Shown piece after piece: positions 1 to 64,000 of a DNA stretch of 64,000 nucleotides (the stretch's first letter is position 1; each line of letters starts with the position of its first letter). A program made the translations under genes and the position numbers. The notes beneath the pieces were generated by a model. It made no database searches. It saw nothing but the letters and a program-made list of their open reading frames with translations, and was not told the DNA's origin. The DNA is from Peterkaempfera bronchialis (GTDB lineage Bacteria > Actinomycetota > Actinomycetes > Streptomycetales > Streptomycetaceae): the NCBI RefSeq assembly GCF_003258605.2, contig NZ_CP031264.1, forward strand, positions 5,704,001-5,768,000, in the 5' to 3' direction.

Positions 1-541
1 GGGTCCCGCAAGGAAGCTGTCCCCTCAGGATCTCGTCGACGCGGATCGCCTGCGTGAGATACTGCCCGTCCTTGATGTACTGGGGCCTGCGTCTCTCTTC
101 TATCTTGACCGGGCTGACTTTCGGCCCATGCATGCTGGCGCCGCTGTCGAGGAGGTGCCAGGCGACGACGATGGACTGGCCGCGCTGCTGGCCCGTGCCG
201 GTGAAGAGGACGCTGGGGAAAGCGGTTTGGAGGACATCACCTCTCCCGCATGCGTCGTGCATGACGGTGACGACGTGGTTGCCGCAGCCGGCTATCGCGC
301 ATGGCCGCAGTCGGTGGCCCACCTCGGCGTCCTGGTCGCGCCGCACTGTCGCGGCCGGGGGCTGGCACGAGCGGTGGCCTCTGCGGCGGTGGCCCGCGCG
401 CTGGACGCCGGGCTGCTTCCGCAGTGGCGAGCACGCCCGCACCCGTCAAAGCGTGTAGCGCTTGCGCTGGGCTTCCGGGAGTTGGGGGCCCAGCTCAGCG
501 TTCGCCTCGATGACGGCGGTCCTCATGGCCAGGGCAGGTGA
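1..541 (+). CDS. GNAT-family N-acetyltransferase, 5' end cut by window edge
   Basis: The reading frame is open from base 2 to a TGA at 539-541, so the true start lies left of the window and about 179 residues are visible. The C-terminal half has the GNAT acetyl-CoA motif: a beta strand LGVLVAPHCRGRGLAR (R-G-R-G-L-A loop) followed by a helix, then the typical ending in which a residue pair precedes LALGFRELG. Enzymes of this family move an acetyl group from acetyl-CoA to an amine; the substrate cannot be read from the sequence. It could be a resistance- or maturation-type GNAT. An ATG at 128 is in frame but lies inside the domain, so it is probably not the start. Confidence 0.7.
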   Translation, partial: GPARKLSPQDLVDADRLREILPVLDVLGPASLFYLDRADFRPMHAGAAVEEVPGDDDGLAALLARAGEEDAGESGLEDITSPACVVHDGDDVVAAAGYRAWPQSVAHLGVLVAPHCRGRGLARAVASAAVARALDAGLLPQWRARPHPSKRVALALGFRELGAQLSVRLDDGGPHGQGR

Positions 542-824
542 GGCCGCCGTCCGAACTCGACCGCAGTGAGCGTCCCGCACGAGCGGGCGTCCCGGGCGAT
601 CAGGGTGTTGCCGTCTGCGGCGTCGAGAACCGCCGAGGTAAAGGTGTGCCGGAAGGCATGGGTGGCTCGGCGAGGTTGAAGGGCTGCAGACCACCCTCGC
701 GGGAGCGAACGACAAGCTCTCCCAGATCGACCGGCGGGCTCCGCGAACCGTTGACCTCCCCATGCAGACCCCCCGAAACCAAGCCCCGAGGTCGGATGTC
801 AGGGGCAGGTGAGAGGGTGCGGCC

Positions 825-1412
825 ATGAACATCGACGACTTCTGGACCGTCATCGAAACAGCACGCACCGACGCCGCTTCGGCCTCCGGAGACCCGGGCC
901 AAGCGTTCGCATCGGCCCTGGTTGAGCGGCTTGCGGCGACCTCGAAGCAGACGATCCTCGAATACCAGCAGCGCTTCGATCAGTTGCACGGGGCGATCTA
1001 CCGCTGGGACATGTGGGCTGCTGGCTATCTGATCGGTGGAGGATGCTCCGACGACGCCTTCATGGACTTCCGCGCCGGACTGATTGCGCAGGGCCGACAG
1101 TGGTACGAGCGGGCCGCCACCGCACCCGATGTTCTCGCCCAGCATCCAGACGTCATCGCTGCGGCGGCCGAAGGCAGCGACGAGGCGCTGTTCAACGAAA
1201 CCGTCAACTACGCGGCCTCCTACGCCTACGAGCGCATCCACGGCGACGAAGACGACTGCACCTTCTACGACGACTACGACCAGTTCTGCGGACCCCGCAC
1301 CGACCAGGCGCCGGCCGATATGGGCGAGAGCTTCGATTTCGACGACGCCTCGGAAATGCAGTCCCGTTTCCCCGGACTGGCCCGCCTCTTCCTTGAGCAC
1401 AGCGAGGCCTGA
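825..1412 (+). CDS. DUF4240 domain-containing protein
   Basis: 195-residue acidic cytoplasmic protein starting with MNIDDFWTVIETAR, the N-terminal hallmark of DUF4240 proteins, which are widespread in Streptomyces and have no assigned biochemical role. No signal peptide or membrane segment is visible. The C-terminal third is rich in Asp/Glu and aromatic residues (DEDDCTFYDDYDQF). It stands alone: 283 bp of apparently non-coding sequence lies upstream and an IS scar lies downstream. The family assignment comes from the N-terminal motif and length; function unknown. Confidence 0.75.
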   Translation: MNIDDFWTVIETARTDAASASGDPGQAFASALVERLAATSKQTILEYQQRFDQLHGAIYRWDMWAAGYLIGGGCSDDAFMDFRAGLIAQGRQWYERAATAPDVLAQHPDVIAAAAEGSDEALFNETVNYAASYAYERIHGDEDDCTFYDDYDQFCGPRTDQAPADMGESFDFDDASEMQSRFPGLARLFLEHSEA

Positions 1413-1525
1413 GCCCACCGGACCCCTTCGCCGCCAAGTTCAGAGAACAGATCGCCGTGCGCACCAACCGCTACTCGGTACTTAGTACTCCAGCTGTGGA
1501 TCGCGATCTTCATGTCTGGGATGCG

Positions 1526-1824
1526 ACTTGTCGCCGGTAATGGCTCCCGGTCCACCGCCGTGTGTCCCCGGGCGCCGGCACAGACGAGGTAGACCGCGGC
1601 CGGGGAGTTCTCGATCCGTCCGGCGGTGCCGGTGTACTGGCGCTGGACCCCGACGGTGTGGATGCCCTTCTTCACATCGCCGGGCTCGTCGACGACGAGC
1701 ACCGCGGCTTCGTCGTGGAGGTGCTCGACGACGTATTCGCGCACGTCATCGCGGACGGCCTCGGCATCCCAAGGTACTCCAGGACGTGGCGCGGGACATC
1801 GAGCGTGGCAGCATAGGCCAGCAG
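1526..1824 (-). pseudogene. two abutting transposase fragments (IS5-type N-terminus and IS701-type core)
   Basis: Read on the minus strand, about 1824-1770 encodes LAYAATLDVPRHVLEYL, the N-terminus of a common Streptomyces IS5-family transposase. In another frame, 1780-1526 encodes an IS701-family DDE segment containing PWDAEAVRDDVREYVVEHL, the first catalytic Asp in LVVDEPGDVKKG and VGVQRQYTGTAGRIEN. Neither part has the remaining catalytic residues and they are out of frame with each other, so this is a dead composite of at least two insertion elements. The usual T after the first catalytic DE is P here. It begins only 12 bp past the stop of the XRE regulator. Confidence 0.75.
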
Positions 1825-1835
1825 TCCGCCCGCCT

Positions 1836-3089
1836 TCAGCCGTCGTACGGGACCCAGGCACGCTTGCCTGCAGGGTTTTCGCCGTACCAGTAGTGCGGTG
1901 CTCCCTTGATGCTGGTGGTGTGGAACGGGTGGCCGTGGTCGTCGATGCGGATCGTGCCGGTGCGGCCCTGGGAGGACCAGTCGAGTTCGAGGTACCAGCG
2001 GGCGTCGTAGAGCTGTGTCGTTGCGACGACCAGTAGTACCTCCGCGTCCTCGGCGGAGACGCGGTACGGGAAGTCCACGGCCGCGATGGCGTGTCCTGTG
2101 TCGGTGCCGCTCCTTGCACGGATGACAGGGCGGTCGGCATCGAGGTCCACGGTGAAGTGGCGGGGTGCCTGATCGCTGCCGCAGCCCTGGTCCATGGCGT
2201 ACGCGTTCCCGGCGGCCGGGTTGCCGAGGCTGACGATGCGGACGCGCAGCGCCTCCAGGACCACGGCCGTGGACGACCGCCCCTGCACTGTGACCTGCAC
2301 CAACGTCTGCCGCCCGGGCACTGCGCCCTGCGACGCCGCCCACGCTCCGGCGTCCTGCTGCACCGGCGGTGGAGGCACCTGTGCGGGCGGCTCGTCGATG
2401 ACGTAGTCGTAGCTGCAGCCCATGTCCCAGACCTGGGAGTCGGCGCTCCAGGTGAGGGGCAGGCCGGTGGCCGGCTTCGCGGCCGAGGCGGGACCGCTGC
2501 CGGTGGCGGAGGGGGCGGGGGCCTTGTGTGGGGGGCCGGGCGGCGCGGACCTCAGGGAGGCGGAGCCGGAGGCATCCGCCTCAAGGGAGTGGCCGCCCGA
2601 CAGGGCGGACATGCTGCCCGCAGCAGCGAGCAGTGCGCAGGCGGCAGCGGTGGACGCCAGGATCCGTCGGCGGCGGTACCAGGGGCGGGGAGGGGAGGAG
2701 GGGGCGGGCCTGTCCGGGTCGGGATCGTTCTCGGGCTGCTCTGCGGGGCTGCTCCCCTCGGCGGGCACCCGGTCCGGGACCGCTGCGGGTGGCGGGATCG
2801 CTGCGGGTGGTGGTGCCGAAGCGGCCCTACGCGCCTGCTGCCGAGCCGTCATCGCCGACAGCCACAGCCGGTGCAGTTCGAGCCGCTCCTGCGGTGTCGC
2901 CCCGCAGAAGGCCGCGAGCCGCTCCACGGGCGCGAAGTCCTGAGGCACCGCCTCGCCCGCGCAGTACCGGTGCAGTGTGGAGGTGTTCATGGTGAGGCGG
3001 CGGGCCAGGGAGCCGTAGCTGCGGTCCGTGCGGTCCTTCAGCCGGCGCAGCAGCGCCGCGAACTCCTCGGCATCGTCTCGAATCGGCAT
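1836..3089 (-). CDS. XRE-type helix-turn-helix protein with membrane anchor and extracytoplasmic C-terminal domain
   Basis: 417 residues. The N-terminus (about 10-75) is a helix-turn-helix domain of the kind FAALLRRLKDRTDRSYGSLARR ending in a GEAVP loop, close to regulators that bind DNA as XRE dimers. A proline-rich linker follows, then an RRRR stop-transfer patch and one hydrophobic segment near residue 150 (ILASTAAACALLAAAG). The remaining ~250 residues would lie outside the membrane. A one-pass HTH protein suggests signal sensing at the cell surface; the ligand is unknown. The start at 3089 was chosen because GGGGGA sits just upstream; an ATG 45 bp earlier lacks a ribosome site. It is divergent from the secreted protein at 3426. 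Confidence 0.7.
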   Translation of the reverse strand: MPIRDDAEEFAALLRRLKDRTDRSYGSLARRLTMNTSTLHRYCAGEAVPQDFAPVERLAAFCGATPQERLELHRLWLSAMTARQQARRAASAPPPAAIPPPAAVPDRVPAEGSSPAEQPENDPDPDRPAPSSPPRPWYRRRRILASTAAACALLAAAGSMSALSGGHSLEADASGSASLRSAPPGPPHKAPAPSATGSGPASAAKPATGLPLTWSADSQVWDMGCSYDYVIDEPPAQVPPPPVQQDAGAWAASQGAVPGRQTLVQVTVQGRSSTAVVLEALRVRIVSLGNPAAGNAYAMDQGCGSDQAPRHFTVDLDADRPVIRARSGTDTGHAIAAVDFPYRVSAEDAEVLLVVATTQLYDARWYLELDWSSQGRTGTIRIDDHGHPFHTTSIKGAPHYWYGENPAGKRAWVPYDG

Positions 3090-3376
3090 TGTTCCCCCGT
3101 TGTCCGCCTGCGATCCCGCATCCCAGGGGCTCACATACCTGCACGTCAGATGGGCTGGGATGGTTCCACCGTCGCCAAGAGGGCGTCAGTCGTTGCGCGG
3201 GGATGCGGTGACCGCCGATGCTCTGGGTGTCGCACCGACCAGGGCCGGACCGGCCAAGCAGACGGCCGTCAAGGCCGCGGACAGGCTCCGTTGACGGGGC
3301 CGTCCGGGGCCCTCCTCCCGCCACGCCGCCACGGGCTCGGAGGGGCGGCCCGTAACCGACCTCCGCAGCACAGTCC

Positions 3377-3408
3377 GGCCATTCGGCCATTCGACCATGC
3401 GGCCATTC
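3377..3408 (+). repeat. four tandem 8-bp units before the secreted-protein gene
   Basis: GGCCATTC occurs at 3377, 3385 and 3401, with a variant GACCATGC at 3393, giving four contiguous 8-bp units just upstream of the ribosome site of the 3426 gene. One-turn-phased short repeats in a divergent promoter can be regulator sites. The neighbouring XRE protein is the obvious candidate, but that is inference. Confidence 0.6.
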
Positions 3409-3425
3409 GAAAACGGAGAACAGAC

Positions 3426-3878
3426 ATGACCAGTAAGGCCCGCACCGCTCTCGTCGCCGGCGTCCTCACCGTCGGCCTCGGTCTCGGCACCGCCGTCCAG
3501 GCCTCCGCCGGGCCCCCGCGCAGCGTCAGCGGCAAGCCGTCCGACAACCTCACCCGCGTCGCCGACTTCTACGGCGCCTACATAGACGCGGTGATCGACG
3601 AGGACAGCGGCCACCTCGGGAAGGCCCTGCGCAGCCACTACCTCACCGCCGGCTTCCAGAAGGGGCTGAACGCCTGGGAGGCGAAGAACCACGCCAACGG
3701 CGTCCTGCGCGCGCAGAACGTGCCGCTCGCCTGGAAGGTCGCCGACAACGGCAGCATCGGCCGCAACACCGAGGTCGTCGTCACTTTGACCTTCGGCTCG
3801 GGGAAGGTGAAGCTCTTTGTCGATGTGAATCGCGGCCACCAGATCTTCCGCATCGACACCAAGAGCCTCCGCAAGTAG
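3426..3878 (+). CDS. small secreted protein of unknown function
   Basis: 150 residues. The first ~27 form a Sec signal peptide (basic MTSKARTA, hydrophobic ALVAGVLTVGLGLGTAV, likely cleavage after QASA). The mature ~120-residue part has the look of an alpha+beta cone-like fold (YGAYIDAVID, a mixed helical middle, then two strands VVVTLTFGSG and VKLFVDVNRG). No catalytic motif is recognised. The ATG at 3426 follows GGAGAA. The same frame is open far upstream, but that part runs antisense to the XRE gene and has no coding character. A strong hairpin follows the stop. Confidence 0.8.
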   Translation: MTSKARTALVAGVLTVGLGLGTAVQASAGPPRSVSGKPSDNLTRVADFYGAYIDAVIDEDSGHLGKALRSHYLTAGFQKGLNAWEAKNHANGVLRAQNVPLAWKVADNGSIGRNTEVVVTLTFGSGKVKLFVDVNRGHQIFRIDTKSLRK

Positions 3879-3887
3879 CGCAGCCCT

Positions 3888-3935
3888 CCTGCCTGGGCCA
3901 CCGCATGGCCGATTCGAGGCGGTGGCCCGGGCAGG
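3888..3935 (+). terminator. strong hairpin terminator
   Basis: A 17-bp stem (3888-3904 pairing with 3919-3935, one G-T pair) around a 14-nt loop starts 9 bp after the stop of the secreted-protein gene. There is no U-tract, as is usual for Streptomyces terminators. Confidence 0.75.
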
Positions 3936-4016
3936 CGTCTGTGCGGAGCGGGGGGAATGCGCGACCACAGCGTAGGACCGCCGCTGTATTGCTGCCTGCC
4001 CTGGTGCGTCCCGTCG

Positions 4017-4180
4017 TCACCCACCCCAGGTGGGCTTCGGGGCGGGGACCTGTCGGCGCAGGACTGCGATCTCGTGCCGCGAGATCACTGTCTCCACGTC
4101 CTCGGCTGTGGAGGATCGGCACAGCAGAGCGAGCCATGCGAAGATCCGCGTGGCGACCAAGTAGAGCGTGTGCCGGATCG
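4017..4180 (-). pseudogene. integrase/transposase N-terminal fragment
   Basis: Read on the minus strand from about 4180 to a stop at 4017-4019, the sequence encodes YLVATRIFAWLALLCRSS followed by a ...SRHEIAVLRRQV... stretch. This matches the N-terminal region of a frequent actinobacterial integrase-type transposase (usual form ...VLRHEVAVLRRQV...). The catalytic core is missing and no start codon lies in frame with a ribosome site. It fills the otherwise empty 358-bp gap between the secreted protein and the MarR gene. Confidence 0.6.
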
Positions 4181-4236
4181 GTCGTTGTGTGAGTCGTCAC
4201 AGGTCACGGGCTGTGAAGCCATTCAGGGTGGTGGCC

Positions 4237-4731
4237 TCAGCGCTGTTCAACGATGCGGGTCAAGAGTCGGTCGAGTACCTGCAACTCCTCTTCGCTGAGG
4301 ACGCCGTACACCTCCGCCATCGTGCGCTGAACGGCAGCGTCGGCGGCCTTGAAGCGCGCGCGGCCGAGATCGGTGAGGTTCACGGCATGCGCTCGCCGGT
4401 CGACCTCGTTACGGTGTCGTTCGACGAGACCTCGCTGCTCAAGGTCGTCGATCTGGCGTCCCATCCCTGAGCGGTCGAGCCCGACGCGGTCCACAAGCTC
4501 GGTCTGGCTCAGCGGCTGGTCGGCGGCGAGGGACAGCAGCACGCTGTACTGCCGCGGCGTGAGCTCGAACTCGCTCAGCGCGTCGGCGAAGTTGCGGTCG
4601 GAGATGCGCCAAGCGAGAAACAGCGACATCCCGACGTGGACACCGTGGGCGGTGGCCAGCGCGCGCCGACTGCTTGCCCGAAGGTCGCTGGAATCCCTGG
4701 TCACGTCACCTGATGCTACCCGGCGAAACAT
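4237..4731 (-). CDS. MarR-family transcriptional regulator
   Basis: 164 residues with the winged-helix MarR layout. Dimerisation helices sit at about 20-55, the recognition helix LSQTELVDRVGLDRSGMGRQ and the wing with D-R-R at VERHRNEVDRRAHAVNLTDLG (the classic D-x-R-x-x wing), and a C-terminal helix LQVLDRLLTRIVEQ. MarR proteins usually repress a neighbouring divergent gene and release DNA on binding a small phenolic ligand. The gene is divergent from the SDR oxidoreductase at 4819, and a palindrome in the 87-bp gap is the likely operator, so it probably controls itself and the SDR. Confidence 0.88.
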   Translation of the reverse strand: MFRRVASGDVTRDSSDLRASSRRALATAHGVHVGMSLFLAWRISDRNFADALSEFELTPRQYSVLLSLAADQPLSQTELVDRVGLDRSGMGRQIDDLEQRGLVERHRNEVDRRAHAVNLTDLGRARFKAADAAVQRTMAEVYGVLSEEELQVLDRLLTRIVEQR

Positions 4732-4748
4732 GCTCCCGGATGATATTG

Positions 4749-4760
4749 TCCCAACTGGGA
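4749..4760. promoter_or_regulatory. candidate MarR operator
   Basis: TCCCA-AC-TGGGA inverted repeat in the 87-bp divergent space between the MarR and SDR genes, 18 bp upstream of the marR start. Position and symmetry fit a MarR dimer site; binding is inferred. Confidence 0.45.
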
Positions 4761-4818
4761 GTAGTTGATCGAGGCTGCGGCGCCATGAGTCGCCGAGCTG
4801 TGAAGGGACTGAGAACGA

Positions 4819-5559
4819 ATGGGCCGTCTAGAGTCGAAGGTCGCTGTCGTCACGGGCGGAGCACTCGGGATGGGGGCGTCCCATGTGCGGACCTTCGTCG
4901 CCGAAGGCGCGCGCGTGGTGATCGCCGACATCCTGGAGGCGGAGGGCCGTGCACTCGCCGCCGAGCTCGGCGATGCCGCTCGCTTCATCCGTCTGGATGT
5001 GACCGACCCGGAGCAGTGGGCCGCGCTTGTCGCCGAGACCGAGCGGGAGTTCGGGCCGATCACCGTGCTGGTGAACAACGCCGGTGTCGCGGGGCCCTTC
5101 CTCCCCGCCGCAGAGCTCTCCATCGCCGACTACCGCCGCACGGTGGACGTTGACCTGAACGGCACCTTCTACGGAATGCACGCTGTCATCCCGGGCATGG
5201 TCGCGGCAGGCGGCGGGTCGATAGTGAACATCTCCTCCACAGCCGGGTTCCAAGGCAAGACCCCGAATGCTGCGTATTCGGCGTCGAAGTTCGGCGTGCG
5301 GGGTCTCGCGCGGGCCGCGGCCAAGGACTACGCAGCGGCGGGCGTTCGCGTGAACTGCGTTTGCCCGGGCATTGTGCGCACCCCGCTCATGGAGGCCACG
5401 TGGGATGAGGACGCCCAGGCGCAGGAGCGGCTGCGCGTGCCGACGGACCGCTTCGCGGATTCCGCGGAGCTCTCCGCTGCGGTGCTGTTCCTCGCCTCTG
5501 ACGAGGCGTCGTATGTGACCGGCACCGACCTGCTCGTCGACGGTGGAATGAACGCCTGA
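4819..5559 (+). CDS. short-chain dehydrogenase/reductase (classical SDR)
   Basis: 246 residues, the standard classical SDR length. Visible: the NAD(P)-binding TGGALGMG loop (residues 12-19), the D60-V adenine contact, NNAG at 86-89, catalytic S140, Y153 and K157 (YSASK), the PG motif after VNCVCPG, and the ending YVTGTDLLVDGGM of 3-alpha/20-beta-hydroxysteroid dehydrogenase-like enzymes. It should reduce or oxidise a carbonyl/hydroxyl group with NAD(P). An acidic residue at the end of beta-2 (VVIADI) suggests NAD(H). The substrate is unknown; the divergent MarR gene suggests an inducible catabolic or detoxifying role. Confidence 0.88.
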   Translation: MGRLESKVAVVTGGALGMGASHVRTFVAEGARVVIADILEAEGRALAAELGDAARFIRLDVTDPEQWAALVAETEREFGPITVLVNNAGVAGPFLPAAELSIADYRRTVDVDLNGTFYGMHAVIPGMVAAGGGSIVNISSTAGFQGKTPNAAYSASKFGVRGLARAAAKDYAAAGVRVNCVCPGIVRTPLMEATWDEDAQAQERLRVPTDRFADSAELSAAVLFLASDEASYVTGTDLLVDGGMNA

Positions 5560-5577
5560 GGCGCCACAGATCCGTTT

Positions 5578-5611
5578 CACGTGGGGCGGGCCAACAGTCA
5601 CGCCCCACGTG
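5578..5611 (+). terminator. hairpin terminator after the SDR gene
   Basis: Perfect 11-bp stem CACGTGGGGCG / CGCCCCACGTG with a 12-nt loop, 18 bp past the SDR stop codon. Confidence 0.7.
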
Positions 5612-6066
5612 CGCGGTCACGTGTCTGTGTTCCGTTTGGCACCGCAGGTGCTCCGCGCTGCGGAGTGCCGTAGCGCGGTTTCCCCCATGCCGGCACACTG
5701 CGATTCGCAGAACCGTGACCGAGCGGCGGAGGGGCAGATCCGGGTTCAGCGGTATTGGTACGACGAGCAGGGCATCCGCGCCGGCGAGGGCCCAAGCAGA
5801 CCCGCGACCGGCTGGGCAGGCGCCAGCCACCGTGCCCTGGTCGTCGGTAGAAATCGCATCCCCGCACGGACCCGCAAGCGCGCTTCAGCCACGAGCCTGG
5901 GAAGGCCTAGGGGGCTGGCTGCAAAGACCGCCAGACCGAGTGAGGATGGCCCCTCTACCTGCGAACGCTGTACGGCGACCTGCCGTCGGCGCCGCGTGGG
6001 CCTGTCCGGCCAAAGACCCGTAGAGTCGCCCTGGCCCCGGGGGCGCGGCGTGCCGGGGGTGTCTCG
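5612..6066. other. no gene recognised
   Basis: About 450 bp between the SDR terminator and the cupin stop. Both strands were read: the open frames have no ribosome site, no recognisable motif and poor third-position GC bias. No RNA gene or repeat was seen. Confidence 0.5.
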
Positions 6067-6573
6067 TCAGGCTTCCCCGGTCGGCAGCGCATACAGCCGC
6101 GGGAGGTTGACCACGATCGCCTCCTGGGTGCTGCGGGCGATGACGACCACGGCCTCGTCGGCGGGGTCCGGGTTCTCCTCGCGGTGCGGCACGAACGGGG
6201 GCACGAAGATGTAGTCACCGGGTGAGGTGCGCAGGCGTACTTCCTCGGGCTGCGGGCCCGAGTCGTCGAGGAAGACGAACTCGGGATGCCCGCTCACCAC
6301 GTAGATGGCGGTCTCGGACTCGCCATGGTGATGGTCGGAGGAGGAGGTGGAGGGGGCGACGTGGGTCTGGCCCATCCACAGCTTTTCGGAGCCCACTGTG
6401 GTGCCGCTGACTGCGGCGAATCTGCGCATGCCACCGGTCTGTGCCGTGTCGCCGTCGAGAGCGTCGGCCCGGATGTGGTGCAGGCGGGCGCGCAGGGGTG
6501 CTGCCGGATGCCCTGCGGCGTCATGGAGATGGGGATGGAAACCTTCGCCGGCGGTCGTCAACGGCTCGCTCAT
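6067..6573 (-). CDS. cupin domain protein
   Basis: 168 residues forming a single cupin barrel. Motif 1 is seen as SSSDHHHGESETAIYVVSGHPEF (metal ligands HHH...E) and motif 2 as SPGDYIFVPPFVPHREEN (PGD...PH). The layout resembles metal-binding RmlC-like dioxygenase or isomerase cupins; the reaction is not predictable. It is divergent from the Rrf2 regulator with 138 bp between their starts. A sequence block in that gap recurs before the organosulfur transporter, so the cupin may belong to the Rrf2 regulon. Confidence 0.8.
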   Translation of the reverse strand: MSEPLTTAGEGFHPHLHDAAGHPAAPLRARLHHIRADALDGDTAQTGGMRRFAAVSGTTVGSEKLWMGQTHVAPSTSSSDHHHGESETAIYVVSGHPEFVFLDDSGPQPEEVRLRTSPGDYIFVPPFVPHREENPDPADEAVVVIARSTQEAIVVNLPRLYALPTGEA

Positions 6574-6612
6574 GAGTGGGGACGCTAAAGCGGCCGGGAA
6601 AGGATGTCAAGA

Positions 6613-6623
6613 GGTGTCCATTG
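6613..6623 (+). promoter_or_regulatory. half-site shared with the 8101 palindrome
   Basis: GGTGTCCATTG, identical over 11 bases to 8111-8121, in the cupin/rrf2 divergent gap about 90 bp upstream of the Rrf2 start. Probably a binding half-site for the same regulator. Confidence 0.45.
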
Positions 6624-6711
6624 CCCTTCACCTGCGGCAATGTTCCCGCAATGGAGGCGGGGGAGCCGAGGCCGGCCTCGCGACCAGCACCTGGTCGGGC
6701 ATGATGTGCGC

Positions 6712-7146
6712 ATGCATATCTCCGCGAAGGCGGACTACGCGACGCGGGCCCTGCTGGAGCTCGCCTGCGAACCTGCCCGCCCGCTCACGTGCGAGGCCAT
6801 GGCCTCCTCGCAGCAGGTCCCTTTCCGGTTCCTCAAGTCCGTGGTGGGCGAGCTGCGCAGGGCCGGTCTGGTGCGCAGCCAGCGCGGCTGCGAGGGCGGG
6901 TACTGGCTCGGACGCCCCGCCGACGAGATCACCCTCCTGGATGTCGCGCGCGCCGTGGACGGCGAGTTGATCACCTTGCGGGGCGAGTCGCTGGCCGGGC
7001 TCGACTACCCCGGTCCCGCCGCCGGTCTGCCCGGGGTCTGGCGCCGGCTCGAAGCGGATGCCGCCGCACTCCTGGGCGGGACGACGCTCGCCGCGCTGCT
7101 GCCCGCCGCGGCGGGCGGACAGCTGAGCCACAAGGGAGCCGTGTGA
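6712..7146 (+). CDS. Rrf2-family transcriptional regulator
   Basis: 144 residues beginning MHISAKADYATRALLELA, the typical Rrf2 opening, followed by a winged helix (VPFRFLKSVVGELRRAGLVRSQRGCEGGYWLGRPADEITLLDVARAVDG). The three-cysteine Fe-S cluster of IscR/NsrR is absent (only one Cys in the wing), which puts it nearer the CymR type that controls sulfur metabolism by other signals. ATG 6712 was chosen because homology starts exactly there; an in-frame start 108 bp upstream would add an unrelated tail. Its GTGTGA end overlaps the DsbA-like gene, so the two are co-translated. It probably regulates the organosulfur genes that follow. Confidence 0.85.
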   Translation: MHISAKADYATRALLELACEPARPLTCEAMASSQQVPFRFLKSVVGELRRAGLVRSQRGCEGGYWLGRPADEITLLDVARAVDGELITLRGESLAGLDYPGPAAGLPGVWRRLEADAAALLGGTTLAALLPAAAGGQLSHKGAV

Positions 7147-8060
7147 CGCCCGCAGCGGACCAGCCGACGGTGGAGGTGGTGGAGTACACCGACCCGCTGT
7201 GCCCCTGGGCCTGGGGATCGGAGCCCGTCTTCCGCCGGCTCCGTGCGGCGCTCGCGGGCCGCGTCCGCTGGCGTCGCGCGTACTGCATCCTCTTCGACCA
7301 CGGCGACGATCCGGCGCCCGACCCGGTTGCGGAAACCGCCTGGTATGCGCGCTATGTCGAGGACGTCACCGTCCACACGCAGGCGCCCAGGGCGCCGCGA
7401 CTGAGCCGCGTGGCCGCGAGTTCGTGGCCGTCCTCGCTCATCGCCAAGGCCGCCGAACTGCAGGGCGCCGATGTGGCCGAACGGGTGCTGCGCCGACTGC
7501 GGGAGACGGTCTTCGTCCTCGGCGAACCGGCGGACACTCCCGCGCTGGCGCTGTCGGCGGTACGGGGCACGCCCGGTCTGGATCTTGAGCGGCTGGCCGC
7601 CGACGCGGCGTCGGCCGCCGTGCTGGAGCGGGTGCGCGCCGACCGGGCCGAAGCCCGTCGTCCGGTCGGTGAGGTGCTGTCCGTACGCGACGGGTCCCCG
7701 CATCCCGGCGCCGCCAAGGAGACCGCCGACGGCGAATACCGGTACGCGCTGCCGACGTTGCTGGTCCGCACCCCTGCCGGGTATCGCGTCGTGCCGGGCT
7801 GGCGGTCGTACGAGGAGTACGCCTCGGCGGTCGACGAGCTGAGCCCCGGGCTGCTGCCGGCCCCCGTGACGCTGGCCCCGGCGGAGGCGCTCGCACGGTA
7901 CCGAAGCCTGACCGACCCGGAGCGCAGACTGCTGACGCACGGCCCATGGCCCCCGGCCGACGCGGTCCGCGTCGAGACCGGCAACGGTCCTCTGTGGCTG
8001 CATATGGAGGAGGCCGCCGTGCACCCGGCCGGTGGCCGCAGCGCTTCCACGGCGCCCTGA
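7143..8060 (+). CDS. DsbA-fold (FrnE-like) protein lacking the second active-site cysteine
   Basis: 305 residues, GTG start overlapping the stop of the Rrf2 gene by four bases. The N-terminus VEVVEYTDPLCPWAWGSEP is the thioredoxin-fold strand-loop of DsbA/FrnE proteins. The active site reads C20-P-W-A, so the CxxC pair is incomplete and disulfide exchange is unlikely. The long helical insert (residues ~90-190) and cis-Pro-like strand ALPTLLV follow the DsbA family plan. There is no signal peptide, so it acts in the cytoplasm. Tight coupling to the regulator and proximity to the sulfur genes suggest thiol handling or a sensing partner; this is inferred. Confidence 0.72.
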   Translation: MTPAADQPTVEVVEYTDPLCPWAWGSEPVFRRLRAALAGRVRWRRAYCILFDHGDDPAPDPVAETAWYARYVEDVTVHTQAPRAPRLSRVAASSWPSSLIAKAAELQGADVAERVLRRLRETVFVLGEPADTPALALSAVRGTPGLDLERLAADAASAAVLERVRADRAEARRPVGEVLSVRDGSPHPGAAKETADGEYRYALPTLLVRTPAGYRVVPGWRSYEEYASAVDELSPGLLPAPVTLAPAEALARYRSLTDPERRLLTHGPWPPADAVRVETGNGPLWLHMEEAAVHPAGGRSASTAP

Positions 8061-8100
8061 CAGGCCTCTGATCAGCGGTCACGGCCGTCCCGCCGAATGA

Positions 8101-8116
8101 GACACCAATTGGTGTC
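8101..8116. promoter_or_regulatory. perfect 16-bp palindrome, candidate operator of the sulfur genes
   Basis: GACACCAATTGGTGTC is its own reverse complement. It lies 40 bp before the leader-peptide start, where a promoter is expected. Its right half plus CATTG recurs before the Rrf2 gene at 6613. The likely ligand is the Rrf2 protein. Confidence 0.6.
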
Positions 8117-8155
8117 CATTGACAGTCGCCGCACGCTGCCCCCAGGATGTGCACC

Positions 8156-8230
8156 ATGCTCACGACGCACCCCGGTGTGGTGTGCCGCTACGTGGATCTG
8201 CGGCGCACCTGCAGCGCTCTCTGTCGCTGA
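8156..8230 (+). CDS. cysteine-type leader peptide of the organosulfur transport operon
   Basis: A 24-codon ORF with three cysteine codons (C10, C19, C23). Residues 13-23 read VDLRRTCSALC, matching the VDL-R---SA-C pattern of short actinobacterial putative leader peptides found upstream of sulfur-assimilation and sulfonate-transport genes. Translation is thought to sense cysteine (Cys-tRNA) supply and control the downstream operon by attenuation. It starts 40 bp after a perfect palindrome and is followed by a 356-bp structured leader before the substrate-binding protein, all on the same strand. No other role is plausible for so short a Cys-rich ORF in this place. Confidence 0.8.
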   Translation: MLTTHPGVVCRYVDLRRTCSALCR

Positions 8231-8586
8231 CCGCCTGCCGCCCACGGCCCACTGGCGCCTGACCCCGCTCTCGTAGGCACCGGCCAACCGCCGCTTCGCC
8301 GCCCAGCGCCGGTCTTGTCGCGCCGCTTCCTTCGGGCCTCGTCGCCTCCCGCTCCTTCCGCGTCCCGGCCCTTTCCCCCCCGCGACCCCGCGACCCCGCC
8401 GGCGCCCGGTGCCATGCCATGGGCACCCCATGCCATGCCCTGGGCGCGGCATGCCCATGTGTGCACGAAGTGCGCACCGGCCTGCCCGTGCAGGGCTGAG
8501 CGGTCGTCCGGCACCGGGGCGAACCGCCCTTGCTCCCGATCCGCCGCCCCGACACGGGTCGGAGCCTTCGAAGAAAGACAACAGAG
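8231..8586 (+). promoter_or_regulatory. structured 5' leader, possible cysteine attenuator
   Basis: 356 bp with no gene between the leader peptide and the transporter. It holds a cluster of overlapping hairpins: GGTGCC/GGCACC arms at 8408-8413 and 8422-8427, a CCATGCCATG direct repeat at 8412 and 8428, and a GTGCAC-GAA-GTGCGC stem at 8461-8475. Alternative pairings could form an attenuator; no intrinsic terminator with a U-tract is visible. Confidence 0.4.
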
Positions 8587-10149
8587 ATGTCCGGACGACT
8601 CACGTCCCACCGCTCCAGACTGGACCTTCGCCCCGCCCGGCTGCGCGCCGCGGCCCTGGGGACCGCCCTCGCCACCGTGCTCGTCCCCGCCCTCAGCGCC
8701 TGCGGCGGCGACCCCGCTTCGGCGACCGGCAGCGCCACACTGAAGTGGGCCTCCTCCTACTTCCCCACCCACTGGGACCCGGTGGTCGGCGGCAGCGGCG
8801 CCCAGTTCCGCGAACTCGCCCTGGTGTACGCCTCGTTGACCCGCACCGACGAGAACGGCAAGGCCGTGCCCGACCTGGCCAAGAGCTGGGAGTACAACGC
8901 CAAGGGCGACCAGATCACGTTTCACCTGCACCCCGACCTGAAGTTCAGCGACGGTGAGCCGGTCAACGCCGCCGCCGTGAAGGCCGCCATCGAACGGGCC
9001 CAGCAGCAGAAGAACTCCGCGCTCTTCGGCGACCTCAAGTCGATCAGTTCCGTGGATGCCAACGGGCTGGACGCGGTGATCCACCTCACCCAGGTCGACT
9101 ACCAGATCCCCCAACTCCTCGGTGAGCGCGTCCTGCAGATCGCCAGCCCCAAGGCGGCCGCGTCCCCCGACACACTGGACCAGGCCCCGGTCGGTGCCGG
9201 GCCGTTCATCGTCACGCAGCTGGTACCAGGCACCAAGGCGGTCCTGAGGAAGAACCCGGACTACTGGGACGCGAAGAACATCCACATCGACAACGTCGAG
9301 CTGACCTCGGCCCCCGACGCCCTGACGGTCGTGTCCGGACTGCAGACCGGCGTCTACAACTTCGCCGACATCGCGCCCAGTCAGGCCGAAGCCGCCAGGA
9401 AGGCCGGCCTCGACGTCTTCGTCCAGCCCGGCTTCAACGCCTCCAACATCAGCCTCAACATCAACAAGGCGCCGTTCAACAACGACAAGGTCGTCGACGC
9501 GGTCCGCTACGCGATCGACCGTCAGGAGTTCGTCGACAAGCTCACCTTCGGCTACGGCTCGGTGACCAACCAGCCGTTCCCCAAGGGGTACGTGGCCTAC
9601 GACCCGCAGTCCGCGAACGACTACGCCTACGACCCGGCGAAGTCGAAGCAGCTGCTCGCCGAGGCCGGTTACAAACCAGGCGACATCAAGCTCAACCTGG
9701 TCATCCCGGCGGAGGACCCCCAAGCGGAGATCGTCCAGGCGCAGTTGGCGAAGGTCGGCATCACCGCCGACATCAAGATCGACAAGAACTGGGCCACCCC
9801 GTTCTTCGCCAAGGACCTGACGTTCTCGCTGTACGGCACCACGGGGCGTGACTCCGCCGCCCAGACCCTGACCGCGCACTTCGGCCCCAACGGCCCGCTC
9901 AACCTCAGCTCACCCTATGAGCCGGCCGGCTTCGAGGAGGCCATCGCCAAGGTCCGGCAGACCCCGCTGGACTCGTCCGACTACGCGACCGTCCTTCAGG
10001 CCGCGACCCGGGTCGGCCTGCAGAGCAAGGCGTTGATCTTCACATACTCGTCGCCCAACCTCATCGCCAAGAGCAAGTCCATCTCCGCCCTGCCCAAGAA
10101 CCCGGCCCACATCGACTGGACCGGCGTGACCATCTCCGGCAGCAACTGA
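8587..10149 (+). CDS. ABC transporter substrate-binding lipoprotein, peptide/nickel (SBP_bac_5) type
   Basis: 520 residues. A signal peptide ends in a lipobox LSAC-GG near residue 38, so the protein is anchored outside the membrane. The mature protein has the family 5 plan: FRELALVYASLTRTDENGKAVPDLAKSWE near the start, a YWD-like KNPDYWDAKNIHIDNVEL, a hinge VRYAIDRQEFVDKLTFGYG and YDPAKSKQLLAEAGY. This family binds peptides, glutathione, opines or metal chelates. Given the cysteine leader upstream and the monooxygenases downstream, the ligand is probably a sulfur-containing peptide-like molecule. First gene of an operon running to 18754. Confidence 0.85.
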   Translation: MSGRLTSHRSRLDLRPARLRAAALGTALATVLVPALSACGGDPASATGSATLKWASSYFPTHWDPVVGGSGAQFRELALVYASLTRTDENGKAVPDLAKSWEYNAKGDQITFHLHPDLKFSDGEPVNAAAVKAAIERAQQQKNSALFGDLKSISSVDANGLDAVIHLTQVDYQIPQLLGERVLQIASPKAAASPDTLDQAPVGAGPFIVTQLVPGTKAVLRKNPDYWDAKNIHIDNVELTSAPDALTVVSGLQTGVYNFADIAPSQAEAARKAGLDVFVQPGFNASNISLNINKAPFNNDKVVDAVRYAIDRQEFVDKLTFGYGSVTNQPFPKGYVAYDPQSANDYAYDPAKSKQLLAEAGYKPGDIKLNLVIPAEDPQAEIVQAQLAKVGITADIKIDKNWATPFFAKDLTFSLYGTTGRDSAAQTLTAHFGPNGPLNLSSPYEPAGFEEAIAKVRQTPLDSSDYATVLQAATRVGLQSKALIFTYSSPNLIAKSKSISALPKNPAHIDWTGVTISGSN

Positions 10150-10181
10150 CACTCCGTCCACTACAAGAGAGGGGGCAAGCC

Positions 10182-11210
10182 ATGACGACGACGGAGGCAC
10201 CGGCCACACCCGACGTCCGTCACCAGGCCGCCACGACCCGGACGCGGAGCGCACTGGGCCGCGTCCTGGTCACCCTCGCCCGGTCGGTCGTGATCTTCGT
10301 GCCTGTCTTCCTGGTCGCGACGTTCGTGACATTCGCGCTGCGGTCACTGAGCGGGCTCAGCCCGGCGCGGATCCAGCTGGGTGAGGACGCAGCTCCTGAA
10401 GCAATCGCCCGAGTCGAGGCGCAGTGGGGCCTCGACCGGCCCTTCCTGGTCCAGTACGGGGACTGGTTGGGCGGCATCCTGCACGGACAGCTCGGCACCA
10501 GCTGGACCCACGGCGCCGACATCTCCACCCTCATCGGCCTCGGCCTGGGCGTGAGCCTGTCGGTGGCGACCTTCGCACTGCTCATCGGTGTGATCGCGGG
10601 CTTCGCCCTCGGCGCGGTCGCGGCGCTGCGCCGCACCACGTGGGTCGACCGCGCGATCACGGGCTTTGTCACGGTGATCTCGGTGATGCCGGCCTTCGTC
10701 GTCGGCATCGTGCTGGTCGCGGTCTTCGCGGTGGGACTGCACATGTTCCCGTCCGCCGGCTACGTCCCTGCGGCGCAGGGGTTCGGCCCGTGGCTCGCCC
10801 ACATCACCCTCCCGGCCATCGCCCTGAGTTTCGACGTCGTCGCCGATGTCGCCCGCCAACTGCGCACCAGCCTCATCGCGGCCTACCGCGAGAACTACGT
10901 GACGGGGGCGGTGGTCCGGGGGCTCAGTCCGCGTCGGATCTTCTTCGGCCATGTGCTGCGCAACGGCCTCGGCCCGGCGCTCGCCACCCTCGGTCTGAAA
11001 TTCCCCTCCCTGGTGGGCGCCTCCGTCGTCACAGAGTGGATCTTCGGGCTCCAGGGCTTCGGCAGATTTGCCAACGACTCCGCCCAGGCCGGCGACGTAC
11101 CGGCCGTGCAGGGCGTCCTCGTGGTGTCGATCGTCCTGGTCGTCGCCTTCAACCTGATCGTCAACCTGGTGCTGGCGCGCGTGACGCCGGCATCCCAGCG
11201 GGGGGTGTGA
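10182..11210 (+). CDS. ABC transporter permease, DppB/OppB type
   Basis: 342 residues with an N-terminal membrane anchor (VIFVPVFLVATFVTFAL), an extracytoplasmic loop containing LGLDRPF-type WGLDRPFLVQYGDWLGGILHGQLGTSW, and five further hydrophobic segments. The EAA loop AYRENYVTGAVVRGLSPRRIFFGHVLRNGLGPAL contacts the ATPases. It begins 32 bp after the binding-protein stop with GAGAGGGGG as ribosome site. It pairs with the DppC-type permease that follows to form the channel. Confidence 0.88.
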   Translation: MTTTEAPATPDVRHQAATTRTRSALGRVLVTLARSVVIFVPVFLVATFVTFALRSLSGLSPARIQLGEDAAPEAIARVEAQWGLDRPFLVQYGDWLGGILHGQLGTSWTHGADISTLIGLGLGVSLSVATFALLIGVIAGFALGAVAALRRTTWVDRAITGFVTVISVMPAFVVGIVLVAVFAVGLHMFPSAGYVPAAQGFGPWLAHITLPAIALSFDVVADVARQLRTSLIAAYRENYVTGAVVRGLSPRRIFFGHVLRNGLGPALATLGLKFPSLVGASVVTEWIFGLQGFGRFANDSAQAGDVPAVQGVLVVSIVLVVAFNLIVNLVLARVTPASQRGV

Positions 11211-11212
11211 CC

Positions 11213-12166
11213 ATGGTGCGCCGCGTGCTGTCCCTCACGTCCGGCCGGATCGCCCTGGCCATCCTGACCGTGATCGCCCTGCTCGCCCTGCTCGGCCCGC
11301 TCATCGCGCCCCACGACCCGCTGGCCACCACCGACAACACCCTTGCCGACGCCTCGGGCAGCCATTGGCTGGGCACGGACTACCTCGGCCGCGATGTGCT
11401 GAGCCGGCTTCTCGACGGCTCCCGGGTCAGCGTGCTCGGCACGCTCGAGGTCGCGCTCACAGCGCTGGGGGTCGGGGCGGTCCCCGGCATCCTGTCGGTC
11501 TACTTCGGACGGGTCTTCGAGTGGATCACCCTGCGGTTGACCGACACCCTGGTCGCCCTGCCCTTCCTGCTGTTCGCCGTCGCCGTGGTCGCGCTGCTCG
11601 GCAACGGCCTCACCCAGGCGATGCTGGTCACGGGGGTGCTGGTGTCCCCGCTGTTCTACCGGGTGGCCCGCGCCGCCACGCTGGCCGTGGCCCGCTCGCC
11701 GTATGTGGAGGCGGCGCTGCTCTCCGGTGCCTCCATCGGCTGGGTCGTACGCCGCCACGTCTGGGTCAAGGTGCTCCCGCCGATCGCGGTGGCACTCGCC
11801 CAGACCATCGGCGTCGGCTTCGTCATCGTCTCGACCCTGACCTTCCTGGGGATCGGCATCCAGCCCCCCGCGCCCACCTGGGGTGGCCTGCTCGCCTCGG
11901 ATCTGGGCTACCTCAGCCAGCAGCCGTGGGCACCGCTCGTCCCCGCCCTGCTGATCATGGTCACCGTCTGGGCCTGCAACCTTCTCGCCGACGCGATCCG
12001 CGACGTCTCCGGCGAAGCGGGCCGCGCGCTGGTCGACAACCGCAGGGCGCGCGCCAACCGTCTCGCTGACGCTGACGCTGACGCTGACGCTGACGCTGAC
12101 GCTGACGCTGACGCCGACACCGATGCCCACGCCGACGCCGCTCACGTTCACGCCGGAGGTGCGTGA
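11213..12166 (+). CDS. ABC transporter permease, DppC/OppC type, with Asp/Ala/His-rich tail
   Basis: 317 residues. DppC features: an N-terminal segment with LLGPLIAPHDP, the LGTDYLGRDVLSRLLDGSRVS signature, five to six membrane segments and an EAA loop (EAALLSGASIGWVVRRHVWVKVLPPI). Two bases separate it from the first permease. The last ~35 residues are unusual: after NRRARANRLA the chain becomes (AD)n, then TDAHADAAHVHAGGA, encoded by eight perfect GCTGAC hexamers. This tail is cytoplasmic, acidic with three histidines, and not part of the family. Repeat slippage would change its length by two residues without breaking the frame. Confidence 0.86.
   Translation: MVRRVLSLTSGRIALAILTVIALLALLGPLIAPHDPLATTDNTLADASGSHWLGTDYLGRDVLSRLLDGSRVSVLGTLEVALTALGVGAVPGILSVYFGRVFEWITLRLTDTLVALPFLLFAVAVVALLGNGLTQAMLVTGVLVSPLFYRVARAATLAVARSPYVEAALLSGASIGWVVRRHVWVKVLPPIAVALAQTIGVGFVIVSTLTFLGIGIQPPAPTWGGLLASDLGYLSQQPWAPLVPALLIMVTVWACNLLADAIRDVSGEAGRALVDNRRARANRLADADADADADADADADADTDAHADAAHVHAGGA
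12065..12118 (+). repeat. GCTGAC hexamer repeat inside the permease gene
   Basis: Eight perfect tandem GCTGAC copies (12065-12112) plus one GCCGAC copy, all in frame, encoding alternating Ala-Asp. Confidence 0.9.
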
Positions 12167-13059
12167 TGGCCGTTCTCTCCGAGAAAGCCCTCATCGAGGT
12201 CGAGAAGGCGGATGCGGCCGAGCCCGTCCGCCCGACCGACCCGTCGACGCCGGTCCTGTCCGTACGCGATGTGCGCATCAGCGACCAGGCCGGCGGCCGT
12301 GAGATCGTCCACGGTGTCAGCTTCACGCTCACGCCCGGCAAGGCCGTCGGCATCGTCGGCGAGTCCGGCAGCGGAAAGACCCTCACCTGCCGTGCGGCGC
12401 TGGGCATCCTGCCCGCCCACTTCGGGATCACCGACGGCTCGATCGAGATCGACGGCACCGACACCGCGGCCCTCTCGTCCGCGCAGTGGACCGCCCTGCG
12501 GGGCGCCACCCTCAGCGCGGTCTTCCAGGACCCGGCGTCCTATCTCAACCCGTCGATCCGGGTGGGCGCGCAGATCGCCGAGGTCGTCCGGGTCAAGAAG
12601 GGACTGAAGCGGCGCGAGGCCCGCCGGCGAGCGATCGAACTGCTGCGCGCCGTGCACCTGCGGGACCCGGAGCTGGTCTACAGCCAGTACACCTACGAAC
12701 TCTCCGGCGGCATGCTCCAACGAGTCCTCATCGCGGCGGCGATCGCCGCCGACCCGCGGATCCTCATCGCCGACGAGGCCACGACCGCGCTGGACGTCAC
12801 CGTCCAGGCCGAGATCCTCGACCTGCTGGCCGACCTGCGCGAGCGAACCGGCCTGGCCCTCGTCCTGGTCTCCCACGACCTGGCCGTCGTCGCCCAGCTG
12901 TGCGACGAGGTCCTCGTCATGCGGCAGGGCGACGTGGTCGAACAGGGCCCGACCCACGAGGTGCTCCACCACCCGAAGCACGAGTACACCCGGCTGCTGA
13001 TCGCCGAGCACGAACAGTACGGCCTGGACAAGTTCCTCGTCTCCGAGGAGGACGCGTGA
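12166..13059 (+). CDS. ABC transporter ATPase, DppD/OppD type
   Basis: 297 residues. Walker A GESGSGKT near residue 65, Q-loop VFQDPASYLNPSIRVGAQI, signature LSGGMLQR, Walker B ILIADEATTALDVT and H-loop VSHDLAVVAQLCDEV are all intact. The ending HHPKHEYTRLLIAEHEQYG is typical of peptide/nickel importers. ATG 12166 overlaps the permease TGA and follows GGAGG; a GTG one codon earlier is possible. It works with the next gene as an ATPase pair driving the importer. Confidence 0.88.
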   Translation: MAVLSEKALIEVEKADAAEPVRPTDPSTPVLSVRDVRISDQAGGREIVHGVSFTLTPGKAVGIVGESGSGKTLTCRAALGILPAHFGITDGSIEIDGTDTAALSSAQWTALRGATLSAVFQDPASYLNPSIRVGAQIAEVVRVKKGLKRREARRRAIELLRAVHLRDPELVYSQYTYELSGGMLQRVLIAAAIAADPRILIADEATTALDVTVQAEILDLLADLRERTGLALVLVSHDLAVVAQLCDEVLVMRQGDVVEQGPTHEVLHHPKHEYTRLLIAEHEQYGLDKFLVSEEDA

Positions 13060-13922
13060 GCACCAACCCGTCGCGGAAGCCGACCGGCTCCGAGGAGTCC
13101 GCGGTCCCCGTCCTGGAGGTCACGAACCTGGAGGTGCACTACGGGCTGCGCCGGCGCCGTCGCCGTGCCCTGCGCGGTGTCTCCCTGAGCGTCGCGCCGG
13201 GCGAGACCGTCGGCATCATCGGCGAGACCGGCTCGGGCAAGTCGACGCTCGCACGGGCCGCGCTCGGCCTGGTACGCGCCTCGGCGGGCTCGCTCGTGAT
13301 CGACGGCGTGGAGGTGGGCGCGTACGGCCACCGCCAGTGGCGCGACCTGCGCCGCCGGGGCGTGGTCCAGTACGTCTTCCAGGACCCCCTTCGCAGCCTC
13401 GATCCGGACCTGACGATCGAGGCGTCCCTGACCGAACCGCTGCTCATCCAGGGCGTGCCCCGGCAGGAGGCGGCGTCCCGGACGCGCGCGTTCCTCTCCC
13501 GGGTCCGGCTCTCCGCCGATCTGCTCGACCGACTGCCCGGTGAGCTGTCCGGCGGTCAGCGCCAACGCATGGCGGTGGCCCGCGCGTTGGTGACCGAGCC
13601 GCGTCTGGTCATCCTCGACGAGCCGGTCAGCGCCCTGGACTCCGCCAACCGCGTGCAGATCCTCCAGATCCTCAAGGAACTCCGCGCCGACGGGGTGGCC
13701 CTCGTCTTCATCTCCCACGACCTCGGCTCCGTCGCCGGGGTCGCCGACCGCATCGCCGTGCTGTACCAGGGCGAGCTGGTCGAGGTCGGCACCGCCGGCG
13801 ACGTCATCAACCAGCCCCAGCACGCCTACACGCGGCTGCTCGTCCGGTCCGCGCCGACCCTGCACAGCGCGGCGGCGGACCGCGCCGAACGTGAAGCCCT
13901 GCGCGCCCTCCTGCACGCCTGA
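13056..13922 (+). CDS. ABC transporter ATPase, DppF/OppF type
   Basis: 288 residues, GTG start in a GTGA overlap with the previous gene. Walker A GETGSGKST, Q-loop YVFQDPLRSLDPDLTI, signature LSGGQRQR, Walker B LVILDEPVSALD and H-loop FISHDLGSVAGVADRI are complete. The DppF-type ending QPQHAYTRLLVRSAP is present. It completes a five-component importer (binding protein, two permeases, two ATPases) in canonical order. Confidence 0.88.
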   Translation: MSTNPSRKPTGSEESAVPVLEVTNLEVHYGLRRRRRRALRGVSLSVAPGETVGIIGETGSGKSTLARAALGLVRASAGSLVIDGVEVGAYGHRQWRDLRRRGVVQYVFQDPLRSLDPDLTIEASLTEPLLIQGVPRQEAASRTRAFLSRVRLSADLLDRLPGELSGGQRQRMAVARALVTEPRLVILDEPVSALDSANRVQILQILKELRADGVALVFISHDLGSVAGVADRIAVLYQGELVEVGTAGDVINQPQHAYTRLLVRSAPTLHSAAADRAEREALRALLHA

Positions 13923-13945
13923 GTCCACTCCAGACAGGAACAGCC

Positions 13946-15286
13946 ATGTCCCGCACGATCCATCTCGCACTCCACCCGTACGGCGTGGGCGGTCCCGGCC
14001 AGCACGGCCTGTGGAAGGACCCGCGCGTCGCGAAGAACGCCAGCATCGACATCGACTACTACATCCGGCTGGCCCAGGCGGCCGAACACGCCCTGTTCGA
14101 CGCGCTGTTCATCGTCGACAGCCAGTTCATCAACGCGACCTACCCGGCGCACTACCTCAACCGCCTGGAGCCGCTGACCCTGCTGTCGGCTGTCGCCACC
14201 CACACCCGGCACATCGGCCTGGTGGGCACGGCGAGTTCGACGTACAACTCGCCGTTCAACCTCGCCCGCCGGTTCGCCTCGCTCGACCACATCAGCGGCG
14301 GGCGGGCCGGCTGGAACGTGGTGACCAGCTTCGACACCGGCACGTCGAGGAACTTCGGGCTCGACGAGCACCTCGACTACACCACCCGCTACGGCCGCGC
14401 CCTGGAGTTCGTCCAGGTCGCCCGTGGCCTGTGGGACTCCTACGAGGACGACGCCTTCCCCGCCGACGTGGCACGCAACGTCTTCCTCGACCCGGCCAAG
14501 CTGCACGAACTCCACCACGTGGGCGAGCACTTCAAGGTCGCCGGTCCGCTGAACCTCTCCCGCTCCCCGCAGGGTCAGCCGGTGATCTTCCAGGCCGGAG
14601 TGTCCGAGGAGGGCCGTGACCTCGCCGCGCAGGTCGCCGAGGGCATCTACGCGCCGGGCGGCACCCTTCAGCAGGCGCAGGAGTACTACACGGACATCAA
14701 GAAGCGGACCGCCGCCTACGGTCGCGACCCCGACCACATCAAGATCTTCATCCACGGGGGCCCGGTCGTCGCCGCCACGGACGAGGCGGCCCGGCGCCGC
14801 GAGCGGGAGATCTTCGAGGAGGACAACGACTTCGACCGCAACCTCGCGCTGCTGGGCCGTTCCTTCGGGGCCTACGACTTCAGCGTCCACGACCTGGACG
14901 GGCCGTTCCCCGACGTCGCGCACCTCGCGGAGAAGAGCGGCCGCACGGGCGCCGCGAAGCTCATCGAGCAAGCCAGGGCAGAGAACCTGACGCTTCGCCA
15001 AGTGGCCGCGAATGCCAACCAGTTCCGGCAGTCACCCTTCGTCGGGGCGCCGCAGACCGTCGCCGACACCATCGAGCAGTGGTTCGACGCCGGCACCTTC
15101 GACGGCATCAACCTGGCCTTCCGCACCGAGGACGAACTGGACTACTTCATCGACGGCGTCGTCCCGATCCTGCAGAAGCGCGGACTGTTCCGCACCGAGT
15201 ACGCGAGCGACACCCTGCGCGGCAACCTCGGTCTGCCGATCCCCGCCAACCGCCACGCCCCCGAGCGCCAGCTCGTGAACGACTGA
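13946..15286 (+). CDS. NtaA/SnaA/DszA-family FMN-dependent monooxygenase
   Basis: 446 residues, the usual length of this bacterial-luciferase-like (LLM) family. It shows the TIM-barrel landmarks ALFDALFIVDSQ, LTLLSAVATHTRHIGLVGTASSTYNSPFNLARRFASLDHISGGRAGWNVVTS and the C-terminal GINLAF...DYFIDGVVPILQKRGLFRTEYASDTLRGNLGLP. Members use FMNH2 supplied by a separate reductase and O2 to cleave C-S or C-N bonds (for example DszA on sulfones, NtaA on nitrilotriacetate). The SsuE-like reductase at 18197 is the likely partner. It starts 23 bp after the ATPase gene, so import and oxidation are coupled. Confidence 0.87.
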   Translation: MSRTIHLALHPYGVGGPGQHGLWKDPRVAKNASIDIDYYIRLAQAAEHALFDALFIVDSQFINATYPAHYLNRLEPLTLLSAVATHTRHIGLVGTASSTYNSPFNLARRFASLDHISGGRAGWNVVTSFDTGTSRNFGLDEHLDYTTRYGRALEFVQVARGLWDSYEDDAFPADVARNVFLDPAKLHELHHVGEHFKVAGPLNLSRSPQGQPVIFQAGVSEEGRDLAAQVAEGIYAPGGTLQQAQEYYTDIKKRTAAYGRDPDHIKIFIHGGPVVAATDEAARRREREIFEEDNDFDRNLALLGRSFGAYDFSVHDLDGPFPDVAHLAEKSGRTGAAKLIEQARAENLTLRQVAANANQFRQSPFVGAPQTVADTIEQWFDAGTFDGINLAFRTEDELDYFIDGVVPILQKRGLFRTEYASDTLRGNLGLPIPANRHAPERQLVND

Positions 15287-15296
15287 GGGCCGCGCC

Positions 15297-17075
15297 ATGA
15301 CCGAACTGTCGGCGACGGGGGGCCGCGACGTCCACACCGTCCCCTTCCCCACCGCAGCGCCCCCGGCGGCCATCGACATCCTCATCGTCGGCGCGGGCCC
15401 GGTGGGCCTGGCGGCGGCGGTCGAGCTGACCTCGCGCGGGGTCCGGGCCGCCGTGATCGACCGCGCCCGCGGCGCGACCCTGGTGCGGGCCGGTGCGATG
15501 GGGCACACCCCGCGTGTCGTGGAGCATCTGCGGCGTTGGCGGCTGCTCCAGCGCATCCGCGACGCCTGGACCTACCCTCCGGAGTGGCACCGGGGCACCA
15601 GACTGGTCACCTCCCTGGCCGGACACGAACTGGTGCCGGCCTCCGGCCCGTCGTTCACGGACCGGGGCAGCGCCGCCAGGCACTCGGCGGACGAGGCGCT
15701 GCGCCGCCCGCAGACCGTGTTCCAGCGGGTGTTCCTCGACCACTTGGCGGAGCAGGGCGTGAGCGTGTCCGGCGGCTGGGAACTGACGGCGCTGCGCGAG
15801 GACGCGGACGGAGTCGACGCTGAGGTCGTCAACGTCGACTCGGGCCGATCGCAGACCGTCCGAGCGGCCTACGTCCTGGGCACCGACGGGGGCAGCAGCA
15901 CCACGCGCCGGCTGGCCGGTATCGCCCGTGAGGGGGAGCACGCCACCGAGAAGCTGCTGCGCCTCATCGTCCGCACCGGCGACATCTCCGACCGGGTGGG
16001 GCCTGCGCCCAGCGCCACCAACATCGTCGTCAACGCCCGCGCGTCCGGCTTCCTGGCCGCCGTCAGCGCCCGTGACTGGCGGGTGTACGCGGGGCCGTAC
16101 CCGCTCGACCACGAGCCCGGTGAGGACGAGCTCCTGGAGATCGGCCGGGCTGCCTTCGGCTGCGACGTGGACCTGGAGCTGCTGTCGGCGACGACCTTCT
16201 ACCACGCCACCCGGATCGCGGAGACCTTCCGTCGCGGCCGGGTCCTGCTCGCCGGTGACGCCGCGCATGTGCGCACGCCCGGCGGCAATCTGGGCGAGGG
16301 CATCGGCGACGTGGTCAACCTCGGCTGGAAGCTCGCCGCGGTGCTCGACGGCCATGCCCCGCAGACCTTGCTGGACTCCTACGACCAGGAGCGCCGCCGG
16401 CACAACTGGCGTGTCGCCGACCACTCCCTGGAGCGGTCACGGCGCACGCGGGCCACCCTGGCCGAGATCCGCGACGGCGGCATTCCCGACGACGCGGACC
16501 TCAGCGACGCGGCCTCGCGGCGACGGGCCGAGATCGGCGCGCGCCTGCGTCAGGACCATTCCGGCGCGGCCGGCGTCGCCTTCGACGAGCGCTACGACGC
16601 CTCGGCGGTCGTCTGCTACGAACCCGGCCAGCTCGACACGGAGCCGCCCTGGCGAGCCGACGTCTACGAGGACGACCCGCGACCGGGTCATCGCGCACCG
16701 GACGGCCCCGTCGACCCGAGCGGCGGCACGCTCTACGACCGCCTGGGCACCTCTTTCGGCCTGCTCGTCCTGACCGAGGACCGAACGGTCGAGCACGCCT
16801 TCGCCGCCGAGGCCGCCGCCCGGTCCCTGCCGTTCACCGTCGTCCACCTCACCGACCCGGCGGCGCGCGCCGTCTACGGCACCGCCAATGTCCTGATCCG
16901 CCCCGACCAGCACGTGGTCTGGCGCGGCACCCACCTGCCCCGGGCCGGCGCCGCCACGGTCCTCGACCGGGTGCTGGGGCGGGTCGAGGCGACGGCGGTC
17001 GAGGCGACGACGGTCGAGGCGACGACGGCACACACCGGCGTACGCACACCGGCTCCGGCCGAGGCCACCGCCTGA
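15297..17075 (+). CDS. FAD-dependent aromatic-hydroxylase-type monooxygenase
   Basis: 592 residues. The N-terminal Rossmann motif IVGAGPVGLAAAVEL, the DG motif (LGTDGGSSTTRRLAGI) and the GD motif LLAGDAAHVRTPGGNLGEGIGDVVNLGWKLAAVL define the PHBH-like class that hydroxylates with NAD(P)H, FAD and O2. A C-terminal thioredoxin-like domain (LTDPAARAVYGTANVLIRPDQHVVWRG) is seen, as in MhpA/PgaE-length enzymes. The last 30 residues carry a VEATA-VEATT-VEATT repeat from 15-bp tandem copies. It sits 10 bp after the LLM gene. A PHBH-like enzyme in a sulfur operon is unusual; it may oxidise a thioether or an aromatic part of the substrate. Confidence 0.82.
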   Translation: MTELSATGGRDVHTVPFPTAAPPAAIDILIVGAGPVGLAAAVELTSRGVRAAVIDRARGATLVRAGAMGHTPRVVEHLRRWRLLQRIRDAWTYPPEWHRGTRLVTSLAGHELVPASGPSFTDRGSAARHSADEALRRPQTVFQRVFLDHLAEQGVSVSGGWELTALREDADGVDAEVVNVDSGRSQTVRAAYVLGTDGGSSTTRRLAGIAREGEHATEKLLRLIVRTGDISDRVGPAPSATNIVVNARASGFLAAVSARDWRVYAGPYPLDHEPGEDELLEIGRAAFGCDVDLELLSATTFYHATRIAETFRRGRVLLAGDAAHVRTPGGNLGEGIGDVVNLGWKLAAVLDGHAPQTLLDSYDQERRRHNWRVADHSLERSRRTRATLAEIRDGGIPDDADLSDAASRRRAEIGARLRQDHSGAAGVAFDERYDASAVVCYEPGQLDTEPPWRADVYEDDPRPGHRAPDGPVDPSGGTLYDRLGTSFGLLVLTEDRTVEHAFAAEAAARSLPFTVVHLTDPAARAVYGTANVLIRPDQHVVWRGTHLPRAGAATVLDRVLGRVEATAVEATTVEATTAHTGVRTPAPAEATA

Positions 17076-17095
17076 CACCGAAAGGCGATCACCCC

Positions 17096-17368
17096 ATGGC
17101 GAGCGAGCGACCACGCTGCCGGCTCGGTTTCCACACCCACGTCCAGGGCCGCGACGACGACCGACGAGCTCGGCTTCGACGTCGGCTGGGTCGCCCAGCA
17201 CCACGTCTCGCGACTGACCTGATCACCCGGTTCAACCCCGCCGTCCCCGACCACGACGCCGCCATCCGTGCCCTCGAACTCATCGCGGCCGAGGTGGCAC
17301 CCGCCTTGGGCGGACAGCCCGCCCACCGGGCCGAACCCGCATCCGCATCCGGATCCGCAGGAGCGTGA
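17096..17368 (+). pseudogene. remnant of a second LLM-class flavin monooxygenase
   Basis: Short pieces of an LLM flavin monooxygenase survive in different frames: the start CRLGFHTHVQGRDD (about 17117-17160), then TDELGFDVGWVAQHHVS shifted in frame (about 17160-17220), then the C-terminal end LITRFNPAVPDHDAAIRALELIAAEVAPALG (17217-17316). Relatives are about 330-400 residues, so most of the barrel has been deleted. The 90-residue open frame through the region is a by-product of the deletions. It lies between two intact operon genes, meaning the ancestral operon had two LLM enzymes. Confidence 0.72.
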
Positions 17369-17369
17369 C

Positions 17370-18143
17370 ATGACCGAGTACAGCGACTACCACGGCCCCG
17401 AAGGCCTCCGCACCCGCGGCACGATTCTCGTGGTTCCCGGCCGAGGCGAGACCCGGGCGACCTACGCCCGCTTCGGCAGGCGGCTCGCCGCCGACGCCTA
17501 CCGGGTCCGCGTGATCGACGCCCCGGCCCTCGACGCCGACGACCCGACCGCCTCCCTGGCCGGCTTCGCCGACCGACTCGCAGACGCCGTCAAGGGCACG
17601 GCAGCCGAGGACGGTGTCATACGGCCGCTCGTCCTCGTCGGAGCCGACTCGGGCGCCGCCGCAATCGCCGCGCTGCTCGGCTCGGCGGAGACACCCGGCG
17701 GGCAGCCGGACGCCGTGGTGCTCGCGGGCCTTCCCGGCCAGGCCGCCGGGACCACCGAGGCCGTAGGGACCTGGGACGAGGAACTCGACGTCCGCACGTC
17801 CTGCCCCGCCCACCGGGGCACCCTCACCCAGGACTCCCGGGTGCGGCGCGGCTCGCTCAACGACGCGGTACCGGACGCGGTACTCATTGCGGCCCTGGAC
17901 AGCGAAGCCGCCGTCCCCGCCCTGCTCCTCATCGGCGACGCCGACCCCCTCGCCGACCACGAGGCACTCGCCCGCACAGCGAAGTCCCTGCCCCGCGCCC
18001 GCCTCTCGGTCGTCCACGGCGCCCGCCACGACGTCCTCAACGACCTCCAGCACCGCTCGGTGGCCGCCGAGACCGTCACCTTCCTGGAAACCCTGCGCAA
18101 CGAGCTGCGGCCGCTGATCACGGTGCGGTCGAGCGCTTGGTGA
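17370..18143 (+). CDS. alpha/beta hydrolase
   Basis: 257 residues. The fold is visible as TRGTILVVPGRGETRATYARFGRRLAADAYRVRVIDAPA (strands 3-4 and oxyanion loop), the nucleophile elbow LVLVGADSGAAA, an acid-bearing LLLIGDADPLADHEAL and a late histidine in VVHGARHDVLND. The elbow reads G-A-D-S-G, so the nucleophile position is Asp, as in dehalogenase/epoxide-hydrolase-type members. The ATG follows AGGAG. Its place between the monooxygenases and the flavin reductase suggests it hydrolyses an oxidised intermediate of the same pathway; the substrate is unknown. Confidence 0.78.
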   Translation: MTEYSDYHGPEGLRTRGTILVVPGRGETRATYARFGRRLAADAYRVRVIDAPALDADDPTASLAGFADRLADAVKGTAAEDGVIRPLVLVGADSGAAAIAALLGSAETPGGQPDAVVLAGLPGQAAGTTEAVGTWDEELDVRTSCPAHRGTLTQDSRVRRGSLNDAVPDAVLIAALDSEAAVPALLLIGDADPLADHEALARTAKSLPRARLSVVHGARHDVLNDLQHRSVAAETVTFLETLRNELRPLITVRSSAW

Positions 18144-18196
18144 GCACCCACCCGCCCGCGCGGAGCGTCTGAACCCCGATCCCGAAAGGTCCCGTC

Positions 18197-18754
18197 ATGG
18201 CCTCGATCCTGTCCGTCTCCGGAAGCCCCTCCCACACCTCCCGCACCACACGACTGCTGCGTCACCTCGACGACCGGCTCCGCCTCCAGGGCCACGACGT
18301 GACTCCGCTGGAGGTGCGGACCCTGCCCCCGCAGGCGCTGCTCGGCGCCGACCTCCGGCACCCGGCGATCACCGCTGCCGCAGCCCTGTTCGAGCAGGCG
18401 GACGGGGTGGTGATCGGCACCCCCGTGTACAAGGCCGCCTACTCAGGCCTGTTGAAGTCGCTGCTCGATCTGCTCCCGCAGTACGCGCTGACCGGCAAGA
18501 CGGTGCTGCCCCTGGCCACCGGTGGCAGCACGGCGCACGTCCTGGCCATCGACTACGCGTTGCGTCCGGTGCTGAGCTCCATGGGCGCCTCGCACATCGT
18601 GCCCGGCTGGTTCACGCTCGACAAGGACCTCGCGGTCGGCGACGACGGCACATTGACCGTCGCGCCCGCTGCCGCCACGGCGCTGGAGCAGGTCACGGAC
18701 CACTTCTCCAGCGCGCTGGGAGGCCGCACCACCGTGCTCGCGCCGACAGGGTGA
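18197..18754 (+). CDS. ssuE: NAD(P)H-dependent FMN reductase, SsuE type
   Basis: 185 residues of the flavodoxin-like NADPH-dependent FMN reductase family. The phosphate-binding loop SVSGSPSHTSRTTRLL is at the N-terminus, and ADGVVIGTPVYKAAYSGLLKSLLDLLPQYAL with LPLATGGS forms the flavin site and dimer contact. SsuE enzymes make FMNH2 for LLM monooxygenases such as SsuD, and this one probably serves the NtaA/DszA-like enzyme at 13946. It ends the operon. A close paralogue lies at 51813 in the polyketide region. Confidence 0.85.
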   Translation: MASILSVSGSPSHTSRTTRLLRHLDDRLRLQGHDVTPLEVRTLPPQALLGADLRHPAITAAAALFEQADGVVIGTPVYKAAYSGLLKSLLDLLPQYALTGKTVLPLATGGSTAHVLAIDYALRPVLSSMGASHIVPGWFTLDKDLAVGDDGTLTVAPAAATALEQVTDHFSSALGGRTTVLAPTG

Positions 18755-18796
18755 ACCGGCTTCCGAGCCCCCGGCTGCCGGAACCCGTCGCTGATC

Positions 18797-19027
18797 GATC
18801 TCGGTGAGTCCGTTGACGGCGGCGAGGCCGGCCATGTCCTCCTCGGGGGTACCCAGTCCTGACTCGTCGCCGCGCATCAGGATGTCGGTGCCGCCGTCGA
18901 CCAGCACGATCGCGTCCACGCCGCCGAGGTGGGCGATGAGGGCCCGGTAGGCGGCGCGCAGCGGCTGGACCCCGGCGCGGGAGAGCGCGAAGACGGTCGG
19001 GTCCATGCCGTGCCGGGCGAGCCACCG
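18797..19027 (-). pseudogene. DUF1152-family gene fragment
   Basis: On the minus strand, about 77 residues read as the middle of a DUF1152 protein: WLARHGMDPTVFALSRAGVQPL, then AHLGGVDAIVLVDGGTDILM and RGDESGLGTPEEDMAGLAAV. Intact members are about 300 residues, and neither end is present here. No start codon with a ribosome site precedes it. It is convergent with the SsuE gene and follows the GH51 stop. Confidence 0.65.
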
Positions 19028-19116
19028 GCAATGCGGAGATCGGCGATCAGGGACCTGGCCTGCTGCCCGGGCGCCCGGCGGTCGAGCCGGGCGCCGGGTC
19101 TGCTGTGTGTCGTCGC

Positions 19117-20616
19117 TCAGCGGAGGGCGATGGCCGTCCATGAGACCGGCGGCAGCTCGACGGTGAGCACGCCGTCGGCGAGTGTCGCGCTGGTGTTCAC
19201 GGACGGGGTCACCCGGTACTGCTCGGTGAGCGTGTTCTTCGCGTACACGTGGGAGTCGGCGAGCGTGGCCGCCTCGACGATGCGGGACGACCCGAGGCTG
19301 CGCACGTCGATCGTGACCTGCGCCGCCTCCTTGAGGTCGCGGTTGACGAGGAAGACCGAGGCCCGGTCCTCGTCGACGGTCGCGACGGCGTCGATGACGG
19401 ATACCTCGCCGTGGCGCTCCGTTGTGTACGTCGGTGCCTCGATCGCGGGCCGGATCACCTCGCCGGAAGCAAGCCGGCTCGTGATCGAGAACGGGTAGAA
19501 GGTCGTCTGCCGCCAGGCCGGGCCGCCGGGCTCGGTCATGATCGGCGCGATCACGTTGACGAGCTGCGCGAGCGATGCCGAGGTGACGCGGTCGCTGCGC
19601 TTGAGGAGCGTCATCAGCAGGTTGCCGACGACGACGGCATCCGCCACCGTGTATATGTCCTCAAGCTGCCGAGGGGCGTAGCGCCACTCGTCGTTGACCT
19701 CCTTGGACTCCTGGTGCTCCTTGAGGTACCAGACGTTCCACTCGTCGAAGGAGATGTTGATCTTCTTGTTCGAGCGTTTCTTGTATCCCACGTGGTCGGC
19801 GGTCGCGACGACGGTGTCGATGAAGTAGTCCATGTCGACCGCCGAGGCGAGGAAGGAGCCGAGGTCGCTGTCGAGCTCCTGGTAGTACGCGTGGCAGGAG
19901 ACGTAGTCGACATGGTCGTAGCTGTGCTCGAGTACCGTGCGCTCCCAGTCACCGAAGGTCGGCATGCCGGAGCCGGAGGAGCCGCAGACGACGAGTTCGA
20001 GGTCCTTGTCGGCCGCCTTCATCGCGGCGGCGGTGCGGGCGGCGATCTTGCCGTAGTCGTCCGCCGTCATGAAGCCGGTCTGCCACGGCCCGTCCATTTC
20101 GTTGCCGAGGCACCACATGCGCACGTTGTGCGGGTCGGGCGTGCCGTTGGCGATTCGCAAGTCCGACAGTGCCGTGCCGGACGGGTGGTTGGCGTACTCG
20201 AGTAGGTCCAGGGCGGGCAGGATGCCCCGCGTGGCGACGTTGACCGCCAGCATCAGCTCGGAGTCGGTGAGCTTGAGCCACCGGGCGAACTCGTCGAGGC
20301 CGACCTGGTTCGATTCGAGCGAGTGCCAGGCGAGGTCGCGGCGGACCGGGCGCTTCTCGCGCGGGCCGACCGAGTCCTCCCAGCGGAAGCCCGAGACGAA
20401 GTTGCCGCCCGGGTAGCGGATGGTCGTGCTGCCGAGCTCCCTGACGAGTTCGACGACGTCCATGCGGAACCCTTCATCATTCGCGCTCGGGTGTTCCGGC
20501 TCATAGAGCCCGGTGTACACGCAGCGGCCGAGGTGCTCGACGAACGAGCCGAAGGTGCGGCGTCGGACAGGAGCGACGACGGCCTGCTTGTCGAGCTCGA
20601 TGTGGGCGCGGGGCAA
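19117..20616 (-). CDS. abfA: alpha-N-arabinofuranosidase, glycoside hydrolase family 51
   Basis: 499 residues, the usual length for intracellular GH51. The acid/base glutamate E173 lies in WCLGNEMDGPW and the nucleophile E292 in INISFDEWNVWY. The N-terminal RTFGSFVEHLGRCVYTGLYEP and the arginine in TIRYPGGNFVSGFRWED are the usual substrate-pocket motifs, and the C-terminal beta domain ends VELPPVSWTAIALR. No signal peptide: it cleaves L-arabinofuranosyl groups from arabino-oligosaccharides brought in by the ABC importer just upstream. A strong hairpin lies between it and the importer genes, so its expression may differ from theirs. Confidence 0.92.
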   Translation of the reverse strand: MPRAHIELDKQAVVAPVRRRTFGSFVEHLGRCVYTGLYEPEHPSANDEGFRMDVVELVRELGSTTIRYPGGNFVSGFRWEDSVGPREKRPVRRDLAWHSLESNQVGLDEFARWLKLTDSELMLAVNVATRGILPALDLLEYANHPSGTALSDLRIANGTPDPHNVRMWCLGNEMDGPWQTGFMTADDYGKIAARTAAAMKAADKDLELVVCGSSGSGMPTFGDWERTVLEHSYDHVDYVSCHAYYQELDSDLGSFLASAVDMDYFIDTVVATADHVGYKKRSNKKINISFDEWNVWYLKEHQESKEVNDEWRYAPRQLEDIYTVADAVVVGNLLMTLLKRSDRVTSASLAQLVNVIAPIMTEPGGPAWRQTTFYPFSITSRLASGEVIRPAIEAPTYTTERHGEVSVIDAVATVDEDRASVFLVNRDLKEAAQVTIDVRSLGSSRIVEAATLADSHVYAKNTLTEQYRVTPSVNTSATLADGVLTVELPPVSWTAIALR

Positions 20617-20683
20617 TTCAGTGGTCCTTGTCTGTGGGATGGCGCGGGGCGTGCCGCGTGCCGAACGACGCCGCCGATCAGCG

Positions 20684-20717
20684 GCCTGCCCCTGCCGGAG
20701 GCACGGCAGGGGCAGGC
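20684..20717 (-). terminator. 14-bp-stem hairpin between the permease and arabinofuranosidase genes
   Basis: GCCTGCCCCTGCCG and its exact complement around a 6-nt loop, in the 135-bp gap on the minus-strand operon. It may end most transporter transcripts, or protect their 3' ends. Confidence 0.6.
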
Positions 20718-20751
20718 GTGGAACGGTCCGGTGCAGATCCTGGCGCCGGTT

Positions 20752-21654
20752 TCAGCCCTTCACGGCACCGGTGAGACCGCCGACGATCTTCTTCTCGAAG
20801 ACCGAGAAGAAGATCAGCGCGGGCAGCATGGCGAGTGAGGTGAAGGCGAGGACCCTGGCGGTGTCCGTGGAGTACTGCGAGGAGAACGCCTGGACGCCGA
20901 GCGGCAGGGTGAAGTTCGCTTGCGAGTTGAGGACGTACAAGGGCAGGACGTAGTTGTTCCAGCTGCCGATGAACCCGAGGATGCCAACGGTCACCACACC
21001 GGGCAGCGACAGCGGGATCACCATGCGGAAGAAGAATCCGAGTCGGCTGGCACCGTCGATCGCGGCGGCCTCCTCAAGCTCTTTCGGAATGGCTCTGAGG
21101 AACGGCACCAGGATGATGACGGTCGTCGGCAGGCCGAAGGCGATCTGCGGGATGATCACGCCGAACAGGTTGTCGACCAGGCCGAGGTTTTTGACGACGA
21201 TGTACAGCGGGGTGATCGCGATGACCATCGGGAACATCAGGCCGGCCGCGAACAGGGAATACATCGCGCCCTTGAACTTGAATTCATAGCGCGCGAGCAC
21301 GAAGCTCACCATCAGGCCGAGGACGACGGTGCCGACGGTGCTCACGAGCGCGATGATGAGGGAGTTCGCGAATTCACCCCAGAACGTCACCGACCTCAGG
21401 ACACTGATGTAGTTGCCGACGACCCAGGGGTGCGGCAGGGCGGCCGGATGCGTGGTGATCTGCGCGTTGGTGCGGAATCCGCCGAGCACGATATAGAGCA
21501 CTGGTGCGACGCAGACCCCGATGAAGAGCAGCGCGACGAAGTAGGTGAAGGGATTCCCCCACTTCTGCGGCTTGTCACGATTGCCACGACGGCCGACGGG
21601 CGCATTCGGCTCCCCGGCGGAGGACAACCAGGGGGTGGCGCTCGTCGCACTCAT
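20752..21654 (-). CDS. carbohydrate ABC transporter permease, MalG/AraQ type
   Basis: 300 residues with six membrane segments and the MalG-type EAA motif (ELEEAAAIDGASRLGFFFRMVIPLSLPGV). The N-terminus is cytoplasmic (GNPFTYFVALLFIGVCVAPVLYIVLGG). The start codon overlaps the stop of the partner permease by one base. It should form the channel with the 21654-22676 protein. No ATPase gene is nearby, as in most Streptomyces sugar importers, which share the MsiK ATPase encoded elsewhere. Confidence 0.88.
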   Translation of the reverse strand: MSATSATPWLSSAGEPNAPVGRRGNRDKPQKWGNPFTYFVALLFIGVCVAPVLYIVLGGFRTNAQITTHPAALPHPWVVGNYISVLRSVTFWGEFANSLIIALVSTVGTVVLGLMVSFVLARYEFKFKGAMYSLFAAGLMFPMVIAITPLYIVVKNLGLVDNLFGVIIPQIAFGLPTTVIILVPFLRAIPKELEEAAAIDGASRLGFFFRMVIPLSLPGVVTVGILGFIGSWNNYVLPLYVLNSQANFTLPLGVQAFSSQYSTDTARVLAFTSLAMLPALIFFSVFEKKIVGGLTGAVKG

Positions 21655-22676
21655 CAGGCGGCTCCTTCAGTGACGGCGCCCTTGAGGTCGCGGCGCAGGA
21701 CGAAACGCTGATAGATCAGCGCGACGACGAGGGAGATCAGGAACATCACGACCGCGATGGCGTTGCCGTAGCCGTAGTTGCCCGCGTTGCGGCCCTGGGC
21801 GAGCATGTAGATCGCCATGGTCGAGGTGCCCGCAGTGCCCGAGACGTACTGACCCCAGATGATGTAGACGAGATCGAACAGCTGCAGCGAGCCGATGATC
21901 GACAGGAACGCCCAGATGCGGATCGTGGGCCCCAGCAGCGGCAGTGTGATGCGGCGCTGGATCTGCCAGTAGGAGGCGCCGTCGAGCTCAGCGGCCTCGA
22001 AGAGCTCCTCGGGGATCGACTGAAGGCCGGCGAGCATCAGAATCACCGCGAAGCCGAGGTACTTCCACGTGATGATGCCCATCAGCGTCCAGATGGCCAG
22101 CTTCGGGCTGGAGAGCCATTCAGCCTGCAGGAAGCCCAGGCCGATGTGGTGCAGCAGGTCGTTGACGGCGCCGGTGCTCGTCAGCATCAGGCTCCAACCG
22201 GTGCCGACGATGACCTCGGAGATGATGTAGGGCACGAAGATCAGGACGCGGATGATCGAGCGGCCGCGGATCTTCTGGTTGAGCAGGAGCGCGAGGATGA
22301 TTGCCAGCGGGCCTTGGATGACCAGTGAGAGCACCACGATCAGGCCGTTGTGCCACAGCACTTGCTGGAACGCGGGGTCGGTGAGGATCAGCTTGTAGTT
22401 GTTCAGGCCGACCCAGTCGGTGGGCGCCCCGTAGCCGTGCCACCGGTAGAAGCCGTAGTACGCGGCGAGCGCGACCGGGAAGATCACGAATGCCAAGAAC
22501 ACAATGATCGCCGGCCCGGACAGGACCGCGATCTCGAGTCGCATCTTGGCACGGCCGCGGCGGCGCGCAGCCGCTTGCGGCGAAGTCGGGGACGCGGACT
22601 TGGCCGCGCCCCCGACTCCAGGCGTGCCCTGCGACTGGCGACCGGTGGCCGCGTCAGTACCCAGGGTGTCGCTCAT
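21654..22676 (-). CDS. carbohydrate ABC transporter permease, MalF/AraP type
   Basis: 340 residues: a charged cytoplasmic N-terminus (~45 residues ending RRRGRAKMRLE), then six membrane segments. It has the loop YGFYRWHGYGAPTDWVGLNNYKLILTDPAFQQVLWHNGL common to MalF/UgpA-like subunits and the EAA motif LFEAAELDGASYWQIQRRITLPLLGPTI. It lies 11 bp after the binding-protein gene and partners the AraQ-type permease. Confidence 0.88.
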   Translation of the reverse strand: MSDTLGTDAATGRQSQGTPGVGGAAKSASPTSPQAAARRRGRAKMRLEIAVLSGPAIIVFLAFVIFPVALAAYYGFYRWHGYGAPTDWVGLNNYKLILTDPAFQQVLWHNGLIVVLSLVIQGPLAIILALLLNQKIRGRSIIRVLIFVPYIISEVIVGTGWSLMLTSTGAVNDLLHHIGLGFLQAEWLSSPKLAIWTLMGIITWKYLGFAVILMLAGLQSIPEELFEAAELDGASYWQIQRRITLPLLGPTIRIWAFLSIIGSLQLFDLVYIIWGQYVSGTAGTSTMAIYMLAQGRNAGNYGYGNAIAVVMFLISLVVALIYQRFVLRRDLKGAVTEGAA

Positions 22677-22687
22677 TGTCTGATTAC

Positions 22688-23980
22688 TCAGCCCTTCGCG
22701 GCAGCGGCGTTGGTGTCCTTGGCGATGTCGGCTGCGGTGCCCTTGCCGGCCAGCAGGTTCACGACGGCGGTGTTCATGGCGTTGCCGACGTTCTGCCCGT
22801 ACTCGGTGTCAAGGAACATCACGGAGTAGGCCGCCTTGTTGAAGGCATCCAGCGCCGAGACGTTGTAGGACTCGGTGACGACGTCCTGGGCGTCCTTGTT
22901 CACCGGGATCGCGACGAAGGCCTTGCCATAGGCCTGCTGCTGGTCCTTGGTCACCAGGAACTGGAGGAACTCAAGGGCCTCCTTCGGTGCCTTCTTGGAC
23001 AGCGAGTATCCGTCGAGGCCGCCCATGATGGCGGTCGGGTCGCCCTGGCCACCGGCCACCGCGGGGAAGGGGAACCAGCCCAGGTCGGGGAGCGGCTTCT
23101 GATCGGGGGTCAAGCTGCCGATCACGCCGGGGTTCCAGTTGCCCATGAGCTCCATGCCCGCCTTGTGATTCGCGAGCATGCCCGCCGACGACCCGGCGCC
23201 CTGCTGCGCCGAGGTCGTCAGGAAACCCTTCTGGAAGGGTTCGACCTTCAGGAACGAAGCCAGGTCGTCGCCCGCCTTGGTCCAGCACGGGTCGGTGAAC
23301 TTGAGGGACTTGGCAGCCTCCGTCATGGTGTCCTGGCTGCACTCGCGCAGGGCGAAGTTGTAGTACCAGTGCGCGGCCGGCCAGGCGTCCTTGGCGCCGA
23401 CCGCGATCGGCGCGACCTTGATCGCCTTCAGCTTCGCGACAGCGGCCTCGAGCTCCTCCATCGTCGTCGGCGTCGAGGTGATGCCGGCCTTCTGGAACAG
23501 GTCCTTGCTGTAGTAGATGCCCTCGGGCTGCGTGTCGAGCGGCATCGCGTAGACCTTGCCGCCGATCGAATAGCCTGCGAGAGCTGCCGCGCCCGCATTC
23601 GCCTTGTCGGTGTCGGTGAGGTTCAGCTCCTGGAGTTGGTCGGCGTTGACCATGGCCTGCATCTTGCCGCCACCGCGCTGCAGGAAGATGTCCGGCGCGG
23701 AGCTCGAGTTGAGCGCGGTCTGGAGCTTGCCGTCGAGGTCTTCGTTCTGGATCTGCTGGATCTTGACCGTGATGTTCGGGTGCAGCGAGTGATATTGCGC
23801 CGCGACATCCGTCCAGTACTTCGCACCGGGCCCGGGCTGCGCGTTCTCCCAGACGGTCAGCGTGACCTTGCCATCGGACGAACCGCCGCCGTCACCGTCG
23901 CTGCCGGCACAACCGGTGGCAGCAAGTGCGATGCCCAAGCCGATCGCCACAGCCGTCGCGCCGCGGGTCTTTCTCGCCAT
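22688..23980 (-). CDS. sugar ABC transporter substrate-binding lipoprotein
   Basis: 430 residues, family 1 (MalE-like). The lipobox LAATGCAGS directs lipid anchoring near residue 25. The mature protein begins with a Gly/Ser linker and KVTLTVWENAQPGPGAKYWTDVAAQYHSLHPNI, has the hinge motif GGKVYAMPLDTQPEGIYYSKDLFQKAG and the C-terminal MGNWNPGVIG and GGLDGYSLSKKAPKEALEFLQFL. The ATG at 23980 was chosen because GGAG precedes it; an upstream start at 24013 would add 11 residues before the signal peptide. With the GH51 gene, the ligand is probably arabinofuranosyl-containing oligosaccharide. First gene of the minus-strand operon. Confidence 0.88.
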   Translation of the reverse strand: MARKTRGATAVAIGLGIALAATGCAGSDGDGGGSSDGKVTLTVWENAQPGPGAKYWTDVAAQYHSLHPNITVKIQQIQNEDLDGKLQTALNSSSAPDIFLQRGGGKMQAMVNADQLQELNLTDTDKANAGAAALAGYSIGGKVYAMPLDTQPEGIYYSKDLFQKAGITSTPTTMEELEAAVAKLKAIKVAPIAVGAKDAWPAAHWYYNFALRECSQDTMTEAAKSLKFTDPCWTKAGDDLASFLKVEPFQKGFLTTSAQQGAGSSAGMLANHKAGMELMGNWNPGVIGSLTPDQKPLPDLGWFPFPAVAGGQGDPTAIMGGLDGYSLSKKAPKEALEFLQFLVTKDQQQAYGKAFVAIPVNKDAQDVVTESYNVSALDAFNKAAYSVMFLDTEYGQNVGNAMNTAVVNLLAGKGTAADIAKDTNAAAAKG

Positions 23981-24013
23981 CGTGGAAACTCCGTGATCTG
24001 TTGTCACTGACAT

Positions 24014-24676
24014 AATTTCTGGGAACAGTTCGTGCGCGTCATGTCCTGGTGGACACCAAGGAACTCGTACATGCGTCGGCCTGGGCGTTCAAGCGGCAGG
24101 CCGGCCGCGGCAACAGCGAGGTTCGGGCACGTGCGCGAAGTCGAGGCGATCACTGCGACCCTTGCTCTCCTGCTCCGGGCATGCGCGGGTGGACGTACCG
24201 GGTGGACGGGTGTGACCGTACGGGGTCGTCTCCGTTACCGGGAGGTTTCGATCGCTGGAGAGTATGCGCTCGTCGCGGAGGGGCAGTCAACGATTCATTT
24301 CCGAAAGTTGGCCGAAACTCATAACGGTTCGGCACGCTCGCGCGTCGAAAGTTTTCGATCGGTCGACCCATCGCGCCCGTTCGCCGCTGACGCCGGCTGA
24401 TCGCGTGCCCGTGATGTCGCTTTGACCTCGATTCGTCGCAGTGATCGTGACTGCCTGACTTGGCTGCCGGTTCGCCCTGTTTGTTCCGCGTGATCGCGGG
24501 CGGGGCCTTCGCGTGCCGCTGCGGCTGTGCCGGGGTTCCATGGCACCCGGAAGTAGTGCGGCCTGCTCCTTGAAGTTCCAGCCTGATACTGGGACGGTTG
24601 GGTCCCCGGAGGAAGCAGTCCGGTAGTGAGCCATTCCAACCTGCTCGCGAGGCGATGCAGGTGATGTGACGGAACG
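24014..24676. other. promoter side of the arabinoside operon, no gene recognised
   Basis: About 660 bp. The part next to 24014 must carry the operon promoter. No LacI-family gene, which usually accompanies such operons, is present. The rest has open frames on both strands with no motif or ribosome site and is probably eroded IS flank. Confidence 0.45.
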
Positions 24677-24736
24677 GCGAAGCTCCTGGTAGATAGGTTG
24701 TCGGCCAAGAGCAACCTTCTCCGCCAGGAGCTTCGC
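24677..24736. repeat. long imperfect hairpin at an IS remnant
   Basis: Outer arms GCGAAGCTCCTGG (24677-24689) and CCAGGAGCTTCGC (24724-24736) are perfectly complementary, and inner arms AGGTTG / CAACCT lie at 24695 and 24712. It stands directly before the transposase N-terminus at 24737 and is probably a regulatory end structure of that element. Confidence 0.65.
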
Positions 24737-24810
24737 GTGCCTGTCTGCCCGTCCGGGTTGGATCTGTCCACTTCCGTACTGCGCCTGCTGCGGGGCCGCC
24801 CGCACCCACG
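24737..24810 (+). pseudogene. IS5-type transposase N-terminal fragment
   Basis: A GTG directly after the hairpin starts PVCPSGLDLSTSVLRLLRGR, matching the N-terminus of Streptomyces IS5-family transposases (PSGLDLS-S-LR-L). Homology is lost after about 20-25 codons and nothing of the DDE core remains. The scar marks the border between the arabinoside operon and the coelichelin locus. Confidence 0.55.
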
Positions 24811-24849
24811 GCCTGTAGCGCCGGGTCGCGAAACCGCCATGATCGGCGG

Positions 24850-24879
24850 TCTCTCGCGGAGCCCGAGAGGCGCGAGAGA
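24850..24879 (-). terminator. hairpin downstream of cchA
   Basis: TCTCTCGCG (24850-24858) and CGCGAGAGA (24871-24879) form a 9-bp stem with a 12-nt loop, 40 bp past the cchA stop on the minus strand. Confidence 0.5.
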
Positions 24880-24918
24880 GCTGCTGCTGTCAGATCTGCG
24901 CCTTCGCGGTCCGGCGGG

Positions 24919-25863
24919 TCAGCGGTTGGTCAGATAGCCGCCCATGGAGGTGAAGTACTCGGCCGCGGGCATCTCCCGGCCGTCCTCGGTCCGTACACGG
25001 GTGACGGCCAGGCCGTGGTTGCGGCCGGTGCGGGCATCGGCTCCGGCGACGATCGCCACGCCGTCGCCCTCACGGTAGAAGATGCGGCCGGGCGTGCCGC
25101 CGTACCGGCCGTCGGATACGCGCGCGGCCAGGACCTCAAGCCGCCTGCCCCGGTGGAAGGTGAATGCGCTCGGATACGGCTCGGACTGGGCTCGGACCAG
25201 GCGCTCCAGGTCCTCCGCCGGCCACGTCCAGTCGATGCGGCTGTCCTCGATGGACCGCTTGTGGAAGAAGCTCGCCTGGGACCGGTCCTGCTTGGTGAAC
25301 TCGGTGCGCCCGGAGGTGATCAGGCCGAGCGCGCCGATGGTGACCGGGGCGATGAGGTCGACGGTCTTGTGGAACAGATCGGTGGCCGTGTCCGTCGGCC
25401 CGACCGGTACCGCTTCCTGCCGCACGATGTCGCCGGCGTCGAGCTCGTCGTCCATCAGGTGCGCGGTGACGCCCACCTCGGTCTCGCCGTTGATCAGTGC
25501 CCAGATCAGCGGGGAGAAGCCGGCGTACTTCGGCAGCAGCGAGTCGTGCACGTTCAGCGTCCCGTGGCGCGGCAGGTTGAAGATGCGCGGGGGAATCCAC
25601 GTCCGCCAGTTGTTGGCCACGATGATGTCCGGGGCGGCCTCCTTGAGCCGCTCGAACAACTCGTCGTCGTCAGGGCGGTTGCGGATGAGCACGGGGACGC
25701 CGCGCTCCTCCGCGAGGTCGGCGACCGAGTCGCTCCAGATCTTCTCGTACGCGTGCTCACTCCTGGGGTGTGTCACGACCAGCACCACGTCGTGCTCGGA
25801 GTCCAGGAGGGCCTGCAGGGTGCGGTGCCCCCACGTCTGGTAGCCGAACATGACGACCCGCAT
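24919..25863 (-). CDS. cchA: coelichelin N5-hydroxyornithine formyltransferase CchA
   Basis: 314 residues, related to methionyl-tRNA formyltransferase. The formyl-tetrahydrofolate domain shows VANNWRTWIPPRIF, the catalytic HDSLLPKYAGFSPLIWALINGE (SLLP loop) and TAHLMDDELDAGDIV, where the conserved H and D sit. A C-terminal OB-like domain follows (HRGRRLEVLAARVSDGRYGG). It formylates the delta-N-hydroxy group of hydroxyornithine to give fhOrn, two copies of which enter coelichelin. It is divergent from cchB across an iron-box region. ATG 25863 follows GGAGGAGG; an earlier in-frame start lacks this. Confidence 0.93.
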   Translation of the reverse strand: MRVVMFGYQTWGHRTLQALLDSEHDVVLVVTHPRSEHAYEKIWSDSVADLAEERGVPVLIRNRPDDDELFERLKEAAPDIIVANNWRTWIPPRIFNLPRHGTLNVHDSLLPKYAGFSPLIWALINGETEVGVTAHLMDDELDAGDIVRQEAVPVGPTDTATDLFHKTVDLIAPVTIGALGLITSGRTEFTKQDRSQASFFHKRSIEDSRIDWTWPAEDLERLVRAQSEPYPSAFTFHRGRRLEVLAARVSDGRYGGTPGRIFYREGDGVAIVAGADARTGRNHGLAVTRVRTEDGREMPAAEYFTSMGGYLTNR

Positions 25864-25900
25864 GGGGTTCCTCCTCCAGGTGGGGACTGGCCGTGCAAAG

Positions 25901-25919
25901 TAAAGCAAGGCTTGCCTAA
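25901..25919. promoter_or_regulatory. iron box before cchA
   Basis: TAAAGCAAGGCTTGCCTAA, a 19-bp imperfect palindrome of the DmdR/IdeR iron-box type, 38 bp upstream of the cchA start. A second half-match AGGCTTGCCT follows at about 25930. Confidence 0.75.
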
Positions 25920-26003
25920 GTGGTCAACTAGGCTTGCCTGGAGGCGCGTTGAGGGTCGGCTCCCGCTTGGCCGCCCGTTTTGTCCGTGGACAGCGCCACG
26001 AAA

Positions 26004-26022
26004 TTAGCTTAGCCTCACCTAA
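26004..26022. promoter_or_regulatory. iron box before cchB
   Basis: TTAGCTTAGCCTCACCTAA, close to the iron-box consensus TTAGGTTAGGCTCACCTAA, 112 bp upstream of the cchB start. Confidence 0.8.
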
Positions 26023-26133
26023 GTTACTGGGCCGCAGTTCTTCGGCGTGCCCGAATTCCGTACTTCCCGATGCTCGACCAACGGCTGCCTGCCTGCCTGC
26101 CCGCACGGCGGCCGCCCGCACGATGGGAGTGAC

Positions 26134-27489
26134 ATGGCACAGGCTCGTACTGGCGACGCCCCTCTGATCCACGACCTCATAGGCATCGGCTTCGGGCCGT
26201 CCAATGTGGCCATGGCGATCGCGCTCAGCGAGCACAACGCACGTGTCGGCGAGGAGGAAGCGGTCTCCGCCCTCTTCTTCGAGCAGCAGCCGCGCTTCGG
26301 CTGGCACCGGGGGATGCTCATCGACGACGCGACCATGCAGGTGTCCTTCCTCAAGGACTTGGTGACGCTCCGGAACCCCACCAGCGAGTACAGCTTCCTC
26401 TGCTATCTCAAGAGCAAGGGACGGTTGATCGACTTCATCAACCACAAGAACCTCTTCCCCCTGCGGGTGGAGTTCCACGACTACTTCGAGTGGGCCGCCG
26501 GCCATGTCGACGGCATGGTCTCCTACGGCCACGAGGTCGTCGGCGTCATGCCTGTCGTCCACGACGGTACGGTGGAATATCTGGATGTGACGGTCCGGTC
26601 GGGGGACGGACTCGCGGTCCACCGGGCGCGCAACCTCGTCATCGGCACCGGCCTGCGCCCCTTTATGCCGGAGGGCGTGGAGCGCACCGACCGCGTCTGG
26701 CACAACTCCGAACTGCTGGCCAAGGTCGATGGACTGGAGGGTGCCTCGCCCTCCCGGTTCATCGTCGTGGGCGCCGGACAGAGCGCCGCCGAGAACGTCG
26801 CCTACCTCCACCGCCGCTTTCCCCAGGCCGAGGTCTGCGCCGTCTTCTCCCGCTACGGCTACAGCCCCGCCGACGACAGCAGCTTCGCCAACCGGATCTT
26901 CGACCCGGCCGCCGTCGACGAGTTCTTCACCGCGCCGGAGAGCGTCAAGCGCCGGCTGATGGACTACCACGGCAACACCAACTACTCCGTGGTGGACATC
27001 GACCTGATCGACGATCTGTACCGGCAGATGTACCAGGAGAAGGTCCTCGGCACCGAGCGTCTGCGCTTCCTCAACGTGTCCCGGCTCACCGACGTCACGG
27101 AGGTATCGGACAAGGTCCGGGCCACCGTTACCTCCCTCGTCACCGGCGAGGAGACCTCCCTGGACGCGGACGTCGTGGTCTTCGCCACCGGCTACAGCCC
27201 CGCCGACCCCCTCGGCCTGCTCGGCGAGGTCGCGCACCGCTGCCTCCGCGACGAGGAGGGCCGCGTCCGCGTCGAGCGCGACTACCGCATCGCGGCCGAC
27301 CCCGACCTGCGCTGCGGCATCTACCTGCAGGGCGCCACGGAGCACACGCACGGCATCGCGTCGTCCCTGCTGTCCAACACTGCCGTCAGGGTCGGCGAGA
27401 TCCTGGACTCGCTCCTCGACCGGGGCCTGAGGTCCGCTTGGGACGAGGCCCGGACGGTCGCCGACGGAACCGGCAGCACCGCCCGCTGA
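26134..27489 (+). CDS. cchB: L-ornithine N5-monooxygenase CchB
   Basis: 451 residues, flavin N-hydroxylating monooxygenase. The FAD loop GIGFGPSN is near residue 16, the NADPH loop VVGAGQSAAEN near 210 and the FATGYSP motif near 350; FGWHRGMLIDDATMQVSFLKDLVTLRNPTS is the substrate/FAD region shared with PvdA and SidA. It converts ornithine to N5-hydroxyornithine using NADPH and O2, the first step of coelichelin synthesis. The start follows GGGAGTG. An iron box lies upstream, so it should be expressed on iron starvation. Confidence 0.94.
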   Translation: MAQARTGDAPLIHDLIGIGFGPSNVAMAIALSEHNARVGEEEAVSALFFEQQPRFGWHRGMLIDDATMQVSFLKDLVTLRNPTSEYSFLCYLKSKGRLIDFINHKNLFPLRVEFHDYFEWAAGHVDGMVSYGHEVVGVMPVVHDGTVEYLDVTVRSGDGLAVHRARNLVIGTGLRPFMPEGVERTDRVWHNSELLAKVDGLEGASPSRFIVVGAGQSAAENVAYLHRRFPQAEVCAVFSRYGYSPADDSSFANRIFDPAAVDEFFTAPESVKRRLMDYHGNTNYSVVDIDLIDDLYRQMYQEKVLGTERLRFLNVSRLTDVTEVSDKVRATVTSLVTGEETSLDADVVVFATGYSPADPLGLLGEVAHRCLRDEEGRVRVERDYRIAADPDLRCGIYLQGATEHTHGIASSLLSNTAVRVGEILDSLLDRGLRSAWDEARTVADGTGSTAR

Positions 27490-27710
27490 AGCGCTCCGTG
27501 AACCGGACCGCGATGGGCCGTCGGTCGTCTGACGGTCCGTTCGGACGCCCGGGCGGACGCGACAGTACTGTGACACCCCGTGAGAGGAAAGATCGTGCCC
27601 ACTGGTATCCGCCCTGCGCCACCGGGGTTCGGCAGACCCCTCCCCAGGGCAGCCGGGGCCGCCGCCCGGCCGTTCGTCCCCGGCGAGGCAAAGGGCTAGC
27701 GTACGTCGAC

Positions 27711-28769
27711 ATGGGCACGGCTACAGTCGAACGCCCCGCGTCCGGGGGTACAACACAGGCCCGTCGGCGGCGGGTTGCGGGTTTGGGCATGCTTGTGGTG
27801 ATCCTTGCGACCGCCGGGGTGGTGTCGCTGGCCGTCGGTGCGCGCGCGTTGAGCCCTGCCGAGGTGTGGCACGGGTTGTTCGCGGCGCCGGACTCCGATC
27901 AGCGGCGCACCGAGATCAGTCTCATCGTGCAGACCGTGCGGGTGCCCAGGACGGTGCTCGCGATCGTGGCGGGCGTCGCCCTGGGGGTCGGTGGGGCGCT
28001 GATCCAGGGGTACACGCGCAACCCGATCGCCGACACGGGCCTGCTGGGGGTGAACTCCGGTGCCTCGTTCGCCGTGGTGTCGGTGATCGCCCTGTTCGGG
28101 TTCGCCAACCCGTTCCAGTACGTCTGGTTCGGCTTCCTGGGGGCGGCGGTGGCCGGTGCCGTCGTGTTCGGGGTGACGAGCATCGGCCGGGGGGCCGGCA
28201 ACCCGCTGACGCTCGCACTGGCCGGGCAGGGGGTCGCGGTCTTCCTCGCGGCGATGACCACCGCGGTCGCCCTGTCGGACCAGGCGTCGCTGAACGCGCT
28301 GCGCTTCTGGAACGCGGGCTCCGTTGCCGGTGTCGGATTCGACGTCATCTGGCCGGTGACCGTGTTCATCGCGGTTGGCTTGGTGCTGGCGGCCACCACG
28401 CTGCCCGCCATCAACCTGCTCAACCTGGGTGACGACGTGGCGCGTGGGCTGGGAGTGAACATCGCGCTGAGCCGGACCATCGGCATCACCGCCATCACCC
28501 TGCTGGCGGGCGCGGCGACGGCGGCGTGCGGCCCCATCGCGTTCCTGGGGCTCATGGTGGCCCACGTGGCCCGGTATCTGGCCGGGCCGGACTACCGCTG
28601 GCTGGTGCCGTGCGCGGGTCTGCTCGGCGCGATCGTCCTCCTGGTCTGCGACATCGTGGGGCGCTTGGTGGTGCGGCCGAGCGAGTTGGCCGCTGGTGTC
28701 GTCGTCGCTCTCCTCGGCGCCCCGTTCTTCGCGGTCCTGGTGTGGCGGGGAAAGTTCAGGAACGCATGA
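27711..28769 (+). CDS. cchC: ferric-siderophore ABC permease CchC (FecCD family)
   Basis: 352 residues with about nine to ten hydrophobic segments of the BtuC/FecCD fold. Family motifs: VRVPRTVLAIVAGVALGVGGALIQGYTRNPIADTGLLGVNSGAS and the coupling segment GPIAFLGLMVAHVARYL. It forms a permease pair with CchD for re-uptake of ferri-coelichelin. A 221-bp gap without an iron box separates it from cchB, while its 3' end overlaps cchD. The ATG at 27711 has only a weak ribosome site. Confidence 0.9.
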   Translation: MGTATVERPASGGTTQARRRRVAGLGMLVVILATAGVVSLAVGARALSPAEVWHGLFAAPDSDQRRTEISLIVQTVRVPRTVLAIVAGVALGVGGALIQGYTRNPIADTGLLGVNSGASFAVVSVIALFGFANPFQYVWFGFLGAAVAGAVVFGVTSIGRGAGNPLTLALAGQGVAVFLAAMTTAVALSDQASLNALRFWNAGSVAGVGFDVIWPVTVFIAVGLVLAATTLPAINLLNLGDDVARGLGVNIALSRTIGITAITLLAGAATAACGPIAFLGLMVAHVARYLAGPDYRWLVPCAGLLGAIVLLVCDIVGRLVVRPSELAAGVVVALLGAPFFAVLVWRGKFRNA

Positions 28770-29827
28770 ACGGGACAGGTGTGAAGCCATCGGTGGCGCC
28801 GGGCGTGCGGCTCGGCCGCGTGTCGTTCGTATGGCGGCCGTGGATCGTCTGCGTCACGCTGCTGCTGGCGGCGGCGACCTTCCTGCTGTTCTGCCTCTCC
28901 ATCGGCGTCGGGGACTTCCCCATCGCCCTGCCCCAGGTGATCGCCACGATCTTCGGCCACGGTGCGCGGGTCGACCGGTTCGTGGTCATGGATCTGCGGA
29001 TGCCGCGTGCCCTGGCCGGGCTCATCGTGGGTATCGCGCTGGGGGTGTCCGGGGCGATCACCCAGTCCATCGCGCGCAATCCGCTCGCCAGCCCGGACAT
29101 TCTGGGGGTCACCGGGGGCTCCAGCGCGGTCGCGGTCTTCCTGGTGACGGTCTCGGGCGGCACCGCCGCGGCGATCGTCGGCTCCGTGGGCCTGTCCGCG
29201 GCGGCTCTCGCGGGCGGTCTCGGGACGGGGCTGCTGGTGTACTTCCTGGCGTGGCGGCGTGGGATCGACGGCTTTCGGCTCATCCTCATCGGCATCTCGG
29301 TGAGCGCGGTGATGGAGGCGATCACGACCTGGCTGCTGGTCACCGCCGACATCAGGGATGTCGCCCGGGCCCAGGCGTGGTTGGTCGGCTCACTGGAGGA
29401 CCGGTCGTGGGACGAACTCCGGGCGGCGCTCTGGTGCCTGCTCGTCATCCTGATCGTGCTGTCGAGTGTGGCGTTCCAGTTCAAGCCGATGCACTTCGGC
29501 GACGAGATCGCCGCGGGCCTGGGTGTCCGGTATCGGATGGTCCGGGCGGTCCTGCTGCTGTGCGCGGTCCTGCTGGCCGGTGTGGCGGTGAGCGTGGCCG
29601 GCCCGGTCCCGTTCGTCGCGCTGGTGGCGCCGCAGGTGGCCATGCGTCTGGCGCGGTGCGCCACACCTCCGATGGTGGCCTCCGGTGTGGTGGGGGCCCT
29701 GCTGCTGATCGGCGCGGACCTGGTCGCGCGCACGGCGCTGCCGATCACCCTCCCGGTCGGCGTGGTCACCGCCGCGATCGGCGGCCCCTTCCTCGTCTAT
29801 CTGCTGGTGCGGCCGAACCTGAGATAG
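28766..29827 (+). CDS. cchD: ferric-siderophore ABC permease CchD (FecCD family)
   Basis: 353 residues, starting in an ATGA overlap with cchC. FecCD motifs: LRMPRALAGLIVGIALGVSGAITQSIARNPLASPDILGVTGGSS, GFRLILIGISVSAVMEAITTWLL and GPVPFVALVAPQVAMRL. Together with CchC, CchE and CchF it makes a complete siderophore importer. Confidence 0.9.
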   Translation: MNGTGVKPSVAPGVRLGRVSFVWRPWIVCVTLLLAAATFLLFCLSIGVGDFPIALPQVIATIFGHGARVDRFVVMDLRMPRALAGLIVGIALGVSGAITQSIARNPLASPDILGVTGGSSAVAVFLVTVSGGTAAAIVGSVGLSAAALAGGLGTGLLVYFLAWRRGIDGFRLILIGISVSAVMEAITTWLLVTADIRDVARAQAWLVGSLEDRSWDELRAALWCLLVILIVLSSVAFQFKPMHFGDEIAAGLGVRYRMVRAVLLLCAVLLAGVAVSVAGPVPFVALVAPQVAMRLARCATPPMVASGVVGALLLIGADLVARTALPITLPVGVVTAAIGGPFLVYLLVRPNLR

Positions 29828-29865
29828 CCGGTACAAGATCTGGCATCCCTGAATAAGGAGGGCTT

Positions 29866-30705
29866 GTGGTCGCTCAGCACACCACCGGGATCGAGTCCGG
29901 GGTCGATGACGTCGCCCGGCTGGCGGCCAGGGGCGTCAGGGTCGGCTACGGCGGCCGGACGGTCATCGACGATCTGGACGTGGCGATCCCGCCAGGGGTG
30001 ATCACCACGATCATCGGCCCCAACGGCTGCGGGAAGTCGACCCTGCTGCGGACCCTGTCGCGGCTGCTCAAGCCGGCCAGGGGAACGGTCGTGCTGGATG
30101 GCGAGGACATCGTCACACTCCGGACCAGGGACGTGGCGAGGAAGCTCGGCCTGCTGCCGCAGGCACCGGTCGCGCCCGAGGGGCTGACGGTGGCCGACTT
30201 GGTCGCCAGGGGCCGCCATCCGCACCAGAGCTGGCTGCGGCAGTGGTCGTCGGACGATGCCGCCGTCGTGGAGCACGCGCTGGCGATGACCGGGGTGGCC
30301 GACCTTGCCGACCGTCCGGTCGACTCGCTGTCCGGCGGACAGCGCCAGCGCGTCTGGATCTCGATGACCCTGGCCCAGGGCACCGACCTGCTGCTGCTGG
30401 ACGAGCCGACCACCTACCTGGACCTGGCGCACGCGATCGACGTGCTCGACCTGGTGGACGACCTGCACGAGTCGGGGCGCACGGTGGTCATGGTGCTGCA
30501 CGACCTCAATCTGGCCACGCGCTACAGCGACAACCTCATCGTGATGAGGGCGGGGTCGATCCTGGCGCAGGGGCACCCGCGTGACGTGATCACCGCGGAG
30601 GTGCTGCACAAGGCCTTCGGACTGCGCGCCAAGGTGATCGACGACCCGGTGGGTGACCGCCCGCTCATCGTGCCGATCGGGCGAACCCACGTCCAACTCG
30701 GCTAG
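29866..30705 (+). CDS. cchE: ferric-siderophore ABC ATPase CchE
   Basis: 279 residues of the FepC/FhuC type. Walker A GPNGCGKSTLLRTLSRLL, Q-loop LLPQAPVAPEGLTVADLV, signature [11 protein letters not shown], Walker B LLLLDEPTTYLDLAHAIDVLDLV and H-loop VLHDLNLATRYSDNLI are intact. GTG start preceded by AAGGAGG; the gap to cchD is 38 bp. Confidence 0.92.
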   Translation: MVAQHTTGIESGVDDVARLAARGVRVGYGGRTVIDDLDVAIPPGVITTIIGPNGCGKSTLLRTLSRLLKPARGTVVLDGEDIVTLRTRDVARKLGLLPQAPVAPEGLTVADLVARGRHPHQSWLRQWSSDDAAVVEHALAMTGVADLADRPVDSLSGGQRQRVWISMTLAQGTDLLLLDEPTTYLDLAHAIDVLDLVDDLHESGRTVVMVLHDLNLATRYSDNLIVMRAGSILAQGHPRDVITAEVLHKAFGLRAKVIDDPVGDRPLIVPIGRTHVQLG

Positions 30706-30726
30706 CTCTCGGCAAAGTTGCAGAGA

Positions 30727-30745
30727 TTAGGGTAGGCTAACCTTA
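30727..30745. promoter_or_regulatory. iron box before cchF
   Basis: TTAGGGTAGGCTAACCTTA, a good iron-box match in the 62-bp gap between cchE and cchF, 22 bp before the cchF start. It suggests a separate iron-controlled promoter for cchF and the genes after it. Confidence 0.8.
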
Positions 30746-30767
30746 ACTCGATGCAAGGGGATTCTGG

Positions 30768-31826
30768 ATGCTCCTCCAAAGAACGGCGCGTATGAGGCCC
30801 TGGCGGCGGGCGGCGGCGATACTGTCCGTCACGACTCTCAGCGTCGGCCTGCTCGCGGGATGCGGCTCGGGCTCGGGCTCGGCCGACAGGACGAGCGGGG
30901 ACACCTCGACCGCCGCCGCCGGGGTCTTCCCGGTCACCGTGGAGCACGCGTTCGGATCAACGAAGATCACCAAGGCGCCCCAGCGGGTCGTCTCCGTCGG
31001 CTACACGGACGACCAGACCATCCTGGCGTTCGGCGTCAGGCCGGTCGGCATGGTCGACCAGTACCCGAACCCGGCGGGCCGGAGCCCGGACATCAACACC
31101 CAGTGGCCCTGGGTGAAGGACAAGTGGGGCGACACCAAGCCCGAGGTCATCATGGAGAACGGTGACTCCGGCCCCAACTACGAGAAGATCGCCGCCCTGC
31201 GCCCGGACCTGATCATCGCGGTCTACTCCGAGATCGACCAGGCCGCCTACGACAAGCTCTCCAGGATCGCTCCGACGGTGGGTCGCACCAAGGCCGAGAA
31301 GGAGCCGTTCAGCGCGCCCTGGCAGGACAACGCGCTCCAGATCGCCAAGGCGCTCGGCAAGGCCGAGGAGGGCGAGAAGATGGTGCAGGACACCCAGAGC
31401 CGGCTCGACGCGGCCAGGAAGGCGCATCCCGAGTTCGCGAACGAGACCGCTGTCGCACTGTCCTGGTACAAGGACTCGGTGGCGCCGTTCACCTCGACCG
31501 ATGTGCGCGGGCGGCTGCTGACGGGCATCGGCTTCAGGTACCAGACCGCGATCGACAAGGTCGCGGGCGGCAGCTTCTACACCACGCTCTCGCCCGAGCG
31601 CATCGACCTGGTCGACGTCGACCACATCTTTGTGATCGGCGACAAGGCGGACACGGAAGCGCTGAAGAAGTTCAAGCTCTTCACCAACCTGGACGCGGTC
31701 AAGAACGGCAAGGTGACCTACCTGCTGGACAGTGAGGGCCCGGCGGTCGGCGCGGCCATCTCCCAGGGCACCCTGCTGTCCATGCCGTACGCGATCGACG
31801 AACTCGTCACGTCGGCGGTCGGCTAG
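30768..31826 (+). CDS. cchF: ferric-siderophore-binding lipoprotein CchF
   Basis: 352 residues. A basic-hydrophobic signal ends in the lipobox LLAGC-GS near residue 32. The mature part is a FepB/FhuD-like class III binding protein: APQRVVSVGYTDDQTILAFGVRPVGMVDQYPN, ALRPDLIIAVYSEIDQAAYDKLSRIAPTV, and the central helix before ...FTSTDVRGRLLTGIGF. It captures ferri-coelichelin outside the membrane. An in-frame ATG eight codons later is an alternative start. Confidence 0.92.
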   Translation: MLLQRTARMRPWRRAAAILSVTTLSVGLLAGCGSGSGSADRTSGDTSTAAAGVFPVTVEHAFGSTKITKAPQRVVSVGYTDDQTILAFGVRPVGMVDQYPNPAGRSPDINTQWPWVKDKWGDTKPEVIMENGDSGPNYEKIAALRPDLIIAVYSEIDQAAYDKLSRIAPTVGRTKAEKEPFSAPWQDNALQIAKALGKAEEGEKMVQDTQSRLDAARKAHPEFANETAVALSWYKDSVAPFTSTDVRGRLLTGIGFRYQTAIDKVAGGSFYTTLSPERIDLVDVDHIFVIGDKADTEALKKFKLFTNLDAVKNGKVTYLLDSEGPAVGAAISQGTLLSMPYAIDELVTSAVG

Positions 31827-31828
31827 CG

Positions 31829-31876
31829 ATGGCGATCAGCATCGCCCGTCCCCGGCCTGCCCAGGTCTCGGCGTGA
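31829..31876 (+). other. 15-codon ORF coupling cchF to cchG
   Basis: An ATG two bases after the cchF stop opens a 15-codon frame ([15 protein letters not shown]) that stops in a GTGA overlap with the cchG GTG start. It may serve only to carry ribosomes from cchF to cchG, or be the old cchG start put out of frame by an indel. Confidence 0.35.
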
Positions 31877-33660
31877 TCACGACCGGTTCGCCCGTCGCCC
31901 CGGCGACCCTGCGCACGGCGACCGGGCGGGAGGCCACCCGATGGGTCGCGGCCAAGTGCCGCGAGGTGCCGTGGCTGACGGCCGCCACCGTGCTCACCAC
32001 CGTGGTCGGGGCGGCGCTCCAGGTGTTCCCGGTGCTGCTGCTCGGCCGGGTGGTCGACGGGGTGGCCGAAGGCGAACCGCGCTCGATGCTGGTCACGGTC
32101 GGGGCGTTGATGGGGGCCGCCGCGCTGCTCGGCGCGGCGGTCACCGCGGTGTCGACCTACCTGATCGGGCGGCTGGGCGCGGATCTCCTGGCGCGGCTGC
32201 GGGAAGGCTCCGTCCGGGTGGTCCTCGGAATCCCGAGCGCGCGGATCGAGCAGGTCGGCCGGGGAGACGTGCTCTCCAGGGTCGGTGACGACGTAGCCGT
32301 GATCTCCCGGGGCATCCGGACGGCGATCCCCACGGTGTTCTCGGCCGGAGTGCTGGTCGCCATCGCCACGGTCGGCATGTTCGGACTGGACTGGCGGCTC
32401 GGCCTGGCGGGCGCCGGCGCGCTGCCCGCGTATGCGCTGGCCCTGCGCTGGTATCTCCCTCGGTCCGCCCCGCTCTACCGCAAGCAGCGGGTGGCCCAGG
32501 CCGATCGCGCACAGGCGTTGATCACCGGTCTGGACGGGATCGACACGGTCCGGGCATACCGCCTTGAGCACGACTTCCGCGAGAAGGTCACCAGTGAGTC
32601 ATGGCGGGTACGCGACCTCGGTATCGAGGTGTTCCGGTTCTTCGGACGGCTCGTCGGCAGGGAGAACCGCGCCGAGTTCATCGGGCTGGTCCTGATCATC
32701 GTGGTCGGGTACGCCCTGCTGGAGGCCGATGCCGCCAGCCTGGGCGAGGTGCTGGCAGCCCCGCTGCTGTTCCACCGGCTGTTCACCCCGCTGGGCGCCA
32801 TCATGTTCACCTTCGACGAGGCGCAGAAGTCGGGCGCCAGCCTGACCCGGCTGGTGGGAATGCTGGCGGAGGACGCGGAAGGCCGGCTGGTGGGCGACCC
32901 CGCCGTCCCGCCGGCGGACACCGCGCCGTACCCGGTGACCGTACGGGGGCTGACCTACCGTTACCCCGGCACCGAGGAGCCGGTCCTGAGGGAGGTCGAC
33001 CTGGCGATCCCGGCCGGCGGTTCCCTCGCGCTGGTGGGGGCGACGGGCGCGGGCAAGTCGACCCTGGCGGCGCTGATCGCGGGCATCGGAACCCCGCAGG
33101 CAGGGTCGGTGCGCATCGGGTCGACCGACCTCGCCGACCTGGACGAGGCCGGCGCACGAGCCCTGGTGAGCATCCTGACGCAGGAGACGCATGTGTTCTC
33201 CGGTCCGCTCGCCGACGATCTGCGGCTGGCCGCGCCGGGGGCGACCGACGCCGAGCTGATGGACGCATTGCGCACGGTCGGCGCCGACGGGTGGGTCGAG
33301 GCGCTGGCCGAGGGGCTGGACACCATGGTCGGCGAGGGCGGCGAGCGCCTGGACGTCACCAAGGTGGCCCAGATCGCCCTGGCCCGGCTGGTGCTGGGCC
33401 GGGCGCCGGTGGTGGTGCTCGACGAGTCGACCGCGGAGGCGGGCAGCGAGGGGGCCGCCGAGCTGGAGCGGGCCGTGTCGGCCGCGTGCTCGGGCCGGAC
33501 CACGTTGTTCGTGGCGCACCGGCTGACCCAGGCGGTGGCGGCGGACCGGATCGCGGTGCTGGACGCGGGACGCGTGGTCGAGCAGGGCACGCACGAGGAG
33601 CTGGTGGCCCTGGGCGGCCGGTATGCACGACTGTGGCGGGCCTGGCGAGAGGCCGGTTAG
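31873..33660 (+). CDS. cchG: ABC half-exporter CchG, with degenerate signature motif
   Basis: 595 residues: six membrane segments (about 20-310) then one ATPase domain. Walker [13 protein letters not shown]-loop [11 protein letters not shown], Walker B VVVLDEST with the catalytic Glu, and H-loop FVAHRLTQ are intact, but the LSGGQ signature is replaced by [16 protein letters not shown]. The partner CchI shows the opposite pattern. Together they should form a heterodimeric exporter, thought to secrete coelichelin. The GTG start at 31873 was inferred from homology and a GTGA overlap; the ribosome site is weak. Confidence 0.88.
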
Positions 33661-33716
33661 GAACCCGAGGCAAGGTCAGGTCTACTCCGATTCCCGGAAA
33701 GGGTGCTGAGTCTTCG

Positions 33717-36700
33717 ATGCTGGAATCGAGCGCTCGTCTCGTACTGCTTTCTCCCGCGCGCCTGGCCGACGTGCGCCGGCGTACCGGCGACTACTCCGAC
33801 CCGACCATCGCCGAAGCATGCGCCATCGGGCTGTCGTACTGGGCGACAGGCCGGAGTCCCGACGGCATCGACCTCGCCCCGGGCACCCTGTTCTCCGACA
33901 TCCTCGGGTGGGTCGACAACGGCGGCGGCGGGCCCGCCGGGTGGGAGATCGGTCCGGACGGCCGGAGCATCACCGTTCCGGCCGGCGTCGTGCCGACCGA
34001 CGCGCAGCTCGCGCTGGACGACCTGGCCGACTTCCCGGACCGGCCCATCGGCACCATCGGTCCGTCCAGCGTCGCGGCCAGGCTCAAGGCCCTGGCGGAG
34101 TGGAACGACACCGAGGCCGACCGGGTCCGCCCGACCCTGGTGGAGATGTTCCGCGAGCAGGCGCGGACCAGGCCGGACGCCATCGCCATCGTCGATGAGC
34201 ACCGGTCGCTGACTTACCGTCAGGCAGCTGAACGGTCCAGCCAGTTGGCCCACCACCTGATCGCACGTGGACTCACCGCCGAACAGGTCGTCGGCATCTC
34301 CCTGGGCCGCTGCGCGGACATGGTGATCGGGCTGCTGGGCGTGCTCCAGGCGGGGTGCGCGTTTGTGCCGCTCGACCCGCAGTGGCCGGCCGCCCGCCGA
34401 GCCGTCGTCATCGAGGACGCCCGGGTCGTGGTGCAGCTCAACGATTCGGGCGAGCACGCCCCGGGTGAACCGGAAGCCGTCGCCGTCGACCTCGGCGGCT
34501 GGCGGTTCGACTCCTACCCCACCGAGGGGACCGGGGTCACCGTCCCCGGCGCCTCCCTGGCCTACGTGATCTTCACATCCGGATCGACCGGGCGGCCCAA
34601 GGGCGCGATGATCCGGCACGAAGCGATCAGCGAGCGCCTGCTGTGGCAGGCCCACGAGATCCTGGGCTTCGGCCATGACGACGCTTCGCTGTTCAAGGCC
34701 CCGCTGTCCTTCGACATCTCCATCAACGAGATCTTCCTGCCGCTGGTCTGCGGCGGCAGGCTCGTGGTCCTGCGCCCCGGCGGCGAACGCGACCCGCACC
34801 ACCTGCTGAGCGTGATCGCCGAGCAGCGCGTCACCTTCAGCTACCTGGTGTCGTCCATGCTGGACCTGCTGCTGGAGATCGCGGGCGACTCCGGGCGGCT
34901 GGACAGCCTGCGGCACGTGTGGTGCGGCGGCGAGGTGCTGACCCCCGAGCTGTACGAGCGGTTCCGCACCAAGCTCGGCATCCCGATGTACCACGGCTAC
35001 GGCCCGGCCGAGACGACGATCGGTGTCTCGCACGTCATCTACCGGGATACGGCGGAACGCCTGTCGACATCGATCGGCAAGGCCAACCCCAACACCCAGC
35101 TCTATGTGCTGGACGACGAGCTGCGCCCGGTCCCGGTCGGGATGGGCGGCGAGCTGTACGTGGGAGGGTTCCTCCTGGGGCGCGGATACGTGGGAGCGCC
35201 CGGCCTCACGGCGTCCCGGTTCGTGGCGAACCCCTTCGCCGCCGACGGCTCCCGGCTCTACCGGACCGGCGACCTCGCGCGGTTCAACCCGGACGGGTCG
35301 CTGGACTTCCTCGGCCGGGCCGACAACCAGATCAAGATCCGCGGTATGCGGCTGGAGATCGAGGATGTCGAGGTGAGCCTCGCGGAGCACCCCTCGGTAC
35401 GGCACACCTGCGTGGTCGCGAAGAAGAACGCGGCGGGCGGCACCTACCTGGTGGGATATGTGATCCCGGCCGCCGGGAGCGAGGACCTGCGGGCGGACGA
35501 GGTCAAGGCGTGGGCCGTCCGGCACCTGGTGGAGTACATGGTGCCCGCCCACCTCGTCGTGCTGAAGGAGTTCCCGCTCACCGCGAACGGCAAGCTCGAC
35601 CGGCGCGCGCTGCCGGAGCCCGCGATCGGGACGGGCTCGCTCGTCCAGCCCGCCACCGACAGCGAACGCGCGGTGTGCGCCGCGGTCGCGGCGCTGCTCC
35701 AGTTGGACGAGGTCGGTGTCGACCAGGACTTCTTCCAGCTCGGCGGGGACAGCATTCTGGCGATCCAACTGCTGAGCGCACTGCGCGAGGTGGGCCTCCA
35801 CGTCACCGCCCGGCAGATCTTCACCCACAGCACCGTGGGGGCGCTGGCGGCGGTGGCGAGCCGTGAGGACCTCTCCACGGTGGACCACGGCGATGTCGCG
35901 ACCGGTTCCGTGGTGGGATCGCCCATCGTGCAGTGGCTCGGCGGGACCACGGACGCGATCGACGGCTTTGTGCAGTCGGTGGTGCTGAACACCCCGGCGG
36001 AGCTGAGCGCCGACGCTCTCGACGAGATCCTCGCCGCCGTGGTCCGGCGGCACGACATGCTGCGCGCCAAGCTGGTGCGCGGCGACCGCTGGAGCTTCGA
36101 CATCCCGGAGCCGGACCGGGCCGCGGCGGGCTGGCAGGAGAGCGACCGGCCGCTCCACGAGTGCGTCGCCCTCGCCACCGGCGGCCTGGACCCGGCGGGC
36201 GGCGCGATGCTGCGGGCTGTCTGGCGCCGCGAGGCCCGGCAGCTGGTCGTGGCCGTCCATCACGTGGTGATGGACGGCGTGTCCTGGCGGGTCCTGATGG
36301 AGGACCTGGCCACGGCGTGGCGGCAGTGCGCCTCGGGCACGCCGATCGGGTTGCCCCCGGTGGGCACGTCGTTCCGGCGCTGGACGCAGCTGCTGGAGCG
36401 CGCGGCCTCCGACGCGGACGGCTCCTACTTCCGGCGCCCCCTGCCGGCGGCGGACGGGCCGGTGGGCAGGCGCGAGCTGACCGAAGCCGACACCGTCGCG
36501 CGGGAGCGGGTGCGGACCGTCTCCGTCGGCCCCGATGTCACCGCCGCGCTGCTGGGCGAGATACCCGCGAAGTTCCACGCGCGCGTCAACGATGTGCTGC
36601 TGACCGCGCTCGCCGTCACCCTTGCCCGGTGGCGCCGCGACCTCGGGCAGGATCAGACGTTCGCGCACATCGAACTCGAAGGCCACGGCCGTGAAGCGCA

Positions 36701-39700
36701 GTTCGTGGCGGGCGCGGCCGGCTTCGAGCCCGATCTGTCGCGGACCGTGGGCTGGTTCACCACCCTGTTCCCGGTGGTCGTCGACCCCGGCGCGGCGGCC
36801 GACTTCACCGCCCCCCGGTACCTGGCCGCCGCCCTCAAGGCGGTCAAGGAAGACCTCGCCCGCGTACCGGACAACGGCGTCTCCTACGGTGCCCTGCGCC
36901 ACCTCGCCGGCATCGAGTTCGACGCGCCCGCACCGCAGGTGCTCTTCAACTACCTGGGCCGCTTCGACGCGGGCGCGGCCGGCGACTGGCAGCTCGCCGG
37001 CAGCACGGCGCAGCTGGGCGAGCAGCGCGACCCCAGGATGCGCCTGCCGCGCGCCCTGGAGTTCAACGCGATCGCCGAACCCGCCACCGGCGGCGAGTAC
37101 GAGCTGGTCACCACCGTCTCCTGGCCCGACGGGATGTTCACCGACGAGGACATCGCGGTGATCGGCGAGTACTTCCGGGAGGCCCTGGCCGGGCTGGCCG
37201 CGCTCGACCAGGGCGGCCACTCTCCCAGTGACTTCGGCCCGCTGCCGCTCACGCAGGCGGATGTCGACGTCCTGGACGGCCCGGCGCTGCGCGACATCCT
37301 GCCGTTGACCCCGTTGCAGGAGGGCCTGTACTACCACTCGGTCTTCGACGACGACTCGGCGGGCGCCTACGTCGAGCAGCAGCTGCTGACGCTGGACGGC
37401 GAGGTGGACGCCGACCGGCTCGCGGCGGCGGCCACCCGGCTGCTCACGCTGTATCCGAACCTGGCCGCCCGGTTCGTGGCCCTCGCGGACGGCCGGGTGG
37501 TCTCCGTGCTGGAGAACGGTGTGGCGGCGCCGTTCAGCACGCTGGACCGCCCCGGCATCACCGACGACGAGATCCGCGACCACGCCGAGCGGGATCGCCG
37601 CGCCGGATTCGACCTGGCCACCGGCCCGCTGATGCGGTACACCCTCATCCGGGGCGGCCCCGGCCGGAACGTCCTGGTGCAGACCGTGCACCACATCATC
37701 GCGGACGGCTGGTCGGTGACGCCGATGCTCCGCACGCTGCTGGCCGAATACCACGCGCCGGGGAGCGGGTACCCACTCGGCGGCTTCCCCGACTATGTGC
37801 GCCTGCTCGCCGGACGCGACGACGACGCGAGCGACCGGGTGTGGCGCGATCAGCTGGCCGGTCTGCCCGGCCCGTCGCTGGTCGCCGAAGGCCACACCCC
37901 GTCCGACCGGTTCGCCGACACCGCCGTGGAACCGGACGACGACCTCGACGCCGCCGCCCGGTCGGCCGGCGTGCCGCTGAGCGTGGCCGTGCACAGCGCC
38001 TGGGCGGTGACGCTGGGCGGCATCCTGCACGCCAGGGACGTGGTGCTCGGTTCCACGGTGTCCGGGCGCGACGCGGAGCTGCCCGGCATCGAGGACATGG
38101 TGGGTCTGTTCATCAACACGATCCCCGTGCGCGCCCGGTGGGCCGGTACCACCCTGGCGCGCGACCTGCTCGCCTCGGTGCGCGAACACCAGAGCGCGGT
38201 GCTGCCGCACCAGCACGTCTCGCTGGCGAGGATCGGCCGCCAGACCGGCCCCGGCCCGCTGTTCGACACCCTGGTGGTGTTCGACATGGCGACCGATACC
38301 GACGCTCTGCGGGGGCCGGACGACACCCTGGTGATCGCCGACATCGTGAACGAGGGCGCCCCGCACTACCCGTTGACGCTGGTGGTGGAGCGCACCCCCG
38401 ACGGCCGTCCGCGCTTCGCCCTGATCTACGACGGCGAGCTGCTGCGGGAGGCGAGCGCCCAGGCGATGCTGCGCACCTTCACCCGGAACCTCACCGGCCT
38501 GCTCACCCGGCCGGACGCCCTGGTCGACGCGCTGGTCGACGACCTGGCGGCCGAAGGCGGCCGACGTCCCGCGCGGATCACCCCGACGACCCTGGGCGGC
38601 CTGTTCGACGCTGCGGCGCAGCGCGACCCGGCCGCCACCGCCGTCACCCAGTGCGCTCTGGACGGCGGCACCCGGTCACTGACCTACGGCGGACTGGCGG
38701 AGGCGAAGAACGCGCTGGCCTCGGCCCTGCGCGCGGTCGGGGTCGGGCCCGGCAAGCGGGTCGCCGTCGCCGTCCCGCGCTCCCTGGAGCAGGTTGTCGC
38801 CCTGGTCGCGATCGGCACCGCCGGCGGCGCATATGTGCCGCTGGACCTGACCTACCCGGACGAACGCCTGGAGTACATCCTCGCCGACTCCGCTCCGCAG
38901 GTCGTACTCGTGGACCCCGGCCAGCTGGACCGCTTCACCGCCCTGCTGGCCCGGACGGGTGTACCGGCCCGCGTGCTCGTCCAGGGAGCCGAGCTGCCGC
39001 CGGGCGGCGAACCGCCGCTGGACACCGCCGGACCCGAGGCCGATTGGCACGACCCCGCGTATGTGATCTACACGTCCGGATCGACCGGCACACCCAAGGG
39101 CGTCGTCGTCCCCCACTCCAGCGTGGTCACCCTGCTCGCCAACACCCAGCCCGACATGGACTTCGGCCCGCACGACGTGTGGGTCCAGTTCCACTCCTAC
39201 TCCTTCGACTTCGCGGTCTGGGAGCTGTGGGGCGCGCTGGTGCACGGCGGTGAGCTGCTGGTACCGGAGTACGGGCTGACCCGCTCCCCGGTCGACTTCC
39301 ACCGGCTGGTCCGCGAGCGCCGGGTGACCGTGCTCAACCAGACCCCGTCGGCGTTCTACCAGTTCATCGAGGCCGACCGGTACGCCGACGAGCCGGCCAC
39401 CGCACTGCGCCGGATCATCTTCGGAGGCGAGGCGCTGGATCTCGGACGGCTGCGCGGCTGGGTCGAGCGGCACGGCACCGCCTCGCCCGAGCTGGTCAAC
39501 ATGTACGGCATCACCGAGACCACCGTCCATGTCACCCACCGGGTGCTGACCGACGAGGACTTCGGCCTCGGTGCCGACGTCAGCCCGATCGGCGGTCCGA
39601 TCCCCGGCCTGGTCACCTACCTGCTCGACGACCGGCTCCAGCCGGTGCCGCCGGGCCGGGAGGGCGCCATCTTCGTCGCCGGCGACCAGGTGTCGCTGGG

Positions 39701-42700
39701 CTACCTGGGCCGACCGGGGCTCACCGCGAGCCGGTTCGTGGCGGACCCGTTCGCCGGTGACGGCTCCCGCATGTACCACACGGGCGACCTGGCCCGCCGC
39801 ACGCTCGACGGCGAGCTGGAGTTCACCGGCCGCGCCGACGACCAGGTGCAGCTCAAGGGATTCCGTATCGAGGTCGGCGAGGTGGAGTCCGCGATCAGGG
39901 GACTCGACGGCGTGGTCGACGCGGCCGTCACCGTGGCGGACAGCGGCGACCACCTGGTCGCGCACGTCGTGGGCCGGGTGCCCGGCGACCTCCCCGGCCT
40001 GCTGTCCGCGAAGCTGCCCGCGCACATGGTGCCGGGCCGGGTGCAGCCGGTCGACGCCCTGCCGTTGACGGTCAACGGCAAGCTGGACCGCAAGGCCCTG
40101 GCCGAGACCGTGCGGGCCGCCGGCGCTCCGGTGCCCACCGCACCCGACGGCACGGCGGTGACCACCGGCGGCTCCGCGCTCGCCGCACTGGTCGGCATCT
40201 TCGCCGAGACGCTGCCCGGCTCCGCCGCGGACGGTGACACCGACTTCTTCAAGGCCGGGGGCGACAGCATCGTCGCCATCACCGTGATCAACCGGGCCAG
40301 GGCGCTGGGCCTGCCGATCGCACCCCGGGACGTGTTCCTGCTCAGGACACCGCGCGCCCTCGCCGCGCAGCTGGCGACGCGCACGCCGCAGGCAGCGGCG
40401 CCCGCACCCGACCGCCGCGAGGACGGCCCGCTGACGCCGACCCCCATCATCCTGCGCCAGCGGGAACTGGGCGGCTCGCTCGCCCGGTTCGCCCAGGCCA
40501 GGACGGTGCCGGCCCCCGAGGGCACCGGCTTCGCCGACGCCGAGCGCGCCGCGAACGCCGTCGTGGCCGCGCACCCGGCCCTCCGGCTGCGGCTGCGCGT
40601 CGAGCACGGGGTGTGGGCACTGCGCACCGAACCCGCCCGCGAGGTCACCGTCGTCCGGGCGGACGGGACCGACGCGACGACCGCGGCCGACGAAGCCGCC
40701 GGACGGCTCGACCCCGAGTCCGGCGAGATCATCGCGTTCTCATGGCTGGAGGCGAGCAGGACCCTGGTGGTCACCGTGCACCACCTCGCCGTCGACTCGG
40801 TGTCCTGGCTGATCCTGCTGGACGACCTGGCCGCCGCCCTGCGCGGGCAGACCCTGGCACCGGCCACCACCTCCTACGCCGAGTACGCCGAAGCACTGGC
40901 GTCCCAGTCCGCCCAGGCGACCGACGGCCTCGGACACTGGATCACCACGCTTCAAGCGCCCGCTCCGCTGCCCGCGCCCGAGGGCCTGCGCCGGACCACC
41001 GTCGTGCTCCCGCCCCACGTCAGCGACCGGGTGACCGCCATCGCGCCCGCCGCACTCGGCGTCGGCCTCACCGAGCTGCTGTGCGGCGCGCTGCGCACCG
41101 CGCTGACCCGCATCCAGCCGTCGCCCACCGACCTCGCGATCGAGCTGGAGCGGCACGGCCGGGTGCCGGTGCTGGAACACCACGACTACTCCCGCACCGT
41201 CGGCTGGTTCACCGCCATCGCGCCCGTGCGGCTCACGGCGCACACCGACCCCGTCGCGGCGGCGCGCGAGCTCGCCGCACGCCAGCCGGACGAGCGCGCA
41301 CACGTCGCCTACGGCCGGCTCAGGTACCTCAACCCGCAGACGGCCCCGCTGCTGACCGCCCGCCCGCAGGTGCTGTTCAACTACCTCGGCCGGGGCAGTG
41401 AGTCCCAGGCGCTGCACCTCACCGGCGGCGACCAGGGCAGCCCGTACGCCGTCGAGGCCAATGTGTGGATCGACGCGGCCACCGGAAGCCTGCACGCCGC
41501 CTTCACCCTCGCCGAGGGCGTCCCCGACGAGATCACCGAGCACTGGCGGAGCGCACTGGAGTCCATCGCGGACGCCGCCGCGACGGCCGAGCGCACGGCA
41601 CCGGTCACCCCGCTCCAGCGGGGCCTGTTCTTCCAGGCCCAGCTGGCGGGCTCGGCCGGGCACTATGTCGCGCAGAGCTACTTCACCTTCGACCGCCGCC
41701 TGGACACCGGCGCCCTGGCCGAGGCGATGGCGTACGTGATCGCACGGCACCCGGCCGTGGGCGCCGGCTTCACCACCGACGACGCCGGAAACCCGGTCCA
41801 GGTCCTCGCAGCGGACCGGCGGGTCGACGTCGACACGGTCCACCTGTCGACGGACGCGGAGGTCGAAGCCCTTCGTGCCCGCGACCGCGACACGGGATTC
41901 GACCCGGGCGAGCCGCCGCTGGTCCGGCTGACCGTGGTACGCCTGCCCGGCGACCGCGACGGCCTGCTCCTGAGCTACCACCTGCTGCTGTGGGACGGCT
42001 GGTCGCGCGAGATCGTCCTGCGGGACCTCTTCGACGCCTATGCGGCCGTCGTCGCGGGTGAGCCGCTCGTCCCGGTCCCGGCCACGCCGAGCTTCGAGGA
42101 CCACGCCCGGCTCCTCGACGCCAAGGACCCCGCGGAGTCGGAGCGCTTCTGGGCGGAGCAGCTGGCCGGCCTCCCCGGCCCCACGCTGCTCGCCGGACCG
42201 GCGCCGTCCCTCTCGGACGACCTGCCGCGCGCGCTGGTGCAGACGCTCTCCGCCGAGCAGTCGGACGTGCTGAGGGAGGCGGCCAGGGCGCACGGCGTCA
42301 CGCTGAACTCGGTGCTGACCGGCGCGTTCGGCCTCCTGCTGGGCGCCCACACGGGCCGCAGCGACGCCGTGTTCGGCGTGACCGTCTCCGGCCGGGAGGG
42401 CGAGGGGCTGTCCGGCATCGTCGGGGTGCTGCTCAACACCGTTCCCCTGTGGACGCGGGCCCGCCCGCACGACACGGTCGGCGAATACCTGACGGCCGTG
42501 CAGACGGCCCGGGTCGAGGCGATGGACCACGAGCACCTCGGGCTCGGCGAGATCCAGCGGGCCGGCGGGCATGACACCCTGTTCGACAACCTGTTCGTGC
42601 TCCAGAACTTCCTGGACCTGGACGCGTTCGCCGAGATGAACGCCAGGCACGGCATCACCTCGGTGAAGGCCGACGACTCCACCCACTACCCGTTCACCTG

Positions 42701-44654
42701 GGTCGTCACCCCCGGCGACCGGCTCACGGTCAAGCTGGAGTACCGCGACGGCGACACCGGGAACGCCCGGCGCCTCCTCGGGGACTACCTGCGCGTGCTG
42801 GACGACCTGGCCCGGTCGACCGGCCCGGTCGGCGCGCTGCCGGGCCTGGGGCCGGAGCCCGAGCCCGCCGAACGCATGGACGTCGGCACGGACACCGTGG
42901 TCGACCGGTTCGACCAGGCGGCCGACCGCGACCCGCAGCGGGTGGCGCTCGTCGCCCACGGCCGGACCATGACCTTCGCCCGACTGCGGGACCGCAGCCG
43001 GGCGGTGGCCGGTGTGCTCGCCCAGCGCGGCATCGGCCCCGAGACGACCGTGGGCCTCGCGATCCCGCGCTCGCTGGACTCGATCGTGGCACTGTTCGCC
43101 GTGCTGCGCGTCGGCGCCGCGTATGTGCCGCTGGAGCTGGACCACCCCGACGAGCGGATCGCCGCCGTCGTCGCGGACGCCCGCCCCGACGTGATCCTCA
43201 CCGTGAGCGCCGTGTCGCCCCGGCTGACCGGCGACCTGATCGAACTGGACCGCCCCCTGCCCGACGCCGAGCCGTTCGTGACGTTCGCGCCGGACGATCC
43301 GGACCGCCTGCGGCACCCCGCGTACACCATCTACACCTCCGGATCGACCGGGAAGCCCAAGGGCGTGGTGACCGAGTACGTCGGCCTCACCAATATGCTG
43401 GTCAACCATCAGCGCCGGATCTTCGAGCCGGTGCTGGCGGACCACGGCCACCGGGCCTTCCGGATCGCGCACACCGTGTCGTTCGCCTTCGACATGTCGT
43501 GGGAGGAGTTGCTCTGGCTCGCCGACGGCCACGAGGTGCACATCTGCGACGAGGAGTTGCGCCGGGACGCACCCCGCCTGGTCGAGTACTGCCTCGGGCA
43601 CGGGATCGACGTCGTCAATGTGACTCCGACCTACGCACAGCAGCTGGTGGCCGAGGGCCTGCTCGACAACCCGGCGCGGCGGCCGGCGCTGGTCCTGCTG
43701 GGTGGCGAGGCCGTCACCCCGACGCTGTGGCAGCGGCTCGCCGAGACCGAGGGGACGGTGGGCTACAACCTGTACGGACCCACCGAGTACACCATCAACA
43801 CCCTGGGCGTCGGCACCTTCGAATGCCAGGACCCGGTGGTGGGCGTGCCGATCGACAACACCGACGTGTACGTCCTGGACGCTTGGCTGCGCCCCCTGCC
43901 GGACGGAGTCCCCGGTGAGCTGTATGTGTCGGGCATCGGCATCGCGCGCGGCTATCTCGGGCAGCCCGCCCAGACCGCGCACCGATTCGTGGCGTGCCCG
44001 TTCGGTGCACCCGGCGAGCGCATGTACCGCACGGGGGACCTGGTGGTCCGGCGGCCCGACGGAAACCTGATGTACCTGGGCCGGACCGACCAGCAGGTCA
44101 AGATCCGGGGACACCGGGTCGAACCGGGCGAAGTCGAGGCCGCATTCGCGGCGCACCCGGCGGTGCGGTTCGCCGCCGCGGTCGCCCAACCCGACCCGCA
44201 GGTCGACGGGGCGTACCGGCTGGCCGCCTACCTGGTGCTGGACGGCTCCGACCTGGCGGCGGTCGCCGCCGACGTGGGCGCCCGACTGCCGGACTTCCTC
44301 CGCCCGACGCACTACGCCCAGGTCGACAGCATCCCGCTGACGGTGAACGGGAAGGCCGACACCAAGGCGCTGCCGGAGGCCAAGCCGCTGGGCGCGCTGA
44401 CCACGGCGGGGGAGCGCGGGCCGGAGACCGGGACCGAGACCGCAGTGTGCGAGTTCTTCGCCGAGGCACTGGACCTGGACGACGACGAGGTGAGCGCGGT
44501 GAGCGACTTCGTGTCCCTCGGTGGACACTCCATGCTGGCGGTGCGGCTGATCGGGCTGCTCCGCCGGGAGTACGGCCCTGTGATCACGATCCGCGACCTG
44601 TTCACCCTGCGCACCCCGGAAGCGATTGCCCGCCACCTCGATGACAACCTCTGA
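33717..44654 (+). CDS. cchH: coelichelin nonribosomal peptide synthetase CchH
   Basis: 3645 residues, order A1-PCP1-E1-C2-A2-PCP2-E2-C3-A3-PCP3 with no thioesterase. PCP serines are S679, S2184 and S3605. E domains carry HHxxxD at 848 and 2355 plus VGWFT and FNYLGR; C2 has HHIIADG at 1325; C3 has an altered H2755-LLLWDG. Pocket residues read D-I-N-Y-W-G-G-I-G for A1 (formyl-hydroxyornithine), D-F-W-N-I-G-M-V-H for A2 (Thr) and D-M-E-N-L-G-L-I-N for A3 (hydroxyornithine), matching published coelichelin assignments. E1 and E2 would give D-fhOrn and D-allo-Thr. Module 1 is known to act twice, which gives a tetrapeptide from three modules. ATG 33717 was chosen from the start of homology. Its end overlaps cchI. 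Confidence 0.95.
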
Positions 44655-46341
44655 CACGCAGCGGCCCCGCCAGGGGTCCGACATCCTCCGGACCGCACTT
44701 CGCCGCAACGTCGGCGCGATGGTCGGGGGCACCGTCCTCATGGGCCTGTACCAGGCGGGTGAGACCGCCTTCCCCATCGCGCTCGGCCTGATCGTCGAAC
44801 ACACGCTGCGGAATCGGAGCCTCGGCTCGCTCGCCCTGTCGATCGCCGCTCTGGCCGTGATCATCACGACCGTGTCGCTCTCGTGGCGGTTCGGGATGCG
44901 CATCCTGCAGAAGGCCAACACGACCGAGGCCCACCGCTGGCGGGTGCGGGTCGCGGCCTGCGGACTCCAGCCGGTGGCCAGGGACGTCGGACTCAAGTCC
45001 GGCGAGGTGCTGACCATCGCCACCGAGGACGCCGACCAGACCGCCGACATCATCGAGGTGGTGCCGCTGCTGATCAGCTCGCTGGTCGCGGTGCTGGTCG
45101 CGGCGGTCGCGCTGGGCCTGGCCGACCTCCGGCTCGGCCTGCTGGTGATCGTGGGAACGGTCGCGATCCTGTCGGCCCTGAGCGTGATGTCCAAGCGGAT
45201 CGGCAGCAGTACCCGGGAACAGCAGGCCCGGGTGGCGCGGGCGGGCGCCAAGGTCGCCGACCTGATCACCGGCCTGCGCCCGCTGCACGGCTTCGGCGGC
45301 AACCATGCGGCGTTCCGGTCCTACCGCGAGGTCAGCACGGAGGCGAAGCGCCAGGCGGTCACCGTCGCCAAGGTGAACGGCGTGTACGCGGGGACCGCGC
45401 TGGCCCTCAACGCGGTCCTCGCCGCCGCCGTGACCCTGACGGCCGGCTGGCTGGCGTTCGACGGCCGGATCACCATCGGGGAACTGGTCATGGCCGTGGG
45501 GCTGGCGCAGTTCATCATCGAACCGCTCAAGCTGTTCTCGGAGATGCCGAAGTATGTGATGACCGCGCGCGCCTCGGCCGAGCGGATGGCGCTGGTACTG
45601 GCCGCGCCGCCGGTCACGACCCCCGGGCAGGGGAGCCCGGCCGCAGGTGGAGACCTCGAGATCGACTGCGTCCGCTACGGGAGCCTGCGCAAGCTGAGGT
45701 TCAAGGTGTCCGCCGGCGAGTTCGTGGCGATCGCCGCCTACCAGCCGCGTGCGGCGGCCGACCTCGCGCGGGTCCTGGCCGTGAACGTCCCGCCTCACGC
45801 CTACGAGGGGGTGGTACGGGTCAGCGGGCAGGAGATCGCGGAGCTGTCGATCGAGGCGGTCCGCGGGCACATGCTGGTGAATCCGTATGACGGGGAGATC
45901 TTCGCGGGCACCCTCCGCACGAACATCGACCCGTCCGGCACCAGCCGGACGGTCCCCGAGGCCGTCGAGGCGTCCATGCTGACCGACGTCGTCGCCCTCC
46001 ACCGCGAGGGACTCGACTACGGCGTCCGTGACCGAGGCGCGAACCTCTCCGGGGGGCAGCGCCAACGGCTGTCCCTGGCCCGCGCCCTCGCCGCCGACTC
46101 CGACATCCTGGTCCTGCACGACCCGACGACAGCCGTCGACGCGGTCACCGAACAGCTCATCGCGCGGGGCGTCGCGGAGCTGCGCCGGGACCGCACCACC
46201 ATCGTGATCACCAGCAGCCCGGCCCTGCTGGACGTCGCCGACCGCGTCCTCGTCCTGGACGACGGCGTCATCACCGCCGAGGACACCCATCGCAACCTGC
46301 TCGCCACCGACGCGGCCTACTGCCTGGCCGTGGCCCGGTGA
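44641..46341 (+). CDS. cchI: ABC half-exporter CchI, with non-canonical ATPase domain
   Basis: 566 residues, six membrane segments followed by an ATPase domain that keeps only the signature [15 protein letters not shown]. The Walker A position reads [13 protein letters not shown] (no GKS/T), the Q-loop is [13 protein letters not shown], Walker B is [11 protein letters not shown] (Asp to His, Glu to Asp) and the H-loop is TSSPALL (His lost). It therefore cannot bind ATP normally alone, but can complete the CchG site with its signature. The ATG overlaps the end of cchH by 14 bp; a TTG 15 bp earlier is less likely. Confidence 0.87.
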
Positions 46342-46400
46342 CGGTGCCCGGCCGGCGGCGGCTGCCCGTGGCGACAAGGCGAACGCTGCCTGCCCGGGTA

Positions 46401-46460
46401 CCGGTCAGGCGGGCACCAGTCAGGCGGGGACCAGTCAGGCGGGCACCAGTCAGGCGAGCG
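46401..46460. repeat. four 15-bp tandem units at the cchI/cchJ junction
   Basis: CCGGTCAGGCGGGCA, CCAGTCAGGCGGGGA, CCAGTCAGGCGGGCA and CCAGTCAGGCGAGCG run head to tail. The cchJ stop codon lies inside the last unit, so slippage could alter the cchJ 3' end. Confidence 0.8.
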
Positions 46461-47550
46461 CCCAGGCGACGTCCCTGAGCAGGGCGTGCCGCCAGCCCGC
46501 CCGGTCGTGGCCCGACGCGGACCGGGAGACCCGCACGGTGGCGCCGGCCTGCTCGGCCCGGGTCTCGACCAGCTCGCAGTGGGGCAGCATCCGGGTCTCG
46601 TGTTCCCCCACGTCGAACGCGACCCTCAGACCGGACAGGTCGGGGCGGTCCCGCAGGCGCGCGGCGATGGCGCCGCCGACCGGGCCGCCCAGGGGGTCCG
46701 CCAGATCCATGGCGCCGGGTGTCCACCAGAACGCCCCCGACTGGCAGGCGACGCGCGACACCAGGTCCGGGAACTCCAGTGCCGCGTACATCGCGCTCAG
46801 CCCGCCGAGGCTCTGCCCGGCGACCACCAGCCGGTCCCGGTCGGCGGGTACGCCGACCTCCGCGACCAGCGGCAGCAGTTCGTCCCGGACCGCCTCCCAC
46901 AGCACGGGCCCGCACCCGAACTCGGCCTCCCTGTCCTTGGCCGGCAGGAAGACGAGTGTCACGGCAGGCATCTCGCCGCCGGCGACGGCCGAGTCGAACG
47001 CGGTCATGGCCGGGTGCAGGTACAGCCAGTCGTCCCCGTCGAGCAGCAGGACCACCGGGCCGCCGCCGCCCACCGGGTGGACTCGGACGGTGCGCCGCCC
47101 GCCGAGCCGTTCGCTGGCCCAGCGGATCCGGGTGCGCGGAACGGGCAGGACGTCGGCGGCGCCGACGGCCGGCCAGTGCGGCTGCGCCGGGGCGTCCGGG
47201 GTCGCGGCGATGGATCGGTCACCGCCCGCACCGACCGGGTTGAACGGGTCCGCGTACGCCGCGCCGCCCGCGAGGAAGCGGTAGGTCGCCCGCAGGCGCG
47301 CGGGCATGCGCACCTCGGCGTACCAGCAGTCGGTGTCGCCCCATCGGCGCAGGGGCACCGGCTCCGACCAGCTCTCGAACTCGATGCTCGCTTCGGACCC
47401 GCGCCACAGGAACAAGGTCACCCAACCGCCGCCGTCGGCAGGCACCGACGAGGGTGTCCCCGCCGCTGCCCAGAACTCGTCGGTGCCGGGCCTGCCGGGC
47501 AGTCCGAACTCGGCGAAGGCGTCCTCCCTGTCGGCCGCCGGGCCTCGCAT
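46450..47550 (-). CDS. cchJ: siderophore esterase-like hydrolase CchJ
   Basis: 366 residues of the Fes/IroD enterochelin-esterase family. An N-terminal beta domain contains VTLFLWRGSEASIEFESWSEPVPLRRWGDTDCWYAEVRMP and ADPFNP; the hydrolase domain has LLLDGDDWLYLHP, the nucleophile elbow VVAGQSLGGLSAMYAALEFPD and the late histidine in SASGHDRAGWRHALL. CchH has no thioesterase, so CchJ is the proposed releasing enzyme; hydrolysis of imported siderophore is an alternative. Convergent with cchI and divergent from cchK with an iron box between. Ribosome site AAGGAG. Confidence 0.9.
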   Translation of the reverse strand: MRGPAADREDAFAEFGLPGRPGTDEFWAAAGTPSSVPADGGGWVTLFLWRGSEASIEFESWSEPVPLRRWGDTDCWYAEVRMPARLRATYRFLAGGAAYADPFNPVGAGGDRSIAATPDAPAQPHWPAVGAADVLPVPRTRIRWASERLGGRRTVRVHPVGGGGPVVLLLDGDDWLYLHPAMTAFDSAVAGGEMPAVTLVFLPAKDREAEFGCGPVLWEAVRDELLPLVAEVGVPADRDRLVVAGQSLGGLSAMYAALEFPDLVSRVACQSGAFWWTPGAMDLADPLGGPVGGAIAARLRDRPDLSGLRVAFDVGEHETRMLPHCELVETRAEQAGATVRVSRSASGHDRAGWRHALLRDVAWALA

Positions 47551-47597
47551 GGGCGTCTCCTTGTGAGAGGGAAGGGGAAAAGCTAGGCTCGTGTCAC

Positions 47598-47616
47598 TTA
47601 GGCGAGCCTAACCTAA
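47598..47616. promoter_or_regulatory. iron box between cchJ and cchK
   Basis: TTAGGCGAGCCTAACCTAA in the 93-bp divergent gap, 48 bp from the cchJ start and 28 bp from cchK. One site could control both genes. Confidence 0.8.
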
Positions 47617-47643
47617 TCTTGGCATTCTCGGGAGGCACTCGAC

Positions 47644-47856
47644 ATGAGCACCAACCCCTTCGACGACGCCGAAGGCCGTTTCCTGGTCCTGGTGAACGAC
47701 GAGGGCCAGCACTCACTCTGGCCGTCCTTCGCGGCGGTGCCCGGGGGATGGGCGGTCGTCTTCGACGAGGACACCCGGGAGGCATGTCTGGACTACATCG
47801 AGACCCACTGGACCGACCTGCGTCCCCGGTCTCTCGCGGCGTCCATGGACGCGTGA
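47644..47856 (+). CDS. cchK: MbtH-like protein CchK
   Basis: 70 residues with all MbtH-family marks: NPFDD near the start, [28 protein letters not shown] with the conserved W-P and GW, and [17 protein letters not shown] with the final W. MbtH proteins bind NRPS adenylation domains and are needed for their folding or activity, here presumably CchH. Divergent from cchJ, with its own iron box. Confidence 0.95.
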
Positions 47857-47986
47857 CCCTCACGGCGGCTGGCGGCCGGTCGGTGAGCACCAGTGAGCAC
47901 TGGTGAGCGCCTGATCGGCCTCGTCGGTGAGCAGTGTCCGGGGCTGGAATGGCAGTGTCACATCCACGACGAGAGATCGAGAGATC

Positions 47987-48733
47987 ATGCGACGACTCAT
48001 CAGGGCCACGGTGGCGGTGGTCTTCGCCCTCGCCGCTGCCATGGGGCTGGGCACGCCGTCCGCGTTCGCGATCCAGGGCGGAGATCAGCTGCCCAACCAG
48101 CGCGGGACCGGGGTGGCGCAACTGTGGTTCGACGGGTGGGGTGGAGACCAGTTCATCTGCACCGCCTCGGTCGTCGGGCCGACCAAGGTCCTCACCGCGG
48201 CGCACTGCATCGACAAGACCGTACTGCCTCAGGACTATTACGTGTTGGTCGGCAGTACGCACCGCGGAGAGGGAACCAGGATCAGGGTCATCACTTGGGG
48301 CACCCGCTTCGACCTTGCGGTCGGCACGCTGAAGAGCACCGTGGTGAACCTCAACGATGTGAGGCATGTGCAGATCCGTGCGACTCAGCTGTCGCCGAAG
48401 GTCGGTGAGTACATGTACGCCTACGGCTTCGGCCGCACCTGCAGGGACTGCGGCCCGGCCGACTACCTCAAGCGCGCAAGGCTGCGGCTCCTCGACATGG
48501 ACCGCGACGCCGCCGGTGGGCCCGGCTACCGGATGCGGGGCGTCCTAGCCTTCCTGTGGCCGAAGGACTCCGGCGGCCCGCTGTTCCGGGAGGAAGACAT
48601 CCTGACTCAGTACGGGGTGACGTCGGAGCGCCGGAGCAACTCTACGATTCCCGAGTTCTACTTCGCCCGGTTCGACCCCAATGCGATGAATTGGCTGAAC
48701 GGCATGAACGTACCCGTGAAGACCGGCTGGTAG
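47987..48733 (+). CDS. secreted trypsin-like serine protease (S1)
   Basis: 248 residues. The signal peptide ends AFA before IQGGDQLPN. The catalytic triad is H73 (TAAHC), D109 (RFDLAV) and S195 (WPKDSGGPLF). Cys pairs fit S1 proteases (CTAS...AAHC, CRDC). Cleavage by signal peptidase would directly expose Ile-Gln-Gly-Gly at the N-terminus, in the place of the activating Ile-Val-Gly-Gly, so no pro-region seems needed. The usual GDSGGP reads KDSGGP. ATG 47987 precedes a proper signal peptide; an upstream frame adds an unrelated extension. A ricin-type gene follows after 8 bp. Confidence 0.85.
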   Translation: MRRLIRATVAVVFALAAAMGLGTPSAFAIQGGDQLPNQRGTGVAQLWFDGWGGDQFICTASVVGPTKVLTAAHCIDKTVLPQDYYVLVGSTHRGEGTRIRVITWGTRFDLAVGTLKSTVVNLNDVRHVQIRATQLSPKVGEYMYAYGFGRTCRDCGPADYLKRARLRLLDMDRDAAGGPGYRMRGVLAFLWPKDSGGPLFREEDILTQYGVTSERRSNSTIPEFYFARFDPNAMNWLNGMNVPVKTGW

Positions 48734-48741
48734 GAGTGGAC

Positions 48742-49287
48742 ATGCGGAAGAAACTCCTCAGCGTGCTCATGGCTGCCATCGCGATGAGCACGGCCGCACC
48801 CGCCGCCCATGCCGACGGCCACGACGGCTACTACCAGTTGCGCAACAAGGCCACCGCCAGGTGCCTGGCCGGGATGTCGGACGGCAGCGTGGTCACCCAG
48901 CCCTGCAACGCGGCCCTCCGCCAGCTCTGGCGGTTCGACCTGAGCACCGGGCTGATCCGCAATTACGACTACAGGTTGTGCCTGGACGACATCACCGCAG
49001 ACCTCGTAGTGGTCCGGATGTCCGGGTGCTCCAAGGACGACCCGGGGCAAATCTGGGATGTGCCCATGACGCGGTCGGGAGAGTCGGGTCGTATCAACAA
49101 CCTGTTCGATGTCCGCGACCGGGAACTGGTCGGCTGGGCGTCGGGGGCGGTCAACGTGGTGGCACCGGATCTCGCCGACGTCCCCGGCAAGGTGACCTGG
49201 ATCATGGACCTGGGTGGATCAGTGGTTGGAGGAGGAGGTGGTGGCGGGGTCCCGGACCCACCCGCCGTCGGAGGCGGCGGCAGGTAG
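48742..49287 (+). CDS. secreted ricin-type (QxW) carbohydrate-binding protein
   Basis: 181 residues. A signal peptide ends near HADGHDGYY. The mature part has beta-trefoil repeats with the QxW sign: YQLRNKATARCLAGMSDGSVVTQPC...RQLWRFD, then LCLDD...MSGCSKDDPGQIWDV. It ends in a Gly/Pro tail GGGGGGGVPDPPAVGGGG. Such domains bind glycans and are often fused to Streptomyces proteases and glycosidases. Here it is a separate gene 8 bp behind the protease, probably co-expressed to target polysaccharide- or glycoprotein-rich substrates. A perfect hairpin follows. ATG 48742 has GGAG upstream. Confidence 0.78.
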   Translation: MRKKLLSVLMAAIAMSTAAPAAHADGHDGYYQLRNKATARCLAGMSDGSVVTQPCNAALRQLWRFDLSTGLIRNYDYRLCLDDITADLVVVRMSGCSKDDPGQIWDVPMTRSGESGRINNLFDVRDRELVGWASGAVNVVAPDLADVPGKVTWIMDLGGSVVGGGGGGGVPDPPAVGGGGR

Positions 49288-49343
49288 CCCGATCCGCCGC
49301 TCGGTGCGCCCGAGCACAGGACACAAGGCCTGGGCCTGGATCC

Positions 49344-49374
49344 ACACAGCCGCACTCGATGAGTGCGGCTGTGT
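49344..49374 (+). terminator. perfect hairpin terminator
   Basis: ACACAGCCGCACT paired with AGTGCGGCTGTGT (13 bp, no mismatch) around CGATG, 57 bp after the ricin-protein stop. It can also act for the convergent hydrolase gene. Confidence 0.85.
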
Positions 49375-49456
49375 CAGGCCGAGGCGAAGGCGTTCGAGAG
49401 CGCCGACCCGCTGAGGCTGGAGCGCGCTGCGAAGCTGCCCGGGTAGCTGGCCTGGT

Positions 49457-50446
49457 TCAGCTCTGGAGGGAGGCGAGCCAGCCGGTCAGGAGACGGTTGA
49501 CCTCGTCGGGGCGCTCCTGCTGGATCCAGTGCCCGCAGCCGTTCAGGATGTGCGAGGAGACCAGGCCGGGGAGGGTGGCTGGGTAGGCGTCGATGGCGTC
49601 GGCCATCCAGGTCGTGGAGGCGTCCAAGGCGCCGCCGATGAACAGGGACGGCTGCTTGATCGGGGCGCCGCCGTACCGGGCGAGGTCCTCCCAGTCGCGG
49701 TCCATGTTGCGGTAGCGGTTGAGGGCCCCGGTCAGGCCGGTGCGCTCGAAGTCCGCGGCGTACACATCGAGGTCGTCCTCGCTCAGCCAGGAGGGGAGCC
49801 TGTGGGCGGGGAAGCGGTCGCGCAGCCGACCGCCGTCGCGGGTCACGAAGTGCGGGTCGGGCTCGCCCTGGGCGGGCATGGTGTCGGCGGACAGGGCCGC
49901 GTAGAAGCCGGCGAGCCAGCCCCGGACGTCGGGCTCCATCTCCGCCTCGGCGCGGCCGGGCTCCTGGAAGTAGGAGACGTAGAACTCCTGGTCGCCGCCC
50001 ATCTGCGCGAAGATGTCGGTGGGGCGGGGGCCGCCGGGCGGCGCGTAGGGGACGCTCAGCAGGGCGACGGCGCGGAAGACCTCGGGGTGGAGCAGGGCGG
50101 AGGCGGCCGCGATGTTGGAGCCCCAGTCGTGGCCGACGACCACCGCCCTCTCCTCGCCAAGGGTGCGTACGAGGGTGACGTTGTCCTCCACCAGGTCGAG
50201 CATCCGGTAGGCGTCCGTCGCGGCAGGCTTGGAGGAGCGGCCGTAGCCGCGCACATCGAGCGCCACCGCCCGGTACCCGGCCGCGGCGAGGGCCGGGAGC
50301 TGGTGGCGCCAGGAGTACCAGGACTCGGGGAAGCCGTGGACGAGCAGGACCAGCGGGCCGCTGCCCTGCTCGACCAGGTGCAGGCGACCGGCGGGCGCCT
50401 CGACAGTGCGGTGGCGAAGGCCGGCGGACGGCGCGGGCTGCTGCAT
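49457..50446 (-). CDS. epoxide-hydrolase-like alpha/beta hydrolase
   Basis: 329 residues. The oxyanion motif HGFPESWYSWRHQL (HGxP), DVRGYGRSSKP, and nucleophile D107 in VVVGHDWGS are those of soluble epoxide hydrolases. A cap domain contains tyrosines, and the late NGCGHWIQQERPDEVNRLL holds the catalytic His. The expected reaction is opening an epoxide to a diol through an aspartyl ester; a haloalkane dehalogenase-like role is less likely. Divergent from the XRE-cupin regulator, with a palindrome between them. Ribosome site GGAGAA. Confidence 0.85.
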   Translation of the reverse strand: MQQPAPSAGLRHRTVEAPAGRLHLVEQGSGPLVLLVHGFPESWYSWRHQLPALAAAGYRAVALDVRGYGRSSKPAATDAYRMLDLVEDNVTLVRTLGEERAVVVGHDWGSNIAAASALLHPEVFRAVALLSVPYAPPGGPRPTDIFAQMGGDQEFYVSYFQEPGRAEAEMEPDVRGWLAGFYAALSADTMPAQGEPDPHFVTRDGGRLRDRFPAHRLPSWLSEDDLDVYAADFERTGLTGALNRYRNMDRDWEDLARYGGAPIKQPSLFIGGALDASTTWMADAIDAYPATLPGLVSSHILNGCGHWIQQERPDEVNRLLTGWLASLQS

Positions 50447-50524
50447 GGGCTTCTCCCCGGGTTCACGGGCGGACGTGGATACCCACCGATCATGCGGCGC
50501 GGCAGCCGCCCGACGCGATCAGCC

Positions 50525-50539
50525 TTGCCATTCTGGCAA
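50525..50539. promoter_or_regulatory. candidate operator of the XRE-cupin regulator
   Basis: TTGCCA-TTC-TGGCAA inverted repeat in the 145-bp divergent gap, 53 bp before the XRE-cupin start. Probable site for control of both the regulator and the epoxide hydrolase. Confidence 0.5.
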
Positions 50540-50591
50540 ACTTGCAGGACAGGCCCGTGCAGGCGGCGCGGCCGGAGAGAGCGGGGCGAGG

Positions 50592-51209
50592 ATGGCGGAC
50601 GACGGCATAGCCGACACGCCGGCGGCGATGGGCTCCCGGCTGCGGGCCGCGCGCGAGCAGCGCGGCGCCACGCTCACCGGCGTCGGCTGCGCGACCGGCA
50701 TCTCGCTGAGCACGCTGTCGCGGATCGAGACCGGCCGGCGCAGGCCGACCCTGGAGGTACTGCTGCGGCTGGCGAAGGAGTATGACGTCTCCCTGGACGA
50801 GCTGGCCGGCACCGCACCCGCCGCGGCGGCCGGGCCGCGCCCCCCGGTACCGCAGCGTTCCGGCAACGACAAGGCGGTGCTGCCGCTGACCCGGTACGTC
50901 GGGGGCCTGCACGCCCACAAGCACGTCCTGCCCGCCATCGACGCGCCGCCGGCGCGGCCACGGCAAGTCTCCCACGACGGGTACGAATGGCTGTGCGTCC
51001 TGTACGGGCGGCTGTGGCTCGCGCTCGGCGATCAGGACCTCGTCCTGACTGCCGGGGAGGTCGCCGAGTTCGACACCCGCACCGCCCACGGAGTCGCGAA
51101 CGCCGGACCGGACGGACCGGTCGAATACCTGATCATGTTCGGGCCGCAGGGAGAGCGCCTGCGGCTGCGCACCCCTCCAGCCCCCGGCCGCGGAGCCGGC
51201 CGGCCTTGA
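50592..51209 (+). CDS. XRE-cupin transcriptional regulator
   Basis: 205 residues: an N-terminal helix-turn-helix (MGSRLRAAREQRGATLTGVGCATGISLSTLSRIETGRRRPTLEVLLRLAKEYDVSLDEL), a linker, then a cupin domain (HDGYEWLCVLYGRLWLALGDQDLVLTAGEVAEFDTRTAHGVANAGPDGPVEYL) with the PH-type ligand region TAHGVAN. This is the common one-component architecture in which the cupin binds a small effector. ATG 50592 follows GGGGCGAGG. It probably regulates the divergent hydrolase gene. Confidence 0.86.
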   Translation: MADDGIADTPAAMGSRLRAAREQRGATLTGVGCATGISLSTLSRIETGRRRPTLEVLLRLAKEYDVSLDELAGTAPAAAAGPRPPVPQRSGNDKAVLPLTRYVGGLHAHKHVLPAIDAPPARPRQVSHDGYEWLCVLYGRLWLALGDQDLVLTAGEVAEFDTRTAHGVANAGPDGPVEYLIMFGPQGERLRLRTPPAPGRGAGRP

Positions 51210-51386
51210 GGTCGAGCAGCGGGAGTCGGCCACCTACGACCGCGCGTTCACCCTGGCGGTCATCCGGATGTCTCGCGGGCGGGCATCCGATCTCCCTGCG
51301 ATGCGTTGTCACTCGTTTCCCCCGGCGGCGGTGCTCCGCCCAAGGTGAGGGGGCCGCGCTGCCCGATCTCGTGCGGCGGTGGGGCC

Positions 51387-51516
51387 CACGGCCTGCGGAT
51401 CCACGACTGGGCAGGGGTCGAGGTACGGCAAGCACGGGGTCCTCGCCCGCCGGAGCACCACCGACCCCACCAGGATCACCCACTGCATCGCCTACGCGCC
51501 CGCCGAGGCCACAGTG
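51387..51516 (+). pseudogene. IS701-type transposase C-terminal-region fragment
   Basis: Plus strand, two frames: HGLRIHDWAGVEV (from 51387), then ARRSTTDPTRITHCIAYAPA. This matches the (RV)YDW...LLARRS-TDP-ELAYY--YAPA region of IS701-family DDE transposases. Neither the DDE core nor element ends are visible. The 340-bp stretch 51210-51549 holds nothing else recognisable. It marks the left border of the polyketide region. Confidence 0.6.
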
Positions 51517-51549
51517 ACCGGCCGGGGTCTCCGGGGCGGGTGCCTGCTG

Positions 51550-51768
51550 CTATTCGGCGACGAAGGTGCTGTGGCTCCAGGTGAAGACCCGCAGGCGGTC
51601 GGCTCCGGACCGGAGGGTTTCGGGGGTCGGGCGGTAGTGCTCGTAGCGATTGCCGCGGAACAGCTTCAGGGGGGCGTCGAGGTCCGTGACGTGGTGGATC
51701 CGGTGGTCGTCGGGGAGTCCACCGGCGGGGCCGCCGAGCAGGATCACATTGGGATGCTTGTCGCTCAT
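51550..51768 (-). CDS. DUF5988 family protein
   Basis: 72 residues: MSDKHPNVILLGGPAGGLP, then DLDAPLKLFRGNRYEHYRPT and RVFTWSHSTFVAE. It fits small DUF5988 proteins of actinomycete biosynthetic clusters, for which no function is known. It is the last gene of the minus-strand operon with the FkbH, ACP and flavin reductase genes, 44 bp behind the reductase, with GAAAGG as ribosome site. No signal peptide or membrane segment. Confidence 0.75.
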   Translation of the reverse strand: MSDKHPNVILLGGPAGGLPDDHRIHHVTDLDAPLKLFRGNRYEHYRPTPETLRSGADRLRVFTWSHSTFVAE

Positions 51769-51812
51769 GCTGAACCTTTCGGTCGACGCGGGAGTCAGGG
51801 TCGGCCGGTGGT

Positions 51813-52352
51813 TCAGCCGACGGAGGTGCCGAGGGCGGCGGAGAAGCGGTTCACGAGGTCGTCGAGGGCGATGGCGGCGGCGGGTGCCAGGTCGGTGGCA
51901 CCGTCCGGCGTGGCGAGGATGTCGCTGTCCAGGACGAACCAGCCCGGGGTGATGTGCGCCGCCCCCATGGAGGACAGGACCGGACGCAGCGCGTAGTCCA
52001 CCGCCAGCACGTGCGCCGGGGAGCCGCCGGTGGCCAGCGGCAGGACGGTCTTGCCAGCCAGCGCGTACTGCGGCAGGAGGTCGAGCAGGCACTTCAGCAG
52101 GCCGGAGTAGGCGGCTTTGTAGATGGGGGTGCCGACCACCACGCCGTCGGCCTCACGGATGAGTTCGGCGATCTCGGTGACCGCCGGGTGGTGGATGTCG
52201 GAGCCGGTGAGCACGTCGGCGGGCAGCCTGCGGACCTCGACCGCGGTGACCTGGTGGTGCTGTGCGTCGAGGCGGCGGGCGGCCTCGCCGAGCAGCCGGG
52301 TCGTTCTGGATGTGGCGGACGGGCTGCCGGAGAGGGTCAGGACACGGGCCAT
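51813..52352 (-). CDS. NAD(P)H-dependent FMN reductase, second SsuE-like copy
   Basis: 179 residues. The phosphate loop TLSGSPSATSRTTRLL and the core ADGVVVGTPIYKAAYSGLLK, LLDLLPQYALAGKTVLPLAT are almost identical to the 18197 protein through residues 70-140, while the C-termini differ. It should make FMNH2 for a two-component monooxygenase. None is present in this part of the cluster, so the partner is probably to the right of the window, or elsewhere. It lies 67 bp after the ACP gene in the same operon. Confidence 0.84.
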   Translation of the reverse strand: MARVLTLSGSPSATSRTTRLLGEAARRLDAQHHQVTAVEVRRLPADVLTGSDIHHPAVTEIAELIREADGVVVGTPIYKAAYSGLLKCLLDLLPQYALAGKTVLPLATGGSPAHVLAVDYALRPVLSSMGAAHITPGWFVLDSDILATPDGATDLAPAAAIALDDLVNRFSAALGTSVG

Positions 52353-52419
52353 GGGAACCTCGGGGGAGTGGGGCGCGGCGCGCGGGGGGCGTCGCCGGCG
52401 GGGTGACCGCTGCGGGGTG

Positions 52420-52665
52420 TCAGGCGGCGGGCCGGGCGGAGGCGATCTCGAAGACCTCGGCGATGGTCCGCGCCTCCAGCAGGTCGGGAAGCGAGAGCCT
52501 GCGGCCGGTGACCCGCTCCAGGGCGGTGAGCAGGGTCAGCAGGTGCAGGGAGTCCCAGCCGGGGAGTTGGTCGAAGTCCACGGTCGCGTCCTGCGGTGTG
52601 ATGTCCAGGCCCAGTTCGTCTCCGGCCACGGTGATCAGCTTCCGCAGTCCGTCGGTGTCGCTCAT
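52420..52665 (-). CDS. discrete acyl carrier protein
   Basis: 81 residues, a free-standing four-helix carrier protein. The phosphopantetheine site is S39 in LPGWDSLHLLTLLTALE, followed by LPDLLEARTIAEVFEIA. Its start overlaps the stop of the FkbH-like gene by four bases, so the two are made together. Discrete ACPs of this kind receive the glyceryl group from FkbH enzymes. Confidence 0.87.
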   Translation of the reverse strand: MSDTDGLRKLITVAGDELGLDITPQDATVDFDQLPGWDSLHLLTLLTALERVTGRRLSLPDLLEARTIAEVFEIASARPAA

Positions 52666-54578
52666 GCATGCGCTCCTTCCAGAAGGCCGGCCGGGTCGGC
52701 GTCGAGTTGCAGGTGGCCGGGCGGGTGCAGTGCGGTGCTCAGGTCGTGGCGGAAGGCGAGGCCCTCGCCCACGGGTGTGCCGCTCTCGTCCTGCACGGGG
52801 GCGAAGCCGTAGCGGGGGAAGAGGTCCTTGACGATGTGGTTGCGCGGGGTCGGCCGGTAGTGTCCGGTGACCGCGTGCAGGCCGGCGCCGGCGGCGAGCC
52901 CCAGGACGGTGGAGAGCACGCCCTGTTCGATGCCTCGGGAGAACACCCGGCAGCTGAGCAGGAAGTTGTCGATCCGTAGTTCGCCGTCCCTGCGCTCCAG
53001 GAAGACGGCGCCCACCAGGCCGTTGTCGCCGAACCGGTCGGCGGAGCGCACCGTCAGGACACCGGATCCCTCCGCCGCGGCGTACGCGGCGACCTCGGCA
53101 GGCTGCAGCCTCCGGGTGGTCAGGTTGAACTGGTTGGTCCGGAGGGTGAGTTGGGAGATCCGGGGAAGCTCATCGGAGGTCACCGGCCGCAGCCGGACCC
53201 GGACACCGAGTTCGTTCAGATAGTCCGCGACCGATGCGAAGCCCTGGAGGAAGTCGGTGCGGGCCACCTCGCCCCGGTAGAGCTCGGCCCGCGCGCGGTC
53301 CTCGCCGGTCAGCCGCCGGACGTCGAACCAGCCGTCCCTGAGCAGCCGTTCGACGTGGTGGGCGGGCTCGTCGTCGACGGCCACCACGGCGACCTTGGGC
53401 AACTCGCGTCGGACCAGTCCGCGTTCGAAGGTGGAGTCGTCGACGAAGACAAAGCTGCCGGTGGCGAGGTTGAGCGCGTCGGCGAGCGCGGCGATGCTCT
53501 CCGACTTGGGCCGCCAGTCGGCGGTCACGCGGACGAAGTCCTCCTCGCGCAGCGTCATGTCGGGGTGGTCGCGCAGCACGTCCAGCACCGGCTCGCGGTC
53601 GTTCTTGCTGACGGCGGCCAGCAGCACGCCCTGTGAGCCGAGCTGCTTGGCCACCCGTTGGAACGCCCGGAACGCCTCGCCCCGGTGGCCGCCGGCCGCT
53701 TCGATGCCCTCCGGGCCGTCGTCGCCCAGGATCCCGCCCCACACGGTCTGGTCCAGATCAAGGACGAGCACCTTGCTGGTGAGGCCGGCGACATGGCGGG
53801 CGAGGTGGCCGATCTCGCGGGCGTAGGCGGCCAGCAGCGGCTCGGACAGGTGCACCTTGGCGTAGACGTCCAGCCGGGGATCGGCGGCGGGGACACCCTC
53901 GGCGAGCAGCGGGTCGAGGTCGATCACGACCACCGAGGCGTTGTCCACGCCGAGGCGCAGCAGCCGGGCGTTGGCCTCCCGCCAGAGCGCGCCCAGCTCG
54001 GCGCGGGAGCGGTGGTCGATCAGCTGGGCGGTGTGACGGCGGGGCAGTGGCAGGGTGTTGAGTACGAGGGTGCCACGCACGGTGTCCGCGAAGCGGGCCG
54101 CCACCTTCTCGACGAGGGCGGTCTTCTCCGCGAGCACCCGGGCCACGTCCGCCGGCCGCCAGGGCAGCGGCACCTCGTCGAAGACCACGGCCGGGTCGAG
54201 CAGGCAGAGTGCCAGGTCGGGGGAGGCCGCGTAGAGCGCGCTGCCGGGGTCCGACAGCTCGAACACCCAGCTGTCGAAGGCGCCTTGGTACGGGCGCAGC
54301 AGCAGGCCGTGCCGGGCCAGCTCGCCGGTCAGCGGGCCGAGCAGCGGTCCGACCGTGCCGTGGCCGACGACGGCCACGGTGAGCGCGGCGGTGTCCGGGT
54401 GGGCGGCCAGCACCTCGTCGGGGTCGAGTCCGCCCAACACCCGGCCCGCGTGCGCCGTCTGGCGGGTGTCCGCCTCGGCGAGCAGGGCTCGGACGGTCGG
54501 GTACTCGGCGGCGAGCCGTCCGCCGCGGCGGAGGTCGAGCAGGGTGCGCGCCGGGTCGGCGGCCACGGGCGTCTCCAT
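52662..54578 (-). CDS. FkbH-like HAD-family glyceryl-ACP synthase
   Basis: 638 residues. The N-terminal ~260 residues form an SGNH-like region (VAVVGHGTVGPLLGPLTGELARHGLLLRPYQGAFDSW). The HAD core begins at LVLDLDQTVWGGILGDDG with nucleophile D274 and D276 (the usual N is Q), and continues AVSKNDREPVLDVLRDHP and FVFVDDSTFERGLVRRELP. The C-terminus is GNAT-like (NGLVGAVFLERRDGELRIDNFLLSCRVFSRGIE). FkbH proteins dephosphorylate 1,3-bisphosphoglycerate and load the glyceryl group onto an ACP. This full length resembles tetronate-pathway members. ATG 54578 follows AGGAG; the longer open frame upstream crosses simple repeats. Confidence 0.88.
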   Translation of the reverse strand: METPVAADPARTLLDLRRGGRLAAEYPTVRALLAEADTRQTAHAGRVLGGLDPDEVLAAHPDTAALTVAVVGHGTVGPLLGPLTGELARHGLLLRPYQGAFDSWVFELSDPGSALYAASPDLALCLLDPAVVFDEVPLPWRPADVARVLAEKTALVEKVAARFADTVRGTLVLNTLPLPRRHTAQLIDHRSRAELGALWREANARLLRLGVDNASVVVIDLDPLLAEGVPAADPRLDVYAKVHLSEPLLAAYAREIGHLARHVAGLTSKVLVLDLDQTVWGGILGDDGPEGIEAAGGHRGEAFRAFQRVAKQLGSQGVLLAAVSKNDREPVLDVLRDHPDMTLREEDFVRVTADWRPKSESIAALADALNLATGSFVFVDDSTFERGLVRRELPKVAVVAVDDEPAHHVERLLRDGWFDVRRLTGEDRARAELYRGEVARTDFLQGFASVADYLNELGVRVRLRPVTSDELPRISQLTLRTNQFNLTTRRLQPAEVAAYAAAEGSGVLTVRSADRFGDNGLVGAVFLERRDGELRIDNFLLSCRVFSRGIEQGVLSTVLGLAAGAGLHAVTGHYRPTPRNHIVKDLFPRYGFAPVQDESGTPVGEGLAFRHDLSTALHPPGHLQLDADPAGLLEGAHA

Positions 54579-54597
54579 CGGGTCGTCTCCTGGGTGC

Positions 54598-54681
54598 GTC
54601 GGATCCGGGCTGTCGGATCCGGGCTGTCGGGTCCGGGCTGTCGGGTCCGGGCTGTCCGGTCCGGGCTGTCCGGTACGGGTG
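54598..54681. repeat. six 14-bp tandem units upstream of the FkbH-like gene
   Basis: Units GTCGGATCCGGGCT (twice), GTCGGGTCCGGGCT (twice), GTCCGGTCCGGGCT and GTCCGGTACGGGTG lie head to tail in the 5' region of the minus-strand operon. Degeneracy increases away from the gene. The rest of 54579-54954 holds no recognisable gene; it is the divergent promoter region. Confidence 0.85.
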
Positions 54682-54954
54682 CTCGGTGCCCCGGGCGGTG
54701 TCCGGTGTGGGGCGCGGCGTCGGGAGCAGGCCGGGGGCCGCAGGGCCCATCGTGGGCGGGCCGGCTGAAGCGAGTCTGAATCGCCGCCGCCTTCCCGTGG
54801 GGGCGTGGGAGCCGACGGACCCGGCCCGCCCGGACCGCGCGCAGCGGAGCTGATTTGGCCGCGGTTGAGCGCTGGTTTGGCAGATCCCCGGAAGGTGGTC
54901 CGGTGCGTGCGCCGCCGCACCTCACGACCACCACGAGAGACCGGGAGGCACCGG

Positions 54955-55215
54955 TTGGACCCGCTGGAACCCGTGCGGCCGCCGCGCCGGCGAAGAGCCG
55001 GACGGTGGGTGTTGCACCACATCCTGCTGCCGATGCGGTGGTACGCCGCAGGCTGGGGGGTGCCGATACCGCCCTTCGACGGCACCGAGCAGCCCGACCC
55101 GCAGACGCCCGCCCCATCGGGCCCGCCGGTCGGGCACCCCGAGCGGCTGGTACCCGGTGTACCGCCCACCCCCGTCGAACGGGACCTCTGGGAGCGGCTC
55201 GCCTGGCTCACCTGA
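54955..55215 (+). CDS. small DUF6059-like protein
   Basis: 86 residues from a TTG start with GGGAGG five bases ahead. The protein has a basic start ([35 protein letters not shown]) and the ending PPVGHPERLVPGVPPTPVERDLWERLAW. The GHPERL-P---LTP-ER--W pattern is that of DUF6059 proteins, short orphans beside actinomycete biosynthetic genes. The frame is open further left, but without motif. It lies 127 bp before the PKS start on the same strand; function unknown. Confidence 0.6.
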   Translation: MDPLEPVRPPRRRRAGRWVLHHILLPMRWYAAGWGVPIPPFDGTEQPDPQTPAPSGPPVGHPERLVPGVPPTPVERDLWERLAWLT

Positions 55216-55342
55216 CCCGGAGCCGGCCGGAGGACCGACGTTCAGGGGCGGTTTAGCCGACCCGCCGACCATGACCGCACGGGCGGGGCCCACCGGCGCC
55301 GCCCGTGCCCCCAGAGCCTCGACGAGGAGCACACACCCCGCG

Positions 55343-57364
55343 ATGACCGCCAAGCCCGAGCACTCCGCAGCCGCCCCCGTCCCTGCCCGCCCCACCGCGT
55401 CCGGCGCCGATGCCACGGGTCCGCGCGCGGTCCCGTCGCCGCCCGCCGCCGTCGCCGTGGTCGGCCTGGCCTGCCGTCTGCCCGGGGCCTCCGGGCCGCA
55501 AGCATTCTGGACGCTGCTGCGCGAGGGCCGGGACGCCGTGGGGGAGCCGCCCGCCGACCGGTGGCCGCAGGACACCCCGGGTGTGCCGCGGGCCGGTGCG
55601 TTCCTGGACAGGATCGACACCTTCGACGCCGGCTTCTTCGGGATCTCGCCGCGCGAGGCCGCCGCCATGGACCCGCAGCAGCGGCTGGCGCTCGAACTCG
55701 GCTGGGAGGTGCTGGAGGACGCCGGCACCGTGCCCGGACGGCTGCGCGACAGCCGTACCGGCGTCTTCGTCGGCGCCTTCCTGGACGACTACGCCGCGTT
55801 GGTGCACCGGCGCGGCCCCGACGCCGTGGACCGCCACACCCTGACCGGCCTCAACCGGGGCATGCTCGCCAACCGGCTCTCCTATCTGCTGGGCCTGCGC
55901 GGACCCAGCCTGACCGTGGACACCGCCCAGTCCTCCTCGCTGGTCGCGGTGCACCTGGCCTGCGAGAGCCTGCGCAGCGGCGAGTCGGACCTCGCCGTCG
56001 CCCTCGGCGTCAACCTGATCGCCGGGCCCGACAGCACGCTAGGGGCCGCCCGCTTCGGCGGCCTGTCGCCGCACGGCCGCAGCCGGCCCTTCGACGCCGC
56101 AGCCGACGGCTACGCGCGGGGCGAGGGCGGGGTCGCGGTCCTGCTGAAGCCGCTGGCCAAGGCGCTCGCCGACGGCGACCCGGTGTACGGCGTCGTCCTC
56201 GCCAGCGCCACCGGCAACGACGGCGCCACCGACGGACTCACCGTTCCCGGCACCGACGGTCAGGCCCTGGTGCTGGAGGCCGCCTACCGGCAGGCCGGGG
56301 TGGACCCGGCCCGCGTCCAGTACGTCGAACTCCACGGCACCGGAACCGCCGTCGGCGATCCGGTCGAGGCGGCCGCCCTCGGCCGGGTGCTCGGCGTGGG
56401 GCGCAACCCCGGAGAGCCGCTGCTCGTGGGCTCCGCCAAGAGCAACGTCGGCCATCTGGAGGGTGCCGCCGGGCTGGTCGGCCTGCTGAAGACCGTCCTC
56501 TCCCTGCACCACCGCGAGCTGCCGCCCACCCTCCACCACGAGAACGCCAACCCGGCCATCGACCTGGCGGGCCTGCGGCTGCGCGTCGCGACCGACCTCG
56601 TCCCATGGCCGGCCCCGTCGGCCGACGTCGGGACGGGTGGCGACGCCGGGACGGGTGGCGACGCCGGCCCGCTGGCCGGTGTGAGTTCCTTCGGCATGGG
56701 CGGTACCGACGTCCATGTGGTGCTGACGGCGGCCCCGCCGACGCCCGCCGCGCCCGCGCCCGCGCCCGCCGCGCTGCCCGTGCCCGTGCTGCTCTCGGGC
56801 CGCGGACCGCGCGCCCTGCGCGGACAGGCCGCCGCCCTCCGCGCCCACCTGGACGCCCACCCGCGCTCGGCCCCGCCGAGGTCGCCGCCCCGCTCGCCAC
56901 CGCCCGCACCGCCTTCGAGGACCGGGCCGCCGTCGTCGCCGGGGACCGCTCCGCCCTGCTCACCGCGCTGGACGCCCTCATCGAGGGCGAGGACGCGCCC
57001 GGCCTCACCGTCGGCAGCGCCGGTACGGTCGGCGGGACCGCCTTCCTCTTCCCCGGCCAGGGCAGCCAGCGTCCCGGTGCCGGGCTCGGACTGCACCGCC
57101 GCTTCCCGGCGTTCGCCGAGGCGCTGGACGAGACCGTGGCCGCCCTGGACCCGCACCTCGACCGCCCGCTCGGCCCGCTGCTCTTCGCCGAACCCGGCAG
57201 CCCCGAAGCCGAGTTGCTGGACGACACCGCGTACACCCAGCCGGCCCTGTTCGCCCTCGGCACCGCCCTGCACGCCCTGCTGCGCTCCTGGGGGGTGGTG
57301 CCCGACGCCGTCGCCGGGCATTCGATCGGGGAGATCGCCGCCGCGCACGCCGCCGGGGTGCTGA
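55343..57364 (+). CDS. modular type I PKS, loading-module KSQ segment (up to frameshift)
   Basis: From ATG 55343 the frame encodes a linker and a ketosynthase beginning [15 protein letters not shown] (about 55450). The active-site Cys is replaced by Gln (VDTAQSSS, codon 55928-55930), while the histidines in [12 protein letters not shown] and [12 protein letters not shown] are kept. Such KSQ domains decarboxylate the extender on the ACP to make the starter. Near 56863 homology moves to another frame; the rest of this frame to the stop at 57364 is Pro/Ser/Arg-rich nonsense. The lost base lies at CACCCGCGCTC, where one more G would restore [13 protein letters not shown] 55271 is an alternative start. 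Confidence 0.85.
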
Positions 57365-60300
57365 CCCTCGCCGACGCCGCCGTGCTGATCACCGCTCGCG
57401 GCCGGCTGATGTCCCGGCTGCCCCGAGGCGGCGCGATGGTCGCGGTCGAGGCGGCCGAGGACGAAGTGCTCCCCCTCCTCTCCGGGCGGGAGGACGAGGT
57501 GGGCATCGCCGCAGTCAACGGCCCGCGCGCCGTGGTGCTTTCCGGCACCGAGCAGGCGGTCTCGCAGGTGGCGGAGCAGCTGGCCGCCCTCGGCCGCCGG
57601 ACCCGCCGCCTGCGGGTGAGCCATGCGTTCCACTCGCCCCTGATGGCGCCCGCGCTGGCCGAGTTCCGTACGGTCGCCGCCGGGCTGACGTACGCGCCAC
57701 CCCGGGTACCGCTGGTCTCCACCCTCACCGGTCTGCCGGTCGGTCCGGACACCCTGGCCGACCCCGAACACTGGGTCCGCCACGCCCGGCAGGCCGTACG
57801 CTTCGCCGACGGAGTCCGCGCCCTGCACGGCCTCGGCGTGCGCACCCACCTCGAACTCGGGCCGGACGCCGTCCTCGGCGCCCTCGCCCGGAACACCGCC
57901 GTGGCCGACGGGCTCGGTACGGAGGTGGCCGGGGCGGCCCTGCTGCGCTCCGGGCGGCCGGAGGAGGCCACCGCGCTCGGCGCGCTCGGACTGGTGCACG
58001 TGCGGGGCGGCCGCGTCGACTGGCAGGCCTATTTCGGGACGGAGGCCGGCCCTGCGGCGGCCCGGCTGACGGCGCTTCCCACCTATGCGTTCCAGCGGGA
58101 GCGGCACTGGCTGACCGCCGGGCCCGAACTCCCCACCGCCGCACCGGACACCGTCCCGGCCACGGCAGGGCCGGTCCCCACGGCCGGTCCGGAGCCGCGC
58201 CGGCGGCCCGACCGCGACCTGCTGGAGTTGGTCCGCGCCCAGGCGGGCGTCGTGCTCGGCCATACCACCCCGCACACCCTCGGCGGGGGCAGGACCTTCA
58301 AGGACCTCGGCCTGGACTCGCTCGGCGCCGTCGAACTCCGCGACCGCCTGGCGGCGGCCACCGGGCTCGACCTGGCGGCGTCCGTCGTCTACGACCACCC
58401 GACACCCGAGGCACTGGCCGAGCACCTGCGCGGTGACGACCGCGCCGACGGTCTCGCTGACGGTCTCGCCGAGGCGGCGGTTCAGCGTGCGGTGGCGGTG
58501 GCGGTGGACGAGCCGATCGCGATCGTGGGGATGGCGTGCCGCTATCCGGGTGGGGTGGGTTCGCCGGAGGATCTGTGGCGGCTGGTGGCGGAGGGGCGGG
58601 ACGCGATCTCCGGGTTCCCGACCGACCGCGGCTGGGACCTCGACACCCTCTACGACCCGGACCCCGACCGGCCGGGCACCACATACACCCGCCACGGCGG
58701 CTTCCTGGACGGCGCCGGCGGCTTCGACGCGGAGTTCTTCGGGATCTCGCCGAGGGAGGCGGCGGCGATGGATCCGCAGCAGCGGCTGCTGCTGGAGTCG
58801 TCCTGGGAGGCGCTGGAGCGCGCCGGGATCGACCCGGCGGTCCTGCGTGGCACCCCGACCGGTGTCTACGTCGGTGCGACCGCCATGGAGTACGGTCCCC
58901 GCCTGTACGAAGGTGCGGACGGCGGGGACGGCTATGTGCTGACCGGCAGCACCACCAGCGTGATCTCCGGCCGGGTGGCGTATGCGCTCGGCCTGGAGGG
59001 GCCGGCGGTGACGGTGGACACGGCCTGCTCGTCCTCGCTGGTGGCCCTGCACCAGGCCGCCCACGCGCTGCGGCGCGGCGAGTGCTCGCTCGCCCTCGCG
59101 GGCGGTGTCACCGTGATGGCCACCCCTGGCATGTTTGTGGAGTTCAGTCGGCAGCGGGGGTTGTCGGTGGATGGTCGGTGCCGGTCGTTTGCGGCGGGTG
59201 CGGATGGGACGGGGTGGAGTGAGGGGGTGGGTGTCCTCGTTCTGGAGCGGTTGTCGGAGGCGCGGCGTCGTGGTCATCGGGTGTTGGCGGTGGTGCGTGG
59301 GTCGGCGGTGAATCAGGACGGTGCGAGCAATGGTCTGACGGCGCCGAACGGTCCTTCGCAGGAGCGGGTGATCCGGGCGGCGTTGGCGTCGGCGGGTCTG
59401 TCGGCGGGGGATGTGGATGCGGTGGAGGCGCATGGGACGGGGACGCGGTTGGGTGATCCGATCGAGGCGCAGGCGCTGTTGGCGACGTATGGCCGGGGGC
59501 GGCCGGAGGGTCGGCCGTTGTGGTTGGGGTCGTTGAAGTCGAATATCGGGCATGCGCAGGCTGCGGCGGGTGTCGGTGGTGTGATCAAGATGGTGCGGGC
59601 GATGTCGGAGGGGGTGTTGCCGGCGTCGTTGCATGCGGGTGAGCCGTCGCCGCTGATCGACTGGTCGGCGGGTGGGGTGGAGTTGCTGTCGCGGGCGCGG
59701 GAGTGGCCGGAGGTGGGTCGGGTGCGGCGGGCGGCGGTGTCGTCGTTCGGGATCAGTGGGACGAATGCGCATGTGATTCTGGAGCAGCCGCCTGTGGAGC
59801 CCGAGCCCGAGTCGCAGTCGGAGTCTGTTGCGGTGCCGGTCGTTGTGTGGCCGGTGTCGGCGCGCTCGGAGGGTGCGTTGCGGGAGCAGGCGGGGCGTCT
59901 GCTGGCGTGGGTGGCGGATCGGGTGGAGCTTGAGCCTGCTGCGGTGGGTCGGGCGTTGGTGTCGTCGCGGTCGGCGTTTGAGCGGCGGGCGGTGGTGCTG
60001 GGGTCGGATCGGGCGGAGTTGGTGGCGGGGCTGGGGGCGTTGGCGTCGGGGGTGGAGTCCGCCGGGGTGGTCCGGGGTGGTGTGCTGGGTGGTCGGACGG
60101 CGTTTGTGTTCACCGGTCAGGGTAGTCAGCGGGTCGGTATGGGGCGTGGGTTGTATGAGGCGTTCCCGGTGTATGCGGCGGCGTTCGACGAGGTGTGCGC
60201 GGCGTTCGGTCCGTATCTGGAGCGGTCGCTGCGGGAGGTGGTGTTCGAGGAGACGGGTCTGCTGGACCGGACGGCGTACACCCAGCCCGCCCTCTTCGCC

Positions 60301-63300
60301 GTCGAGACCGCACTCGTCCGGCTGCTGGAGTCGCATGGCATCACCCCGGATCTCGTCGCGGGCCATTCGATCGGTGGGGTGGTGGCGGCGTTTGTGGCGG
60401 GGGTGTTCTCGCTGGAGGACGCGGCGGCGCTGGTGGCCGGTCGTGGGCGGTTGATGGAGTCGGCCCGTGCCGGTGGTGCGATGGCGGCGATCGAGGCCGC
60501 CGAGGAGGAGGTGCTGGCCGAGCTGGTCGGCCGTGAGGGTGAGCTGTCGCTCGCCGCGCTGAACGGGCCGCGCTCGGTGGTGGTCTCGGGGGACGAGGAA
60601 GCCGTCCTGGAGCTGGCCGAGGTCTGGCGTGAACGCGGGCGCCGGGTGAGCAGGCTGACGGTCAGTCATGCCTTTCATTCGCCGCATATGGAGGCGGTGC
60701 TGGCGGAGTTCCGGGCGGCTGCGGAGACGGTCGGGTACCGGGAGCCGCTGATCCCCGTCGTCTCGGATGTGACCGGGGCCCTCGCCACGGCCGGCGAACT
60801 GGCCGACCCCGGCTACTGGGCCGGGCACATCCGCTCCGCCGTCCGCTTCCACGACGCCGTCCGCACCCTCCGCGAGCAGGGCGTCTCCCGGTTCCTGGAG
60901 CTGGGCCCCGACGCCGTCCTCACCGCCTTCGTCCGGGACACCCTGGACGCCCTGGACGACGACACCGGTACGGCGGCCGTCCCGCTGCTCCGCCGCAACC
61001 GGCCCGAGGTGCACGGGCTGGCCGCCGCACTCGCCCGGCTGCACACCGCCGGTGCCCCGGCCGACGTGCTGCTCCCGCTGCTCCCCGGGCCGACGCCGGC
61101 CCTCGACCTCCCCACCTACGCCTTCCAGCACACCCACTACTGGTCGGCGCCTCGGCCGGCCGCCGACGCCGCCGCCCTCGGCCTGTCCGAGGCGGATCAC
61201 CCCCTTCTCGCGGCGGCCGTCGGACTCGCCGACGACGGGGGACTGCTGCTCACCGGCCGGATCTCGCTCGCCGACCGGCCCTGGCTCGCCGACCACGACA
61301 TCCTCGGCACACCACTGCTGCCGGGCACGGCCTTCCTCGAACTCGCTCTCGCCGCCGCCGGGCGCCTCGGAACGGACGGGGTCGACGAGTTGACCCTGCA
61401 CGCCCCGCTTCCGCTGCCCGCCGACGGCTCGGTCCAGCTCCAGATCGCGGTCGGCCCGCCGGACGAACGGGGGCGCCGAACGCTGGCGATCCATGGTCGC
61501 CCACACCGGCCGGACCGTGGAGCCCAGGACGACACCGAAGGCTGGACCCGGCACGCCGACGGTCTGCTCGGCGCCCCCCAGGCCGTCCCGGTGGCGCCGA
61601 CGGTGACCGCCTGGCCCCCGTCCGACGCCGAACCGCTGGACATCGACGCCCTGTACGGCAGGCTGCTCGGCCACGGCTACGCGTACGGCCCGGCCTTCCA
61701 GGGCGTCCGCGCGGCCTGGCGGCGCGGCACGGAGCTGTTCGCCGAACTCGCGCTCAACGACGAACAGGCCCGGGACGCCGCCGGCTACGGCGTCCACCCC
61801 GCCCTGCTGGACGCCGCCCTGCACCCGCTCGTCGACGCCGAGGCGGCCAGGCAGGACATCGGCACGACGGGTCTGCCGCTGCCGTTCTCGTTCGAGGCGG
61901 TCCGGCTGCACGCCGAAGGCCCGGACGTCCTGCGCATCCACTGGGTGCCCGCCGCCGAGGGCGGCGCCACGCTCAGCGCCGCCGACGCCGAGGGCCGGCC
62001 CGTGCTGTCGGTCGGGGCACTGGCTCTGCGCAGCGCACCACTCGTGGCCGCCGCTGCGACCGACGGCCGGGGCGCCCTGCACCGCGTCGACTGGCAGCGG
62101 CTGCCCGACAGCGCCCCCACCCCCGTCCCCACCCCCGTCCCCGCTGCCGTCCCCGCTGCCGTCGGCCGGGTGCTGGTCCTGGGCCATGCGCCGGAGGGTC
62201 TGACGGAGCTGCCCGCTGTGCCCGACCTGGAGACGCTGCTGTCCGCCCTGGAGTCGGGCGAGTCCGCACCCGACTCCGTCCTCGCCTTCCTCTCCGACAC
62301 CGATCCGGACGCACCCGGCTCGGACACCGCCGCCCCGGACGTCCCCAGGGCTGCTCGCAGCCTGACCCGCGCAGCCCTGCTCCTCGCCCAGCGCTGGCTG
62401 GCCGAGGACCGGCTGGCGGGCAGCCGGCTGGCGTTCGTGACCCGTGGGGCCGTCGGCGCGTTGCCCGAGGACACCGTGGCCGCACCCGCCGCCGCCGGTG
62501 TGTGGGGCCTGGTCCGCAGCGCGCAGACCGAGAACCCGGACCGACTGCAACTGGCCGACCTCGACGACGAGCCGTCCTCGGCGGCGGCCCTTCCGGCGGC
62601 CCTGGCCACCGGGCTGCCCCAACTCGCCCTGCGCCGAGGAGCCGCACTCCAGCCGGTCCTGGTACCCGCCGCCCCGGCTCCCGGCGCCGGTCTCCCCGAC
62701 CTCACCGGGGGCACCGTCCTGATCACCGGCGGCACCGGAGGACTCGGCGTGCTGCTCGCCCGCCACCTGGTCGCCCGGCACGGGGTGCGGCACCTCCTGC
62801 TGGCGGGCCGCCGAGGCGGGACGGCCGAGGGCGCCGAAGCGCTGGCCGACGAGCTCTCCCGGCAGGGCGCCGAGGTCCGGTTCGCCGCCGTGGACACCGG
62901 CGACCGCGAGGCCCTGGCAGCCGTCCTCGCGGCCGTGCCCGCCGACCGGCCGCTCACCGCCGTCCTGCACCTGGCGGGCGTGCTGGACGACGGCACGCTC
63001 GCCACCCTCGACGGCGGGCGACTGGACCGCGTGCTCCGCCCGAAGGCCGACGGCGCCTGGCACCTGCACGAGCTGACCGCCGGAGCGGAGCTGAAGGCCT
63101 TTGTCCTCTTCTCCTCCGTCTCCGGCATCACCGGCACCGCCGGGCAGGGAGGCTACGCGGCCGCCAACACCCTCCTCGACGCCCTCGCCCAGCACCGCGC
63201 GGCCCGCGGCCTGCCCGCCACCTCGCTCGCCTGGTCGCTCTGGGCGCAGGAAGAGGGCATGGCCGGTGCGCTGGACGCGGCGGGGATCCGCCGCTGGGAG

Positions 63301-64000
63301 CGGAGCGGCCTGCCGCCGCTGGACGCCGCGCGCGGCCTGGAGCTCTTCGACGCCGCACTCGCCGACCCCGCCCCGCTGCTGGTGCCTGCCAGGATCGACC
63401 GTGCGGCGCTGCGTGCCCGAGCTGCCGAGGGCCCGCTGCCCGCACCGCTGCGCGGCCTCGTCCCCGGTCACGTCCGCCGCAGCGCCGCCGCCCGGGGCGC
63501 CGGTGCGGCGGCCGGCGGGTGGGCCGAACGCACCGCCTCGCTGCCCGAGGCGGAACGGGCGAGGGTGGCGGGCGACCTGGTGCTGTCCGTGGTGGGCGCG
63601 GTCCTCGGGCACGACGGCTCCGACGTGGTGGAGGCCAGCCGGTCCTTCAAGGACCTCGGGGTCGATTCGCTGACCGCGGTCGAACTCCGCAACCGCCTGA
63701 ACGCCGTGACCGGTCTGCGCCTGCCCAGCACCGTCGTCTTCGACCAACCCTCGCCGGCCGCGCTCACCGCCAGGCTGCTCGGGGAACTCGGCAGTGCCCG
63801 AACCTCCGTGCAGCCGAAGGCCGTTGAGCGTGCGGTGGCGGTGGACGAGCCGATCGCGATCGTGGGGATGGCGTGCCGTTATCCGGGTGGGGTGGGTTCG
63901 CCGGAGGATCTGTGGCGGCTGGTGGCGGAGGGGCGGGACGCGATCTCCGGGTTCCCGACCGACCGCGGCTGGGACCTCGACAACCTGTACCACCCCGACC
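56864..64000 (+). CDS. modular type I PKS after frameshift: AT-ACP / KS-AT-DH-KR-ACP / KS..., runs off the window
   Basis: Continuation of the 55343 gene in a new frame, open to the window end. Loading AT: GQGSQ at 57055, GHSIG, HAFHS at 57622 (malonyl type). Loading ACP serine 58318. Module 1: KS with C at 59026 (TACSSS); AT with GHSIG and HAFHS at 60667 (malonyl); DH with [10 protein letters not shown] at 61294 and D at 61810; KR with TGGTGGLG near 62730, an LDD motif (B type) and intact S-Y-N; ACP serine 63667. Module 2 KS starts at 63841. Expected first steps: an acetyl starter from malonate, one malonyl extension, reduction and dehydration to an enoyl chain. Without the frameshift this would be one protein of over 2880 residues. 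Confidence 0.9.
58495..58645 (+). repeat. 151-bp repeat, copy 1 (start of module 1 KS)
   Basis: Identical to 63832-63982 except one C/T difference. It covers the KS N-terminus from [18 protein letters not shown] to RGWDLD. Confidence 0.9.
63832..63982 (+). repeat. 151-bp repeat, copy 2 (start of module 2 KS)
   Basis: Second copy of the 58495-58645 block, 5337 bp further on. The identity ends at the aca/c-a difference shortly before the window edge. Confidence 0.9.

Follow-up and report, generated by a model that had tools for sequence, protein, structure and literature searches.

Organization of the locus

The window, which is the whole stretch of 64,000 nucleotides that was analyzed, contains a short open reading frame (ORF) upstream of an operon encoding a peptide-type importer and flavin oxygenases. 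The features that concern us are given below, with the basis of each assignment in brackets.

6640-7146, + strand: regulator of the Rrf2 family, proposed to bind the palindrome (PF02082 and TIGR00738 over cut-off; co-occurrence)
7143-8060, + strand: DsbA/thioredoxin_5-like protein, cassette member (domain match, synteny)
8101-8116, no strand: candidate operator GACACC-AATT-GGTGTC, a perfect 16-bp palindrome (arms in 53/53 type-1 loci, centre variable)
8119-8124, + strand: -35 box TTGACA (53/53 loci)
8143-8148, + strand: -10 box CAGGAT, 7 nt before the leader ATG in the window (50/53 loci)
8156-8230, + strand: cysteine leader peptide MLTTHPGVVCRYVDLRRTCSALCR and stop, 24 codons (translation, conservation, family match)
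8179-8209, + strand: possible intra-ORF hairpin, 8179-8188 paired with 8200-8209 (weak: one compensatory pair in 2 sequences)
8183-8224, + strand: family core CRYVDLRRTCSALC, in the family R-x-[HA]-[VI]-D-L-x-R-x5-C (168 distinct leaders, gap-free alignment)
8222-8224, + strand: candidate sensor codon TGT (Cys23), 8 residues after L15 of VDL (codon conservation)
8231-8586, + strand: untranslated spacer, rich in C and poor in G, a candidate region for Rho loading (base composition)
8587-10149, + strand: SBP_bac_5 solute-binding lipoprotein (domain match)
10182-11210, + strand: ABC permease, OppB/NikB type (domain match)
11207-12163, + strand: ABC permease, OppC type (domain match)
12163-13059, + strand: ABC ATPase, OppD/NikD type (family profile)
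13056-13922, + strand: ABC ATPase, OppF type (synteny and ORF)
13946-15286, + strand: LLM flavin monooxygenase, NtaA/DmoA family (TIGR03860, 496 bits, cut-off 280; nearest solved YtnJ)
15297-17075, + strand: FAD-dependent monooxygenase (domain match, synteny)
17370-18143, + strand: alpha/beta hydrolase (domain match, synteny)
18197-18754, + strand: SsuE-type NADPH-dependent FMN reductase (TIGR03567, 220 bits, cut-off 164)

The five-gene peptide/nickel-type ABC importer claimed in the first-pass annotation is present, with its SBP_bac_5 protein, two permeases, and two ATPases. The C-terminus of the second permease (window about 12060-12160) carries an Asp-Ala repeat (DADADADAD...) that derives from a hexanucleotide repeat. 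Among solved-structure relatives of the LLM enzyme, YtnJ scores best (391 bits), followed by nitrilotriacetate monooxygenase, DszA, and others. YtnJ corresponds to CmoJ. In the salvage of S-alkylcysteines, CmoJ breaks the C-S bond (PMC10863075). The FAD monooxygenase at 15297-17075 is found in only some orthologous operons and is thus likely accessory. Given a YtnJ-like LLM enzyme together with a peptide-type importer and an FMN reductase, the likely function of the operon is uptake of an organosulfur compound followed by its desulfurisation through C-S cleavage; to name the exact substrate, such as S-substituted cysteines, would be a guess.

The 24-codon ORF reported at 8156-8230 was confirmed by translation and ends 356 nt before the SBP_bac_5 gene. 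Its three Cys codons lie at positions 10, 19, and 23 and are not adjacent; all are present as claimed, but C19 is replaced by Ser in 21 of 52 type-1 loci, which leaves C10 and C23 as the invariant pair. Family-wide, the sole universal Cys is the equivalent of C23. A search with the SBP yielded 79 loci, and 53 loci, with the window counted in, carry a near-identical peptide ORF upstream of an orthologous SBP gene. A scan of the 64 kb gives a single occurrence of the leader motif, and 60 order-1 resamplings give none; together with the recurrence of the same ORF in 53 loci, this argues that the ORF did not arise by chance. An in-frame ATG is found 9 nt 5' of position 8156 in 40/53 loci and an ATG at 8156 itself in all; a start at the upstream ATG (8147) was rejected because it is missing in 13/53 loci. 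The -35 and -10 boxes are separated by 18 nt in 51/53 loci, and the ATG follows the -10 box at 6-7 nt in 53/53. Since this spacing places the ATG immediately past the promoter in every locus, we predict a leaderless leader mRNA.

The palindrome preceding the promoter is unique within 2 mismatches in the 7.09-Mb genome, and the count of 53/53 for its arms allows one or two single-base arm variants of the type GACACC-N4-GGTGTC. A role as a genome-wide sulfur operator was rejected on account of this uniqueness and because the degenerate form barely exceeds its control in frequency (25 versus 22). Nearly all type-1 and type-2 loci with upstream Rrf2-DsbA genes contain the palindrome, and it is absent before the leader in those loci of another family of the class (f18) that are devoid of the Rrf2-DsbA genes. 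GACACC-N4-GGTGTC is therefore a likely candidate operator, and the adjacent Rrf2 protein would be its likeliest binder in view of this joint presence and absence. One locus counts against the link with Rrf2 (L055), as the palindrome is present and its 10-kb flank contains no Rrf2 gene. The cupin/Rrf2/DsbA-like block as a whole (6067-8060 in the window, and its relatives) forms a conserved cassette 5' of two different importer operons.

Kinship and conservation of the leader

A search of the leader against NCBIfam returned two matches only, NF042936 (Ms4527A family Cys-rich leader peptide; 17.3 bits, cut-off 45) and NF042934 (cis_reg_atten, putative leader peptide; 15.9 bits, cut-off 27). Thus, the family search proposed in the first-pass annotation did lead to cysteine-leader families, but both scores fall below the curated cut-offs, and we consider the leader a diverged relative of the actinobacterial cysteine-leader families rather than a formal member. 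What it has in common with both is [VI]DLxR-x5-C, a short ORF preceding sulfur genes, and UGU at a fixed Cys. It differs in having C-R-Y-V-D-L in place of R-R-H-V-D-L and an unusually conserved N-terminal THPGVV. The core [HAY][VI]DLxR with a Cys 8 residues past the L is present as YVDLRRTCSALC, and 168 leaders have the same spacing. NF042934 matches 76/98 genomes of the class and, at the same threshold, 0/14 control genomes.

Ten other leaders of this kind are found in the same genome, mostly before sulfur genes. More specifically, the genes that follow them encode a sulfite/nitrite reductase (NIR_SIR), a 2OG oxygenase, SfnG (623 bits, cut-off 383), a rhodanese, SBP_bac_5, an SfnB-like acyl-CoA dehydrogenase, an unassigned protein, the cysteine synthase CysM (357 bits, cut-off 344), TauD, and a further SBP_bac_5. 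One paralogous importer cassette also has this leader and stands 5' of SsuD/SfnG-like and SfnB-like genes, and the operon of the window itself holds sulfur genes behind its leader, namely those for the SsuE-type reductase and the NtaA/DmoA-type LLM enzyme. Family kinship and the mostly sulfur-related genes downstream of the ten other leaders, together with the paralogous cassette, support the sulfur label that had been proposed for the transporter and its oxygenases. It had also been stated that the proteins themselves do not give this label; the leader does supply it, but so in part do the proteins, as the reductase scores above the cut-off for SsuE and YtnJ is the closest relative of the LLM enzyme among solved structures. 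In several loci a further family leader (MTVLVTRRHVDYVRVTSTGC...) lies just 3' of the SsuE gene (L020:20982-21056, L022, L024, L027, L042, L091, and L096), where it presumably heads the next operon.

Among 150 genomes of the bacterial family, the SBP is present in 13, every one of which has the leader as well, and 20 more hold the leader; in those of the latter that were examined, it stands 5' of a second SBP_bac_5 importer, about 45% identical, with the same operator and promoter. In f18, the leader matches over its C-terminal 17 residues (MRSRFLPVACRYVDYRRTSSALCR) and stands 5' of the second SBP type with no operator, and diverged CRW[VL]D..R leaders occur in loci of Frankia, Nocardioides, Nostocoides, and Kineosporia. 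A frameshifted leader was found at L069:9620-9724, in which a small deletion takes the C-terminal Cys codons and the operator and promoter are kept. No other defective copy was seen in Streptomyces-type loci whose sequence covers this region (L082 shows a stretch of N instead, and some contigs stop short of it).

Differences at first and second codon positions amount to 0.027 in the leader versus 0.100 in the SBP, and those at fourfold sites to 0.106 versus 0.373, so that both peptide and nucleotides are constrained in the type-1 subfamily. Moreover, the type-1 leader has 14 fourfold codon positions, and at 11 of these the third base reaches an identity of 96% or more, compared with 3.5% of comparable SBP columns (Fisher p about 3e-11, with loci that are not independent). 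With most of its fourfold bases frozen in this way, this leader probably has a role at the RNA level beyond that of the peptide.

One genome (L068) contains two leader copies, 7042-7116 (-) and 9607-9681 (+), about 2.5 kb apart and beside an inverted cupin-Rrf2-DsbA block. The copy at L068:7042-7116 keeps the peptide core despite many synonymous differences, which suggests selection on the peptide itself. Such conservation of amino acids would also be expected if the peptide worked in trans or were a stable small protein, an explanation that we consider highly improbable given the strict place of the ORF before the operon, its distance of 6-7 nt from the promoter, and its resemblance to leader families. 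Instead, the ORF at 8156-8230 is very probably a cis-acting cysteine-responsive leader that controls 8587-18754. We infer the regulation by cysteine from family and conservation, and by analogy with mycobacterial leaders that respond to cysteine.

A nearly invariant UGU codon

The codon for Cys23 is TGT in 52/52 type-1 leaders and in 20/20 of the type-2 set. For a wider comparison, we drew on 13 genomes of the order and on the class, which gave 168 distinct cores that fit [RKCS]-x-x-[VIL]-D-[LYF]-x-[RK]-x5-C. TGT encodes the last Cys in 167 of them and TGC in one, and every other wobble position of the motif varies. A looser reading of the motif gave 137 TGT, 0 TGC, and two stops at the sensor position, and matches to NF042936 gave 27 TGT, 1 TGC, and 2 GGG at that codon, both sets overlapping with that of the 168 cores; leaders found independently by a codon-blind ORF scan agree with the rule. 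Elsewhere, TGC prevails over TGT, with ratios of 92:12 for upstream Cys and 33:16 for downstream Cys of the same leaders and 542:102 for flanking genes. As the one tRNA-Cys found in this genome has the anticodon GCA (in a pattern search that a second tRNA-Cys of another form would escape), UGU would be read by wobble.

From this codon conservation, it is fairly probable that UGU is the decisive sensor codon. It is less probable, at about one chance in four in our judgment, that codon 23 is kept for an RNA sequence or structure, or as an RNase or release-factor signal, and not for its decoding speed. In two leaders of other genomes (L193 and L211), a stop rather than TGT stands exactly at the sensor position (SSAY-stop and CSAI-stop), and this, like the many frozen bases of type-1 leaders, would agree with such a need of the RNA. 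However, neighbouring wobble bases vary freely over the 168 leaders, leaving no constant stem partner for the codon. A sensor codon may in addition be assisted by the peptide that precedes it. The distance from VDL to UGU is fixed while synonymous change is free, which suggests that the nascent chain aids the pause, and we hold this and its opposite to be equally plausible.

Spacer and leader RNA

The spacer between the leader and the SBP gene is richer in C than in G in 53/53 loci (mean C 0.476, G 0.286). Since the coding part of the SBP gene is also C-rich, less strongly (C 0.38, G 0.30), this composition is weak evidence for Rho. A search for intrinsic terminators found none in 7900-8800, and the ribosome-binding region of the SBP gene is predicted to be more accessible than the leader average in 42/52 loci. 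These three observations lead us to favour Rho over masking of the ribosome-binding site, and Rho-dependent attenuation is our preferred output step, which we hold to be slightly more probable than not.

The main rival is translational attenuation with a masked Shine-Dalgarno sequence, in which the leader RNA would pair with the SBP ribosome-binding site and mask it whenever no ribosome stands at the Cys codons. Reports on the mycobacterial relatives describe this mode, and the constraint on the type-1 leader at the nucleotide level would fit it. However, the spacer varies from 236 to 570 nt across loci and is hardly conserved, and the predicted relative openness of the ribosome-binding region would also speak against masking, which makes this a possible but rather doubtful alternative. 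A pairing of leader CUCUCUGU with the SBP ribosome-binding site was dropped, as by eye it fits the window and not its relatives. An Rfam search of the leader region gave no match.

A classical attenuator with competing terminator and antiterminator hairpins is improbable. Although a stable hairpin can form within the ORF, its compensatory changes amount to a single pair and type-2 leaders do not preserve it, and the spacer contains neither an intrinsic terminator that we could find nor much conserved sequence. We demoted the hairpin to a weak candidate for these reasons and because 44/2000 synonymous recodings keep all ten pairs. It also leaves the frozen fourfold bases unexplained.

Discussion

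On the Rho-dependent reading that we prefer, the leader could operate as follows. Judging from the promoter, transcription would begin at or next to the ATG, and a 70S ribosome would start on the leader without a Shine-Dalgarno sequence. RYVDLRRTxSAL would then be translated and sit in the upper exit tunnel as the UGU of Cys23 reaches the A site. With ample Cys-tRNA, UGU would be read and the ribosome would exit at the UGA two codons on, leaving the C-rich spacer bare, so that Rho could stop transcription ahead of the transporter genes. With scarce Cys-tRNA, the ribosome would wait at UGU, with its G-U wobble to tRNA-Cys(GCA), and the conserved nascent chain may strengthen the pause. The parked ribosome would block Rho or refold the RNA, and the operon would be expressed. 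It is possible that a second, transcriptional input comes from the operator at 8101-8116, which is probably bound by the adjacent Rrf2 protein.

In a more general form, we propose that actinobacterial cysteine leaders do more than count Cys codons and are conditional arrest peptides, an idea to which we give even weight for and against. The R-x-H-V-D-L-x-R-x5 chain would poise the ribosome, and the single obligatory, wobble-read UGU would act as a sharp sensor of Cys-tRNA charging that coordinates about ten sulfur operons per genome.

Through the leader, an uncharacterised importer of the peptide type and the flavin oxygenases encoded with it can be assigned to a putative cysteine/sulfur regulon, which points to a substrate class to assay, that is, organosulfur compounds and possibly S-substituted cysteines. 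Moreover, the occurrence of UGU in 167/168 leaders of genomes that favour UGC makes possible a clean and cheap synonymous-codon test of the cysteine set-point. The leader core can also serve as a short signature with which annotation pipelines may find missed leaders.

In arrest peptides such as TnaC, conserved residues of the nascent chain lie at a set distance from the codon at which the ribosome stalls, and TnaC also uses Rho. The family leaders resemble them in the invariant spacing from motif to codon, with synonymous change free in the R, V, D, L, and R codons. However, arrest of the TnaC type responds to a bound ligand, whereas the signal for the stalling suggested here would be a lack of charged tRNA. 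The Rhodobacterales cysS attenuator uORFC-8-2 (PMC8632094) is alike in the Cys codons of its upstream ORF and in its predicted stalling readout, but it belongs to an unrelated lineage and has two tandem Cys codons, a dominance of UGC, and an intrinsic terminator (PMC8632094).

The closest comparison is with the polycysteine leaders of mycobacteria. PMC4633059 was the first to note them, apart from an earlier report on cys operons (PMC1262725), which suggested Rho for those operons. These relatives respond to cysteine according to the passages on Canestrari 2020 in PMC9031893, PMC13236596, and PMC9094748, and those in PMC9031893 and PMC13236596 describe translation attenuation in which the Shine-Dalgarno sequence is masked. 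The window leader has in common with these leaderless attenuators a short, conserved ORF with Cys codons, here predicted to be leaderless, before cysteine or sulfur genes. In contrast to their run of Cys codons, it has no contiguous Cys codons and instead a single UGU that is invariant family-wide, and the locus adds a long C-rich spacer and an operator. A literature search returned no described UGU rule and no Streptomyces HVDL leader, with a mention in the key mycobacterial study (PMC8764745) being possible. What is new here is the one fixed Cys of the family, with TGT as its codon in 167/168 leaders despite the TGC preference of neighbouring genes.
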